The position numbers were made by a program, and so were the translations under genes. A stretch of DNA of 39,398 nucleotides, from IMG/VR virus record IMGVR_UViG_3300048583_000551, positions 1-39,398 of that record, one strand, 5' to 3'. Below, piece by piece: positions 1 through 39,398 of the stretch; position 1 is the stretch's first letter; each line of letters begins with the position of its first letter. The notes beneath the pieces are model-generated. The model was not told the DNA's origin. It worked only from the letters and a program-made list of their open reading frames with translations, and made no database searches. This DNA is from a virus.

Positions 1-797
1 GAAATCGTGTTGATCGCTACCGTGGCGTTGTTCGGGATGGAGCCGCTGGGCGTGCCGACGACGACGATGCCCATCGTGTAGACCTTATTCGGCGCCGTGC
101 CCGCGGCGACAGGCTTGCTGGTGAGCTTGAAGGCCTGCGACCCGGCGCCACCGCTGGTGCGCCAGAAGGTCATGAAGTCGCCGGCATCCAGGTTGTCCCA
201 GATGATGCTGGCGTCGTTGCCAGGCTGTGTGAAGGAGTTGACGAAGGCCTGCGTGGCCAGCGCCGGGTTCGCGTTATTCAGCCTGTACTCGCCCGACGTC
301 GCCGCGGCGGTGAGGCCGGTGTCGAACTGGTAGGTGAGGGTGATGCCGCCGACCGGGGAGATGATTTCATCGCGCCAGCGGACGCCGCCAATCGCCGCGG
401 GGTCAGCGGCGAGAATCTGTCCAGGCAGACCGACAGGGATGCGAGCCTCGGCGGTGTCGAAGCCGAACAGGTCGCCCTTCGTGGTCAGTGGCGACACGGT
501 GGCGTTGTTGATGTCGTTCTGCAGCGCGTCGAGCTCGGAGCGCAGGCCGGTGACCTCTTCGATGGCGTGGCCGTGGACAAGAGGCGCGTAGTTGTGCGTG
601 TGCACCAGCGGCGCCTTGCCGGCAATCGCGCCGCGCACTGTGGCCGGGTCGGTTTCGCCGGTCACACCGATGTTCTGCTGCATCGCGGTGATCGCGTCGC
701 TGATCGCAACGTGAAGTGCGGCGTGCGCAGGATTAGACAGCGGGTCGGTAGCAACGGGCCGGGGGAAGGTGTCGATGTTGGCGGGGAAGTTGGTCAT
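1..797 (-). CDS. Tail fibre or tail-tip protein (3' end beyond the window)
   Basis: The reading frame opens with ATG at 797 and stays open to base 1, giving 265 complete codons without a stop, so the C-terminus is missing. It begins MTNFPANIDTFPRP. Around residues 70-85 it carries two H-x-H motifs (HTH and HGH) a few residues apart, followed by a short helical stretch ending in ELDALQ. Paired HxH motifs of this kind are known in trimeric phage tail fibres, where histidines bind metal along the axis. The start lies 10 bases after the stop of the upstream tail gene, so it is the most distal gene of the structural operon seen here. I infer a receptor-binding or tip-decorating role; family membership cannot be fixed from the N-terminal part alone. 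Confidence 0.6.
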   Translation of the reverse strand, partial: MTNFPANIDTFPRPVATDPLSNPAHAALHVAISDAITAMQQNIGVTGETDPATVRGAIAGKAPLVHTHNYAPLVHGHAIEEVTGLRSELDALQNDINNATVSPLTTKGDLFGFDTAEARIPVGLPGQILAADPAAIGGVRWRDEIISPVGGITLTYQFDTGLTAAATSGEYRLNNANPALATQAFVNSFTQPGNDASIIWDNLDAGDFMTFWRTSGGAGSQAFKLTSKPVAAGTAPNKVYTMGIVVVGTPSGSIPNNATVAINTI

Positions 798-806
798 GGC
801 GGTGCC

Positions 807-2675
807 TTATGGCTCGATGGTTGGTGGCCGGGGCTGTCCGGGGTTGAATACGGGCGGGTCGGGCGTTCCGGGAGGCGTCGGAGCGGCGATGAAGGTGATG
901 GAGTCGGCCAGCGGCGCCGAGACGGTGCCGACGGAGTCGATGGCCTCCAAGACGAACGGGAAGACGCCCGCGACCGACTGGCCCACGAGCTCGCCGGACG
1001 GCAGGATCGCGATGCCGGGCGGCAGCGCGCCCGAAAGGACGCGGGCCGTCAGGGGCGGCACGCCGCCAGAGAGCGCGTAGGCGAAGCTGTAGGCGACGCC
1101 GCTGGTGCCGTCCGGGGCGTTGCCAGAAATGACCACAGGCGGCGATACGGGCGGCGGGATCGGGTCGCCGCCGCAGTTGGGCAGGGTGGGCGGGGCGTAG
1201 GGGTCGATGTTGAAGCTCCGGTCGATCGCCATGTCGTCGAGGTACATGATGCCGGGGATGGTCACGCTGGACTTCTGGATCGGGCGAATCTCAAGCTCGA
1301 CGGCGAACGCCGACGCCACGAAGTCAGGCTGACTGGCGTCCACAGAGCCGAGAAGCTGGCCGTCGAGGAACAGCCGCAGGGTTTGGGCGAAGTCAATGGA
1401 GAGCTCGACGTAGTGCCAGGTGTTGATGGCGAAGCCGGACGGCGCATAGAGGAAGATGTTGCCCAGCTGCGCCCAGATCTCGCTGCCAACAAGCGACAGC
1501 GTGAACAGGATGCGCGATCCGGCCGAGGAGATCGTGCGCGCCGCCAGGATGACGCGGGCATTGCCGCCCGCCAGCGAAGTGCTGCGCACCCAGCCGCGAA
1601 CGCTGAACCCAGAAGGCCGGAACGTGGGGACGATGTTGTAGTAGCGCGGCGCATTGGTGCCGTTCGGATAGCCTTGGTAGTCGATCCGCAGCGCGTAGGG
1701 CAGGAACTTCACTTGCTCAGAGCCGGTCGCCATGAGCAACGCGGCCTGATCTGGCGTCCAATCTCCGTTCACGTGGTCGCGCATCCGGGTGAGCGAATCC
1801 ATCGGCAGGCAGGCCAGCTCGGCCCGGTTGTACTGCTCGGGCGAAGGCTCAGGCGACAGCACGCACTCGTAGGCGTGGCCCGGCGAGTCGTAAGTGATCC
1901 CCTCGTCGTAGAGGCAGGAGTTGTCGGACGGCGGCAGCACGTCCGCAGGCTGCGACACGCCCGCCACGCCGAACATCGGCGGCATCGTCTCCGCGTCGAT
2001 CGACACCTCCCATGTGTCGGGGGCAACGAGCGTCTGCGCGGGGTTGCTGACGAAGCGCATCACCTCAAGGCCGCACGGCATCGACGGCGACACCATCCGC
2101 ATCAGGAACCAAGTCGTGCCAAGGACGCCGGCGAATGCCATCCAGTTGCGCAGCGTGGCAGTGTTCATCACGAACGACAGCGAGTAGGTGCTCGCGCCGG
2201 ACTCGTTGTTGGTGGCGACGAAGCCTGCCGCGCGCGGCAGCGGGAACTCTGGCGGATAATCCTGCAGGCCGACGCCGACGGCGAGCGCCAGCAGCTCTTC
2301 CCAGCGCGACTGCTCGCGCGTCTCCAGATCGATGGTGACGGTGAACTGGTCGAGGAAGTCGATTCGGTTGCAGGCGATCTCGCTGGTGCGACGGACTTCG
2401 TGACGGAACACAGAACATGTCTGCCAGAAGTCGTTGCCGCTAATCATGCGCATCATGAACCAGTCGTTGTTGGCCTCCAGCCAGCGCACCAAGTCCTGCG
2501 CCAGCGCGGTCGGGAGCCGCCAGCTCGCGCGCAGGGACGAAGCGTTGTGGCCGAACTGCCGCCGCTGACGCCGCCAGCCACTCAGCATCTGCGTTCGCTG
2601 CAGCGTCAGGTCAGTCGTCAGCGCCGTGCCAGAGGCCAGCGCGTCGCCGTACAGATTGTGCGGGAAGTCAGTCAC
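807..2675 (-). CDS. Large tail protein with LamG-like and Ig-like domains
   Basis: This 622-residue protein probably belongs to the distal tail. The first 250 residues are unassigned. Residues about 330-490 read like a concanavalin/LamG-type beta-sandwich (alternating strands, a WHYVELSIDF segment, then LRLFLDGQLLGS), a fold often used for carbohydrate binding. After a Pro-rich linker, residues about 520-600 match the putative Ig-like (He_PIG) pattern, with SGGVPPL, LPPGIAI and AIDSVGT. The end is again Pro-rich. It starts with GTG overlapping the TGA of the J-like gene (GTGA), indicating translational coupling. Position after the J-like gene and the domain types suggest host-surface recognition. 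The exact structural role is inference. Confidence 0.6.
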   Translation of the reverse strand: MTDFPHNLYGDALASGTALTTDLTLQRTQMLSGWRRQRRQFGHNASSLRASWRLPTALAQDLVRWLEANNDWFMMRMISGNDFWQTCSVFRHEVRRTSEIACNRIDFLDQFTVTIDLETREQSRWEELLALAVGVGLQDYPPEFPLPRAAGFVATNNESGASTYSLSFVMNTATLRNWMAFAGVLGTTWFLMRMVSPSMPCGLEVMRFVSNPAQTLVAPDTWEVSIDAETMPPMFGVAGVSQPADVLPPSDNSCLYDEGITYDSPGHAYECVLSPEPSPEQYNRAELACLPMDSLTRMRDHVNGDWTPDQAALLMATGSEQVKFLPYALRIDYQGYPNGTNAPRYYNIVPTFRPSGFSVRGWVRSTSLAGGNARVILAARTISSAGSRILFTLSLVGSEIWAQLGNIFLYAPSGFAINTWHYVELSIDFAQTLRLFLDGQLLGSVDASQPDFVASAFAVELEIRPIQKSSVTIPGIMYLDDMAIDRSFNIDPYAPPTLPNCGGDPIPPPVSPPVVISGNAPDGTSGVAYSFAYALSGGVPPLTARVLSGALPPGIAILPSGELVGQSVAGVFPFVLEAIDSVGTVSAPLADSITFIAAPTPPGTPDPPVFNPGQPRPPTIEP

Positions 2676-5161
2676 GCCTTGAGCCCTCGCAAGTCAACTT
2701 CGCCGGGGAGATCGTGGTCGGTGCGGACGGGCAAGGCCAGCTCGCCGGGGATGCCGTAAGCATACTCCTCGCCGTCGTAGCCGATCGCCTGCACCGCGAC
2801 AGAGCCGTCCGACGGATTGATCTCCGTGACAAGGTAGGCCGAGCGGAAGTTGTCCGGCGTGCCGATGGCGATCGTGGAACCTTCCCGGCCCTGGAAGGGC
2901 GTGTAGATTCCGAAGCCGGGACTTTGCAGCAGCGTGACCTTGTTGCGGTCGACGATGCAGTCCAGCTGCGCAGAAGGCTCGCCCAGCTCAGACCGGATCA
3001 CGCAAACGGCCAGACCGGAGAGCTCGACGACCGTATCGAGGGTGAGGAGCGTGTTGCCGTTCTCGATGCGCATGACGCGGGCCGCGGCCACCCAGTCCAC
3101 CAGCGGGTGCAGGACGGCGATGCGATCTCCGACCTCGAAGCAGTGCGCGTCCATCTCGGTCTTGAAGTCGACCACGCGGCGCAGCGCCTGACGCTTCGTC
3201 CAAAGGTACTGGGCCTGGGCCTGCGCCGTCGCCTTGTCGGTGCATCCGAACAGCCGCACGACTTCCGGCGTGGTGGCGGAAAGCGGGTGCAGCACGGACA
3301 GCGTCTGCGTGCTGAGCGGATCTTGGTACTCGACGCGGTAGCCGTCCAAGTTGTTGTCGTCGCGCAGCCGGAAGCCCAAGCTGTACGAGTCCGTCAGCAT
3401 CTGCTGGGCGGTCACCAGGAACTTGTCGAACTCCTGCGCGCGGTCGAGGCGGATGCCGATCTGTCGGGCATAGGCGCTCGGGGTGCCGCGCACGTTGCCT
3501 GCGCAGATGCGCAAGCCGTCGAACACGGTCTGCTGCTCCTCGAAGCGGTGATTGAATCCGTTGATGCCGTTCCAGCGCGCGGCCAGCGACCGAAGGTTGA
3601 CCAGATCGAGGCCTTGCGTGTCGCCGCCTGCCAGCGCAATCTGGGCGAAGGCGTCAGCCGGATTGCGGGTGCGGGCGCGCACGGTGAAGTTGGACAGGAC
3701 GGTCGGCAGGACGCGCGTTCCGAGGACGGTGATGCGCCCGGTTGCCGCGTCGGCCAGAGCGCGCGTTGCTCGCAAGCGCATCGCGATCAAGGTCACGTCG
3801 CCGTAGGCGAACGAGCCCGGCACGTTCACGGCGAACGCGCGCATGGCCGTCCAGAGCACCTTCGAGGACTCGCGCTGGGTGGCGTCGTCACGATCCTCGC
3901 GCTTCACGCGCACACGGTAGCGCCCGGTCGGCAGGAAGATCGTCTCCGTGACACGCTTGGTGTTTCGGTTGCGCCCTTTGTAGACGTACTTGAACTCCTG
4001 CACCGGACCGATGGTGTTGTCCTGCTCGTCGACCAGCTGGACCTGCGCCCACACGTGCGCGTCCCAGTTGAAGAACTCACCCTCGCTCGACGCAACGAAC
4101 AGGCCATTGGGGAACACGAAGTCGAGCTCGATGCGGTTGGTCACCTTCAGCGGGGCGCAGGCCATGAACCAGCCGCGCCAGCCGTCGTCGCCCTTGACCA
4201 GCTGGTACCAGGGATTGCCAGCGTCGTTGGCGATAGGCCGCGCCAAGCGGTACTGCGGCTGCGTCGGCCCGCCGATGATGACGGTGCTGACGACGCCGTG
4301 GTTCAGCTGCTGCGGGTCTTGCCCGAGCACGCGCACGGTGTCGCCGACCAAGATCTCCGGCGAGCCCTCGTTGCCTTTGTAGAAGTTGTCGCCAGCGAAC
4401 GCCTTGCCGAAGAAGACCTCCGACGACGACTTGCCAAGGTCGATCTCCTGCACCTCGCTGGAGGTGATCACGTCCTCGTAGATTCCGGTGGCCGCTTCGA
4501 TCACGCCGAACTCGGAGCGATGGTCGTTGGGCTTGAACAGCCGCCACTCGACCACGTCTGCTGGGAACTCCCCGACCGGCGTGGTGCCGATGCGGATCTC
4601 GTCAACGTCCACCTCACCGGCGCCGAGGAGCATGATGAAAGAGATGAACTGCTGGTCGGTCTCGAAGCGGCTGTAGGGTTGCGCCGCATAGGTCGGGAAG
4701 AACCACGAGGTGCCGAAGTGCTCGGGCACAACGTCACCGAGCGCGGGCTGGTTCTGGCGCGCGCTGATCTCGTACACGCGGCGCGCGAGACCCTGCCCCT
4801 TGGGCGGCTTCTGCGCGAACAACGCCGAGATGAGGCTGGACGCGAGGATCAGGACGATCGTCTGGATCAAGTACACCGTCAGCTGCTGGCCGATGGTGCC
4901 TGCCGCGCCTGCTGCGAACGCACCGACGATGAAGCTGATCGGCTCCCGCGGCGCGAAGGCGATGACCACGACGTCGTCAGCGACGATGGGATGGTCGAAG
5001 TCGTCCACCAGCAGCGGCACGCTGTTCAACACCACCTGGCAAGCGCGCCCCTCGAAGCCGCGTGGCCAGTGCTTCTGGAGGAAGTCGATCAGCGGCCCTT
5101 CGTGGGCGTAAGCTCGGGCGGAGCTCTCGTCCAGAATGTCCTCGATGACGGCAATGTTCAT
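2672..5161 (-). CDS. J-like tail tip / host attachment protein
   Basis: The protein has 829 residues from the ATG at 5161, which overlaps the upstream stop as ATGA; a GTG two codons earlier is possible but less likely. The N-terminus (1-72) looks like a small beta-grasp-type domain. A hydrophobic, Ala/Gly/Ile-rich segment follows at about 75-115. The body then contains many beta-rich blocks typical of central tail-tip proteins of siphophages. It lies directly after the NlpC/P60-like gene, the usual place for the lambda J-type protein that plugs the tail tip and touches the receptor. The hydrophobic stretch may enter the membrane during DNA ejection (inference). Assignment rests on length, position and general composition. 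Confidence 0.7.
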   Translation of the reverse strand: MNIAVIEDILDESSARAYAHEGPLIDFLQKHWPRGFEGRACQVVLNSVPLLVDDFDHPIVADDVVVIAFAPREPISFIVGAFAAGAAGTIGQQLTVYLIQTIVLILASSLISALFAQKPPKGQGLARRVYEISARQNQPALGDVVPEHFGTSWFFPTYAAQPYSRFETDQQFISFIMLLGAGEVDVDEIRIGTTPVGEFPADVVEWRLFKPNDHRSEFGVIEAATGIYEDVITSSEVQEIDLGKSSSEVFFGKAFAGDNFYKGNEGSPEILVGDTVRVLGQDPQQLNHGVVSTVIIGGPTQPQYRLARPIANDAGNPWYQLVKGDDGWRGWFMACAPLKVTNRIELDFVFPNGLFVASSEGEFFNWDAHVWAQVQLVDEQDNTIGPVQEFKYVYKGRNRNTKRVTETIFLPTGRYRVRVKREDRDDATQRESSKVLWTAMRAFAVNVPGSFAYGDVTLIAMRLRATRALADAATGRITVLGTRVLPTVLSNFTVRARTRNPADAFAQIALAGGDTQGLDLVNLRSLAARWNGINGFNHRFEEQQTVFDGLRICAGNVRGTPSAYARQIGIRLDRAQEFDKFLVTAQQMLTDSYSLGFRLRDDNNLDGYRVEYQDPLSTQTLSVLHPLSATTPEVVRLFGCTDKATAQAQAQYLWTKRQALRRVVDFKTEMDAHCFEVGDRIAVLHPLVDWVAAARVMRIENGNTLLTLDTVVELSGLAVCVIRSELGEPSAQLDCIVDRNKVTLLQSPGFGIYTPFQGREGSTIAIGTPDNFRSAYLVTEINPSDGSVAVQAIGYDGEEYAYGIPGELALPVRTDHDLPGEVDLRGLKA

Positions 5162-5517
5162 TCCCACCGGAAGTACCTCAGGTGCGTGTAGCCGGAAGCG
5201 AGCAGCTGGACCTCGTCCTGCACCAATGCGCCGTACTTCTGGCAGGTGTGCAGCACGCCAGCGCGCGTCTGAAGCCCGACGTGGCGCGCGACGCGCGGCC
5301 CATGCCCCATCGAAACGACGCAGCCGTCCTCTGGCCCGTCAAGGCGCTTCCAGCGCCCGGTGATCTCCTGCTCGTCGATCGCTTCATGCGGGCGCTTCGG
5401 ATCGTACAGGAGGGGCGGCAGCGTCTTGCCGAACAACGCGCTGGACGCTTCGCGCAGGAGCGCGTAGCAGTCGAGCTGCGCGTAGGGAACGCCGACGAAG
5501 TCGTTGATGGTTTTCAT
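5158..5517 (-). CDS. NlpC/P60-like tail protein (lambda K-like)
   Basis: This 119-residue protein resembles the cysteine peptidases of the NlpC/P60 family found in tail tips, where they are thought to cut peptidoglycan cross-links during infection. Cys17 sits in a DCYALLRE helix and His79 in ARHVGL; this Cys-then-His spacing is what the family uses for catalysis. The ATG at 5517 overlaps the DUF1833 stop (ATGA), which favours it over the earlier in-frame start six codons upstream. It is followed by the J-like gene with another ATGA overlap. The order DUF1833, NlpC/P60, J-like is common in siphophages, which supports the call. A third catalytic residue is not obvious. Confidence 0.75.
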   Translation of the reverse strand: MKTINDFVGVPYAQLDCYALLREASSALFGKTLPPLLYDPKRPHEAIDEQEITGRWKRLDGPEDGCVVSMGHGPRVARHVGLQTRAGVLHTCQKYGALVQDEVQLLASGYTHLRYFRWE

Positions 5518-6005
5518 CGGTATAGGCCGGGCCATTCTTCAGGACGAACGATGCGCCGCGGGAAGGCGCGGTTGATGAGGTCGAGCCGCGAGGCGTTGCC
5601 GGAGACTTCGGTGTCCGTCATCACGATGCTGTCCATCTGCAGCTCGATGGGCGTGATCTGCGGGTCGTCAGAGCTGTCGACGTAGACCGTCACCAGCGCG
5701 GTGATCGGTTCGCGAGCGCGCTCTGCCTGCTGCAGAAGCTCCAGCATCATCCGCGACGCGAGCGGGAATGTCAGGTTCAGGTCGACCAGCCCGCCATCGT
5801 TGCGCCGGGGGAGCGTGATGCGGAAGGGCGCCGGATTAAACGTCACCTGCAGCGCACCGAGATTCTTGGTCTTGGGCACGATGGTGTTGGTGATCAGCGC
5901 GATGTTGTCGGTCCAGGCCGGGTGCGTGAGCGCCACGGCCTCGTAGAACAGCTCGTTGGCCGGGGCCGTGGAGTAGATGCGGCGGAGGCTGTCGGTGAGC
6001 GCCAT
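5514..6005 (-). CDS. DUF1833 minor tail protein
   Basis: The 163 residues fit the DUF1833 family of siphophage minor tail proteins. Recognisable parts are an N-terminal helix, a central strand pair around TALVTVYVDSSDDP, the LQMDSIVMTD strand and a C-terminus reading LINRAFPRRIV then PGLYR. Members lie between the tape measure and the tip peptidase and are taken to be distal tail or hub components. The ATG shares one base with the tape-measure stop (TGATG), and the gene's end overlaps the next start by ATGA, so it sits inside a tightly coupled block. There are no signal or membrane segments. The function is by family and position only. Confidence 0.75.
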   Translation of the reverse strand: MALTDSLRRIYSTAPANELFYEAVALTHPAWTDNIALITNTIVPKTKNLGALQVTFNPAPFRITLPRRNDGGLVDLNLTFPLASRMMLELLQQAERAREPITALVTVYVDSSDDPQITPIELQMDSIVMTDTEVSGNASRLDLINRAFPRRIVRPEEWPGLYR

Positions 6006-8287
6006 CAGACGCCTCGCCGGTCGAGGCCGTAGGTGCGGCGCATCACGGCGTCGAAGTTGTTGCCGCCGCGGCTGACAGCCGTCGCCAGCGCACCGATCAT
6101 CACGTCGACGTCGCCGTTGCTGCGCGTCTGCGTGCTGACCAAGCCGCCGCCCTGATTGTAGATCCGCACGGTCGAGCCGCTGTTGCGGCTGCTGAATGGC
6201 CCGAATGCGCGCCCGCCTCCACCGTCGCCACCGCCTCCGCCGTTCCCGCTGCGGCCGAGGATCTGGCCGCCAAGGTTCGAGGCGAAGCTGCCGCCGCCCA
6301 GCGCCGTGAGGATGGCAGCTTTGGCGATCAGGATCAGCAACTGCTCAAGCAGGCTGCGCAAGGCGTCCTTCGCGCTCTCGCTGCCGTCAACGATGGACTG
6401 GAAGGCATCACCGAACACATCAATCACGGTCTTGCCCACCTCGACCCAGTACTCCTTGAACCGCTGGAACTCCTCGGAAGCCACGGCATCGCGGAACGCC
6501 TGCTGCTGCGCCTCGATCTCTTCGGTCGTCTTGCCGAGCTCTTTGCCCAGCTCCGCGATCTCGCGCATCTTGTCTGCGTACGCGCGCGCTGCGGCCTCCG
6601 CCTCGTTGACGGGCGGCACAACGTCACGCCACTGCTGTGCAAAATCCGCGAGGCTGTCGTTCAGCTCCTGGAATGCCGCAGCCTTCACCTCCGACAGCAG
6701 CGCGTCGTCAACCGCCTGACCAGCGGCCTTGGCCGCGGCGGTGTACGCCTCGGTCTTGGCGATGAGCGCCTCGTATTCGGCCTGCGCCTGCTCCGGCAGG
6801 CTGCGCTGGGAGACCGCGTAGTCCTGCAGCTGCTGCGTCAGCTTCTCGAACGTCGCCAGCAGCTTCTCCGCTGCCTTGTTCGCGGCTTCGAGGCTGTCCG
6901 CAGTCTTCTTGAGCTCGCCTTCCGCATTCCACTTCTCGGTGGTTGCCTCGACGCGCACGCCGATGTTCTCCCACTGCGCGATCACGCCGTCCGCGAACTC
7001 GGACAGATCCGTCTCTGCAGCGGTCAGGCTGTCGCCAAGGACGCCGCCGACATTTCCCAAGCCCTCGGAGATGTTGCGCGCGACCGTCGAACCGAACTCG
7101 GTCGCAGCAGCCTTCAGCTTCTCGCCGTCGAGCTGGAACACCGCCAGCATCCCGTCTTCGAACAGCTGGCCGAAGGCGTCGAGGTTCTTGGCGCCGGTCT
7201 CGAAGGCGACGTTCAGCAGCTTCGGGAACACGGTGGCGAAGTTGACCGCGAGATCGAGGACGAGCTTGATCGCCTTGCCGACGGTGTAGAATCCGGCGAT
7301 CAGCCCCTGAAGCGCGCGCACGAGCAGGTCTACGGGGCCAGTCAGGCCGAGCACCCGCTGCGTAGTCGCGCTGAACGAAGTGTCGACGCTGAACAGCTCC
7401 TCGCCAATGATGGCAAACTGGTTCGCCAGAAGGATCACGCCCTCGCCGATCGCGGAGAGCGCGCTGTTGAGGCCGTCGCTGTCAGCGATGAAGTCCTTGA
7501 AGGTGTTGGACGCAACCGTCAGCGATCGCTCCAGCGTCAGCGGGATCTTGCCCGCGGCCTTGTTGATCTCCTCATTGGCGTCAATCAGCGCGCGAGCGAC
7601 GATGTCGGTCGTCAACTTGCCCTGCTCGGACAGCTTGCGCAGTTCGCCAGTAGAAACGCGGAGCGACTTCGCAATCGCCTTGGCCGCCAGAGGAGCGTTC
7701 TCTCGGATGGAGCGGAACTCGTCGCCGGAGAGCAGGCCGCTCTCGAGCGCCTGACCGAGCTGCTGAAGCGCGGAGGTTGCTTCCGTGGTCGAAGCGCCCG
7801 TCACCAAGAACGCCTTGGTCATGGTGTCGGTGATCAGCAGAGCCTGATCCGCGGTGCCGCCGTAAGTCTCCAGCGCGCGCGTGAAGCGCGCAACGGAGTT
7901 GGCTACGCCTTCGAACGCGGTGCCGGTCTGGTTTGCGATCTGCAGCGTTCCGGCGGAGAGGCGGTTGAACTCCTCGCTGGAGCTCGACACAGAGCGCAGC
8001 TGGTTGTTCGCGCCCTGGATCGCCGAGGCGTACTTGCTGAAGGATGCCGCGGCAGAGCCGAGGAATCCCACCACGCCGATTGCCGCGAACGCCTTGGTGA
8101 TGACGGAGAGGCTGCGCGTGCTCTTGGCAACGCTGTTGACCTGTCGCTCAACGCGCGCGCCGGTGTTGCCGAGCTCCTGGAAGCTGCGCTCCAGCCGCTT
8201 GACCTCCGCGGTCGACTTGCGCAGGTCGTTCGCCAGCTGCTGGTTGCGAACTCGGAGCTCTACGGCGATGTGTTCGTTGCCAGCCAT
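6005..8287 (-). CDS. Tail tape measure protein
   Basis: At 760 residues this is the longest tail gene. It shows the features of a tape measure: a long helical, Ala/Glu/Lys/Gln-rich protein with coiled-coil N-terminus (residues 1-55), a hydrophobic patch near 64-82 (AIGVVGFLGSAAA), the conserved tape-measure N-terminal domain at roughly 70-265 (including LQQLGQALESGLLSGDEFRS), more coiled coil at 460-640 and a Gly-rich tail near 700. Its length would set tail length, and it probably enters the cell wall or membrane on ejection. By the usual rule of about 1.5 angstrom per residue the tail would be near 110-120 nm (inference). The start overlaps the chaperone T frame by one base. Confidence 0.92.
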   Translation of the reverse strand: MAGNEHIAVELRVRNQQLANDLRKSTAEVKRLERSFQELGNTGARVERQVNSVAKSTRSLSVITKAFAAIGVVGFLGSAAASFSKYASAIQGANNQLRSVSSSSEEFNRLSAGTLQIANQTGTAFEGVANSVARFTRALETYGGTADQALLITDTMTKAFLVTGASTTEATSALQQLGQALESGLLSGDEFRSIRENAPLAAKAIAKSLRVSTGELRKLSEQGKLTTDIVARALIDANEEINKAAGKIPLTLERSLTVASNTFKDFIADSDGLNSALSAIGEGVILLANQFAIIGEELFSVDTSFSATTQRVLGLTGPVDLLVRALQGLIAGFYTVGKAIKLVLDLAVNFATVFPKLLNVAFETGAKNLDAFGQLFEDGMLAVFQLDGEKLKAAATEFGSTVARNISEGLGNVGGVLGDSLTAAETDLSEFADGVIAQWENIGVRVEATTEKWNAEGELKKTADSLEAANKAAEKLLATFEKLTQQLQDYAVSQRSLPEQAQAEYEALIAKTEAYTAAAKAAGQAVDDALLSEVKAAAFQELNDSLADFAQQWRDVVPPVNEAEAAARAYADKMREIAELGKELGKTTEEIEAQQQAFRDAVASEEFQRFKEYWVEVGKTVIDVFGDAFQSIVDGSESAKDALRSLLEQLLILIAKAAILTALGGGSFASNLGGQILGRSGNGGGGGDGGGGRAFGPFSSRNSGSTVRIYNQGGGLVSTQTRSNGDVDVMIGALATAVSRGGNNFDAVMRRTYGLDRRGV

Positions 8288-8499
8288 CAGACAGCCCCTA
8301 TCATCTTAGAAAACTGCGCCGGGTCCACGTCTTCAAGATCCACTTCGTTCTTGCGCCTGGCCTCGTTCTCCTTAAAGAACCGCACCAGGAGGAGAACGTC
8401 GCCCGCCTGCATCGCGCGGATTTCAGCGGGCGTCTTGTGAAGCGTTTCGGACAGCGAACAGATCAATCGCTCACTGTCCGTCAGCCTTTTTTTCGTCAA
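8287..8499 (-). CDS. Tail assembly chaperone, T-like downstream frame
   Basis: This frame encodes about 70 residues if read from TTG at 8499; no ATG start suits it. It overlaps the 3' end of the upstream chaperone by 29 bases and ends one base into the tape-measure start. In siphophages the gene just before the tape measure is normally expressed by programmed frameshift from the preceding gene, giving a G and a G-T protein. A run of seven A residues (T7 on the given strand, 8487-8493) lies inside the overlap, where Lys codons can re-pair. The frame relation is +1 (or -2), not -1. The T part would recruit tape-measure and tube subunits. Independent initiation at the TTG remains possible. Confidence 0.65.
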   Translation of the reverse strand: MTKKRLTDSERLICSLSETLHKTPAEIRAMQAGDVLLLVRFFKENEARRKNEVDLEDVDPAQFSKMIGAV

Positions 8500-8740
8500 C
8501 CATCCCGCAGACTTCCAGCGCGTCCTGCACGTGCTTCATGACAGCCATACCGACCGACACGCCCACCGGGCCGTCGAACAGGCGCTTGCCATCCACCCAC
8601 GTGCAGAGCTTGAGTACCGCCACGCCAAGATTCCTCTGGTCTTCCATCGAGAGCAGCGGGGCCACCTCGTCAAACAGAGGCTCGCGGAACTCAACTTCGC
8701 CGATGCCGTCAACGGAAACGATTTTGGATTTCAGGCTCAT
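8471..8740 (-). CDS. Tail assembly chaperone, G-like
   Basis: This 89-residue protein begins MSLKSKIVSVDGIGEVEF and has an acidic, helical C-terminal half, as expected for the G-type tail assembly chaperone. It lies between the tube protein and the tape measure, the standard position. A GAGAAG ribosome site precedes the ATG. Near its end, codons GAA-AAA-AAG (8494-8486) form an A7 run where ribosomes could slip into the downstream T-like frame. The unshifted product ends at DGQ. No similarity can be claimed beyond context and size. Confidence 0.65.
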   Translation of the reverse strand: MSLKSKIVSVDGIGEVEFREPLFDEVAPLLSMEDQRNLGVAVLKLCTWVDGKRLFDGPVGVSVGMAVMKHVQDALEVCGMVDEKKADGQ

Positions 8741-8756
8741 GACTTCTCTCTAAAGT

Positions 8757-8780
8757 GGCCCGGAGGGAATTCTCCGGGCC
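8757..8780 (-). terminator. Hairpin between tail tube and chaperone genes
   Basis: A perfect 9-bp inverted repeat (GGCCCGGAG with CTCCGGGCC, loop of six) lies between the tail-tube stop and the chaperone ribosome site. On the minus strand it is followed by only three T, so it is probably a partial terminator or RNA-processing/stability element that lowers expression downstream of the abundant tube protein. Confidence 0.6.
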
Positions 8781-8787
8781 GGGTTGA

Positions 8788-9456
8788 TTACGCGGCGGGC
8801 AGGAACGCCGTGCGGGTGGACAGCACCAGCGACGACGTGAAGGTCGCAGGCTGGCCGACCGGGAAGGCCAGCGAGATTGCGCCAACGGTCGCGTTGATGA
8901 AGTAGTAGGCGCCGCCCGTACCGTCCGTGCTGGTCGGGTTGGCCGACTGCGGCAACACCAGCTTGAAGGTGCGGGGGATGCCGTCAGCCGCCGCGCGCTC
9001 CAGCTCCTGGTAGCCAGGATCGGTGACGTCGAGGAAGCCGTTGATGTTGACGGTGCCGTTGGACGGCGCGCCAGCAAGGGCCGCGCCCGCATCGCAGTAG
9101 GTGCCGATGGTGATGGACTCGACGGTGCCGCTGTCGAGCTCCAGACCGGCCAAGCACAGCTCCAGGAAGTCGGCCGCGTCGAACACGCGCGCGGTGGCGC
9201 CAGCACGGATGGCGGGGAAGGCGGAGCCGTCCACGTCGGTGGTGATGGTGGTGGCGGTGGCGCTCACGACGCGCAGCGGGCGGTTGTCGACGGTGGGCCA
9301 GCCGGTGCCGCTGGCAATCACGGTGTCGCCAGCGGCAGCACTGTTGGCCATCGTCAGCACCAGCGGGTCAGCGGGGGCGGCGGCGGTGATCGCGACAGCG
9401 GCGGGGCCGGGCGAGGCGCCGATCCAGAAGCTGCCGTTCTTCATGATGAACTTCAT
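8788..9456 (-). CDS. Major tail (tube) protein
   Basis: The 222-residue product is Ala/Thr/Gly-rich and made almost wholly of predicted beta strands, as expected for a tail-tube subunit that stacks in hexamers. Useful landmarks are an N-terminal KNGSFWIG segment, a central GTVNINGFLDVTDPGYQELE region (about 140-158) and a C-terminal FTSSLVLSTRTAFLP strand. It sits between the tail terminator gene and the chaperones, which is the canonical location. AGGAG lies just before the start. A hairpin follows the gene, consistent with high expression of this gene relative to those after it. Confidence 0.8.
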   Translation of the reverse strand: MKFIMKNGSFWIGASPGPAAVAITAAAPADPLVLTMANSAAAGDTVIASGTGWPTVDNRPLRVVSATATTITTDVDGSAFPAIRAGATARVFDAADFLELCLAGLELDSGTVESITIGTYCDAGAALAGAPSNGTVNINGFLDVTDPGYQELERAAADGIPRTFKLVLPQSANPTSTDGTGGAYYFINATVGAISLAFPVGQPATFTSSLVLSTRTAFLPAA

Positions 9457-9468
9457 TTCATTTCTCCT

Positions 9469-9813
9469 TCAGGACAGCGTGATTTCGGAGGTGAACGCTC
9501 GCAAGTCTGGGTCGTAAGACTCGAGAGTTGAATCAAACACAGCAATACCGGCGAGCGCCAGCTGGACAGACTCCGCAAGCGATCGGACTTCTTGCGCCGT
9601 CTTTGCAAACAATGTCATCTCGTACGCCTGCAGGAACAGATCGGAGCCGCAGTACGTGGCGCCGACACTGTAATCGCGCCCGGCGTCGGCGAGAATGCAA
9701 AGCGGGAGCTCCGTCGGGATGTTGTCGCTGTCGGCCTCCGCCACGAGGTAGCGCACCTTGGCGAACAGGCCCAGCGCCGAGATCGCGTCGATGATTTCGC
9801 GCTCCGTGGCCAT
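9469..9813 (-). CDS. Tail terminator / tail completion protein
   Basis: The 114-residue protein begins MATEREIIDAISALGLFAKV and has the alternating helix and strand pattern of small tail terminator proteins (lambda U / HK97 gp-type), which cap the tube and join it to the head. Family-typical parts are the middle strand ELPLCILADAGRDY and a later SDLFLQAYEMTLFAKT strand-helix. Its ATG overlaps the stop of the gp10-like gene by one base (TGATG), and the tube gene follows after 12 bases. This placement between gp10-like and tube genes is the strongest evidence. Confidence 0.6.
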   Translation of the reverse strand: MATEREIIDAISALGLFAKVRYLVAEADSDNIPTELPLCILADAGRDYSVGATYCGSDLFLQAYEMTLFAKTAQEVRSLAESVQLALAGIAVFDSTLESYDPDLRAFTSEITLS

Positions 9814-10346
9814 CAGCGGATCCTCGAGACGAGGCGGACATACTTGCGGTACTCCGCGCGGAAGCCGCGCAGGGTTGCGCCGCGCGCCAAGACCGTCGTT
9901 GCTGCGACAAACGGCATCGCCGCGAACTTGCCGCGGTTCTGACCGTCCTTCGTCTTGCGCTGCGTGTTCTTGGAGTAGCGGGTGATGTTGGCGTGAGGAG
10001 CGCCCACAGACGTGCCGCGCAACTTGGACGAGACAATGATGCGCTGGCTGGTGTCGCCGTTGTCGCGGCGCTTGGCGACGAACTTGCCGCGGCGGATGGA
10101 GCCGGGCACGCGCCCCCAGACCTTGTACCGCTGGCCGCGCGTCTTGGTGTACCGGATGCCGGGCGCAGTCGGGTAGCCTGCTGCGACAGCCGCGGCCTTC
10201 ATGATGCCGACGACCTCACCAGTGGCCTTGTTCATCGCGCCCTTCACGAACAGGCGCGTCTCCTTGGAGTCCGCCCCGAGCGCGTGCAGCAGCGCGTACA
10301 TCGACTCGTCGTTGTAGGTCACCGGGCCTTTGGTCCACTTAGCCAT
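9813..10346 (-). CDS. HK97 gp10-like tail completion / joining protein
   Basis: From ATG at 10346 the protein has 177 residues. This start overlaps the upstream stop (ATGGCTAA) and gives MAKWTKGPVTYNDE; a longer frame has no good start. The protein is very basic in its central part, with Arg/Lys-rich segments from about 80 to 145 (for example RYKVWGRVPGSIRRGKF), and has a helical N-terminus, like HK97 gp10-family proteins of the head-tail interface. The position between the head-closure and tail-terminator genes agrees. Function in connecting or finishing the tail is from family knowledge. Confidence 0.65.
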   Translation of the reverse strand: MAKWTKGPVTYNDESMYALLHALGADSKETRLFVKGAMNKATGEVVGIMKAAAVAAGYPTAPGIRYTKTRGQRYKVWGRVPGSIRRGKFVAKRRDNGDTSQRIIVSSKLRGTSVGAPHANITRYSKNTQRKTKDGQNRGKFAAMPFVAATTVLARGATLRGFRAEYRKYVRLVSRIR

Positions 10347-10686
10347 CGGACTGCCCTCCCACCACGTCGACGAACGCCTGGTCGCGCTTCGCGCTGTACC
10401 GGATCGCGCGGATCTCGAACACGTCACCTTCGCGCACGTCAACGACGCGCATGCGGCTGTGCAGCTTGAGTCCCATGTGGCTGCGCACCACCAGCGTCAG
10501 AGAACGAGTCGACTCCTCGCGCGGGCCGTTGGTCAGCTCGTCCGTGGTGGTCGAGATCTCGGTCTCAACCGCGGCGTGCAACTGGGCGTAGCGCGTCCAC
10601 GAGCGCGTCGGCGCGCCGAGCGCGTCCGTCGTCTCGATCGGACTCTCGAAGTCGACCAGCATTCGCGCTGCGCCAGCGTTAAACAC
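10339..10686 (-). CDS. Head-tail adaptor / head closure protein
   Basis: I choose GTG at 10686, giving 115 residues, because the product then begins MFNAGAARMLVDFES, matching the start pattern of the phage head-tail adaptor family (SPP1 gp16 type), which normally opens with an Ala-Gly turn and a beta strand. The segment TDALGAPTRSW and a later strand RVVDVREGDVFEIRAIRY are also typical. The GTG lies within the last codons of the connector gene, so the two overlap by 8 bases. Alternative starts at 10707 and 10662 (ATG) have no better ribosome site. The protein would close the portal channel after packaging and receive the tail. Confidence 0.7.
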   Translation of the reverse strand: MFNAGAARMLVDFESPIETTDALGAPTRSWTRYAQLHAAVETEISTTTDELTNGPREESTRSLTLVVRSHMGLKLHSRMRVVDVREGDVFEIRAIRYSAKRDQAFVDVVGGQSDG

Positions 10687-11218
10687 GAGGCACCCAGTAG
10701 CGGGCAAGCCCCATCGCGATCACCGAGGAGGCGTGCACGTCCTGCATCTCTGGGCTGCTGCGGAACTCGTACAGCCCCATGGCAAGTGCGAATATGGTGG
10801 AGCGCATGTCCTGCGGGCAGGCCGCGCCGCTGTCGAATCCGACCTCGATCCGCAGAGGCCACGAGCTCGGCGCCGGGACGCGCTTGGGAGCGATCAGCAG
10901 CTCGAAGCCAAACTGCTCGCCAGCCAAGACCGCGTTCTGCAGCGGCAGAACGACGTAGCCGTTGGGCCGGAACTCCGGGTCGATGTACCAGTCGTAGGCA
11001 ACCGGCGCGACAGGGATCAGCGTGAACTGCTCCACGCGCGAGACTGCCGCGGCAAGGTACAGGTTGCAGGTCGTGTCCTCGTCGGCCCAGTCGATGCGCG
11101 CGTGCTGTTTGAACTCCGCGAGCAGGTCAGCGAAGAAGGTCGGCGTGCGCGAGTCAGGCGCCCAAGTGAGCGTCTGACCGAAGTCCGGGATGAACTGACC
11201 TTCGCGCCACGTCACCAT
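10679..11218 (-). CDS. Head-tail connector protein (gp6-like)
   Basis: This 179-residue protein has the arrangement of HK97 gp6/SPP1 gp15-like connectors: helices including FFADLLAEFKQHARID and NLYLAAAVSRVEQF, a central strand insertion (YIDPEFRP to VLPLQ), and a C-terminal helix pair MRSTIFALAMGLYEFR and SSVIAMGLARYW. Such proteins form a ring below the portal. It starts with ATG overlapping the collagen-like gene's stop by seven bases (ATGGTGA) and precedes the head-closure gene. Trp and Pro-rich C-terminus (YWVPRV) is also usual in the family. Confidence 0.78.
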   Translation of the reverse strand: MVTWREGQFIPDFGQTLTWAPDSRTPTFFADLLAEFKQHARIDWADEDTTCNLYLAAAVSRVEQFTLIPVAPVAYDWYIDPEFRPNGYVVLPLQNAVLAGEQFGFELLIAPKRVPAPSSWPLRIEVGFDSGAACPQDMRSTIFALAMGLYEFRSSPEMQDVHASSVIAMGLARYWVPRV

Positions 11219-12354
11219 TTCGAAACCGCCTTCTTCAGAGATTCGAAATTGCCCGCGGCAGAGACAGCCGCCTTGAACTCCGCCAGCAGCTCGTGCCGGT
11301 GCTGCTCCGCCAACGCCGCGACCTTCGTGCGCAGCGTTTCATCCGACCACAGACCGAGGCCCTCGAGAGAGGCCTCCTCGACCGCGCCATCGTCGAACGC
11401 GAAGGCCAGCGCGTCGGCAGAGGCCTTGATGGCAACTATGCGCGGAGCCGCTGGGCCTGCCTCGCCTCGTTCACCGTCGCGACCATCCTTGCCGCGGCCA
11501 GCAAGCAGACGACCGCGGCCTTTCGTGACAAGGAACGCAGAGCCGCCATCGACGTAGATGTCGCCTTCTTCATATGCTTCGTCCGACTTGATGCCCTTGA
11601 ACTCGAAGCCAAGCGTCCCAACGCGCTCCCAGTCGGCGGAGCCGGGCTTGGTCGCGGTGTCGCGCAGTGCCTTGTAGACCTTGCCGTGGGCGTAGGTGAC
11701 GAACGAGCCTTCGCGGTTCACGGAGTCCGGCACCCATGCGCGCGTCTGCAGCCCAAGGCCGTCATTGCCGTCGCGGCCCGCGGCGCCGGGCTCGCCGGGG
11801 GCGCCGGGCTCGCCGGGGGCGCCCGGCTCACCCTTCACCAGCGGCCCGAAGGCGGGCGTGTCGAGGATCGCCTGCGCGACCTCCTCCACGGAAACGGGCG
11901 GCGCGTCGGCGCCGGGCTCGCCCTTCACGCTGGCCAGGAATCCGGGGGCCGCTAGGACCAACTCCGCCACAGCCTGCGGCGAGATCTCGGGCGCGTCCTT
12001 ACCGGGGGCACCCTCCGCCCCTTTAACGCTCTCCGCGAAGCCGGGCATGGCCAGGATCGCAGCAGCGACAGCCTCCGGCGCCGGGGCAGCAGCGTCCTTG
12101 CCGGGGGCGCCGTCCGCGCCTTTGGCGACGGCGAGGAACTCGGCAGATCGGAGCAGGCAGTCTGCCACAGCCTCCGGCGCGACAGGGGGCGCGTCCTTTC
12201 CGGGAGCGCCGTCCTCGCCGCGGGGGCCGGGGGCGCCTTCCTTCGGAACAACCGCGAGCAGCTCTTCGCGCAGGGCAGAGAGCTTCTCCTCGTAGACGCC
12301 GAAGTGCTTCTTGAGCACCTCGCCGAGCGCCTTGGTGATGGCGAGCATGTTCAT
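11212..12354 (-). CDS. Collagen-like structural protein
   Basis: The 380-residue product alternates Gly-X-Y collagen-like stretches with a helical module. Collagen-like runs occur near residues 37-52, 82-92, 115-125, 150-155, 180-204 and 290-306. Between the first ones are four related 34-residue repeats ending in a Phe, a few residues and then V/A-KG. The region 205-285 is globular and rich in Trp, Tyr and Gly, and resembles carbohydrate-binding modules of the chitin-binding type (VYKALRDTATKPGSADWERVG). A coiled coil of about 50 residues ends the protein. The ATG overlaps the portal stop (ATGA). Collagen-like phage proteins usually make trimeric fibres; here its place between portal and connector suggests a head or neck fibre (inference). 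Confidence 0.7.
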   Translation of the reverse strand: MNMLAITKALGEVLKKHFGVYEEKLSALREELLAVVPKEGAPGPRGEDGAPGKDAPPVAPEAVADCLLRSAEFLAVAKGADGAPGKDAAAPAPEAVAAAILAMPGFAESVKGAEGAPGKDAPEISPQAVAELVLAAPGFLASVKGEPGADAPPVSVEEVAQAILDTPAFGPLVKGEPGAPGEPGAPGEPGAAGRDGNDGLGLQTRAWVPDSVNREGSFVTYAHGKVYKALRDTATKPGSADWERVGTLGFEFKGIKSDEAYEEGDIYVDGGSAFLVTKGRGRLLAGRGKDGRDGERGEAGPAAPRIVAIKASADALAFAFDDGAVEEASLEGLGLWSDETLRTKVAALAEQHRHELLAEFKAAVSAAGNFESLKKAVSKW

Positions 12355-13736
12355 GCGTTGATCGCCTTCTCGATCAGGGCCGCGGCAAGCAGCTTGGCGG
12401 ATTCCTCGTCCATCTGCTCAGGCTCCGGATCTGGGGTTACGGGGCCGACGGGCGCCGACGGTGCGGAGGCCGCGGGCTTCGCGTCCTCAAGCCGCACATT
12501 CTGCGCCTGGACGCGCGGGCTCTCTCCGTCTTTCACCGCAGGCAGGCCCATCTTGGCGCGCGCCTCGTTCGGGCTGAAGATGCCGTTCTGCACGCCGTGC
12601 GCCAGCGTCTCGACGGTGGACTTGGCGTCTGCGCGCGTCAGGTTGTTGAAGTCGAAACGGAACTCGTCGTCGCGCTTGCGAGACGAGGCGCCGTCGCCCG
12701 GTCCCATTCGGAACGTGCGCTCGAGCGCGCGCTCGATGGTCTCGGCGAAGAACAGCAGGCCGGTCGAGCGCCAGGTGTTGAACAGCGTCTCCGGGCTCGA
12801 AGCCGCGCCGACAACGTCCAGCCCGAGGATCTGCGGCGGGATTCGGAACAGGCGGCACAGGTCGAGGACCGTGAGGTTGTAAGTCTCGATCACCTCGCTG
12901 TCTGCGGCGGTGATGCTCATCGGATGCCACTTCAAGCCGCCGCCCAAGATCGGCACGCGCCCCTGCTTGAAGCCTTGCGCCTGCTCGTCGAATGCCTCGC
13001 GCAGCGCCTTCATCTGATCCTTGGTCAGCGGAATCTCGGTGGAGAGAATGCCGCTGGGCCGGGCCATGTTCTGATGGAATGCGTTGAGGCCGTGACCGAC
13101 CGCATTGTTCAGGCCGATGCAGTAGCCAGCGTCGGCGATGGGCGACTCGCCTTCAAGCAACGAGCGGTGCGACGACAGCTTGACGTGCAGCACCTCGCGC
13201 GCGGGCATGAAGTTCGCGGGCTCGATGCGCATGTCGGGGAAGTCGCCGCCCATGTCGTACCACAGCGCGCCGGTCTCGTCCACGAACGCGCGGCGCTTGT
13301 TGGCCGGGACAGGATGGAGCTCGGCGATCTCGTTGCGGTCGTTGCGCACCACGTAGGCGTAGAAGTTGCCGTGATAGATCAGGCACGACACGATCATCGA
13401 AACGAAGTCGATCTGGTTCTGGTAGGCGTTGGGGTACTTCAACACGCGGTACCCCACGGTCGAAGTCATCACCTCAATGCCGCCGTCGTCGCCGTGCCGG
13501 ATGTGGTCGATGCCGGACGACGCGAGGCTGAAGGCGTAGGCGTTGCGGATGGCCGCGACAATCAGGTTGCGCGAATTCGCCGTGCCGAGATTCTGCTGCC
13601 AGCCGTCCGTGATCGGGCTGATGCTGAATGGATTTCCGAGCTCACCGAAAAGCGTGAAGGGGCCGCGGTGCGACCCCTCCACTTGCAGCGCAGCCTTCGG
13701 GCGGATCAGGCCGCGCAACCGATCGAGCATGCCCAT
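12351..13736 (-). CDS. Portal protein (HK97 family)
   Basis: The 461-residue protein is a HK97-type portal, the dodecameric ring through which DNA enters and leaves the head. Signs include NAYAFSLAS in the N-terminal domain, the GNFYAYVVRND strand followed by ELHPVPANKRR, VLHVKL, the stem region with RPSGILST and LTKDQMKALREAFDE, and the characteristic LCRLFRIPPQILGL segment near residue 285 and NTWRSTGLLFFAETIERALER after it. The C-terminal 60 residues are acidic and disordered. It begins three bases after the preceding gene's stop. Unusually it lies after the capsid gene instead of between terminase and protease. Confidence 0.92.
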   Translation of the reverse strand: MGMLDRLRGLIRPKAALQVEGSHRGPFTLFGELGNPFSISPITDGWQQNLGTANSRNLIVAAIRNAYAFSLASSGIDHIRHGDDGGIEVMTSTVGYRVLKYPNAYQNQIDFVSMIVSCLIYHGNFYAYVVRNDRNEIAELHPVPANKRRAFVDETGALWYDMGGDFPDMRIEPANFMPAREVLHVKLSSHRSLLEGESPIADAGYCIGLNNAVGHGLNAFHQNMARPSGILSTEIPLTKDQMKALREAFDEQAQGFKQGRVPILGGGLKWHPMSITAADSEVIETYNLTVLDLCRLFRIPPQILGLDVVGAASSPETLFNTWRSTGLLFFAETIERALERTFRMGPGDGASSRKRDDEFRFDFNNLTRADAKSTVETLAHGVQNGIFSPNEARAKMGLPAVKDGESPRVQAQNVRLEDAKPAASAPSAPVGPVTPDPEPEQMDEESAKLLAAALIEKAINA

Positions 13737-13739
13737 CGG

Positions 13740-14216
13740 TCAGGCACCAAACCAGCGAACCACGGCGAGGAACGAGAACGGCGTCCCCACAGAATCCATG
13801 ACGCGAAGCTGGAACCCTACATCTTCCTCGTCTTGGAATTCGATGGTTCCCGCGCCGGTCTGCTGGTTGAACGTGACGGTACTCAAGCTGTCGGGGAACG
13901 TCGCCTCAAGATCGTAAACGTAGGGCGGGACGCCGCCGCGCGCAGCAATCTGGAAGGGCATGATCTGCCCCAGCGACGTCGCTTCCCAAGGCGGGTTTTC
14001 AGCCGGGTCGATGGTTGCGATCAGCGGGGAAGGCTGGGAGCCGCCATTCTCCGGCACGTCACCGTCACCGGCAAAATAGGCGAGCCGCGAGTTGAACTTG
14101 CGGATCAGAGAGAAGCCTGCGGCGCCGCCGCTGACCACGTTGTCGAACTGCGCTCGATTCAGGCGCCGCGCGCGGCGGTTGCCGCCTGTGAGCTGGATTC
14201 CGAGTAGGTTTGCCAC
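13740..14216 (-). CDS. Ig-like head protein, possibly capsid decoration
   Basis: This 158-residue protein follows the capsid gene, after a strong terminator, and begins with GTG preceded by GAGGAG at eight bases. Residues 1-45 are basic and helical. Residues about 80-157 read as one Ig-like beta-sandwich of the He_PIG type (RGGVPPYVYDLEA to VMDSVGTPFSF), close in pattern to the Ig-like domain of the long tail protein at 807-2675. Many phages display Ig-like domains on capsids, where they bind host surface or mucus sugars; the place next to the capsid gene makes that the best guess. The family of the N-terminus is not recognised. Confidence 0.5.
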   Translation of the reverse strand: MANLLGIQLTGGNRRARRLNRAQFDNVVSGGAAGFSLIRKFNSRLAYFAGDGDVPENGGSQPSPLIATIDPAENPPWEATSLGQIMPFQIAARGGVPPYVYDLEATFPDSLSTVTFNQQTGAGTIEFQDEEDVGFQLRVMDSVGTPFSFLAVVRWFGA

Positions 14217-14231
14217 GGTGAGTCTCCTCGC

Positions 14232-14267
14232 AAAAAGGCCCGGCCAGACGGGGCGGTCTGGCCGGGC
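14232..14267 (-). terminator. Rho-independent terminator after the capsid gene
   Basis: A perfect 12-bp stem (GCCCGGCCAGAC with GTCTGGCCGGGC, loop of six, 14238-14267) is followed on the minus strand by TTTTT. It lies 10 bases past the capsid stop, so it should end most transcripts there and leave the portal and tail genes to read-through. This explains high capsid output relative to portal. Confidence 0.9.
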
Positions 14268-14276
14268 AACCGCTGC

Positions 14277-15722
14277 TTACCAGGTGATGCCGTCGATCCA
14301 GACCACGGAGTCGGGGCGCAGCAGCGACCAGCTCGTCGGGGCGATCATGCGGATGCCCACCGAGTAGGTCTGCCAGAACGAACGGGCCGTGTAGCCCGCC
14401 GAGGCCGCGCCAGCCGGATTGCCGGAGGCGTCGATGCCGCCGTTGCGCGGCACCTGGCCCGGCGTGCCGAGCGCACCCGCCAGCGTGTTGGCGTGGGTCG
14501 GCGCGCCAGCGCCAGCATCCGCCTCAACGATGGTGGCGACGTCGCTCACGTCGTACTCGGGCGCGTCGAAGCCAGCCGCGAACACCGCCGCATCCACCAT
14601 CACCAGACGGCCACGCGGCACGTTGGCGCTGGAGATCACCGGCAGGCCCAGCAGACGACCCGCCGCGAGCTCGGTGGCGAACACCGACTCGGACAGCGCG
14701 CTGGTGACCATGCTGGCGACCAGGCGGTCGACGTTGTTCATCATCAGCACCGGGCTGACGCTGGAGCGCGCCGAGGTCAGGGCCACCAGCAGCGCCTTCA
14801 CGTCGCCGCGGATCGCATCTTCGCCGCCGCCCGGAGTGGCCGGGAGCGCCGCCACGCCGTTCAGCAGGCCAGCCGGGCGGATGCCCGCAACCGCGGCGCC
14901 GTTGGAGAGCAGGGCGTTGTCCAGCACGGTGCTGTAGGAGTCGCGCAGGGCGGAGCGCAGGATGCCCTCGATGGCCGGGGTGGAACGCTCGGCGATCTCG
15001 CGGGTCATGCTGGTGATGGCGGCGAGCTTGTAGCGGTCGATGGTCGAGGCGCCGAAGCTGTACTGCGTGACCGGGATCACGCCGCCTTCGCCGACCCACG
15101 CCGGTTCGGTCTGGCCCGGACCCGGCTCATTGCGGCGCGGCACCTTCAGGCTGTTGTAGCCGCCGAAGGACAGGCGCAGCGAGCGCGAGGCGAGCGCGGC
15201 GGCGACGGAGGTTTCGGTGATGGCGTCCAGGAAGCCCCACAGACCTTCCTCCACGAGCTCCGCGGCCCAGCCGGGCGTGAAGGTGGTGGCAGGGTTGGTG
15301 CCGGCCTTGGTGATGTGCGCGATGGCCGCGGGGAGCGCCTTCTCGTTGGGGTAACGCTCGGCCAGGATCTCCTGGATCGACTTGCGCTGCACGTGGGACA
15401 GGAACGCGGCGGCGCCCATCTGCCAGAACAGGTTGTCGGCCTGGCCGGACTTGCTGCGCTGGGTGATGATGGAGGGGGCGCCGGTGCGGTCGTCGACGGT
15501 CTGCGCCGGGGCGGCGCGCGCGGCGAGTACGTTCTCGGCCTTCTTCAGCGCGTCGATGGAGGCGGTGGCCTTCTCGACCTGCGTGGTGAGCTGCTCGACT
15601 TCGTGCAGCAGGCTGTCCTCGTCCGGCGAGGCTTCGAGCGCCTTGGTGGCCGCGACCAGCGCGTCCTTGGTGCCGACGAGACCGTTCTCGGCCTCGATGA
15701 TGCGTTCTGCGAGCGTCTTCAT
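14277..15722 (-). CDS. Major capsid protein (HK97 fold)
   Basis: From ATG at 15722 (AAGGAAA at six bases) the protein has 481 residues; an upstream in-frame start would lie inside the protease gene. Residues 1-105 form a coiled coil rich in Glu, Ala and Leu, the delta scaffolding domain normally removed by the prohead protease. The mature part begins near residue 105-130. Typical HK97 capsid pieces are TPGWAAELVEEG, SFGGYNSLKVPRR, TSMTREIAERSTPAIEGILRS, the LMMNNVDRLVASM helix and LGLPVISSANVPRGRLVMVD. The C-terminus ends WSLLRPDSVVWIDGITW. The gene is flanked by the protease and a terminator. Confidence 0.92.
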   Translation of the reverse strand: MKTLAERIIEAENGLVGTKDALVAATKALEASPDEDSLLHEVEQLTTQVEKATASIDALKKAENVLAARAAPAQTVDDRTGAPSIITQRSKSGQADNLFWQMGAAAFLSHVQRKSIQEILAERYPNEKALPAAIAHITKAGTNPATTFTPGWAAELVEEGLWGFLDAITETSVAAALASRSLRLSFGGYNSLKVPRRNEPGPGQTEPAWVGEGGVIPVTQYSFGASTIDRYKLAAITSMTREIAERSTPAIEGILRSALRDSYSTVLDNALLSNGAAVAGIRPAGLLNGVAALPATPGGGEDAIRGDVKALLVALTSARSSVSPVLMMNNVDRLVASMVTSALSESVFATELAAGRLLGLPVISSANVPRGRLVMVDAAVFAAGFDAPEYDVSDVATIVEADAGAGAPTHANTLAGALGTPGQVPRNGGIDASGNPAGAASAGYTARSFWQTYSVGIRMIAPTSWSLLRPDSVVWIDGITW

Positions 15723-15732
15723 GGATTTTCCT

Positions 15733-16344
15733 TCAGCGAGAATGTAGGGCGGAACGCTTCGCCGCGATGATTGCGTGCTTGGCGCGGAGGATGACTTCGG
15801 CAGAACTGCCGGTGCGGCTACCGCCGTTGGACGTGGCGGCAAAGATCTGGTCCATCTCGGCGTCGTTCAGCCCGAAGGACTTGGCGACGGCCAGTGCCTG
15901 CGCATTGGCAGGCACGGAGACCAGCGAAGCCTCGAGCAGCTCGACCTCGTGGAAGATGCGGGCGTACGAACCCTTGATCGGCTCCGAACGCAGCGCCCGG
16001 AAGCCAACGCTCACGGCGCGGATGATGCCCTGCGCCAGCAGCGCGCGCGCCGTGTCAACGACGCGGCTGGTGCCCGCGGCAGCAAGGTTGAGCGTGCCCA
16101 GCAGGGCGCCGCGCTCGACGCGCACGTCCGTCCACACGCCGATGGGCGCGGTGTGGTCATGCTGGAAAAGTGCGACGGGATTCTGCTTGAAGGCGTCCAG
16201 CTGCCAGCCAGACGCCTTGACGATGTCGCCGGTGCGATCGGGCGCCTCCGTGGAAAGCACGAACTCGCGGGTGTCCGCGATACGCTGGCCTGCGCGCTTG
16301 ACGATCTGGTGCACGGCGGCGATCCCCTGTGGATTCAATTCCAC
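15733..16344 (-). CDS. Prohead protease (HK97 gp4 / S78 family)
   Basis: This 203-residue serine protease cleaves the capsid delta domain during head maturation. His62/His64 lie in FQHDHTAPIG and Ser112 in RAVSVGF, the two catalytic blocks of the family; ELLEASLVSVPANAQA (about 136-151) is the conserved third block. The early strand REFVLSTEAPDRTGDIV is also typical. The start is GTG at 16344 with AAGGA rather far (about 13 bases) upstream, so initiation may be weak. The capsid gene starts 10 bases after its stop. The last 30 residues are basic and Ser-rich. Confidence 0.92.
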   Translation of the reverse strand: MELNPQGIAAVHQIVKRAGQRIADTREFVLSTEAPDRTGDIVKASGWQLDAFKQNPVALFQHDHTAPIGVWTDVRVERGALLGTLNLAAAGTSRVVDTARALLAQGIIRAVSVGFRALRSEPIKGSYARIFHEVELLEASLVSVPANAQALAVAKSFGLNDAEMDQIFAATSNGGSRTGSSAEVILRAKHAIIAAKRSALHSR

Positions 16345-16398
16345 TCGCGCGAATTATCCTTCGGAAGATAGGCAGAGTCAACAACTATTGCGCGTGCG

Positions 16399-16743
16399 CT
16401 AATCCCTGACAGGCCAGCCATCGAGCCCGATCTGCGGCTTGTTGGCGGCATTTTCCATCAGGCGCTTCGAACCGGAGTGGCACCTGCCGCACAACCCCTG
16501 CAGGTTGCGCCGGTCCATGAGCAGGGTGAGGTTGCCGCGGTGGGGCTTGATGTGGTCGACGTTGCACCGCACCTCCGCGCTGAACCGAATGCCGCAGAAC
16601 GCGCAGCACGTCACGCGAGCTCGGAAGTCGCGGCGCAGGCGGTGCCACGCGCTGCACTGCGCCACCGTCAACCCCAGCTCCTGCAGGTGTGGATACCACC
16701 CGTAGCGGTTGCTGTGGTCGCGCGGGGACTTGGACGCGCTCAT
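16399..16743 (-). CDS. HNH endonuclease beside terminase (gp74-like)
   Basis: The 114-residue protein starts MSASKSPRDHSNRYGWYPHL at an ATG that overlaps the terminase stop (ATGA). It has two zinc-binding CxxC pairs (Cys47/Cys50, Cys85/Cys88) around the HNH core NVDHIKPHRGN (residues 61-71), with His89 after the second pair. Small HNH proteins next to the large terminase, such as HK97 gp74, are known to be needed for terminase-directed cutting at the packaging site. Coupling to the terminase gene suggests the same job. The longer frame reaching 17571 merely runs through terminase in another frame. Confidence 0.85.
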   Translation of the reverse strand: MSASKSPRDHSNRYGWYPHLQELGLTVAQCSAWHRLRRDFRARVTCCAFCGIRFSAEVRCNVDHIKPHRGNLTLLMDRRNLQGLCGRCHSGSKRLMENAANKPQIGLDGWPVRD

Positions 16744-18332
16744 CCGATCAGAGCCTTCACGTCGAAGCCGTCCAGCCGCGCGCCGTCCAGCTGCGGATAC
16801 GCCGACATGACCGCCGCGACCAGCGGGTCGATGCGCGCGCTGGACTGGGCCTTGTCCAGCTTGCGGTTGCCTGCTGGGTCGGAAGCGGAGATCGCGTTCG
16901 ACGCAGCGTAGTTGAGTAGCGGATGGCCTCCGTGACGGATCCGCCCGGCCAACAGCGCGTTGGCGAACGACTCCAGCCGCGGCGCAGAGTCCTTCCAGCC
17001 CTGACCCACTGGGCTCCAAACGCAGCCCGGCTCCCAGCCTGCGCGCGCACAGGCCTGCTTGAACGACTCGATGCCCCAGCGGTCGAATTCCAAGCTCTGC
17101 AGCGTCATCCCCTGCAGGTTCTGCGCCAAGAACAGCGCCAACCACTCGTAGTCGACCACGCGGCCCGGAACCAGCCACATCTGGCCTGCGGAAGCCCACG
17201 CGGAATAGGGCGCCTTGTCGCGGAGCTCCTTCTGGCGGATGTCGGCCTCGGGGCAGAACACGAAGGGCTTGATGTGAACGTCGCCGCGCTCGTCCTTGGC
17301 CGACAGCACCGCCGCGCACAAGTCCGTCCGCAGCGAAAGGTCCAGCCCCAGCGTCACCGGCACCCGGTAGAACAGGTCGTCGTCGATCGGAGCCGCGCAC
17401 TCCTTCCACAAGCTCGGTGGCACGAACAACTGCCGTGTGGTGATGCGCTGGTTGAGCAGCAGGTTGCGCGCCGTCGCCTCTGTCGCGGGCATCCGCTGCG
17501 CGCGCTGAAGCTGGTCGACCAGATCCGCCCGGCTGCGGAACAGGTCCAGCGCCGGGTTGGCGTACTTCCACTGCGTCTCGTCCGTCAAGTCGGCGTCAGC
17601 GTCAGCCGCGTACAGGTGCACCACCGTCGCAGGATCCTGGGAAGCCGCGGCCTCGTCGATCCACGTGCTCAATAGGTCGGCGTCGTTCGCGGCCTGCGTG
17701 CTGATCACGATCAGCAGCGGCTCCTCGTAGGCGCCCTGCGCGCTCGTCAGCGCGTCGATGAACGGGCTCAGCGGGCCGACGATCTGCCCCGTCTCGTCCA
17801 GAATCACGATGCGCGGCGACAGGCCGTGCGCGCTGGCCGCGTCGGCGCTCAACGCCTTGAAGGTGGAGCCGTTCTTGGTGGCCTTGATGCGCTTGGCCGA
17901 CTCGGCGAACTGCAGCAGCACCTGCAGGCTGGGGTTCGGCCCCAGCATCTTGCGCGACAGGCTGTAGATCAGGCCTGCCTGCTCGCGCGTCATCGCGCCC
18001 GCCACCAGCTGCGAATTCTGCATGCGCTCCGGGCCGATCAGGCTCGCCAACACCAGCGCAGAGATCGTGGCGCTCTTACTGTTCTTGCGCGCCATCGAGA
18101 GGATCGCGCGGCGGGTCGGCACCGCGTTGTCGTACACCGCATAGATGAACGACTCTTGGAAGGGCGCCAGCTGCAGCGGCTTTCCGACGTGGGCGCCTTC
18201 CGGCACGACGAGGTACTTCTCGATGAAGTGCATCACCCGCTCTGCGCGGGTGTGCTGCTCCGGCGCCAGCTCGCGCCAGTCGCGCATCTCTGGCACCGGG
18301 CCGCATACGATGTGCCGCGGCTTGGCGCTCAA
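16740..18332 (-). CDS. Terminase large subunit
   Basis: The packaging ATPase and nuclease has 530 residues from TTG at 18332. That start overlaps the small-subunit stop (TTGA) and has AGAGGA nine bases upstream; the next choice, ATG at 18287, lacks a clear ribosome site. The ATPase domain shows a Walker A of the Terminase_1 type (MARKNSKSATIS, about 80-91), and Walker B VILDE (Asp179, Glu180). The nuclease domain begins with LGLDLSLRTD (Asp331). The C-terminus, including SSARIDPLVAAVMSA, has the usual last acidic residue of the nuclease centre. It pumps DNA through the portal and cuts concatemers. Confidence 0.93.
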   Translation of the reverse strand: MSAKPRHIVCGPVPEMRDWRELAPEQHTRAERVMHFIEKYLVVPEGAHVGKPLQLAPFQESFIYAVYDNAVPTRRAILSMARKNSKSATISALVLASLIGPERMQNSQLVAGAMTREQAGLIYSLSRKMLGPNPSLQVLLQFAESAKRIKATKNGSTFKALSADAASAHGLSPRIVILDETGQIVGPLSPFIDALTSAQGAYEEPLLIVISTQAANDADLLSTWIDEAAASQDPATVVHLYAADADADLTDETQWKYANPALDLFRSRADLVDQLQRAQRMPATEATARNLLLNQRITTRQLFVPPSLWKECAAPIDDDLFYRVPVTLGLDLSLRTDLCAAVLSAKDERGDVHIKPFVFCPEADIRQKELRDKAPYSAWASAGQMWLVPGRVVDYEWLALFLAQNLQGMTLQSLEFDRWGIESFKQACARAGWEPGCVWSPVGQGWKDSAPRLESFANALLAGRIRHGGHPLLNYAASNAISASDPAGNRKLDKAQSSARIDPLVAAVMSAYPQLDGARLDGFDVKALIG

Positions 18333-18844
18333 CCGAGGTCGTCCTCTGCATTGAGCAGGCGCCGCGTCTCCTCGATGTACACCTCGCTGGCCCGAGGCTT
18401 CGGGCCGGGCTTCTGCGGGGCGTGAAGCCGCAGGGCGCGTGAGTAGTTGAGGGCGGCGTTGATGAATTTGAAGTGGAGCTTCATGTGCGAGCAATCGGGA
18501 TCGTGCGGGTCGGCAAGGTCGCGCTCCGTCTCGGCGTCCTCGTAGGCCAGTGCTGCCAGCTCCAGCACATACAGATCTGCGCCGTTCCATTGGTCTGCAG
18601 GTCGCGCGGTCAGCAGGCGCCGGAATGCCTTGGCCGCGGATGCGCTCATGGTCGACGGCGGTTCGGGGTAGGTTGCCGCGGGCTGCGGCGCGTCAGCTGG
18701 GCCCGGCGCGTGGGTCGCGGCGGCGCCCGGCGCGGCGCCCGCGGCCAGCGCGCGGTCGGCGGCGGCGATTGCGGTCAGGCCTGCGTGGCGCGGGCCGTTG
18801 GAGATGTGGGCGGAAGAATGGTGGCTGGAGGCTGTCGCTGCCAT
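18329..18844 (-). CDS. Terminase small subunit (P27-like)
   Basis: From ATG at 18844 the protein has 171 residues; GTG at 18850 is also possible, and ATG at 18649 would omit the low-complexity N-terminus. Residues 1-65 are rich in Ala, Pro, His and Gly and look disordered. The rest is helical, with a segment KAFRRLLTARPADQWNGADL then LELAALAYEDAETERDL, followed by a region that resembles P27-type small terminases, which recognise the packaging site. It lies 33 bases or so after the predicted start of transcription and directly before the large subunit. The call depends mainly on that position. Confidence 0.65.
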   Translation of the reverse strand: MAATASSHHSSAHISNGPRHAGLTAIAAADRALAAGAAPGAAATHAPGPADAPQPAATYPEPPSTMSASAAKAFRRLLTARPADQWNGADLYVLELAALAYEDAETERDLADPHDPDCSHMKLHFKFINAALNYSRALRLHAPQKPGPKPRASEVYIEETRRLLNAEDDLG

Positions 18845-18883
18845 GGGCACGTCTCGTGTTGTGAGAGGACTCTACAACTGTCC

Positions 18884-18912
18884 AGTATGCGGTTTTGGCC
18901 TGCGGCGGGCAA
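18884..18912 (-). promoter_or_regulatory. Sigma70-like promoter of the structural operon
   Basis: On the minus strand the -35 box TTGCCC (18912-18907) is separated by exactly 17 bp from a -10 box CATACT (18889-18884). The same design occurs at seven plus-strand sites in this window. Transcription would begin near 18877 and read the small terminase gene and all head and tail genes. A run of nine C follows at 18923-18931 upstream. Confidence 0.7.
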
Positions 18913-19045
18913 AATCCAACCTCCCCCCCCCGTAACTCGTTGATTCTATTGAGCTTTCGCGCGTCAGTTGCGGCTGGCCTCTTTGATCTTCGGCCCGAAT
19001 CCCAACGAAGTCAAGCACTTCCGATTCACTCCGCGGCCCGACCAC

Positions 19046-19069
19046 GCCGCTGGGCCTAGGAGCCCACGG
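19046..19069. repeat. Repeated hairpin TGGGC-CTAGGA-GCCCA, first copy
   Basis: The palindromic block with stem TGGGC/GCCCA recurs at 19432-19456, 20144-20168, 20998-21022 and 22630-22646. In the three cassette copies the stem is extended by GCCG/CGGC to nine pairs with one bulge. No T tract follows on the plus strand; on the minus strand TTTT follows at a short distance in the cassette copies. It probably acts as a terminator or RNA-end barrier. Confidence 0.6.
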
Positions 19070-19138
19070 AAGCCCGACCCTGTAGGGGCGCATGGGGCGA
19101 TGGGCGAAATGGGCGCCTGCGTGGTCGCCCTGAAGGGC

Positions 19139-19384
19139 CGGGGCGGGGCGGGGCGGGCTGGGGCCGGGCTGGGGCGGCTGGGGCCGGGCTGGGGCGGCTG
19201 GGGCCGGGCTGGGGCGGCTGGGGCGGCTGGGGCCGGGCTGGGGCCGGGCTGGGGCCGGGCTGGGGCGGCTGGGGCCGGGCTGGGGCGGCTGGGGCCGGGC
19301 TGGGGCCGGGCTGGGGCCGGGCTGGGGCCGGGCTGGGGCCGGGCTGGGGCCGGGCTGGGGCCGGGCTGGGGCGGCTGGGGCTGA
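19139..19384. repeat. G-rich tandem repeat (GGGGCCGGGCT and GGGGCGGCT units)
   Basis: About 245 bp consist of roughly twenty units of two kinds, an 11-mer GGGGCCGGGCT and a 9-mer GGGGCGGCT, mixed irregularly with a run of the 11-mer near the end. Every unit has a G4 run and most a G3 run on the plus strand, so the single strand could form many G-quadruplexes. The mixture suggests expansion by slippage. It encodes no plausible protein. Its place just outside the terminase promoter allows a role in packaging-site recognition, replication pausing or recombination, none of which can be shown here. Confidence 0.9.
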
Positions 19385-19409
19385 ACCGGGGCGGCTTGAG
19401 GCCGCGGCA

Positions 19410-19651
19410 GGGCGACCGGCCCTAAAACCACGCCGCTGGGCCTAGGAGCCCACGGCGCCCCTACCCCTAGCAACCGTATGCCCTGTGCGTCGAAATGGGC
19501 AAATTGGCGAAAACCCACAAAAACGAGGCCTTTTTCACAACCCCAAAAATATTTTGCGAAAAGTGAAAAAAGTTGTTGCTTTTTGATTTCAGACCGTTCA
19601 TACTTCTCTTCGTGGGGACCGACCGGCCTCCGCCCAACCAAGGAAATGACC
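19410..19651 (+). repeat. Long promoter cassette, copy 1
   Basis: This roughly 240-bp block contains, in order, GGGCGACCGGCCC, the extended hairpin (19432-19456), a conserved tract around GGGCAAATTGGCGAAAACCC, an AT-rich stretch with AAAAATATTTT, a promoter and CAACCAAGGAA before the start codon. Copy 2 (20122-20361) is nearly identical and copy 3 (20987-21216) diverges in the AT-rich and promoter part. Each copy stands before a different small gene, so the block is a portable expression unit. Confidence 0.9.
19576..19604 (+). promoter_or_regulatory. Promoter P1, sigma70-like
   Basis: TTGCTT and CATACT are separated by 17 bp, with an A/T-rich tract (UP-like) directly upstream. It should drive the zinc-ribbon gene at 19652. 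Confidence 0.75.
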
Positions 19652-20104
19652 ATGACCACCGACCACGACGTTTTCGGCTTTGAAACCCACGGCCTCATCA
19701 ACTGCCCGGCCTGCGCCATCCACCTCAGCAACGGCGTGGGCGTCCACGGCGACGAAGTGAACGGCAAGCCGGTTCGCCACGAGACGAACCAGTTCTGCTG
19801 CCTTGGCTGCGGCGAAGAGTTCGGCCCGGCCATCCGCCGCCGCGCGGCCAGCGCCAACAACGGCGTGGGCGTGTCGCTGTCGTGGAAGGTCAAGGAAGTC
19901 CGGGCCGCGCGCTCTGAGCGCACCGCGGTGCGCGTGGTCAGCCTGCCCGGCGCCAAGCGCAAAGTCGACGCCACCTTCAAGTCCGTGCCTGCCGCCTACC
20001 GCGCGCTGGGTCTGGACCTCAACGGCCACCAGGCCTTCCGCGCCTTGCTCAAGGCCAACGGCACCGCGGTCAACTTCGACCTCACCTGGACCGTGGTCGC
20101 CTGA
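19652..20104 (+). CDS. Small zinc-ribbon-like protein, unknown function
   Basis: The 150-residue protein is not recognised. I start it at ATG 19652, six bases after AAGGAA; an in-frame ATG lies two codons upstream inside the ribosome site region and a further ATG at 19478 is within the repeat. An N-terminal zinc-ribbon-like domain has Cys18/Cys21 (CPAC) and Cys50/Cys53 (CLGC). The remainder is basic, with RRRAASANNGVGV and a KEVRAARSERTAVRV segment, and then a compact helical end (FRALLKANGTAVNF). The gene is expressed from its own cassette promoter and followed by the next cassette, as expected for an early accessory gene. DNA or RNA binding is an inference from basic charge and zinc ligands. 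Confidence 0.75.
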   Translation: MTTDHDVFGFETHGLINCPACAIHLSNGVGVHGDEVNGKPVRHETNQFCCLGCGEEFGPAIRRRAASANNGVGVSLSWKVKEVRAARSERTAVRVVSLPGAKRKVDATFKSVPAAYRALGLDLNGHQAFRALLKANGTAVNFDLTWTVVA

Positions 20105-20121
20105 GCCGCGGGGCGAGGGCC

Positions 20122-20361
20122 GGGCGACCGGCCCTAAAACCACGCCGCTGGGCCTAGGAGCCCACGGCGCCCCTACCCCTAGCAACCGTATGCCCTGTGC
20201 GTCGAAATGGGCAAATTGGCGAAAACCCACAAAAACGAGGCCTTTTCACAACCCCAAAAATATTTTGCGAAAAGTGAAAAAAGTTGTTGCTTTTTGATTT
20301 CAGACCGTTCATACTTCTCTTCGTGGGGCCAGCCCGGCCTCACCCAACCAAGGAATTGACC
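20122..20361 (+). repeat. Long promoter cassette, copy 2
   Basis: This copy starts 17 bases after the stop of the zinc-ribbon gene and is nearly identical to copy 1 along its whole length (one T is missing in the GGCCTTTTT tract, plus a few changes near the ribosome site). The hairpin is at 20144-20168. It ends with CCAACCAAGGAATTGACC before the start codon. Confidence 0.9.
20287..20315 (+). promoter_or_regulatory. Promoter P2, sigma70-like
   Basis: TTGCTT, 17 bp, CATACT, in the same context as P1. It should drive the three small genes at 20362-20991. Confidence 0.75.
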
Positions 20362-20598
20362 ATGAAAGCTTCTGACCTGAAAAACCCCAAGTATGACGCC
20401 GCGCTGGCCCACCTGAAGGAAATCGGCGTGAGCCTGGAAGAGCTCCTCGGGTACGCCGCCATCCAGTCGGTCGAGGGTGAGCTGTCCTTCGACTCGGGCT
20501 GCTTTGACTCCGCTGAAGCCGCGATCCACGCCTTCGCTGAGGAAGCCGCCTACAACGCCTCGGCCTTCCTGGCCGACATTTCCGCCGAGGAGGGCTGA
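20362..20598 (+). CDS. Small acidic protein, unknown
   Basis: The 78-residue protein, MKASDLKNPKYDAALAHLKE onward, is acidic, helical and Ala-rich, with no motif I recognise. The ATG follows AAGGAA at six bases, and starts further upstream would lie in the promoter cassette. It is the first of three genes read from promoter P2; the next begins three bases after its stop. Acidic small early phage proteins often inhibit a host protein, but nothing here shows that. Confidence 0.75.
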   Translation: MKASDLKNPKYDAALAHLKEIGVSLEELLGYAAIQSVEGELSFDSGCFDSAEAAIHAFAEEAAYNASAFLADISAEEG

Positions 20599-20601
20599 GC
20601 C

Positions 20602-20763
20602 ATGAACATCATCGACCGCTTCGGCATCCCCGGCGCCCGCCACCTCTACCTCATCGAAGTCGCGCGCGGCTGGATCTACGTCAGCGCCAACAACCGCACG
20701 CAGGCCGCGGCCCACGCTCGCCGCGCTGGCTACGAGCCGCTCTCCGTCTCGATGGAGGGCTGA
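20602..20763 (+). CDS. Small protein of 53 residues, unknown
   Basis: The frame runs from ATG at 20602, three bases after the previous stop (TGAGCCATG), to TGA at 20761-20763. It encodes MNIIDRFGIPGARHLYLIEV followed by a short beta-alpha pattern with ANNRTQAAAHARRAGYEPL. This resembles small phage proteins with a strand-strand-helix fold, but I do not recognise a family. Gene spacing on both sides and G/C-ending codons support it as real. Confidence 0.65.
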   Translation: MNIIDRFGIPGARHLYLIEVARGWIYVSANNRTQAAAHARRAGYEPLSVSMEG

Positions 20764-20766
20764 GCC

Positions 20767-20991
20767 ATGGCCACGACGCTCGCTGAGTTCAACGCCATCA
20801 TTCAGGCCGCGGGCCTTCCCTGTGAGCTGGTCAAGGGGAAGGGCTACCACTACTTCATCACCACGCCCGACCAGCCGTACCGCAGCAAAAGCCACTCCGT
20901 CTTCGCCTTCACCCACGTCAGCGTGAGGGACTGGGCGTACCTTGCGCGTGACTTCATCAACGAGGGCCGCGAGCCGGGCGAGCCCGCCTAA
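20767..20991 (+). CDS. Small protein of 74 residues, unknown
   Basis: The gene begins three bases after the previous stop with the same GAGCC spacing. The product, MATTLAEFNAIIQAAGLPCE onward, has an N-terminal helix, a strand region with KGKGYHYFITTPDQPYRSKS and a C-terminal helix ending RDFINEGREPGEPA. No catalytic motif is visible. It ends at the start of the third cassette, which suggests that the cassette hairpin terminates this three-gene unit. Confidence 0.7.
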   Translation: MATTLAEFNAIIQAAGLPCELVKGKGYHYFITTPDQPYRSKSHSVFAFTHVSVRDWAYLARDFINEGREPGEPA

Positions 20992-21216
20992 AACCACGCC
21001 GCTGGGCCTAGGAGCCCACGGCGCCCCTACCCCTGGCAACCGTATGCCCTGTGCGTCGAAATGGGCAAATTGGCGAAAACCCACAAAAACGAGGCCTTTT
21101 CTGCCAATCAAAAATATTTTGCGAAATCCGAAAATAATTGTTGACTTTCGTTTTGAACCGGCGCATACTTCTCTTCGTGGGGACCGACCGGCCTCCGCCC
21201 AACCAAGGAAATGACC
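20987..21216 (+). repeat. Long promoter cassette, copy 3
   Basis: The first 120 bp match copies 1 and 2 almost exactly and include the last codons of the upstream gene. The AT-rich part and the promoter differ (CAATCAAAAATATTTTGCGAA), but their order and the downstream AACCAAGGAA site are kept. The hairpin is at 20998-21022. Confidence 0.9.
21141..21169 (+). promoter_or_regulatory. Promoter P3, sigma70-like
   Basis: TTGACT and CATACT with a 17-bp spacer form the strongest -35 box of the three cassettes. It should drive the four genes at 21217-22600. Confidence 0.8.
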
Positions 21217-21510
21217 ATGATCGTTCACGCCGCCTCCCGCCACACCCTTCACGTCGCCCGCATCAACCGCGAAGACCTGCCGGCCCACGTCGTCGCCAGC
21301 GGCTACACCGACGCCTACACCCACTTCTGGGTCGTCCGCAACTTTGACGCCAACGGCCACGTGTTCATGTACCTTGGCCGCGGCGCCGAGAGCGCGCCCA
21401 AGCAGATCGTGGCGTGGTACGCCAAGTCCGGCTCGTTCTGGTCGAGCTTCGGCCTGACCTTCAAGGCCGCCATCGACGGCGCCCAGGCCGACGGCTGGAT
21501 GCACGCCTGA
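21217..21510 (+). CDS. Small protein of 97 residues, unknown
   Basis: The ATG at 21217 is six bases after AAGGAA; an in-frame ATG two codons earlier overlaps the ribosome site. The product starts MIVHAASRHTLHVARINRED and is rich in aromatic residues (THFWVVRNF, VAWYAKSGSFWSSFGLTF), suggesting a compact beta-rich fold. It may be related to other small phage proteins of this sort but I do not recognise it. It is the first gene behind promoter P3 and its stop touches the first of two 17-base leader repeats. Confidence 0.75.
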   Translation: MIVHAASRHTLHVARINREDLPAHVVASGYTDAYTHFWVVRNFDANGHVFMYLGRGAESAPKQIVAWYAKSGSFWSSFGLTFKAAIDGAQADGWMHA

Positions 21511-21552
21511 CCTGTTTCCCGACCTCACAAACCAACCTGTTTCCCGACCTCA
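21511..21552 (+). repeat. Paired leader repeats CCTGTTTCCCGACCTCA (21511 and 21536)
   Basis: Two identical 17-base units lie 25 bp apart between two genes, and the second runs into AAGGAA, the ribosome site of the next gene. The same unit occurs at 21864 and 21889 and seven times at 22764-22910. Confidence 0.9.
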
Positions 21553-21563
21553 AGGAATTCGCC

Positions 21564-21863
21564 ATGACCAAGCTCACCTCCATCTCCAACCTCAAGGCCG
21601 GCACCGTTCTGCGCGTGGGCTACCGCGCGTGGGTGCCCACCGAGAACGACACGTTCCTTGGCTTCCGCTTCGAAGGCGGCGAAACCCTTTACCCCAGCAA
21701 GCGTGACGCGGCGCTGTCCGGCAAGGACATGAATGACCTGCGCGCGGTTTTCGCCCCGCACGGCGCTGGCCGCGCCGAGAGCTGGGAGGCCTATCGCTAC
21801 AACGGTCGCTGGTGCGTCGGCAGCTCCGCTGACGGCGCCAAGCTTTTCCCCGCTGCCGCCTGA
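21564..21863 (+). CDS. Small protein of 99 residues, unknown
   Basis: The product, MTKLTSISNLKAGTVLRVGY onward, appears to be a compact beta-rich protein with several Gly turns, a central RFEGGETLYPSKRD segment and a C-terminal SWEAYRYNGRWCVGSSADG. No known motif is seen. AAGGAATTCGCC before the ATG follows a CCTGTTTCCCGACCT leader repeat, and its stop is followed at once by another pair of those repeats. Shared leaders suggest that this gene and the next are controlled alike. Confidence 0.75.
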   Translation: MTKLTSISNLKAGTVLRVGYRAWVPTENDTFLGFRFEGGETLYPSKRDAALSGKDMNDLRAVFAPHGAGRAESWEAYRYNGRWCVGSSADGAKLFPAAA

Positions 21864-21905
21864 CCTGTTTCCCAACCTCAGAAACCAACCTGTTTCCCGA
21901 CCTCA
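21864..21905 (+). repeat. Paired leader repeats, second pair (21864 and 21889)
   Basis: CCTGTTTCCCAACCTCA and CCTGTTTCCCGACCTCA lie 25 bp apart, as in the first pair, and the second leads into AAGGAATTGACC before a GTG start. The one-base change (G to A) is in the first unit only. Confidence 0.9.
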
Positions 21906-21916
21906 AGGAATTGACC

Positions 21917-22192
21917 GTGGCCAACCTCTCCCAGAACACCAAGATCACCGTCCTCCGCGCGCTGGCTGAATCCTGCGCCGCGCGCCTCATCGAAATCTGC
22001 CCGCCCACGCCCCACCTCGAGTTCGACCTGGAAGAGCTGCGCATCGCTCCGAACGCCACGCTGGACGCTCTGGAAGAGCTGGACGCGGTCATGTACCGCA
22101 TCGCCATCGAGACCGCCGACATCACCACCGACGGCCAGCAAGACCCCAAGCTGCTCGAGCTCGCTCGCGCCGCGGCCCGCGTCTTGGCCTGA
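21917..22192 (+). CDS. Small acidic helical protein of 91 residues, unknown
   Basis: I start at GTG 21917, six bases after AAGGAA, giving VANLSQNTKITVLRALAESC. The rest is acidic and strongly helical, with EFDLEELRIAPNATLDALEE and a C-terminal LLELARAAARVLA amphipathic helix, consistent with a small dimeric helical protein. A TTG two codons before is also in frame. No family is recognised. It belongs to the P3 transcription unit. Confidence 0.7.
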   Translation: MANLSQNTKITVLRALAESCAARLIEICPPTPHLEFDLEELRIAPNATLDALEELDAVMYRIAIETADITTDGQQDPKLLELARAAARVLA

Positions 22193-22231
22193 GCCGAAAC
22201 CTTTCGCCCCACAACCTCAAGGAGCTGCCCC

Positions 22232-22600
22232 ATGAGCAAGAACGGCCCAAACAAGACCGTCGCCCGCGCGCGCAAGGCGATGGGCGGCTTCCCCGCGCAT
22301 GAGCCGCGCGCCCACTCGCCCTTCATGACTTGGTTCTTCGACCAGGTCCAGAACAAGGGGCGCCAGTTCACAAGCTTGGACGCGGCCGAGGCCGAGTTCA
22401 ATTCCGAGGCCGGGGCGGCGGTGCCGGCCCAAACCCTGACCGACCACGAAGCCGGGCGCCTGCGCGCAGGCGTCGCCGACATGGGCGGCCACAAGGTCAA
22501 AGCCTATGGCCGGGCGAGGGCGCTGTTCTTCTCCGGGCACGACCTGGACCGCGCCATCGCGACCGCGCGGGCCGAGCTGGGCTTCATGGACCCGGCCTGA
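22232..22600 (+). CDS. Protein of 122 residues, unknown
   Basis: The product begins with a basic segment (MSKNGPNKTVARARKAMGGF), then HSPFMTWFFDQVQNKG, and a helical remainder ending ATARAELGFMDPA. No motif is recognised. ACCTCAAGGAG, a degenerate form of the leader repeat, supplies the ribosome site. It is the last gene of the P3 unit; a copy of the TGGGC hairpin follows 30 bases after its stop. Confidence 0.7.
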   Translation: MSKNGPNKTVARARKAMGGFPAHEPRAHSPFMTWFFDQVQNKGRQFTSLDAAEAEFNSEAGAAVPAQTLTDHEAGRLRAGVADMGGHKVKAYGRARALFFSGHDLDRAIATARAELGFMDPA

Positions 22601-22763
22601 GCCGCGGCGCCGGGGCAACGCCCAAACCGCTGGGCCTAGGAGCCCACGTAGGGGCGAACCTGTAGGGTGGCCTAGGGTCTGGGGAGATATGGGCGCCTGC
22701 ACGCGCGGGCGAGGCCAGGATCCGGAACGAAAGCTGGGGAGCCGGGCCGCTTGGCCGCGGCAA
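22601..22763. other. Short non-coding stretch with hairpin copy
   Basis: The hairpin TGGGCCTAGGAGCCCA (22631-22646) probably ends the P3 transcript. A GGGCGCCTGCACGCGCGGGCG stretch is similar in part to the region at 19080-19140. No gene is seen. The space lies between two converging genes. Confidence 0.6.
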
Positions 22764-22910
22764 CCTGTTTCCCGACCTCAGGAACTTGTTTTCCGACCTC
22801 AGGAACTTGTTTTCCGACTTCACAAACCTGTTTCCCGACCTCAGGAATCTGTTTCCCGACCTCAGGAATCTGTTTCCCGACCTCAGGAACCTGTTTCCCG
22901 ACCTCAGGTC
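22764..22910. repeat. Seven-unit 21-bp direct repeat array
   Basis: Units start at 22764, 22785, 22806, 22827, 22848, 22869 and 22890, each exactly 21 bp. The consensus is CCTGTTTCCCGACCTCAGGAA, with a few substitutions, mostly in units 2 and 3. A 21-bp period places every unit on one face of the helix. The unit equals the leader repeat found before two genes, here without genes. The stop codon of the converging zinc-finger gene lies in the last unit. On the minus strand one frame would read EVGKQVP repeats, but no gene is supported. Confidence 0.95.
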
Positions 22911-23188
22911 GAGCTCTCTGCCTCCGTGCCGCCTGCCTTCGCCGCCGCAAACCATGGCGTTGTGGGCGCCGGGCCGAGTATGAATCCGTCGGGCCGCATG
23001 CGCCAGCCGCGTGCCTCCATCTCCGGCCACGTCAGGCAGCGCCGCGTGCCGCGCTCGTAGGGCTCGACGGCGTCGAAGGTTCCGACCCGGTGCTTGTCGA
23101 ACGTGCTCACGCGATTGAACAGGTGGCCGCAGGCGGTGCACTGGCATTGTGCGTCTCCGAACTTCGGCGTGCTTCGTTTCTCGTTCAT
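22904..23188 (-). CDS. FDxHR-type phage zinc-binding protein
   Basis: The 94-residue protein starts at ATG 23188 with AAGGAAGC upstream. Cys17-x2-Cys20 is followed by GHLF, then FDKHR (residues 30-34) and RRC (49-51) with a trailing PEMEARGWRM. This CxxC / F-D-x-H-R / Arg-Cys pattern is that of a small phage zinc-binding domain found in many phages near replication genes; its role is unknown, but nucleic-acid binding is likely. The C-terminal 25 residues are Ala/Gly-rich and look disordered, and the stop lies in the 21-bp array. Confidence 0.75.
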   Translation of the reverse strand: MNEKRSTPKFGDAQCQCTACGHLFNRVSTFDKHRVGTFDAVEPYERGTRRCLTWPEMEARGWRMRPDGFILGPAPTTPWFAAAKAGGTEAESST

Positions 23189-23750
23189 GTCTGCTTCCTT
23201 GTGGTTGCCGCAGGGTGGACTCGCTTGGACCCGAGATTTCACTTCGGGCCCGTGACTTCACTTTGGGCCCGTCATGGGCCCGTGATGCCGGCCCGTCACG
23301 GGCCCAGACTTTAGTCTCGATTTTATGTATCCGGGATGCTCTTGGGCCCGTGAGGCCCGTGATATTCCCCTCTCTACGCGGGAGAGATTCTCTTTTCAGA
23401 GAATCCTGAACGGAATTGGAAGGAAATTACCCTCCGCGGCCTCAATTACAACCCCATTTAGGAACAGAAAAGTGGTCGTACGGAAGCCCCTTTGAAAACG
23501 ATAGTAGATCACGGGCCCATGACGGGCCCGTTATGAATTTTGCACCACCTAACCTTATGATCCGCAAAAGAAAATCGCACGGGCCCGTGATGTTCGTTTC
23601 AGGCCCAATTAGACGCATAGCTATGCTGAAAGCCTCGTTTTACGACGCACGCCAATCCTCCCGCGGCCAGCCGCGAGCGCCCCGATTTTGGGGCGATTAC
23701 CTGTGGATTTCGGATCAGTATTTTCCATTTGAGGCACGCCGAATTCACAA
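23189..23750. other. Non-coding region with GGGCCCGTGA motifs, candidate replication origin
   Basis: No gene fits in these 562 bases. Between 23246 and 23590 the 10-mer GGGCCCGTGA and close variants occur about ten times in both orientations: 23246, 23265, 23276, 23296 (reverse), 23344, 23354 (partial), 23509 (reverse), 23520 (reverse), 23524 and 23581. The core GGGCCC is palindromic, and ACGGGCCCGT appears twice. A perfect 8-bp hairpin stands at 23386-23405. The segment 23406-23750 is notably richer in A and T than its surroundings. Repeated sites beside an AT-rich tract next to the helicase gene is how many phage and plasmid origins look; this is inference. Confidence 0.65.
23386..23405. 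repeat. Perfect hairpin in the candidate origin
   Basis: GATTCTCT and AGAGAATC pair perfectly around a TTTC loop. No T run follows on either strand, so it is less likely to be a simple terminator. It sits at the junction between the motif-rich and AT-rich halves of the region. Confidence 0.8.
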
Positions 23751-25238
23751 TCAATTATCGCCGGAGCGCATTTCAACCACCTCGCCCGACCCATCACGCG
23801 GCTCGACCGCAGCCCCAAACGCGATCGGCCTGCGCCAAAGCGCCTGCTCTACCAGCTTGCGGCGTGCGTCGGAGTTGCGCGGCGCCGAGCTGACGATATA
23901 GGCTGACCGTGACCGGAAGTCGTTGCGTTTCCAGCGCCCGTCGCCGGACGCGCTGTTGACGCGGTCGTAGCCGCGCTCGGCGAGCTTAAACGGGACGCTC
24001 TTGGACTTCAGCGCATCACGCGCCGCCGCCTCATTGTCGAACAGGCGCGACCAGCTGACGTAGGAGGTGAGGTCTGTGGAGAAGATCACGTCAGGCCGAA
24101 CGCCGCCACACGCCTCATCGATGAAGGCGTCCAGCACGTCATCCAGCACGTTGCGCCGCACCTCTTCAGCGCAGCCAATGACGGCCTCCTTGCCGAGCGT
24201 CATCGCAGGCGCCGCGGTGGGACTGAACGCCGACAGATCACGCGCGGCCAGCCATTGCACCGCGGCACCGCAGCCCCCGGCGCGCAGGTAGTCCCAGAAC
24301 GCTTCGTAGTAGGCCGCGGGACGTTTCCCGACGCTCGAGGTGAGCACGCAGAGCCTGCGATCTTCCGCGGGGATGTACATGGAGAGAGGGTCGTTGGTGG
24401 TGAGGATGACGCGGCAGAGATTGCGGATGTAGACGGTGTTCTCGTACTTTTTCGTCATCGCCAGCAGGTCGGGCGGCGCGGCGAGGACAGGCTTGAGCTT
24501 GTCGTAGAACGTGGACGCCTTATGTTCTGACGGGTCTGGGCGGACTTCGTTGATGACGAGGAGGAGCGACTTGGCATAGCCGTTGTAGCCGGTGAAGACC
24601 TCGTCTGGGCCGATTTCCGCGGCATTGAATTCACCGACACAGGCGCGGATCGGCGCGAGCAGGGAGTCTTTGCCGATGCCTTGGGCGCCCGCGAGCACGA
24701 GGCCGAAGTTGCACTTCTGGTACGGCCTCTGCACCAAGTGCGCGAAGAAGTCGAACGCGATCTCTGCTTCTTCCTCGTACAGCCAGCGCACGTGCTCGAC
24801 CCACCGATCAGCCGTCTGGCCATTCGCGGCCAGCGCGGCGCCCGGCCCCGGAACGTAGGTGTTGAGGCACACTGCACCTGGAACGTTCTGCATGCCCCGA
24901 TCCGTCATCACGAAGTCCCGCACGAACTGCGGCATCCCCGGCCACCACGTGGAGCCTTCCACCGTCCAGCCGGTTTCGACGTCGTTGATGGCATTCGAAG
25001 GTGGATAGGGAACGAGCTCGCCGCGCGAGTTTTCGCGGGTGGGCCAATCGTCCTTGCGGATCGCCCCATCAACTGACTTGGCGCAGAGCAGCATGCCCGT
25101 CTCGATGTCCCAGTAGGCCGCTTGCGCCTCGTCGTAGCGGAACGATGCCATCGTCCTGCGCCGCCGAAAGCTCATCGCGGCATCTTGGAGCTCCGCCTCG
25201 CGCTCAAGCTCCTCGTCCAGATTGCGCTGGTCACTCAT
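23751..25238 (-). CDS. Replicative helicase, D5/SF3-like (DUF5906-like)
   Basis: This 495-residue protein should unwind the phage origin or fork. The ATPase core has a Walker A GAQGIGKDS (184-192), Walker B LLLVINE (225-231) and an asparagine sensor in RVILTTND (Asn282), the order expected for SF3-like helicases of the D5/virulence-associated E group. Before the core, residues 90-180 contain TWWPGMPQFVRDFV and an EEEAEIAFDFFAHLVQRPYQK segment typical of this group. The C-terminal 110 residues (about 385-495) may be a winged-helix DNA-binding part. It overlaps the preceding zinc gene by eight bases, so primase and helicase are made together. The candidate origin lies directly after its stop. 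Confidence 0.82.
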   Translation of the reverse strand: MSDQRNLDEELEREAELQDAAMSFRRRRTMASFRYDEAQAAYWDIETGMLLCAKSVDGAIRKDDWPTRENSRGELVPYPPSNAINDVETGWTVEGSTWWPGMPQFVRDFVMTDRGMQNVPGAVCLNTYVPGPGAALAANGQTADRWVEHVRWLYEEEAEIAFDFFAHLVQRPYQKCNFGLVLAGAQGIGKDSLLAPIRACVGEFNAAEIGPDEVFTGYNGYAKSLLLVINEVRPDPSEHKASTFYDKLKPVLAAPPDLLAMTKKYENTVYIRNLCRVILTTNDPLSMYIPAEDRRLCVLTSSVGKRPAAYYEAFWDYLRAGGCGAAVQWLAARDLSAFSPTAAPAMTLGKEAVIGCAEEVRRNVLDDVLDAFIDEACGGVRPDVIFSTDLTSYVSWSRLFDNEAAARDALKSKSVPFKLAERGYDRVNSASGDGRWKRNDFRSRSAYIVSSAPRNSDARRKLVEQALWRRPIAFGAAVEPRDGSGEVVEMRSGDN

Positions 25239-25602
25239 CGTCGCGGCTCCGGCTCATGAGCAGCGCGAGGATCGCGAGCTCGTGGTAGTCGCGAGCCCTG
25301 CAATCTTCGTGCGAGCAGGTGAACTGCCCGAAGAACGAGTTCTCCTCGTCCGGGAGCCGCAGCGCAGCGCGGTGGTGTCCGGGGGAAAGCTTCTCCCAAG
25401 GGCAGCCAATCTCGAGCCAGCCGCGGCTGTCGTGTTCCGTTTGGGGCGCGACGCCGCAGGCTCGCAAGGTGGCGCGAACAGCGCTGAACGCGCGAAGGCG
25501 CTCTCCGCACGGCTGGGCAGGGTGGTTTGCGGAGAGATTGTAGCGTTGGGCGCGTACCACTCGGCGCGCGTGCGCCTGGAGAGCCTCGAGATTCTCATTC
25601 AT
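25231..25602 (-). CDS. Zinc-binding module related to the primase C-terminus
   Basis: The 123-residue product has an N-terminal helical part and a zinc-binding pattern Cys67, His76/77, Cys96 and Cys101 (GCPWEKLSPGHH, then FTCSHEDC). The same pattern closes the adjacent primase (KCPWTDAHTGG with FRCHHGAC). It may work as a separate zinc subunit of the primase, for template recognition, or as an accessory for the helicase. The ATG overlaps the primase stop (ATGA) and its end overlaps the helicase start by eight bases. Function is inferred from motif and linkage. Confidence 0.6.
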   Translation of the reverse strand: MNENLEALQAHARRVVRAQRYNLSANHPAQPCGERLRAFSAVRATLRACGVAPQTEHDSRGWLEIGCPWEKLSPGHHRAALRLPDEENSFFGQFTCSHEDCRARDYHELAILALLMSRSRDDE

Positions 25603-26573
25603 CGCATCTTCCTCAAGCTTGGGTGGGCCTCTGGCGCGGCAGCATTCACCGCCTCCAGCACGAATTCGCTCTCATCGGACAGCCACTGCGTCAGGTCGCG
25701 CCACCGGCGATGGTGACAGGCGCCGTGGTGGCAGCGGAAGGCGCCTGTCCAGCCGTTCTCTGGGTCGGGTGTGCGGATTGCCGCGCCATTGTCCACGCCG
25801 CCTGTGTGGGCGTCGGTCCAAGGGCACTTCATGTCCATCCAGCCTCCCATGTTCGGTTCGTCCCGACGCATCATGCCCGACGCGCGCAGCAGCGCCGTCG
25901 CCGCCACGAACGCGCGCACATTGTCTGCTCGGTTCCCGACCGCGACACGATCTGGCCGCGGCCCGGCCACGCGCAGCTCCAGCCGGAAGGCTTCGGCCAG
26001 TTGTTCGACGGTGTAGCGGTTGTGCGGTTCCCACGACTCGAGCCGGACGCGCCAGCCATTGTTGGCAGGCTTGCCGTTAACGCCTGCGGGGAGACGGAAC
26101 ACGCGGTTGACGCCTGCCATGCCGGTGTCTTTGCCGAGGAACTTGGCATGGATGAAGGCGTTGATGAGGGACTCGAATTTGCGCTGATCGCGTTCGAGCT
26201 CCTTGAAGAAGTAGACCGCCTGGAAATTGCCGGGCGAGGTTTCGATCAGTGCTGTGGGCCGGGCCGCGTCCAGCATTGACAGGGGGAACTTGGCCGCGGC
26301 TCCATCGCCGAGGTCATCGATCATCAGCAGCAGTCCGCCACAGAAGTTCTCTTTCCTGCGGCGAAACTCGCCGCGGTTGTTCGGTTGCATCGCGCTGACG
26401 CAGACATAGACGTTTGCCGCCTGATCTATCTGCCACAGCTCTTTCAGTACACTTGCCTTCCACTTTCCGGGGATGTCCGCATGCGGGTCGCCGCGGAACT
26501 GACACATCATCACCCGTCCTTCCCGAGGGAGCATCGCATGCATCCCCTCAACGAATTCCGCCAACGTCCCCAT
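25599..26573 (-). CDS. AEP-type DNA primase (RepB-like)
   Basis: The protein has 324 residues from ATG at 26573, chosen because AAGGAG lies nine bases upstream; an ATG seven codons earlier would place that site inside the gene. It shows the primase-polymerase pattern of archaeo-eukaryotic-type primases: a metal-binding Asp pair in LLLMIDDLG (Asp86/Asp87), ETSPGNFQAVYFF (about 111-123) and the later NRVFRLPAGVNGKP (156-169). A C-terminal zinc module follows with Cys250, His257, Cys281, His283 and Cys286. It should lay primers for the phage polymerase. It heads the overlapping primase, zinc module and helicase block, which starts after a 65-base gap. Confidence 0.78.
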   Translation of the reverse strand: MGTLAEFVEGMHAMLPREGRVMMCQFRGDPHADIPGKWKASVLKELWQIDQAANVYVCVSAMQPNNRGEFRRRKENFCGGLLLMIDDLGDGAAAKFPLSMLDAARPTALIETSPGNFQAVYFFKELERDQRKFESLINAFIHAKFLGKDTGMAGVNRVFRLPAGVNGKPANNGWRVRLESWEPHNRYTVEQLAEAFRLELRVAGPRPDRVAVGNRADNVRAFVAATALLRASGMMRRDEPNMGGWMDMKCPWTDAHTGGVDNGAAIRTPDPENGWTGAFRCHHGACHHRRWRDLTQWLSDESEFVLEAVNAAAPEAHPSLRKMR

Positions 26574-26638
26574 AGGACGCCTCTCCTTAGTCATCCGCGC
26601 CGGTAGCAGACATTCCCCGGTCTGCCAGCGGGAGACCG

Positions 26639-27499
26639 TCAGAACTGACCGGGGATGCTTTCTTCGGCGTGGTCGGCGACGTCGGCGTAGTTGGCCTTGC
26701 GCTCGCCGGAGGTGGTGGCGGCGTGGAAGTCACGGCCCGCGGCGTAGAGGTCGGGGGAGTCGATGAAGCCGTCGGCCTCGAACTTGACGCCGTGCCAGGA
26801 GCCCTGATCGTTGGATTCGGCGACGGTGGTGAGCCGGATCTTGTTGAGCCAGGTGGGCGGAGTGATCATGCGGCCATTCACCTGCGTCTTCGCGCCAGCC
26901 AGCAGGGTCATGAGCGTCTTCGACTTCTTGATCTGCGTCGAGGTCAGGGCCAGCAGCACCGCCTCGACCTTGCCGTCGTGCACCACCAGACCGAAGTGGC
27001 TGCGGGTGTCGCTGACGCGCTCGCACTTCTTGTCCGACACCTCGCCGCTCTCGGTCGGGATGTACAGGCGACCCTCCAGCTCGACGATGCCACCGCTGTC
27101 GCGCAGGTCAGCCGCGGCCTCGGGCGTGAGCTCACCGCGGAAGCCGCCGTTGGTGCCGCGCGGCGCCCACTTCAGGAAGCGACGCTGGAAGCTGCACGGC
27201 AGGAACGTCACGCCGGTCTTGCCGTCGTAGAGCGACCCGGTGACGGAGTTGTAGAGCATGCCCGGACGCGCGGCGGCATTGTACGCGGCATTGGCCTCAT
27301 CGCACTGCGGCGACGACTTCTGCAGCACGCGCAGGAACGGGACGGCGAACGAGTCGCGATCGGTGCCTTCGATGCCGTGGCCCGCATCGGCGGCAAGATC
27401 GAAGGCGGCGTGGAGCGTGATGGCGCTGCCGGATTCGGCGGCGACAGCGGCAACGTCGACGTTGGCAACGTCGGTGACAGCAACGGTAGAGGCTTTCAT
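26639..27499 (-). CDS. Possible ssDNA-binding protein
   Basis: The 286-residue protein is not firmly recognised. After a flexible Ala/Val-rich start, residues 50-235 look globular and beta-rich, with FAVPFLRVLQKSSPQCDEAN, SVTGSLYDGKTGVTFLPCSF and STQIKKSKTLMTLL. The C-terminus is acidic and closes with DVADHAEESIPGQF, reminiscent of the acidic, aromatic-ended tails by which ssDNA-binding proteins recruit partners. Location upstream of primase and helicase fits such a role. AGGAG stands seven bases before the ATG. Recombination accessory protein is an alternative. Confidence 0.45.
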   Translation of the reverse strand: MKASTVAVTDVANVDVAAVAAESGSAITLHAAFDLAADAGHGIEGTDRDSFAVPFLRVLQKSSPQCDEANAAYNAAARPGMLYNSVTGSLYDGKTGVTFLPCSFQRRFLKWAPRGTNGGFRGELTPEAAADLRDSGGIVELEGRLYIPTESGEVSDKKCERVSDTRSHFGLVVHDGKVEAVLLALTSTQIKKSKTLMTLLAGAKTQVNGRMITPPTWLNKIRLTTVAESNDQGSWHGVKFEADGFIDSPDLYAAGRDFHAATTSGERKANYADVADHAEESIPGQF

Positions 27500-28014
27500 T
27501 TGGTGCTCCTGGGAAGTTTGATGGTTGCTTTGGAGTAGGGGAAGACGTTGAACGTCTCCATGGGGAATGCCGCGCCCGCGGCGAGCTGCTCACGCAGGAA
27601 CGCCTTGAGCGTGGAGTGGTGCACGCCTTCAGTCATCTGCACAACGCAATCGCTGGCTCGCAGTTGAGCCTCGATTTCGAGGGCTTTTTCGCGTTCTCCG
27701 CGACCGAATGACGCGACGACGGAGGTCTTGATGAGACCGCCGAAGCCATTGTCCGCCAGCCACTTCAGCGCGGCTTCGCGGTTGTTCTCGGTGATGCCGG
27801 CATCGAAGTCTTCCGCGATGCTGACGAGTTCGCCGGTCGGAAGGCGGATCTCCTTCAGCCCAACCTCCTCCATCAGCATCGGCAGATCTTCGCGGCTCGT
27901 CCGCAGGAAGTCTTCCTTGGCCGCGGCCAGCGTTTCTTCCGCAGCAGACACTGCGGCTTGTTGTCGTACGAACAGCTCGGCCATTGCCGAGATGCGTTTC
28001 AGCGCGTCACTCAT
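27496..28014 (-). CDS. Unknown protein of 172 residues in the replication operon
   Basis: Residues 1-45 form a helical, Ala/Glu-rich coiled-coil-like segment. Next come LKEIRLPTGELVSIAEDFDAG (strand-rich), a helical EAALKWLADNGFGGLIKT part and a basic end MTEGVHHSTLKAFLREQ and YSKATIKLPRSTK. Similar proteins occur beside phage ssDNA-binding and recombination genes, but I cannot assign a role. ATGA overlaps on both sides tie it to the genes before and after. Confidence 0.55.
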   Translation of the reverse strand: MSDALKRISAMAELFVRQQAAVSAAEETLAAAKEDFLRTSREDLPMLMEEVGLKEIRLPTGELVSIAEDFDAGITENNREAALKWLADNGFGGLIKTSVVASFGRGEREKALEIEAQLRASDCVVQMTEGVHHSTLKAFLREQLAAGAAFPMETFNVFPYSKATIKLPRSTK

Positions 28015-28430
28015 GCAGTTTTCTCCAGTGCATCTTCAGGTTCCGCCCAGAGATCAGGCACCTCTGACGCGGCGTACTCAGCGAGTTCGCGCTTCCAGCG
28101 CAGGACGAGAAATTCGCCCATCAAGTCCCACGCAGCAGCGAGTGCCGCGGCGACGACAACAGAGTCCCCCATCATCATCACCACATCGCCCGGCTGCAGC
28201 TCTTCAACCGCCGCTCGCACCACAGCGATGGAGTGCTTGATGTTCCCGGGATGGACGCGGCCTTCAGTAGCGATGCGCAGGCGCCCCCAGCGCGGCTCCA
28301 CGCCCGTCAGGTCAACCGTCGGGACGTAGAGGCCGGTGGCCGGGTCGAAGCGAGTGGGAAGGTTCGGAACGAGAACGGTACGCGTGCTGCTGGTGTTGGT
28401 TTGCAGCTGTTTTCGAGGGTGTTTTGACAC
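28011..28430 (-). CDS. Unknown protein of 139 residues, first gene of the replication operon
   Basis: GTG at 28430 with GGAG nine bases upstream is the likely start. The N-terminal 40 residues are basic and polar (KHPRKQLQTNTSSTRTV). The middle contains QPGDVVMMMGDSVVVAAALA, a hydrophobic beta-alpha segment, and the last 35 residues are helical and acidic. No family is recognised. As the first gene read from the divergent region at 28431-28628 it is probably among the earliest leftward products. Confidence 0.6.
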   Translation of the reverse strand: MSKHPRKQLQTNTSSTRTVLVPNLPTRFDPATGLYVPTVDLTGVEPRWGRLRIATEGRVHPGNIKHSIAVVRAAVEELQPGDVVMMMGDSVVVAAALAAAWDLMGEFLVLRWKRELAEYAASEVPDLWAEPEDALEKTA

Positions 28431-28628
28431 GTCAGGTACTCCGGTTAGCCGGGAGCTGGTTGCTCCAGGGACGGTAAGTCTCGCTCGTTTCGGGGCGCTG
28501 CGCGCGGAGTTGAACGGAAATTTTCAGAGAAGTTGTTCATAACCGAACATTTCTGTTGACTTCTGCTCCAAGACGACGCATACTCTGCTCCAAGGCGCCG
28601 CCCGGTGCCTCCAACCACGAGCCTGACC
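28431..28628. promoter_or_regulatory. Divergent control region
   Basis: Leftward replication genes and rightward small genes start from here. It contains promoter P4 and an inverted repeat GTTCATAACCGAAC (28535-28548) that shares GTTCATAAC with the element upstream of P5, P6 and P7. No convincing leftward promoter could be identified. The inverted repeat lies between the two start regions and could be an operator. Confidence 0.55.
28556..28584 (+). promoter_or_regulatory. Promoter P4, sigma70-like
   Basis: TTGACT, 17 bp, CATACT. Transcription would begin near 28591 and read the genes at 28629 and 28853. Confidence 0.8.
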
Positions 28629-28865
28629 ATGCCCACTTCGTTCCGCGATCCCTTCCTCCGCCGCGTGTACGACACCTGCGTCGCCGCCTACCGCGCCAAA
28701 GGTGCGCTGTACCTGCGCGAAGGCAACTCCGCCGCCGTGATGTTCCGCCGCGGCTTCACCGGCTCCAGCACCTACCGCTGGGACGCCGCCTCGCGCAATA
28801 CTCTCGCCTATGCCAGCTTCTGCGCCGGGCGCGATTGCGCCAAGGAGGCCGCATGCTCGGGCTGA
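28629..28865 (+). CDS. Small basic protein of 78 residues, unknown
   Basis: The product begins MPTSFRDPFLRRVYDTCVAA and is rich in Arg and aromatic residues, with SSTYRWDAASRNTLAYASFC and a cysteine-containing end. The ATG follows CAACCACGAGCCTGACC, a weakened form of the usual leader. It is the first gene behind promoter P4 and overlaps the next gene by 13 bases. No known domain is apparent. Confidence 0.65.
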   Translation: MPTSFRDPFLRRVYDTCVAAYRAKGALYLREGNSAAVMFRRGFTGSSTYRWDAASRNTLAYASFCAGRDCAKEAACSG

Positions 28866-29077
28866 AGCTGCACCCGTTCCCGTTCCGCGCCGTCGCCCGC
28901 CGCGGCGACTCCCTGCTCCTTGACGTGGCGTTGCGCAACAAGGTCGCGCTGCTGGCGGAGACCGCGGAAGGCGCGCAGCTGCGCGCGGCGCTGTCGGAGG
29001 CTTTGGGCGGCGACTGGACGTTCACAGGCGACTGCGGCTCGATGGTGCGCGCCGATCTTTCCGTTCATAACGCTTGA
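28853..29077 (+). CDS. Small protein of 74 residues ending in LSVHNA
   Basis: ATG at 28853 with AAGGAGG upstream gives MLGLKLHPFPFRAVARRGDS and a compact beta-alpha fold with LLLDVALRNKVALLAETAEG. No family is recognised. Its last six codons (LSVHNA) and stop lie in the 20-bp element that also positions the -35 box of promoter P5, so the stop codon TGA is part of TTGACT. The gene at 29983 ends in exactly the same way. Confidence 0.7.
   Translation: MLGLKLHPFPFRAVARRGDSLLLDVALRNKVALLAETAEGAQLRAALSEALGGDWTFTGDCGSMVRADLSVHNA
29057..29076 (+). repeat. Element CTTTCCGTTCATAACGCTTG, copy 1
   Basis: This 20-bp sequence is repeated without change at 30247-30266 and 31471-31490, each time ending in the first three bases of a -35 box. 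In copies 1 and 2 it also encodes the C-terminus of the upstream protein. Confidence 0.95.
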
Positions 29078-29102
29078 CTCCTGCGCCAACATCAGCGATA
29101 AT
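29074..29102 (+). promoter_or_regulatory. Promoter P5, sigma70-like
   Basis: TTGACT, 17 bp, GATAAT, close to consensus. The leader TCGTCAAGTCAACCGACCTGACC after it is shared with P6. Confidence 0.88.
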
Positions 29103-29146
29103 AGTCTCGTCAAGTCAACCGACCTGACCCAACCAAGGAACCAACC

Positions 29147-29512
29147 ATGAAGAAGAACACCAAGACCGCGCCTGTGCAGGGCTTCCACTACTACGCCAGC
29201 TCGATTTGGGGCTGGGTCGTCGCGGACAGCCGCGAGGAAGTCATCAAGCGCCTCGCCGTAACGATGGGCTCGTCCCTCATCAAGCGCGCCAAGGCCGCTG
29301 GCTACGCTGGCCCGGCCTTCGGCGTGTGCCGCGTCGAATTGCCGCAGACCGCGCACTACACCATCAGCAACTACATGCCCGCCCTCATCACCAAGGAGGA
29401 CGGCATCAACGAACAGCGCAGGGGCGCTGTCGTGCCGACGTCCGAGGTCGAGTACCTTCGCATGACGACCGTTAGCGGCAAGACCGCGCCCGCACCCGAG
29501 CTGCTGGGCTGA
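29147..29512 (+). CDS. Protein of 121 residues, unknown
   Basis: The product begins MKKNTKTAPVQGFHYYASSI and has an aromatic first half (WGWVVADSREEVIKRLA) typical of a small alpha-beta domain, followed by a basic helix IKRAKAAGYAGPA and a longer end with ITKEDGINEQRRGAV. The ATG follows AAGGAACCAACC. No family is recognised. A strong hairpin (29520-29541) stands immediately after the stop, so this gene's message is probably separated from the next ones. Confidence 0.72.
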   Translation: MKKNTKTAPVQGFHYYASSIWGWVVADSREEVIKRLAVTMGSSLIKRAKAAGYAGPAFGVCRVELPQTAHYTISNYMPALITKEDGINEQRRGAVVPTSEVEYLRMTTVSGKTAPAPELLG

Positions 29513-29519
29513 CTCACCC

Positions 29520-29541
29520 GGCGCCGGGCACTCCCGGCGCC
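29520..29541 (+). terminator. Perfect 9-bp hairpin after the 29147-29512 gene
   Basis: GGCGCCGGG pairs with CCCGGCGCC around a CACT loop. No T tract follows, so it is perhaps a rho-independent-like attenuator or an mRNA-stabilising end. The AACCAAGGA site of the next gene comes five bases later. Confidence 0.6.
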
Positions 29542-29558
29542 ACAACCAAGGACTCGCC

Positions 29559-29777
29559 ATGAGCACCAAGCTCCGCAAGCAACTCATCGACGCAGGCGTC
29601 AACAACCTCCGGGAGTTCGGCTACCCCAACTGCAACGCCGACAACATCCTCACCGACCGCATCTTCGCCCCGTTCTTCAAGTCCATGCTGGAGGAGAACC
29701 TCGGCAACGGCGAGCAGTACGACCGCGAGATCAACGCGCTGCTCAACGAGATCGCCATCAACAAGCTGAAGGCCTGA
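29559..29777 (+). CDS. Small protein of 72 residues, unknown
   Basis: The product MSTKLRKQLIDAGVNNLREF continues with NCNADNILTDRIFAPFFKSM and ends in a Glu/Asn-rich helix and NKLKA. Mostly helical proteins of this kind occur widely in phage early regions without known role. ATG lies six bases after AAGGACTC. The next gene starts two bases after its stop. Confidence 0.72.
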   Translation: MSTKLRKQLIDAGVNNLREFGYPNCNADNILTDRIFAPFFKSMLEENLGNGEQYDREINALLNEIAINKLKA

Positions 29778-29779
29778 CC

Positions 29780-29983
29780 ATGACCTCCCACGAACTTGCG
29801 CGCCGCTTGCTGGCTGGCCCCGACGTCACCGTCGTGCTCTTCGAGCGCGGCGGCTGCTCGGAGTGCGATGCGGACGGCTGCGGCGCCTTCGCCTACCACG
29901 AAGTGGACTCCGTCGAGACCACCGTCGGGCGGGTGCTCTACGCCCCAGCGGGCGAACAGCCTCGCCAGCTGGTGGTGCTCTGA
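29780..29983 (+). CDS. Small Cys-rich protein of 67 residues, unknown
   Basis: The N-terminus MTSHELARRLLAGPDVTVVL resembles the first helix and strand of a common small phage protein type that begins with an ELxRxLLxGPD motif. Three Cys residues cluster in GGCSECDADGCG, so a metal or disulphide site is possible. The end is a beta segment (GRVLYAPAGEQPRQLVVL). Its stop shares one base with the next start (TGATG). Confidence 0.65.
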   Translation: MTSHELARRLLAGPDVTVVLFERGGCSECDADGCGAFAYHEVDSVETTVGRVLYAPAGEQPRQLVVL

Positions 29984-30267
29984 TGGAGCTCGAACTTCGC
30001 TTCTGCCTCAAGACCAATCCCGGCGACGTCGTCGAGGACTTCCCCGAAGCCGCGCGCCGGGCCGCGGCCACGCTGCGCGGCGCCCTGCGCGCGTACCACG
30101 AGGCCTACAGCCGCACGCGGCAGACGCTGGCCGGAACCGAAGAAGACCTCGGGCCTCCGGAGCTGTACGGCAGGAATACGCCGCACGCCAGAGCCTACCA
30201 GCTGGGCGTGAAGGACGCCATCCGCGACCACCGCAAGAAGAACGAACTTTCCGTTCATAACGCTTGA
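29983..30267 (+). CDS. Protein of 94 residues ending in LSVHNA
   Basis: ATG at 29983 overlaps the previous stop, giving MELELRFCLKTNPGDVVEDF, a helical middle (EAARRAAATLRGALRAYHEA) and a basic end RDHRKKNE-LSVHNA. Longer frames from 29863 lie in the preceding gene. No family is recognised. The last codons are the 20-bp promoter element, as for the gene ending at 29077, so the two C-termini are the same because they are regulatory DNA. Confidence 0.68.
   Translation: MELELRFCLKTNPGDVVEDFPEAARRAAATLRGALRAYHEAYSRTRQTLAGTEEDLGPPELYGRNTPHARAYQLGVKDAIRDHRKKNELSVHNA
30247..30266 (+). repeat. Element CTTTCCGTTCATAACGCTTG, copy 2
   Basis: Identical to the copy at 29057-29076. The similarity to the P5 region continues through promoter P6 and the leader to about 30330, an 85-bp duplication in total. 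Confidence 0.95.
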
Positions 30268-30292
30268 TCTCTGCTCCCGCATCAGCGATAAT
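30264..30292 (+). promoter_or_regulatory. Promoter P6, sigma70-like
   Basis: TTGATC, 17 bp, GATAAT. It should drive the overlapping genes from 30338 to 31469. Confidence 0.85.
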
Positions 30293-30337
30293 AGCTTCGT
30301 CAAGTCAACCGACCTGACCCCAACCAAGGAATCTCAA

Positions 30338-30511
30338 ATGGCTATCAGCGACCCCAACAGCTCTGGCAACCGCATCGCCAAGTTCATCCTCATCCTCGTC
30401 GTCATCTGCATCGCTGGCTGGAGCGTGCACGGCAAAATGAACGGCCTCAACGACGAAGGCACCGCCAGCAGCCGCAACTGCCAGAACGACCGCACGGGAA
30501 CCTGCCGATGA
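30338..30511 (+). CDS. Small single-span membrane protein (57 residues)
   Basis: The frame from ATG 30338 (AAGGAATCTCAA upstream) encodes MAISDPNSSGNRIAKFILIL, a hydrophobic segment KFILILVVICIAGWSV (about residues 15-30) and a polar, Cys-containing tail ending RTGTCR. A single transmembrane helix with a short N-terminus is likely. Functions of such phage proteins range from superinfection exclusion to lysis support; nothing specific is seen here. It is the first gene of the P6 unit. Confidence 0.65.
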   Translation: MAISDPNSSGNRIAKFILILVVICIAGWSVHGKMNGLNDEGTASSRNCQNDRTGTCR

Positions 30512-30639
30512 TCGTCGACCGCCGCGCCGCCTACTACCGCAAGCTGCCTCACCAGCACGACCCGGAGAACTTCCTGGCCCGCTACGACCGCGGCCTGCAG
30601 CTGCAGGCGCAGTGGCGCGCGAAGTGGAAGCGCCCATGA
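30508..30639 (+). CDS. Small basic protein of 43 residues
   Basis: The start ATG overlaps the previous stop (ATGA) and the end overlaps the next start in the same way. The product MIVDRRAAYYRKLPHQHDPE continues with an aromatic and Arg-rich helix and ends WRAKWKRP. Because of its small size it could be missed, but coupling on both sides supports it. Function unknown. Confidence 0.55.
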   Translation: MIVDRRAAYYRKLPHQHDPENFLARYDRGLQLQAQWRAKWKRP

Positions 30640-30848
30640 GCCGCAGGTCTGTGTCCAAGCTGTCCGTGGCGCTGCGCCTGCTGTCGTTCCCTGTCATGCT
30701 GCTCGTCGTCGGAGCTTTCAAAGTCGAGCTCGCACTCGGCCTCGGCCTCGGCGCGATGCTGCTTCTGTTCTGCCTGTTCGCTCTGATGGCCAGCTTCGTG
30801 CTCGCCTTCCTCGCCGTTGTCGACATCGTCTCTGGAGACGTGAAATGA
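30636..30848 (+). CDS. Small two-span membrane protein (70 residues)
   Basis: ATG at 30636 overlaps the previous stop (ATGA). After a basic N-terminus (MSRRSVSKLSVALRLL) come two hydrophobic segments, about 14-27 (LRLLSFPVMLLVVGA) and 34-62 (LALGLGLGAMLLLFCLFALM and onward), separated by a short loop. By the positive-inside rule the N-terminus should be cytoplasmic. Holin-like topology is possible but there is no endolysin nearby. It overlaps the next gene by ATGA. Confidence 0.6.
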   Translation: MSRRSVSKLSVALRLLSFPVMLLVVGAFKVELALGLGLGAMLLLFCLFALMASFVLAFLAVVDIVSGDVK

Positions 30849-31039
30849 TCAAGAACTTCTTCAACCTGCTGCTGTTCATGGGCGTGATGCTTGCGCTGAT
30901 GTTTTCCGGCGGCATCCTCAGCACGCTGTTCCTCAACGGCGTGACGAGCGCGCTGGGCGGCAAGGGCATCGCGTTCTGCTACGCGGCGGTGCTGTTCGCC
31001 TGCTGGTGGTCGGTGCGTCCGAAGCGGAGCCGCAAATGA
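30845..31039 (+). CDS. Small two-span membrane protein (64 residues)
   Basis: MIKNFFNLLLFMGVMLALMF is a hydrophobic helix, followed by a short loop SGGILSTLFLNGVTSALGGK and a second hydrophobic segment (AFCYAAVLFACWW) with a basic RPKRSRK end. The topology suggests both termini on the cytoplasmic side. It lies between two other overlapping small genes in the P6 unit. Function unknown. Confidence 0.6.
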   Translation: MIKNFFNLLLFMGVMLALMFSGGILSTLFLNGVTSALGGKGIAFCYAAVLFACWWSVRPKRSRK

Positions 31040-31314
31040 GCCTGTCCGCCATCCGCGACTACCGCAAGAACTACGTGCGCGCCATCAACCCTGTGACGGG
31101 CCGCGTGACACGCTCCAACGGCGACGACGTTGCGCGCGCGCTTGCGCTCGTGCCGTTCGATGATCTCGTCCAATTCAGCCGCAACAAGTTCCGCGTTGCC
31201 TACGACCACCTCAACGCAGGTCACGCGCGGCTGTGCATCGGCAACCGCATCCGCGCGGCTGTGCGCAACGGCGACAAGGGCGTGGTCGCGTTCCTGAAGG
31301 CGTACGCGCCGTGA
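31036..31314 (+). CDS. Basic protein of 92 residues, unknown
   Basis: ATG at 31036 overlaps the previous stop. The product MSLSAIRDYRKNYVRAINPV has a basic N-terminus and then a helical body with ARALALVPFDDLVQFSRNKF and a C-terminal RAAVRNGDKGVVAFLKAYAP. It is moderately basic and may bind nucleic acid, but no family is seen. The next gene starts by GTGA overlap. Confidence 0.62.
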   Translation: MSLSAIRDYRKNYVRAINPVTGRVTRSNGDDVARALALVPFDDLVQFSRNKFRVAYDHLNAGHARLCIGNRIRAAVRNGDKGVVAFLKAYAP

Positions 31315-31469
31315 CCATCTTCCAGACGCAGATGCTGGCGATGTTCCTCGTAGGCTTCGCCTGCGGCTTCTTGTTCCTGTACGTGATCGCGCACCTTGAG
31401 GCGCTGGACGCGCGGCGGCGCCGCGCGGCTCAGGACGACGAGCCGCCGCAGAAGGGATTCGGCCTGTAG
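31311..31469 (+). CDS. Small membrane protein of 52 residues
   Basis: GTG at 31311 overlaps the previous stop (GTGA). After VTIFQTQML comes one hydrophobic helix (AMFLVGFACGFLFLYVIAHL) and a charged tail LEALDARRRRAAQDDEPPQK. One transmembrane segment with a cytoplasmic acidic/basic tail is expected. An ATG at 31332 would give a shorter form. It ends the P6 unit two bases before the third 20-bp element. Confidence 0.55.
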   Translation: MTIFQTQMLAMFLVGFACGFLFLYVIAHLEALDARRRRAAQDDEPPQKGFGL

Positions 31470-31470
31470 A

Positions 31471-31490
31471 CTTTCCGTTCATAACGCTTG
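31471..31490 (+). repeat. Element CTTTCCGTTCATAACGCTTG, copy 3
   Basis: Same 20 bp as at 29057 and 30247. Here the upstream gene stops before it, so this copy is non-coding, which indicates that the element itself and not the LSVHNA peptide is conserved. Confidence 0.95.
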
Positions 31491-31516
31491 CTTTCCGTTC
31501 CGAATGCGCCCATACT
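31488..31516 (+). promoter_or_regulatory. Promoter P7, sigma70-like
   Basis: TTGCTT, 17 bp, CATACT. It should drive the large unit from 31551 through the polymerase, since no other promoter is seen to the right. Confidence 0.82.
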
Positions 31517-31550
31517 TGCCCTGTCCCCTCAACCGACCAAGGATCCTACC

Positions 31551-32342
31551 ATGACTGCTTCCCTCTCCGAGCTTGACCTCCGCGCCGCGGCCCCCGCCAT
31601 CTTCACCGAGTCGAACGGCCTGATGAGCCGCCGCTACGCCCACATCTCCACCATGGACCTGCTCGAAGGCCTCGCCGCCGACGGCTGGCTCCCGGTGCAG
31701 GCCCAGCAGGACCGCGCCCGCCAGCGCGATGCCCGCTATGTGCAGCACGCCGTCGTCCTGCGTCACCAGAGCGTCCTCGACGACGCGCCGACCGTTGGCG
31801 ACTCCGTGCCGCAACTGCTTCTGCAGAACTCGCACAACGGGCGCACGCAGCTGCGCCTGCGCGCTGGCCTGTACAGGTTTATCTGCGCCAACGGCCTGGT
31901 CGTCGGCCGCGACAGCTTCTCCGCCGCCATCCGTCACTCCGGTGACGCGGTCGCCGAGGCGCGCGGCTTCGCCTCCACGATCGCCGAGTCCACCACCCGC
32001 CTGCTGGATGTGCAGCGGCTGTGGGCGTCGATCCAGCTCACCGACGTCCAGCGCATCAGCTTCGCCATCGAGGCCGCGAGCCTGCGCTACGGCACCGGCG
32101 CGCGCAGCTTCGAGGCGTCTGACCTGCTGGCGCCGCGGCGCCCGGAGGACGCGGGCACCGACCTGTGGAGCACGTTCAATGTGCTGCAGGAAGGCCTGAC
32201 CCAAGGCGGCGTCCAGACCAACGTCCTGCGCCGCGACGGCGCCGCGCGCACCAGCCGTGCCATGACGGCCATCGGCCCGACTGCCGAGCTCAATGCGGCG
32301 CTGTGGGCTCTGGCCGAGCGTCAGGCGGAGGTGGTGGCGTGA
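31551..32342 (+). CDS. DUF932 family protein
   Basis: The 263-residue product belongs by pattern to the DUF932 group of phage and plasmid proteins. Typical parts are an N-terminal half with YAHISTMDLLEGLAADGWLP, the strand pair around HAVVLRHQSV, the core SHNGRTQLRLRAGLYRFICA followed by NGLVV, and a C-terminal helical half with AARTSRAMTAIGPTAELNAA. ATG at 31551 follows ACCAAGGATCCTACC. The biochemical role of the family is not established; members often lie beside replication or DNA-metabolism genes, as here. It heads a unit of nearly overlapping genes. Confidence 0.85.
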   Translation: MTASLSELDLRAAAPAIFTESNGLMSRRYAHISTMDLLEGLAADGWLPVQAQQDRARQRDARYVQHAVVLRHQSVLDDAPTVGDSVPQLLLQNSHNGRTQLRLRAGLYRFICANGLVVGRDSFSAAIRHSGDAVAEARGFASTIAESTTRLLDVQRLWASIQLTDVQRISFAIEAASLRYGTGARSFEASDLLAPRRPEDAGTDLWSTFNVLQEGLTQGGVQTNVLRRDGAARTSRAMTAIGPTAELNAALWALAERQAEVVA

Positions 32343-32668
32343 GCGACATCTCCCCGAAGCGCCCGGTTGGGCGCCCCCGCCTGAACAAGCCGCGCCCCGA
32401 GCGCGGCCCCCGCGGCAAGCCCCCGGTGTGGCGCGGCGACGCGCCTGTGGTGCTCGCAGGCCTCGCCACCGCGACCAAGCTGCAGCGCGACTCGCGGCGC
32501 CGCGACATCGTCTTCCACATGGCAGACCTGGAAGGTGGCAGTGCCACGCTCGATGAGCTGTCTGCGGTGTTCGGGCGCTACCGCGTGCTTCAGATGATCC
32601 GCAACGGCTGGTTGGCCTTCGTCGACCGGGACGCGGCGCTCAACAAGAAGCCGGAGGTGGCGGCGTGA
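32339..32668 (+). CDS. Basic, possibly AT-hook-like, DNA-binding protein
   Basis: GTG at 32339 overlaps the DUF932 stop (GTGA). The 109-residue product begins VSDISPKRPVGRPRLNKPRP and continues with ERGPRGKPP; the VGRPR part resembles an AT-hook, which binds the minor groove, although the full consensus is not met. Residues 60-109 form a helical domain with LEGGSATLDELSAVFGRYRV and IRNGWLAFVDRD, resembling a small winged-helix or helix-turn-helix. I infer a DNA-binding accessory or regulatory protein. Confidence 0.6.
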   Translation: MSDISPKRPVGRPRLNKPRPERGPRGKPPVWRGDAPVVLAGLATATKLQRDSRRRDIVFHMADLEGGSATLDELSAVFGRYRVLQMIRNGWLAFVDRDAALNKKPEVAA

Positions 32669-33567
32669 TCGTCGGCGCAGGCCTGGCCGGGCTGATCACG
32701 GCACACGCCTTCCCCACGATGCCGATTGTGGAGGCTTCGCCCGAGCCGCGTGCCATGCACAAGGCGCTGCTGCGGTTCCGCAGCTCTGCGGTGGGCGATC
32801 TGGTGGGAATTGAGTTCAAGCCCGTCACCGTCCGCAAGGGCATCTGGAACCGCGGATGGCTTGCCCCGTGCATCAGCTCCGCCAACGCCTACTCGCTCAA
32901 GGTGACGGGAAAGGTGCTGGATCGGTCGATCTGGAATCTGCAGGAGGCCACGCGCTTCATCGCGCCGGACGACCTGTACGAGCGCCTGATCGAGTCCGTC
33001 GGACACCGCATCCGGTGGAGCACGGAGGCGCCCTTCAACCTGCCGACGCTGAAGATCTCCACGGCGCCGCTGCCGTCCACGTTGGAGGCCTGCGGCATCG
33101 AGCACGACTTGACGTTCGAGCGCGCGCCCATCACCGTCTGCCGCCTGCGCGTGCTCAACGCCGACGTCTACCAGACGGTCTACTACCCTTCGCCGGACAC
33201 GCGGCTGTACCGCGCCTCGATGACGGGCGACATGCTCATCGCCGAGTTCGTTGGGGAGCCGGAGCCGGGCTGGTTGGACGACTGCTTGACTTCGTTTGGC
33301 CTGATGGGGCTGCTCGACTTGGAGATGATCTCCGAGGTCGGCGTTGTTGAGCAGAAGTACGGCAAGATCGCCCCGGTGGACGACGCCGGGCGCCGCAGGC
33401 TGATCGTGCAGCTGACGCAGAACCATGACGTCTTCAGCATCGGTCGCTTCGCCACGTGGCGTAATGTCTTGCTAGATGACGTTGTGAAAGACATCGCAGT
33501 CATCAAGCGCCTCATCGGCGCCTCGCCCTACCACCGCAAATTGATCTCCGTCCACAGGACCTCCTGA
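32665..33567 (+). CDS. FAD-dependent oxidoreductase-like protein
   Basis: The protein has 300 residues from GTG at 32665 (GTGA overlap). It opens at once with a dinucleotide-binding fold, IVGAGLAGL (Gly4-x-Gly6-x2-Gly9) and an acidic residue after the second strand (IVEAS, Glu23), as in flavoprotein oxidoreductases of the amine-oxidase and UDP-galactopyranose-mutase type. Near the end, SIGRFATWRNVLLDD is like the family's GR(F/Y)xxW motif that contacts FAD. The middle part shows little that I can name, and at 300 residues it is shorter than most relatives. It stands two bases before ThyX, another flavoenzyme. Substrate unknown; a role in DNA-base or nucleotide modification is only an inference. 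Confidence 0.7.
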   Translation: MIVGAGLAGLITAHAFPTMPIVEASPEPRAMHKALLRFRSSAVGDLVGIEFKPVTVRKGIWNRGWLAPCISSANAYSLKVTGKVLDRSIWNLQEATRFIAPDDLYERLIESVGHRIRWSTEAPFNLPTLKISTAPLPSTLEACGIEHDLTFERAPITVCRLRVLNADVYQTVYYPSPDTRLYRASMTGDMLIAEFVGEPEPGWLDDCLTSFGLMGLLDLEMISEVGVVEQKYGKIAPVDDAGRRRLIVQLTQNHDVFSIGRFATWRNVLLDDVVKDIAVIKRLIGASPYHRKLISVHRTS

Positions 33568-33569
33568 CC

Positions 33570-34313
33570 ATGAAAGTCTGCCTGATCGACTACACCGGCC
33601 ACGGCCACCCCAATCCTGCGCGACATGCGCAGAACGTCCTCGCCTTCACCAAGGCCACTCGCCTCACCATGGAGCCCGGCCTGTTCGACCAGATCGCGCT
33701 GTGGCCGCAGGAACAGATCGACGCCGAGATCGGCTACGTGAGCACCACCATCCCGAGCAGCTGGGAGTTCGTGCACTACACCTTCCTCATCAACGACGTC
33801 ACGCGCGGCTTCACGCACCAGTTCGTCCGGACGCGCACCGGCGCCTATGCACAGCAGACCATGCGCGTTCTCAACGTGAACGGCTGGACCTTCGGCACCG
33901 GCCCCAGCATCAAGTACGACTGCATCCTGCGCGACAAGTACAGCCGCGCAATGCACGAGATCTCTACGGTGTACGACGACCTCATCGCCTGCGGCGCAAA
34001 GATCGAGGACGCCCGCGGCGTGCTGCCGACAAACATCCACACCAACATCGCCGCGTCCTTCTCGCTGCGCACGCTGGCCGAGCTCTTCCGCAAGCGCGCT
34101 TCCAGCCGCACGCAAGGCGAGTACCGCGACGTGATCGAGGCGATGAAGGCCGAGGTGGTGCGCGTGCACCCGTGGACGTTGCAGTTCTTCGAGACCACCT
34201 TCGACAATGCAGCGATGAAGCTGGAGAAAAATCTCCTTGCCTCTGACCTGCCCGCCGAAAGCAAGACTTCCCTCATCAAACTCATCGACCAACTCCGGAT
34301 GACTGCCTCGTGA
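33570..34313 (+). CDS. thyX: FAD-dependent thymidylate synthase (ThyX-like), divergent
   Basis: ThyX makes dTMP from dUMP using FAD, NADPH and methylene-tetrahydrofolate. The 247 residues show the family outline: SSWEFVHYTFLINDVTRGFT, then the signature region HQFVRTRTGAYAQQTMR (83-99), GVLPTN, and an LRTLAELFRKRASSRTQGEY helix near 172-191 equal to the usual conserved Arg-rich block. The signature differs from the canonical R-H-R-x7-S: here Arg87-Thr88-Arg89 and, seven residues on, Thr97. Both the His and Ser are replaced. The enzyme may use the Thr in their place, or act on another nucleotide. It is coupled to the flavoprotein and the HAD gene. Confidence 0.85.
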   Translation: MKVCLIDYTGHGHPNPARHAQNVLAFTKATRLTMEPGLFDQIALWPQEQIDAEIGYVSTTIPSSWEFVHYTFLINDVTRGFTHQFVRTRTGAYAQQTMRVLNVNGWTFGTGPSIKYDCILRDKYSRAMHEISTVYDDLIACGAKIEDARGVLPTNIHTNIAASFSLRTLAELFRKRASSRTQGEYRDVIEAMKAEVVRVHPWTLQFFETTFDNAAMKLEKNLLASDLPAESKTSLIKLIDQLRMTAS

Positions 34314-35113
34314 AAATCCCTCCTCCGCCTCTCAAGCGCATGCCCATTGCCATCTTCGACCTGGACGGCACCCTCTGCGATGATCGCCGCCGCAGGCCGC
34401 TGCTCCCGGCAGTGCACGGCCCGGACGCCGACTATGATGCCTACCACGCAGGTTGTGCCTACGACCCGGTTGTCGAAGACATGCGGCAAGCGGTGTTCGA
34501 CCACCGCGACATGGGCCACCGCATCCTCTTCATCACCGCCCGGCCTTGCACCTACATGGACGAGACGGTCGCGTGGATCGACACCTACGTGGGGCGCCTT
34601 TCGAACTTCTGCTTGCTGATGCGCCCGGAAGGTGACCACACGCCCTCTCCGGCACTGAAGGTGCGGTTGTTCGAGGAGGACTTCGAATGGAAGGATGTCG
34701 TCGCGGCCTACGACGATCGCGAGGATGTGCTCCGCGCGTTCCAGGCCAAAGGCGTCTCGACCGAAAACCTCACGCTGGTCGAGGTGCTGACCGACGCCGC
34801 CGTCGAGGAGGAAGAGGAAGAAGGCCCGTCACCTGCGGACTGCCTGATCGAAGGCGTGGCGCTGTTCGACAGCCGCAACACCCAGTACCGCGCGGCTTAC
34901 CTCAAGTTCGGCGACGTCATGCATGCGCTCTACCCTGACGGGATCAGCGCGCAGGGACCGGAGCAGATGGCGGAGCTTGGGCTGCTGGTGCAGATCGTCA
35001 GCAAGGTCACGCGCAACTCCGGCGCCCCCGCGGGCGAGATGCACCTTGACTCGATCGCTGATCTGAAAGTTTACGCGGCGATGCTGGAATCGGTGCTGAA
35101 GACGCCGCGATGA
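34310..35113 (+). CDS. HAD phosphatase domain fused to a DUF6378-like domain
   Basis: The protein has 267 residues from GTG at 34310 (GTGA overlap); ATG at 34340 is an alternative that starts just before the HAD motif. Residues 10-140 form a HAD phosphatase of the type in polynucleotide 3'-phosphatases: IFDLDGTL (Asp17, Asp19), ITARP (Thr76) and an AAYDDRED motif (Asp135/Asp136). An acidic linker (EEEEEEGPS) follows. Residues about 185-267 (DSRNTQYRAAYLKFGDVMHA through HLDSIADLKVYAAMLESVL) resemble the DUF6378 helical domain common in phages. Nucleotide or DNA-end dephosphorylation is likely; the second domain's role is unknown. Confidence 0.75.
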   Translation: MKIPPPPLKRMPIAIFDLDGTLCDDRRRRPLLPAVHGPDADYDAYHAGCAYDPVVEDMRQAVFDHRDMGHRILFITARPCTYMDETVAWIDTYVGRLSNFCLLMRPEGDHTPSPALKVRLFEEDFEWKDVVAAYDDREDVLRAFQAKGVSTENLTLVEVLTDAAVEEEEEEGPSPADCLIEGVALFDSRNTQYRAAYLKFGDVMHALYPDGISAQGPEQMAELGLLVQIVSKVTRNSGAPAGEMHLDSIADLKVYAAMLESVLKTPR

Positions 35114-35649
35114 TCGTCGCAGTCTTCGACGTGGAGACTACGGGCCTTCCGTTCCATGCGGAGGCCAAGGACGCCGTGCAGCCGCGCATCATTGAGTTCG
35201 GCGGCGTCCTCTGGGACGCCCGCCGTGACGAGATCATCGCCGAGCTGGAGCTGCTGGTCAATCCTGGACAGCCTCTTGAGGCCGTCATCACCAAGATCAC
35301 CGGCCTCACCGACGACCACCTGAAGGACGCTCCGCGGTTCCCCGACGTAGAGCCGCGGCTCCGCGAGTTCTTCGTGCGCGCGGAAGGCGTCGTCGCGCAC
35401 AACTTGCCGTTCGACCGCACGCTGATGTTCATGGAGCTGCTGCGCATGGGCATTCCGCCGAGCGCGTGGGTATGGCCGAAGCGCGAGCTGTGCACCGTGC
35501 AGGAGCATGCCGAGGAATGGGGGCGCCGCCCGAAGTTGCTGGAGCTCTACGAGTACTACATGGAGAGGCCGCTGGCCCAGAAGCACCGCGCGCTGGACGA
35601 CGTCAAGGCGCTTCTGGAAGTCGTGCGCGCATCGGGAGTTTTCTTGTGA
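35110..35649 (+). CDS. DnaQ-like 3'-5' exonuclease (proofreading)
   Basis: The 179-residue protein carries all DEDDh exonuclease motifs: FDVETTG (Asp7, Glu9), a middle Asp in HNLPFD (Asp102), and KHRALDD with His159 and Asp163. It corresponds to the epsilon subunit of DNA polymerase III and lies two genes before an alpha-type polymerase, so it is probably its proofreader. The RNase-type fold ends with a short helix and there is no C-terminal alpha-binding extension like that of the E. coli protein. ATG overlaps the HAD stop (ATGA) and the stop overlaps the next start. Confidence 0.92.
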   Translation: MIVAVFDVETTGLPFHAEAKDAVQPRIIEFGGVLWDARRDEIIAELELLVNPGQPLEAVITKITGLTDDHLKDAPRFPDVEPRLREFFVRAEGVVAHNLPFDRTLMFMELLRMGIPPSAWVWPKRELCTVQEHAEEWGRRPKLLELYEYYMERPLAQKHRALDDVKALLEVVRASGVFL

Positions 35650-35873
35650 CCGTCATCCGCATCGCCGCTGACGTGAAGCTGGTGCGTCTGTTCAAGTGCT
35701 TCGACTGCGGTGCGCAGGCGCGCGGCTCGACCGAGCGATTCTCGTTCGACGAGCGTTGCGCCGGGGATGCCGCGGCCAAGATCATCGCCTCGCAGCCGCA
35801 GCCCAGCGCGATGCCGGTGGACTGGGCCAGCTACGGCTGCACCGTCTACCGTTGCCCGGAGTGCAAGAAGTGA
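35646..35873 (+). CDS. Small zinc-ribbon protein of 75 residues
   Basis: GTG at 35646 overlaps the exonuclease stop (GTGA). Two Cys pairs, Cys18/Cys21 (CFDCG) and Cys70/Cys73 (CPEC), lie at the two ends of the protein and could bind one zinc ion. The linker is Arg/Ser/Gln-rich. It overlaps the polymerase start by GTGA, so it is made with the polymerase. It may be a clamp-like or DNA-binding accessory, but that is a guess from position. Confidence 0.68.
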   Translation: MTVIRIAADVKLVRLFKCFDCGAQARGSTERFSFDERCAGDAAAKIIASQPQPSAMPVDWASYGCTVYRCPECKK

Positions 35874-38800
35874 TCCCCCAGCTGCGCGTCCGCACCGAGT
35901 TCTCCTTCAAGCAGGCCTTTGGCTCCCCGGCCCGGCACGCCGCGGCCCTCGCCGCCGCGGGCTGCAAGGTGGCGGGCATCGTCGACCCCGGAACTTGGGG
36001 GCACGTGGACTGGGAGAAGGCCTGCCTCGCCAACGGAATTGAACCGCTGTTCGGCGCCGAGCTGACGCTGACGCGCGGTGCGTTCAAGCCCAAGTGCTGG
36101 GTGCTCGCCGAGGATCTGCCTTCATTGTACCGGCTGGTCTCCCGCCAGCCCACGACCGCGGCCGAGCTAGCCGCGGCCACCGGCGTGGTCAGGTTCGCAG
36201 GAGCCGCATTATCCGATGCAGGAGCCATCGACTACGTGGACCTGAACCCTCGTAGCGGCCTCCAGACGAAACGCGCTCTACGGCTGGCGGGAGAGACCGG
36301 GAAGCCCCTCGTCATCACCAGCGACATCGACTTCCCCGCCCCGGAGGACGAGCGACTGTTCCTGGCCTGGAACGACGCACGGAAGATCACGCCTCAGCAT
36401 CCCCTTGACGCTGACGCTCTGCGTCGGGCGCTGCCGGGCGTGCCTGCCGCGACGTTTGACCAGGCGCTGGCGAACACCGAGGAGTTGGCCGCACGGCTGT
36501 CTGGGCTCCGTCTGCGCCGGGCGCCCGTCATCCAGGTTCCCGGCGACCTGCGCGCGGCAGCAGAGGCCGGGCGAGACTACCGGCTGGCCAAGGGGCACAT
36601 CGCCGCGTGGACGGAGGAGTATGAGGCGCGGCTGCAGAGGGAGCTCGCCTTGATCGCAGAGAAAGCCTACGAGAGCTACTTCCTCGTCGTGGCAGACCTT
36701 GTGACGTGGGCCAAGGAGCGCATGCTCGTCGGCCCGGCGCGCGGCTCGTCAGCCGGTTCGTTGGTGTGCTACCTGTTGCGCATCACGGAAGTCGACCCGC
36801 TGCCGCACCACCTGATCTTCGAACGCTTCATCGACGTCAACCGCAGCGACCTGCCCGACATCGACATCGACTTCTCTGACGTGCAGCGCGACAAGGTGTT
36901 CGCCTACGCCGCCGAGAAGTACGGCGCGGCCAACGTCGCCCGCATCGGCAACATCAACCGCCTGCAGGCGCGCAGCGCGCTGGCCCACGTCGGCAAGAAA
37001 CTCGGCATCCCGCTGGGCTCCACCTTCTCCGTGCTCAACGTGCTGATCGAGTACTCGTCAGGCGACTCGCGCTACGGCCATTCTCTCGAGGACACGCTCA
37101 CCACCACCGGCCCCGGCAAGGAGTTCGTGAAGCGGTATCCAGAAGGTCTGCTGGCGGGCGAGCTGGAATCGCACGCTTCGCACACCGGCGTCCATGCGGC
37201 AGGCCTCATCATCTCCAACCATCCAATCACCGATTACTGCTCTGTCGTCGACGGCGTCGCCCAAGTCGACAAGCAAGGTGCCGAGCGGCTCAACCTCCTC
37301 AAGATTGACGCGCTCGGCCTGCGCACGCTTGGCGTGCTTGAGGATGCAGGCTGCACCGCGGAGCAGCTCTACGACTTGCCGCTGACTGATCCGGAAGTCT
37401 TCCGCATCTTCAACGAGCGCAAGTTCTCCGGCGTGTTCCAGTTCGAAGGCGCGGCTCAGCGCCGCGTCTCCATCCAGATTCCCGTCACCTCATTCACCCA
37501 GCTCGACCACATCACCGCCCTCGCCCGGCCCGGCCCTCTGGGCGGCGGCGCGACCAATCTCTACATCAACCGCAACTCTGGCAGGCAGGAAGTCGCCTAT
37601 CGCAGCGCCTCGATGGAAGCCTACTTGAAGGACACGTTGGGTGTCGTTTTGTATCAAGAGCAGATAATGATTTTGTGCCGCGACGTCGGGCGCATGAGTT
37701 GGGCTGCAATCGCCGAGATCCGCAAGGCTATGTCAGGCCGCAAGGGCAAGGAGTACTTTGACCGGCGCGGCAGTGAGTTCATCGCAGGCGCGCTGGAGAG
37801 TGGCCTCACGCGCGCCGACGCCGAGGAGATCTGGGCAGAGCTTTGCTCTTATGGCGCGTGGTGCCTGTCCGGCGACACAATCATAGAGCTTCCGTTCGCG
37901 AACCAGCACAGCGCGCGCGAAATCACTCTCGCGGAGCTCTACGCCAACAACGGCTACGCCGTGCGCGCAAAGACGGAAAGAAATCGCGCCTTGCAGGACG
38001 CGCGGCCCAAAGCGCGCGTGTGGTGTGACGTTGGCGGGCACGCCGAGCCGCGAGCTCCGGAGGCTGTCGTTTACAGCGGGCGGCAGAGGACGTGGGCAGT
38101 GGAAACGACCTCGGGCCAAATCCGCGCAACTGCTCCGCACGAGTTCCTCACGCCACGCGGCTACGTTCCGCTGCGCGACTTGCAGCCCGGAGATCTGGTT
38201 GCGCGGCTAGGTTCCCGCAAGCCCAACCAAGCGCGCGCAAAGCCCAGTCGAAAGAACCCCAAAGGGACCGACTGGCGCACCGGCGTGAAGCGAGGTCCTT
38301 ATGACGGAACCGCGGCGCGCAACAAAGCGGAGTTCCTGTCCGTCCGAGCCGCCAAGGCCGCGGCGGCAACGAGCTGCGAGCGGTGCTCAGAGCCTTGGAC
38401 GGACACGCACCACCTCGACTTCGATCGGAGCAACAACGCGCCTGAGAACTTGGCGCTGCTTTGCGCAAAGTGTCATCGTCGCCTTCACGCTGAAGCGGGG
38501 CACGCCAGCAACGACCGCGTCCACGCGCAACGTGAGCTGGAGTGGGAGCCTGTTCTGTTCATCGGCGACGATCGCATTGAGGACGTTTACGACTTGTGCA
38601 TGCCCGCGCCGCATCACAACTTCGCAGCTAATGGATTCGTGGTTCACAACTGCATGAACAGGGCGCACACCGTTTCTTACTCCGTCGTCAGCTACTGGTG
38701 CGCTTGGGCCAAACGCTACCGCCCCATGGAGTATGCCGCGGCCTGCTTGCGCGCGGCGAAGGACGACGAGCAGACGGTGGAGATCCTGCGCGAGCTGCGC

Positions 38801-39398
38801 GACGAAGGCGTCAGCTATGAGCCATTCGACGCCGCGCTGTCGCAAGCCAACTGGACCGCAGCTGACGGGCGCCTTGTCGGCGGATTCAACAACCTCGTCG
38901 GCATCGGCCCGGTCAAGGCTCTGCACTACGTTCAGAAGCGCGACACCGTCGGCCTCGACGAGAAGGACTTGGCCAAGCTGGCAACCCTCACCGCCAAGCA
39001 CCGCGACCTGCGCCCGGCACACACGCTGTGGCAGGCGCTCTACGACGATCCCGCCGCGCACGACGTCAGCGGGCGCATCAAGGAGTTCGCCGCGCTGACC
39101 GACGACGAGAATGCCGTCGTGATCTGCAAGCTAGTCCGGCTCGAGCGCCGGGACGAGAACGAGACGGTGCGCGTCGCCAAGCGCCACGGCGTGCGGAAGA
39201 CCGGCCAGACGCTGTTCCTCGATTGCTTCGTCGTCGACGACTCCGTCAGCAAGCCGGTGCTGCTGCGGCTAAATGCCGCGATGTGGGATTCGTACGGCGA
39301 GAAGATGGCCGACCGCGCCATCGCCGGGCAGGACTGGTTCCTCGTCCGGGGACGCTGGCTGGAGAACTTCTCCATGCTGGGCGTGAAGAAGATCCGAT
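35870..39398 (+). CDS. dnaE: DNA polymerase III alpha-like (C-family) polymerase with an intein; C-terminus beyond window
   Basis: The frame begins at GTG 35870 (GTGA overlap) and is open to the window end, 1176 codons, including a 263-residue intein. The catalytic palm has the C-family PDIDIDF motif (Asp330, Asp332, Asp334) preceded by GPARGSSAGSLVCYLLRI (Gly-Ser rich, about 288-305) and the third Asp in KIDALGLRTL (Asp480). The N-terminal PHP-like domain is reduced and its metal-binding His are replaced (LRVRTEFSF), so it is probably not active. The residues that match E. coli alpha Asp401 lie about 70 earlier, showing a shortened N-terminus. Conserved Leu/Ala-rich helix MNRAHTVSYSVVSYW follows the intein, like NKSHAAAYALVSYQ of host alpha. 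It should be the phage replicase. Confidence 0.92.
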   Translation, partial: MIPQLRVRTEFSFKQAFGSPARHAAALAAAGCKVAGIVDPGTWGHVDWEKACLANGIEPLFGAELTLTRGAFKPKCWVLAEDLPSLYRLVSRQPTTAAELAAATGVVRFAGAALSDAGAIDYVDLNPRSGLQTKRALRLAGETGKPLVITSDIDFPAPEDERLFLAWNDARKITPQHPLDADALRRALPGVPAATFDQALANTEELAARLSGLRLRRAPVIQVPGDLRAAAEAGRDYRLAKGHIAAWTEEYEARLQRELALIAEKAYESYFLVVADLVTWAKERMLVGPARGSSAGSLVCYLLRITEVDPLPHHLIFERFIDVNRSDLPDIDIDFSDVQRDKVFAYAAEKYGAANVARIGNINRLQARSALAHVGKKLGIPLGSTFSVLNVLIEYSSGDSRYGHSLEDTLTTTGPGKEFVKRYPEGLLAGELESHASHTGVHAAGLIISNHPITDYCSVVDGVAQVDKQGAERLNLLKIDALGLRTLGVLEDAGCTAEQLYDLPLTDPEVFRIFNERKFSGVFQFEGAAQRRVSIQIPVTSFTQLDHITALARPGPLGGGATNLYINRNSGRQEVAYRSASMEAYLKDTLGVVLYQEQIMILCRDVGRMSWAAIAEIRKAMSGRKGKEYFDRRGSEFIAGALESGLTRADAEEIWAELCSYGAWCLSGDTIIELPFANQHSAREITLAELYANNGYAVRAKTERNRALQDARPKARVWCDVGGHAEPRAPEAVVYSGRQRTWAVETTSGQIRATAPHEFLTPRGYVPLRDLQPGDLVARLGSRKPNQARAKPSRKNPKGTDWRTGVKRGPYDGTAARNKAEFLSVRAAKAAAATSCERCSEPWTDTHHLDFDRSNNAPENLALLCAKCHRRLHAEAGHASNDRVHAQRELEWEPVLFIGDDRIEDVYDLCMPAPHHNFAANGFVVHNCMNRAHTVSYSVVSYWCAWAKRYRPMEYAAACLRAAKDDEQTVEILRELRDEGVSYEPFDAALSQANWTAADGRLVGGFNNLVGIGPVKALHYVQKRDTVGLDEKDLAKLATLTAKHRDLRPAHTLWQALYDDPAAHDVSGRIKEFAALTDDENAVVICKLVRLERRDENETVRVAKRHGVRKTGQTLFLDCFVVDDSVSKPVLLRLNAAMWDSYGEKMADRAIAGQDWFLVRGRWLENFSMLGVKKIR
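37862..38650 (+). other. Intein with HNH endonuclease inside the polymerase gene
   Basis: The 263-residue insertion begins CLSGDTIIELPF (block A, Cys1) and ends with an Asn in GFVVHN followed by Cys of the host protein (C-extein CMNRAH). Block B is GQIRATAPHEFLTPRG (T-x2-H), and near the end come block F (VYDLCMPAPHHNFAANG) and block G with penultimate His. All class 1 splicing residues are therefore present. The middle holds an HNH endonuclease with zinc pairs CERC and CAKC around HHLDFDRSNNAPENLALL. The reading frame is continuous. Codon use differs from the flanks (more ATA, CTT, GTT, AGA, AAT), which suggests recent transfer. Confidence 0.93.

Follow-up and report, generated by a model that had tools for sequence, protein, structure and literature searches.

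An iteron cluster directly downstream of a DUF5906 helicase gene is a probable replication origin in an uncultivated tailed phage

The non-coding gap at positions 23189-23750 of the uncultivated virus contig analysed here (the window is the whole 39,398-base record) is very likely the iteron replication origin of this phage, which would be opened by the C-terminal winged-helix-like domain of the neighbouring helicase and primed by the phage primase. Support for this reading comes from an iteron cluster that greatly exceeds chance expectation and is confined to the gap, from an adjacent D5/SF3-type helicase and RepB-type primase in the same gene run, from DUF5906 genes of unrelated elements that carry private iterons directly downstream in facing clusters, and from the same position and layout published for SaPI/PICI origins (PMC6092414, PMC7581432). 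Counting against it are a GC skew turn elsewhere, a modest AT-richness, and DUF5906 loci of which about half are without significant downstream repeats. A sequence-only reading of this DNA had proposed a replication origin of initiator sites beside an unwinding tract, a proposal that now appears largely right and to which comparative evidence is added here.

The record encodes a tape measure protein, a major tail protein, a portal of the HK97 type, a major head protein and a large terminase, and is thus a contig with tailed-phage genes. The minus strand carries, in order, Pam3-like genes, the primase, a short ORF, the helicase, the 562-bp gap and a small Zn-binding-like gene, so that the gap lies directly 3' of the helicase gene and downstream of the primase gene, which are separate genes:

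25599-26594, minus strand: RepB-type DNA primase (PF16793, E 4.9e-15; phrog_4861, E 2e-33)
25231-25602, minus strand: 123-aa ORF lying between the primase and helicase genes; no family match
23751-25238, minus strand: DUF5906 (D5/SF3-type) helicase of 495 aa, proposed as the initiator (PF19263, E 2e-8)
23189-23750: non-coding gap with the proposed origin, between helicase stop and Zn-protein start, with no codon-position signal
22904-23188, minus strand: small Zn-binding-like protein gene, its start at the origin edge (phrog_7707, E 7e-7; Phage_zn_bind_3 just under the cut-off)

Among the ORFs tested, no replicative DNA polymerase was recognised, the sole find being an exonuclease-subunit-like gene at 35110-35649. 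In SCCmec operons, small accessory replication proteins are encoded at the position that the 123-aa ORF takes here. Elsewhere in the record, the minus-strand ORFs 14277-15842 and 15733-16344 overlap and match consecutive parts of phrog_617 (protease 27-177, capsid 175-626), which suggests a split or frameshifted protease-capsid fusion.

Base composition marks the gap as non-coding, with GC by codon position of 0.54/0.57/0.52 against 0.64/0.48/0.82 in the helicase gene and hence no third-position signal; gap ORFs found no family match in PHROG, Rfam and tRNA searches returned no match, and no DnaA box (TTATNCACA) was present within one mismatch in 23189-23750. The sequence-only reading had called this the only long non-coding stretch beside the helicase; the gap is indeed non-coding and beside that gene, but the intergenic stretch at 22762-22908 is also repeat-bearing. 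What sets the gap apart is a cluster of iterons that begins 160 bp and ends 505 bp downstream of the helicase stop at 23751, with 11-bp spacing between some neighbouring units:

23246-23255, plus strand: iteron GGGCCCGTGA, exact
23265-23274, plus strand: iteron GGGCCCGTCA, 1 mismatch
23276-23285, plus strand: iteron GGGCCCGTGA, exact, 11 bp after the preceding iteron
23289-23298, plus strand: degenerate iteron CGGCCCGTCA, 2 mismatches
23296-23305, minus strand: iteron GGGCCCGTGA, exact, reverse
23344-23353, plus strand: iteron GGGCCCGTGA, exact
23353-23362, plus strand: iteron AGGCCCGTGA, 1 mismatch
23509-23518, minus strand: iteron GGGCCCGTGA, exact, reverse
23520-23533: iteron pair around the palindrome ACGGGCCCGT, GGGCCCGTCA reverse and GGGCCCGTTA forward
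23577-23590: palindromic iteron gCACGGGCCCGTGa, one arm of which is an exact GGGCCCGTGA

The six exact copies of GGGCCCGTGA lie on both strands, as had been claimed, and all fall within 23246-23590; a similar density of the motif in the rest of the genome had been named as evidence against an origin, and the exact motif is absent from the remainder of the 39.4-kb record. Allowing one mismatch, there are 13 strand-specific matches in the region (palindromic sites counted twice) and a single match outside it, GGGCGCGTGA at 18433. The shorter core GGCCCGT/ACGGGCC occurs at 12 sites in the gap, which makes the earlier count of about ten motifs a fair one, against at most 2 in any other 562-bp interval of the record and a mean of 0.13 (maximum 2) in 2000 shuffles of the gap. 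The palindromic motif noted twice is ACGGGCCCGT, at 23522-23531 and 23579-23588. The hexamer GGGCCC is found 9 times in the whole record, 8 of them in 23189-23750, so that outside the gap 1 was observed against 12 expected from a Markov estimate and 49.5 from base composition. Since CCCGGG, CGGCCG and GCCGGC are likewise avoided, this scarcity outside the gap may be general palindrome avoidance; observed/expected counts of strongly avoided 6-bp palindromes over the whole record are 0/7.7 for ACCGGT, 1/24.8 for CCCGGG, 1/19.5 for AGCGCT, 6/47.3 for CGGCCG and 8/45.3 for GCCGGC.

Palindromic TCACGGGCCCGTGA-like sites would also suit a dimeric regulator, and a gene with a good ribosome-binding site starts at 23188, downstream of the array. 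An operator array, bound by a phage regulator (perhaps the Zn-binding protein) that controls the promoter of that gene and with no replication role, is nevertheless unlikely: a search of 22400-24200 for sigma-70-like promoters, the one promoter type covered, found none, a usual operator does not hold as many as twelve sites spread in facing clusters over 340 bp, and the position 3' of DUF5906 helicases is common to unrelated elements.

The iterons form two facing clusters, 23246-23362 and 23509-23590, around a centre of 46% GC, and the following features lie between and within them:

23265-23286, plus strand: left arm of a perfect 22-bp inverted repeat, containing two iterons
23508-23529, minus strand: right arm of the perfect 22-bp inverted repeat
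23386-23405: perfect 8-bp hairpin GATTCTCT-TTTC-AGAGAATC, centre 23395.5
23360-23510: AT-richer centre and candidate unwinding tract, with 46% GC over 150 bp (genome 65%)

The perfect hairpin described from sequence is thus present, and its centre falls within 1.5 bp of the inverted-repeat midpoint at 23397. Further stems occur at 23511-23531 and 23678-23695, and when folded as single-stranded DNA the gap is far more stable than its shuffles (z -5.5), for which the inverted repeats alone could account. The AT-rich half that had been described holds in a relative sense only, since the centre is AT-richer than the genome but only modestly so, and three intergenic repeats at 19.4-21.2 kb are more AT-rich. 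A GC-skew check had also been proposed, and there the profile gives an origin at 23189-23750 no support, as the skew turns near 19.5-20 kb and not at the gap.

These observations bear on whether the true origin could instead be one of the other repeat sets, with the GGGCCC cluster serving as an accessory or copy-control locus. The candidate nearest the gap is:

22762-22908: seven 21-bp tandem repeats (AACCTGTTTCCCGACCTCAGG) between convergent genes, a rival or accessory element

Its seven head-to-tail copies resemble plasmid iterons, and a search of other viral contigs did not return the repeat. The second candidate is an AT-rich intergenic repeat of about 225-260 bp in three copies (19406-19630, 20118-20341 and 20972-21195), which is the AT-richest DNA of the record and near which the GC skew turns. 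An origin at either place is quite unlikely, because neither set adjoins the helicase gene, the core TTTCCCGACCTCA of the 21-bp unit also precedes two small plus-strand genes (21515-21552 and 21868-21905) and the unit is therefore a dispersed repeat, and the AT-rich copies, which share CCAACCAAGGAAATGACCATGA, terminate close to the start codons of small genes on the plus strand and are probably repeated promoter/leader segments. Further repeats were noted at other places. A 78-bp element is present in three copies (29053-29130, 30243-30320 and 31467-31544), of which those at 29053 and 30243 contain TTGACT or TTGATC followed by GATAAT at about 17 bp; it resembles a sigma-70-type phage promoter, repeated on the plus strand. 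A dense 11-bp array of GGGCTGGGGCC at 19135-19381 adjoins the terminase end of the late genes.

Turning to the putative initiator, a PDB profile search with the helicase matched the C-terminal region of the NrS-1 phage primase (E 3e-40) and 7pds (E 6e-4), whose PDB title is PriRep1 with dsDNA. The AlphaFold model (mean pLDDT 74) aligned to the NrS-1 helicase (Z 23.3) and the SaPI5 primase-helicase (7ola/7om0, Z 17.5), and also to the pox D5 and papilloma E1 helicases. In the model, residues 384-438 at the C-terminus form a winged-helix-like domain of beta-alpha-alpha-alpha-beta-beta topology, with a pLDDT of 82-92 in a model of the C-terminal part. Searched alone against the PDB, this domain gave no match at E <= 0.001 and weak ones (E at least 0.14) to Fur/Zur, MecI, PadR, the Cdt1 C-terminal domain and ribosomal proteins; these matches being weak and partly unrelated, DNA binding by this domain is an inference. 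In the mechanism we propose, the DUF5906 helicase would read GGGCCCGTGA through the C-terminal domain, load onto the inverted iteron clusters as a pair of facing hexamers and melt the hairpin-bearing, AT-richer centre, after which the phage RepB-type primase would prime, perhaps at hairpins like its RSF1010 relative. Host polymerase would presumably extend the primers, and the gap would be used in this manner in vivo.

Whether iterons at this position are a wider property of DUF5906 genes was addressed by comparison with other loci. Single-protein searches with the helicase of this record returned no relative from viral or genome contigs, and relatives were therefore found by alignments, collected by protein similarity and blind to repeats. 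An 8-mer repeat statistic in 500-bp windows was too coarse, and shuffle tests were used instead. By these tests a significant iteron cluster follows the helicase stop in 12 of 23 close relatives (this record included) as compared with 6 of 346 control windows. A second sample, which shares about ten loci with the first, comprised PF19263 (DUF5906) genes from proteobacterial genomes picked without regard to repeats; here the first 300 bp after the stop were repeat-enriched at 26 of 54 loci against 23 of 480 controls in a repeated-7-mer-pair test (Fisher 2.8e-16), a somewhat liberal test, since about 5% of its controls score instead of 1%, with the excess still tenfold. A most-repeated-7-mer test on this sample gave 16/52 against 6/257 controls. 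About half of the sampled DUF5906 genes have no significant downstream repeats, including L244, L246 and L256, where facing repeats are nonetheless visible by eye. Several viral helicase relatives run straight into the next gene with no gap, and the distantly related fused primase-helicases of Vibrio phages and phiM5 are mostly without a downstream gap.

Many of the relatives carry short repeats in facing groups around a spacer directly after the helicase stop. In L195, the nearest helicase relative found (29.5% over 400 aa), GGGCAC twice and then GTGCCC twice follow straight after the stop, and L159 has three copies of TGTTAC facing three of GTAACA. Other loci carry GGTTAC (L169 and L187), GGTCCCAA (L170), GGTTCAA (L186), GGTCCGAA (L194), CCCTGAC (L199), GTTCCTA (L225, 12 copies) or TGTGAC (L205, 9 copies) at this position. 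The occurrence of GGTTAC in L169/L187 and TGTTAC in L159 was noted informally as possible iteron-helicase co-divergence. Dense arrays of 8-12 iterons stand behind DUF5906 genes of proteobacterial genomic elements in L225, L205, L251 and L199, and these are good candidates for experimental origin work. On the helicase tree the iteron-bearing loci cluster, but several gains or losses are required. Across these loci, the iteron sequence is private to each element and the position and facing-cluster layout are common to them. Distant blastn found no close DNA relatives in phage records, and no related phage with an identical iteron was found in the viral contigs searched, which counts against the origin reading. 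The densest same-motif clusters inspected in other viral contigs were rejected: those of L264, L351 and L359 lie in coding DNA of collagen-like tail genes, those of L013, L075 and L108 are GC-rich DNA, coding or intergenic, and L262 holds other repeats; a helicase relative is encoded at none of them.

Clusters of inverted palindromic sites may also serve as parS-like or recombinase sites, and the gap holds such a cluster. That it is a partition (centromere), recombination or packaging site and not an origin is highly unlikely, as the ORFs tested showed neither a partition gene nor an integrase, the gene for the large terminase lies some 4.7 kb from the gap, and the relatives tie such clusters to helicase genes. 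The origin reading places a layout published for SaPI/PICI in a tailed phage that carries virion genes of its own; the layout is also seen behind many DUF5906 helicases and in at least 2 further viral contigs with virion genes (L169 and L159, which carry portal, head or tail genes). We lean slightly towards the broader view that the PICI origin layout is general to DUF5906 replicons, including self-sufficient tailed phages, with private iterons read by the helicase C-terminus. If the C-terminal domain reads a private iteron, then helicase and iteron would co-diverge, and origins would become predictable from sequence across thousands of uncultivated phages. Confirmation would provide a simple rule for locating replication origins in uncultivated phages and islands, as well as a natural collection of matched helicase and iteron pairs with which to study how initiators choose their DNA. 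Our literature search found no paper linking DUF5906 to iterons, and one may exist elsewhere.

Known systems provide close precedents for this architecture. In SaPIs the origin directly follows rep and is recognised by the Rep C-terminal domain (PMC7581432, citing Ubeda 2007). Origins of Gram-negative PICIs always consist of an AT-rich region between two sets of iterons, placed immediately 3' of rep, a layout that according to the authors is shared by no other known bacterial replicon, within a pri-rep-ori segment that replicates a plasmid (PMC6092414). The phage resembles SaPI/PICI in its primase and initiator-helicase genes followed immediately 3' by the origin (PMC6092414), in its two iteron sets around an AT-rich region, albeit of modest AT-richness in the phage, and in an initiator helicase of D5/SF3 AAA+ type. 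It differs in its GC-rich palindromic iterons, its separate RepB-type primase and the hairpin at its symmetry centre. A PICI is a satellite packaged by the virion proteins of a helper phage, and the element was rejected as one because genes for terminase, portal, major head and tail proteins are present in the record itself.

In SCCmec, the C-terminal domain of Cch2 binds iterons that lie downstream of the gene encoding it, and the phage likewise has a small gene preceding a helicase gene with iterons directly downstream; only Cch2 has binding shown by experiment, three AAGTG iterons and a polymerase-type primase (PMC7581432). In pRN1 and the Bordetella phages BPP-1/BIP-1 a stem-loop lies directly downstream of the primase/SF3 helicase gene, as in the phage, and winged-helix recognition has been proposed; pRN1 is without iterons, whereas in the phage iterons dominate and the hairpin is short (PMC4234260).

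Phage P4 alpha is an SF3 helicase initiator that binds short repeats in its origin, as is proposed for the helicase described here. P4 has two separated repeat sites, ori and crr. In RSF1010 a third protein, RepC, binds the iterons, and its helicase belongs to a different family from that of the phage. P4 alpha fuses a Toprim-type primase to the helicase (PMC4234260), whereas the phage keeps primase and helicase separate, and in this respect it is RSF1010 that the phage resembles, with a separate helicase and RepB-type primase together with iterons and hairpins (PMC4234260).
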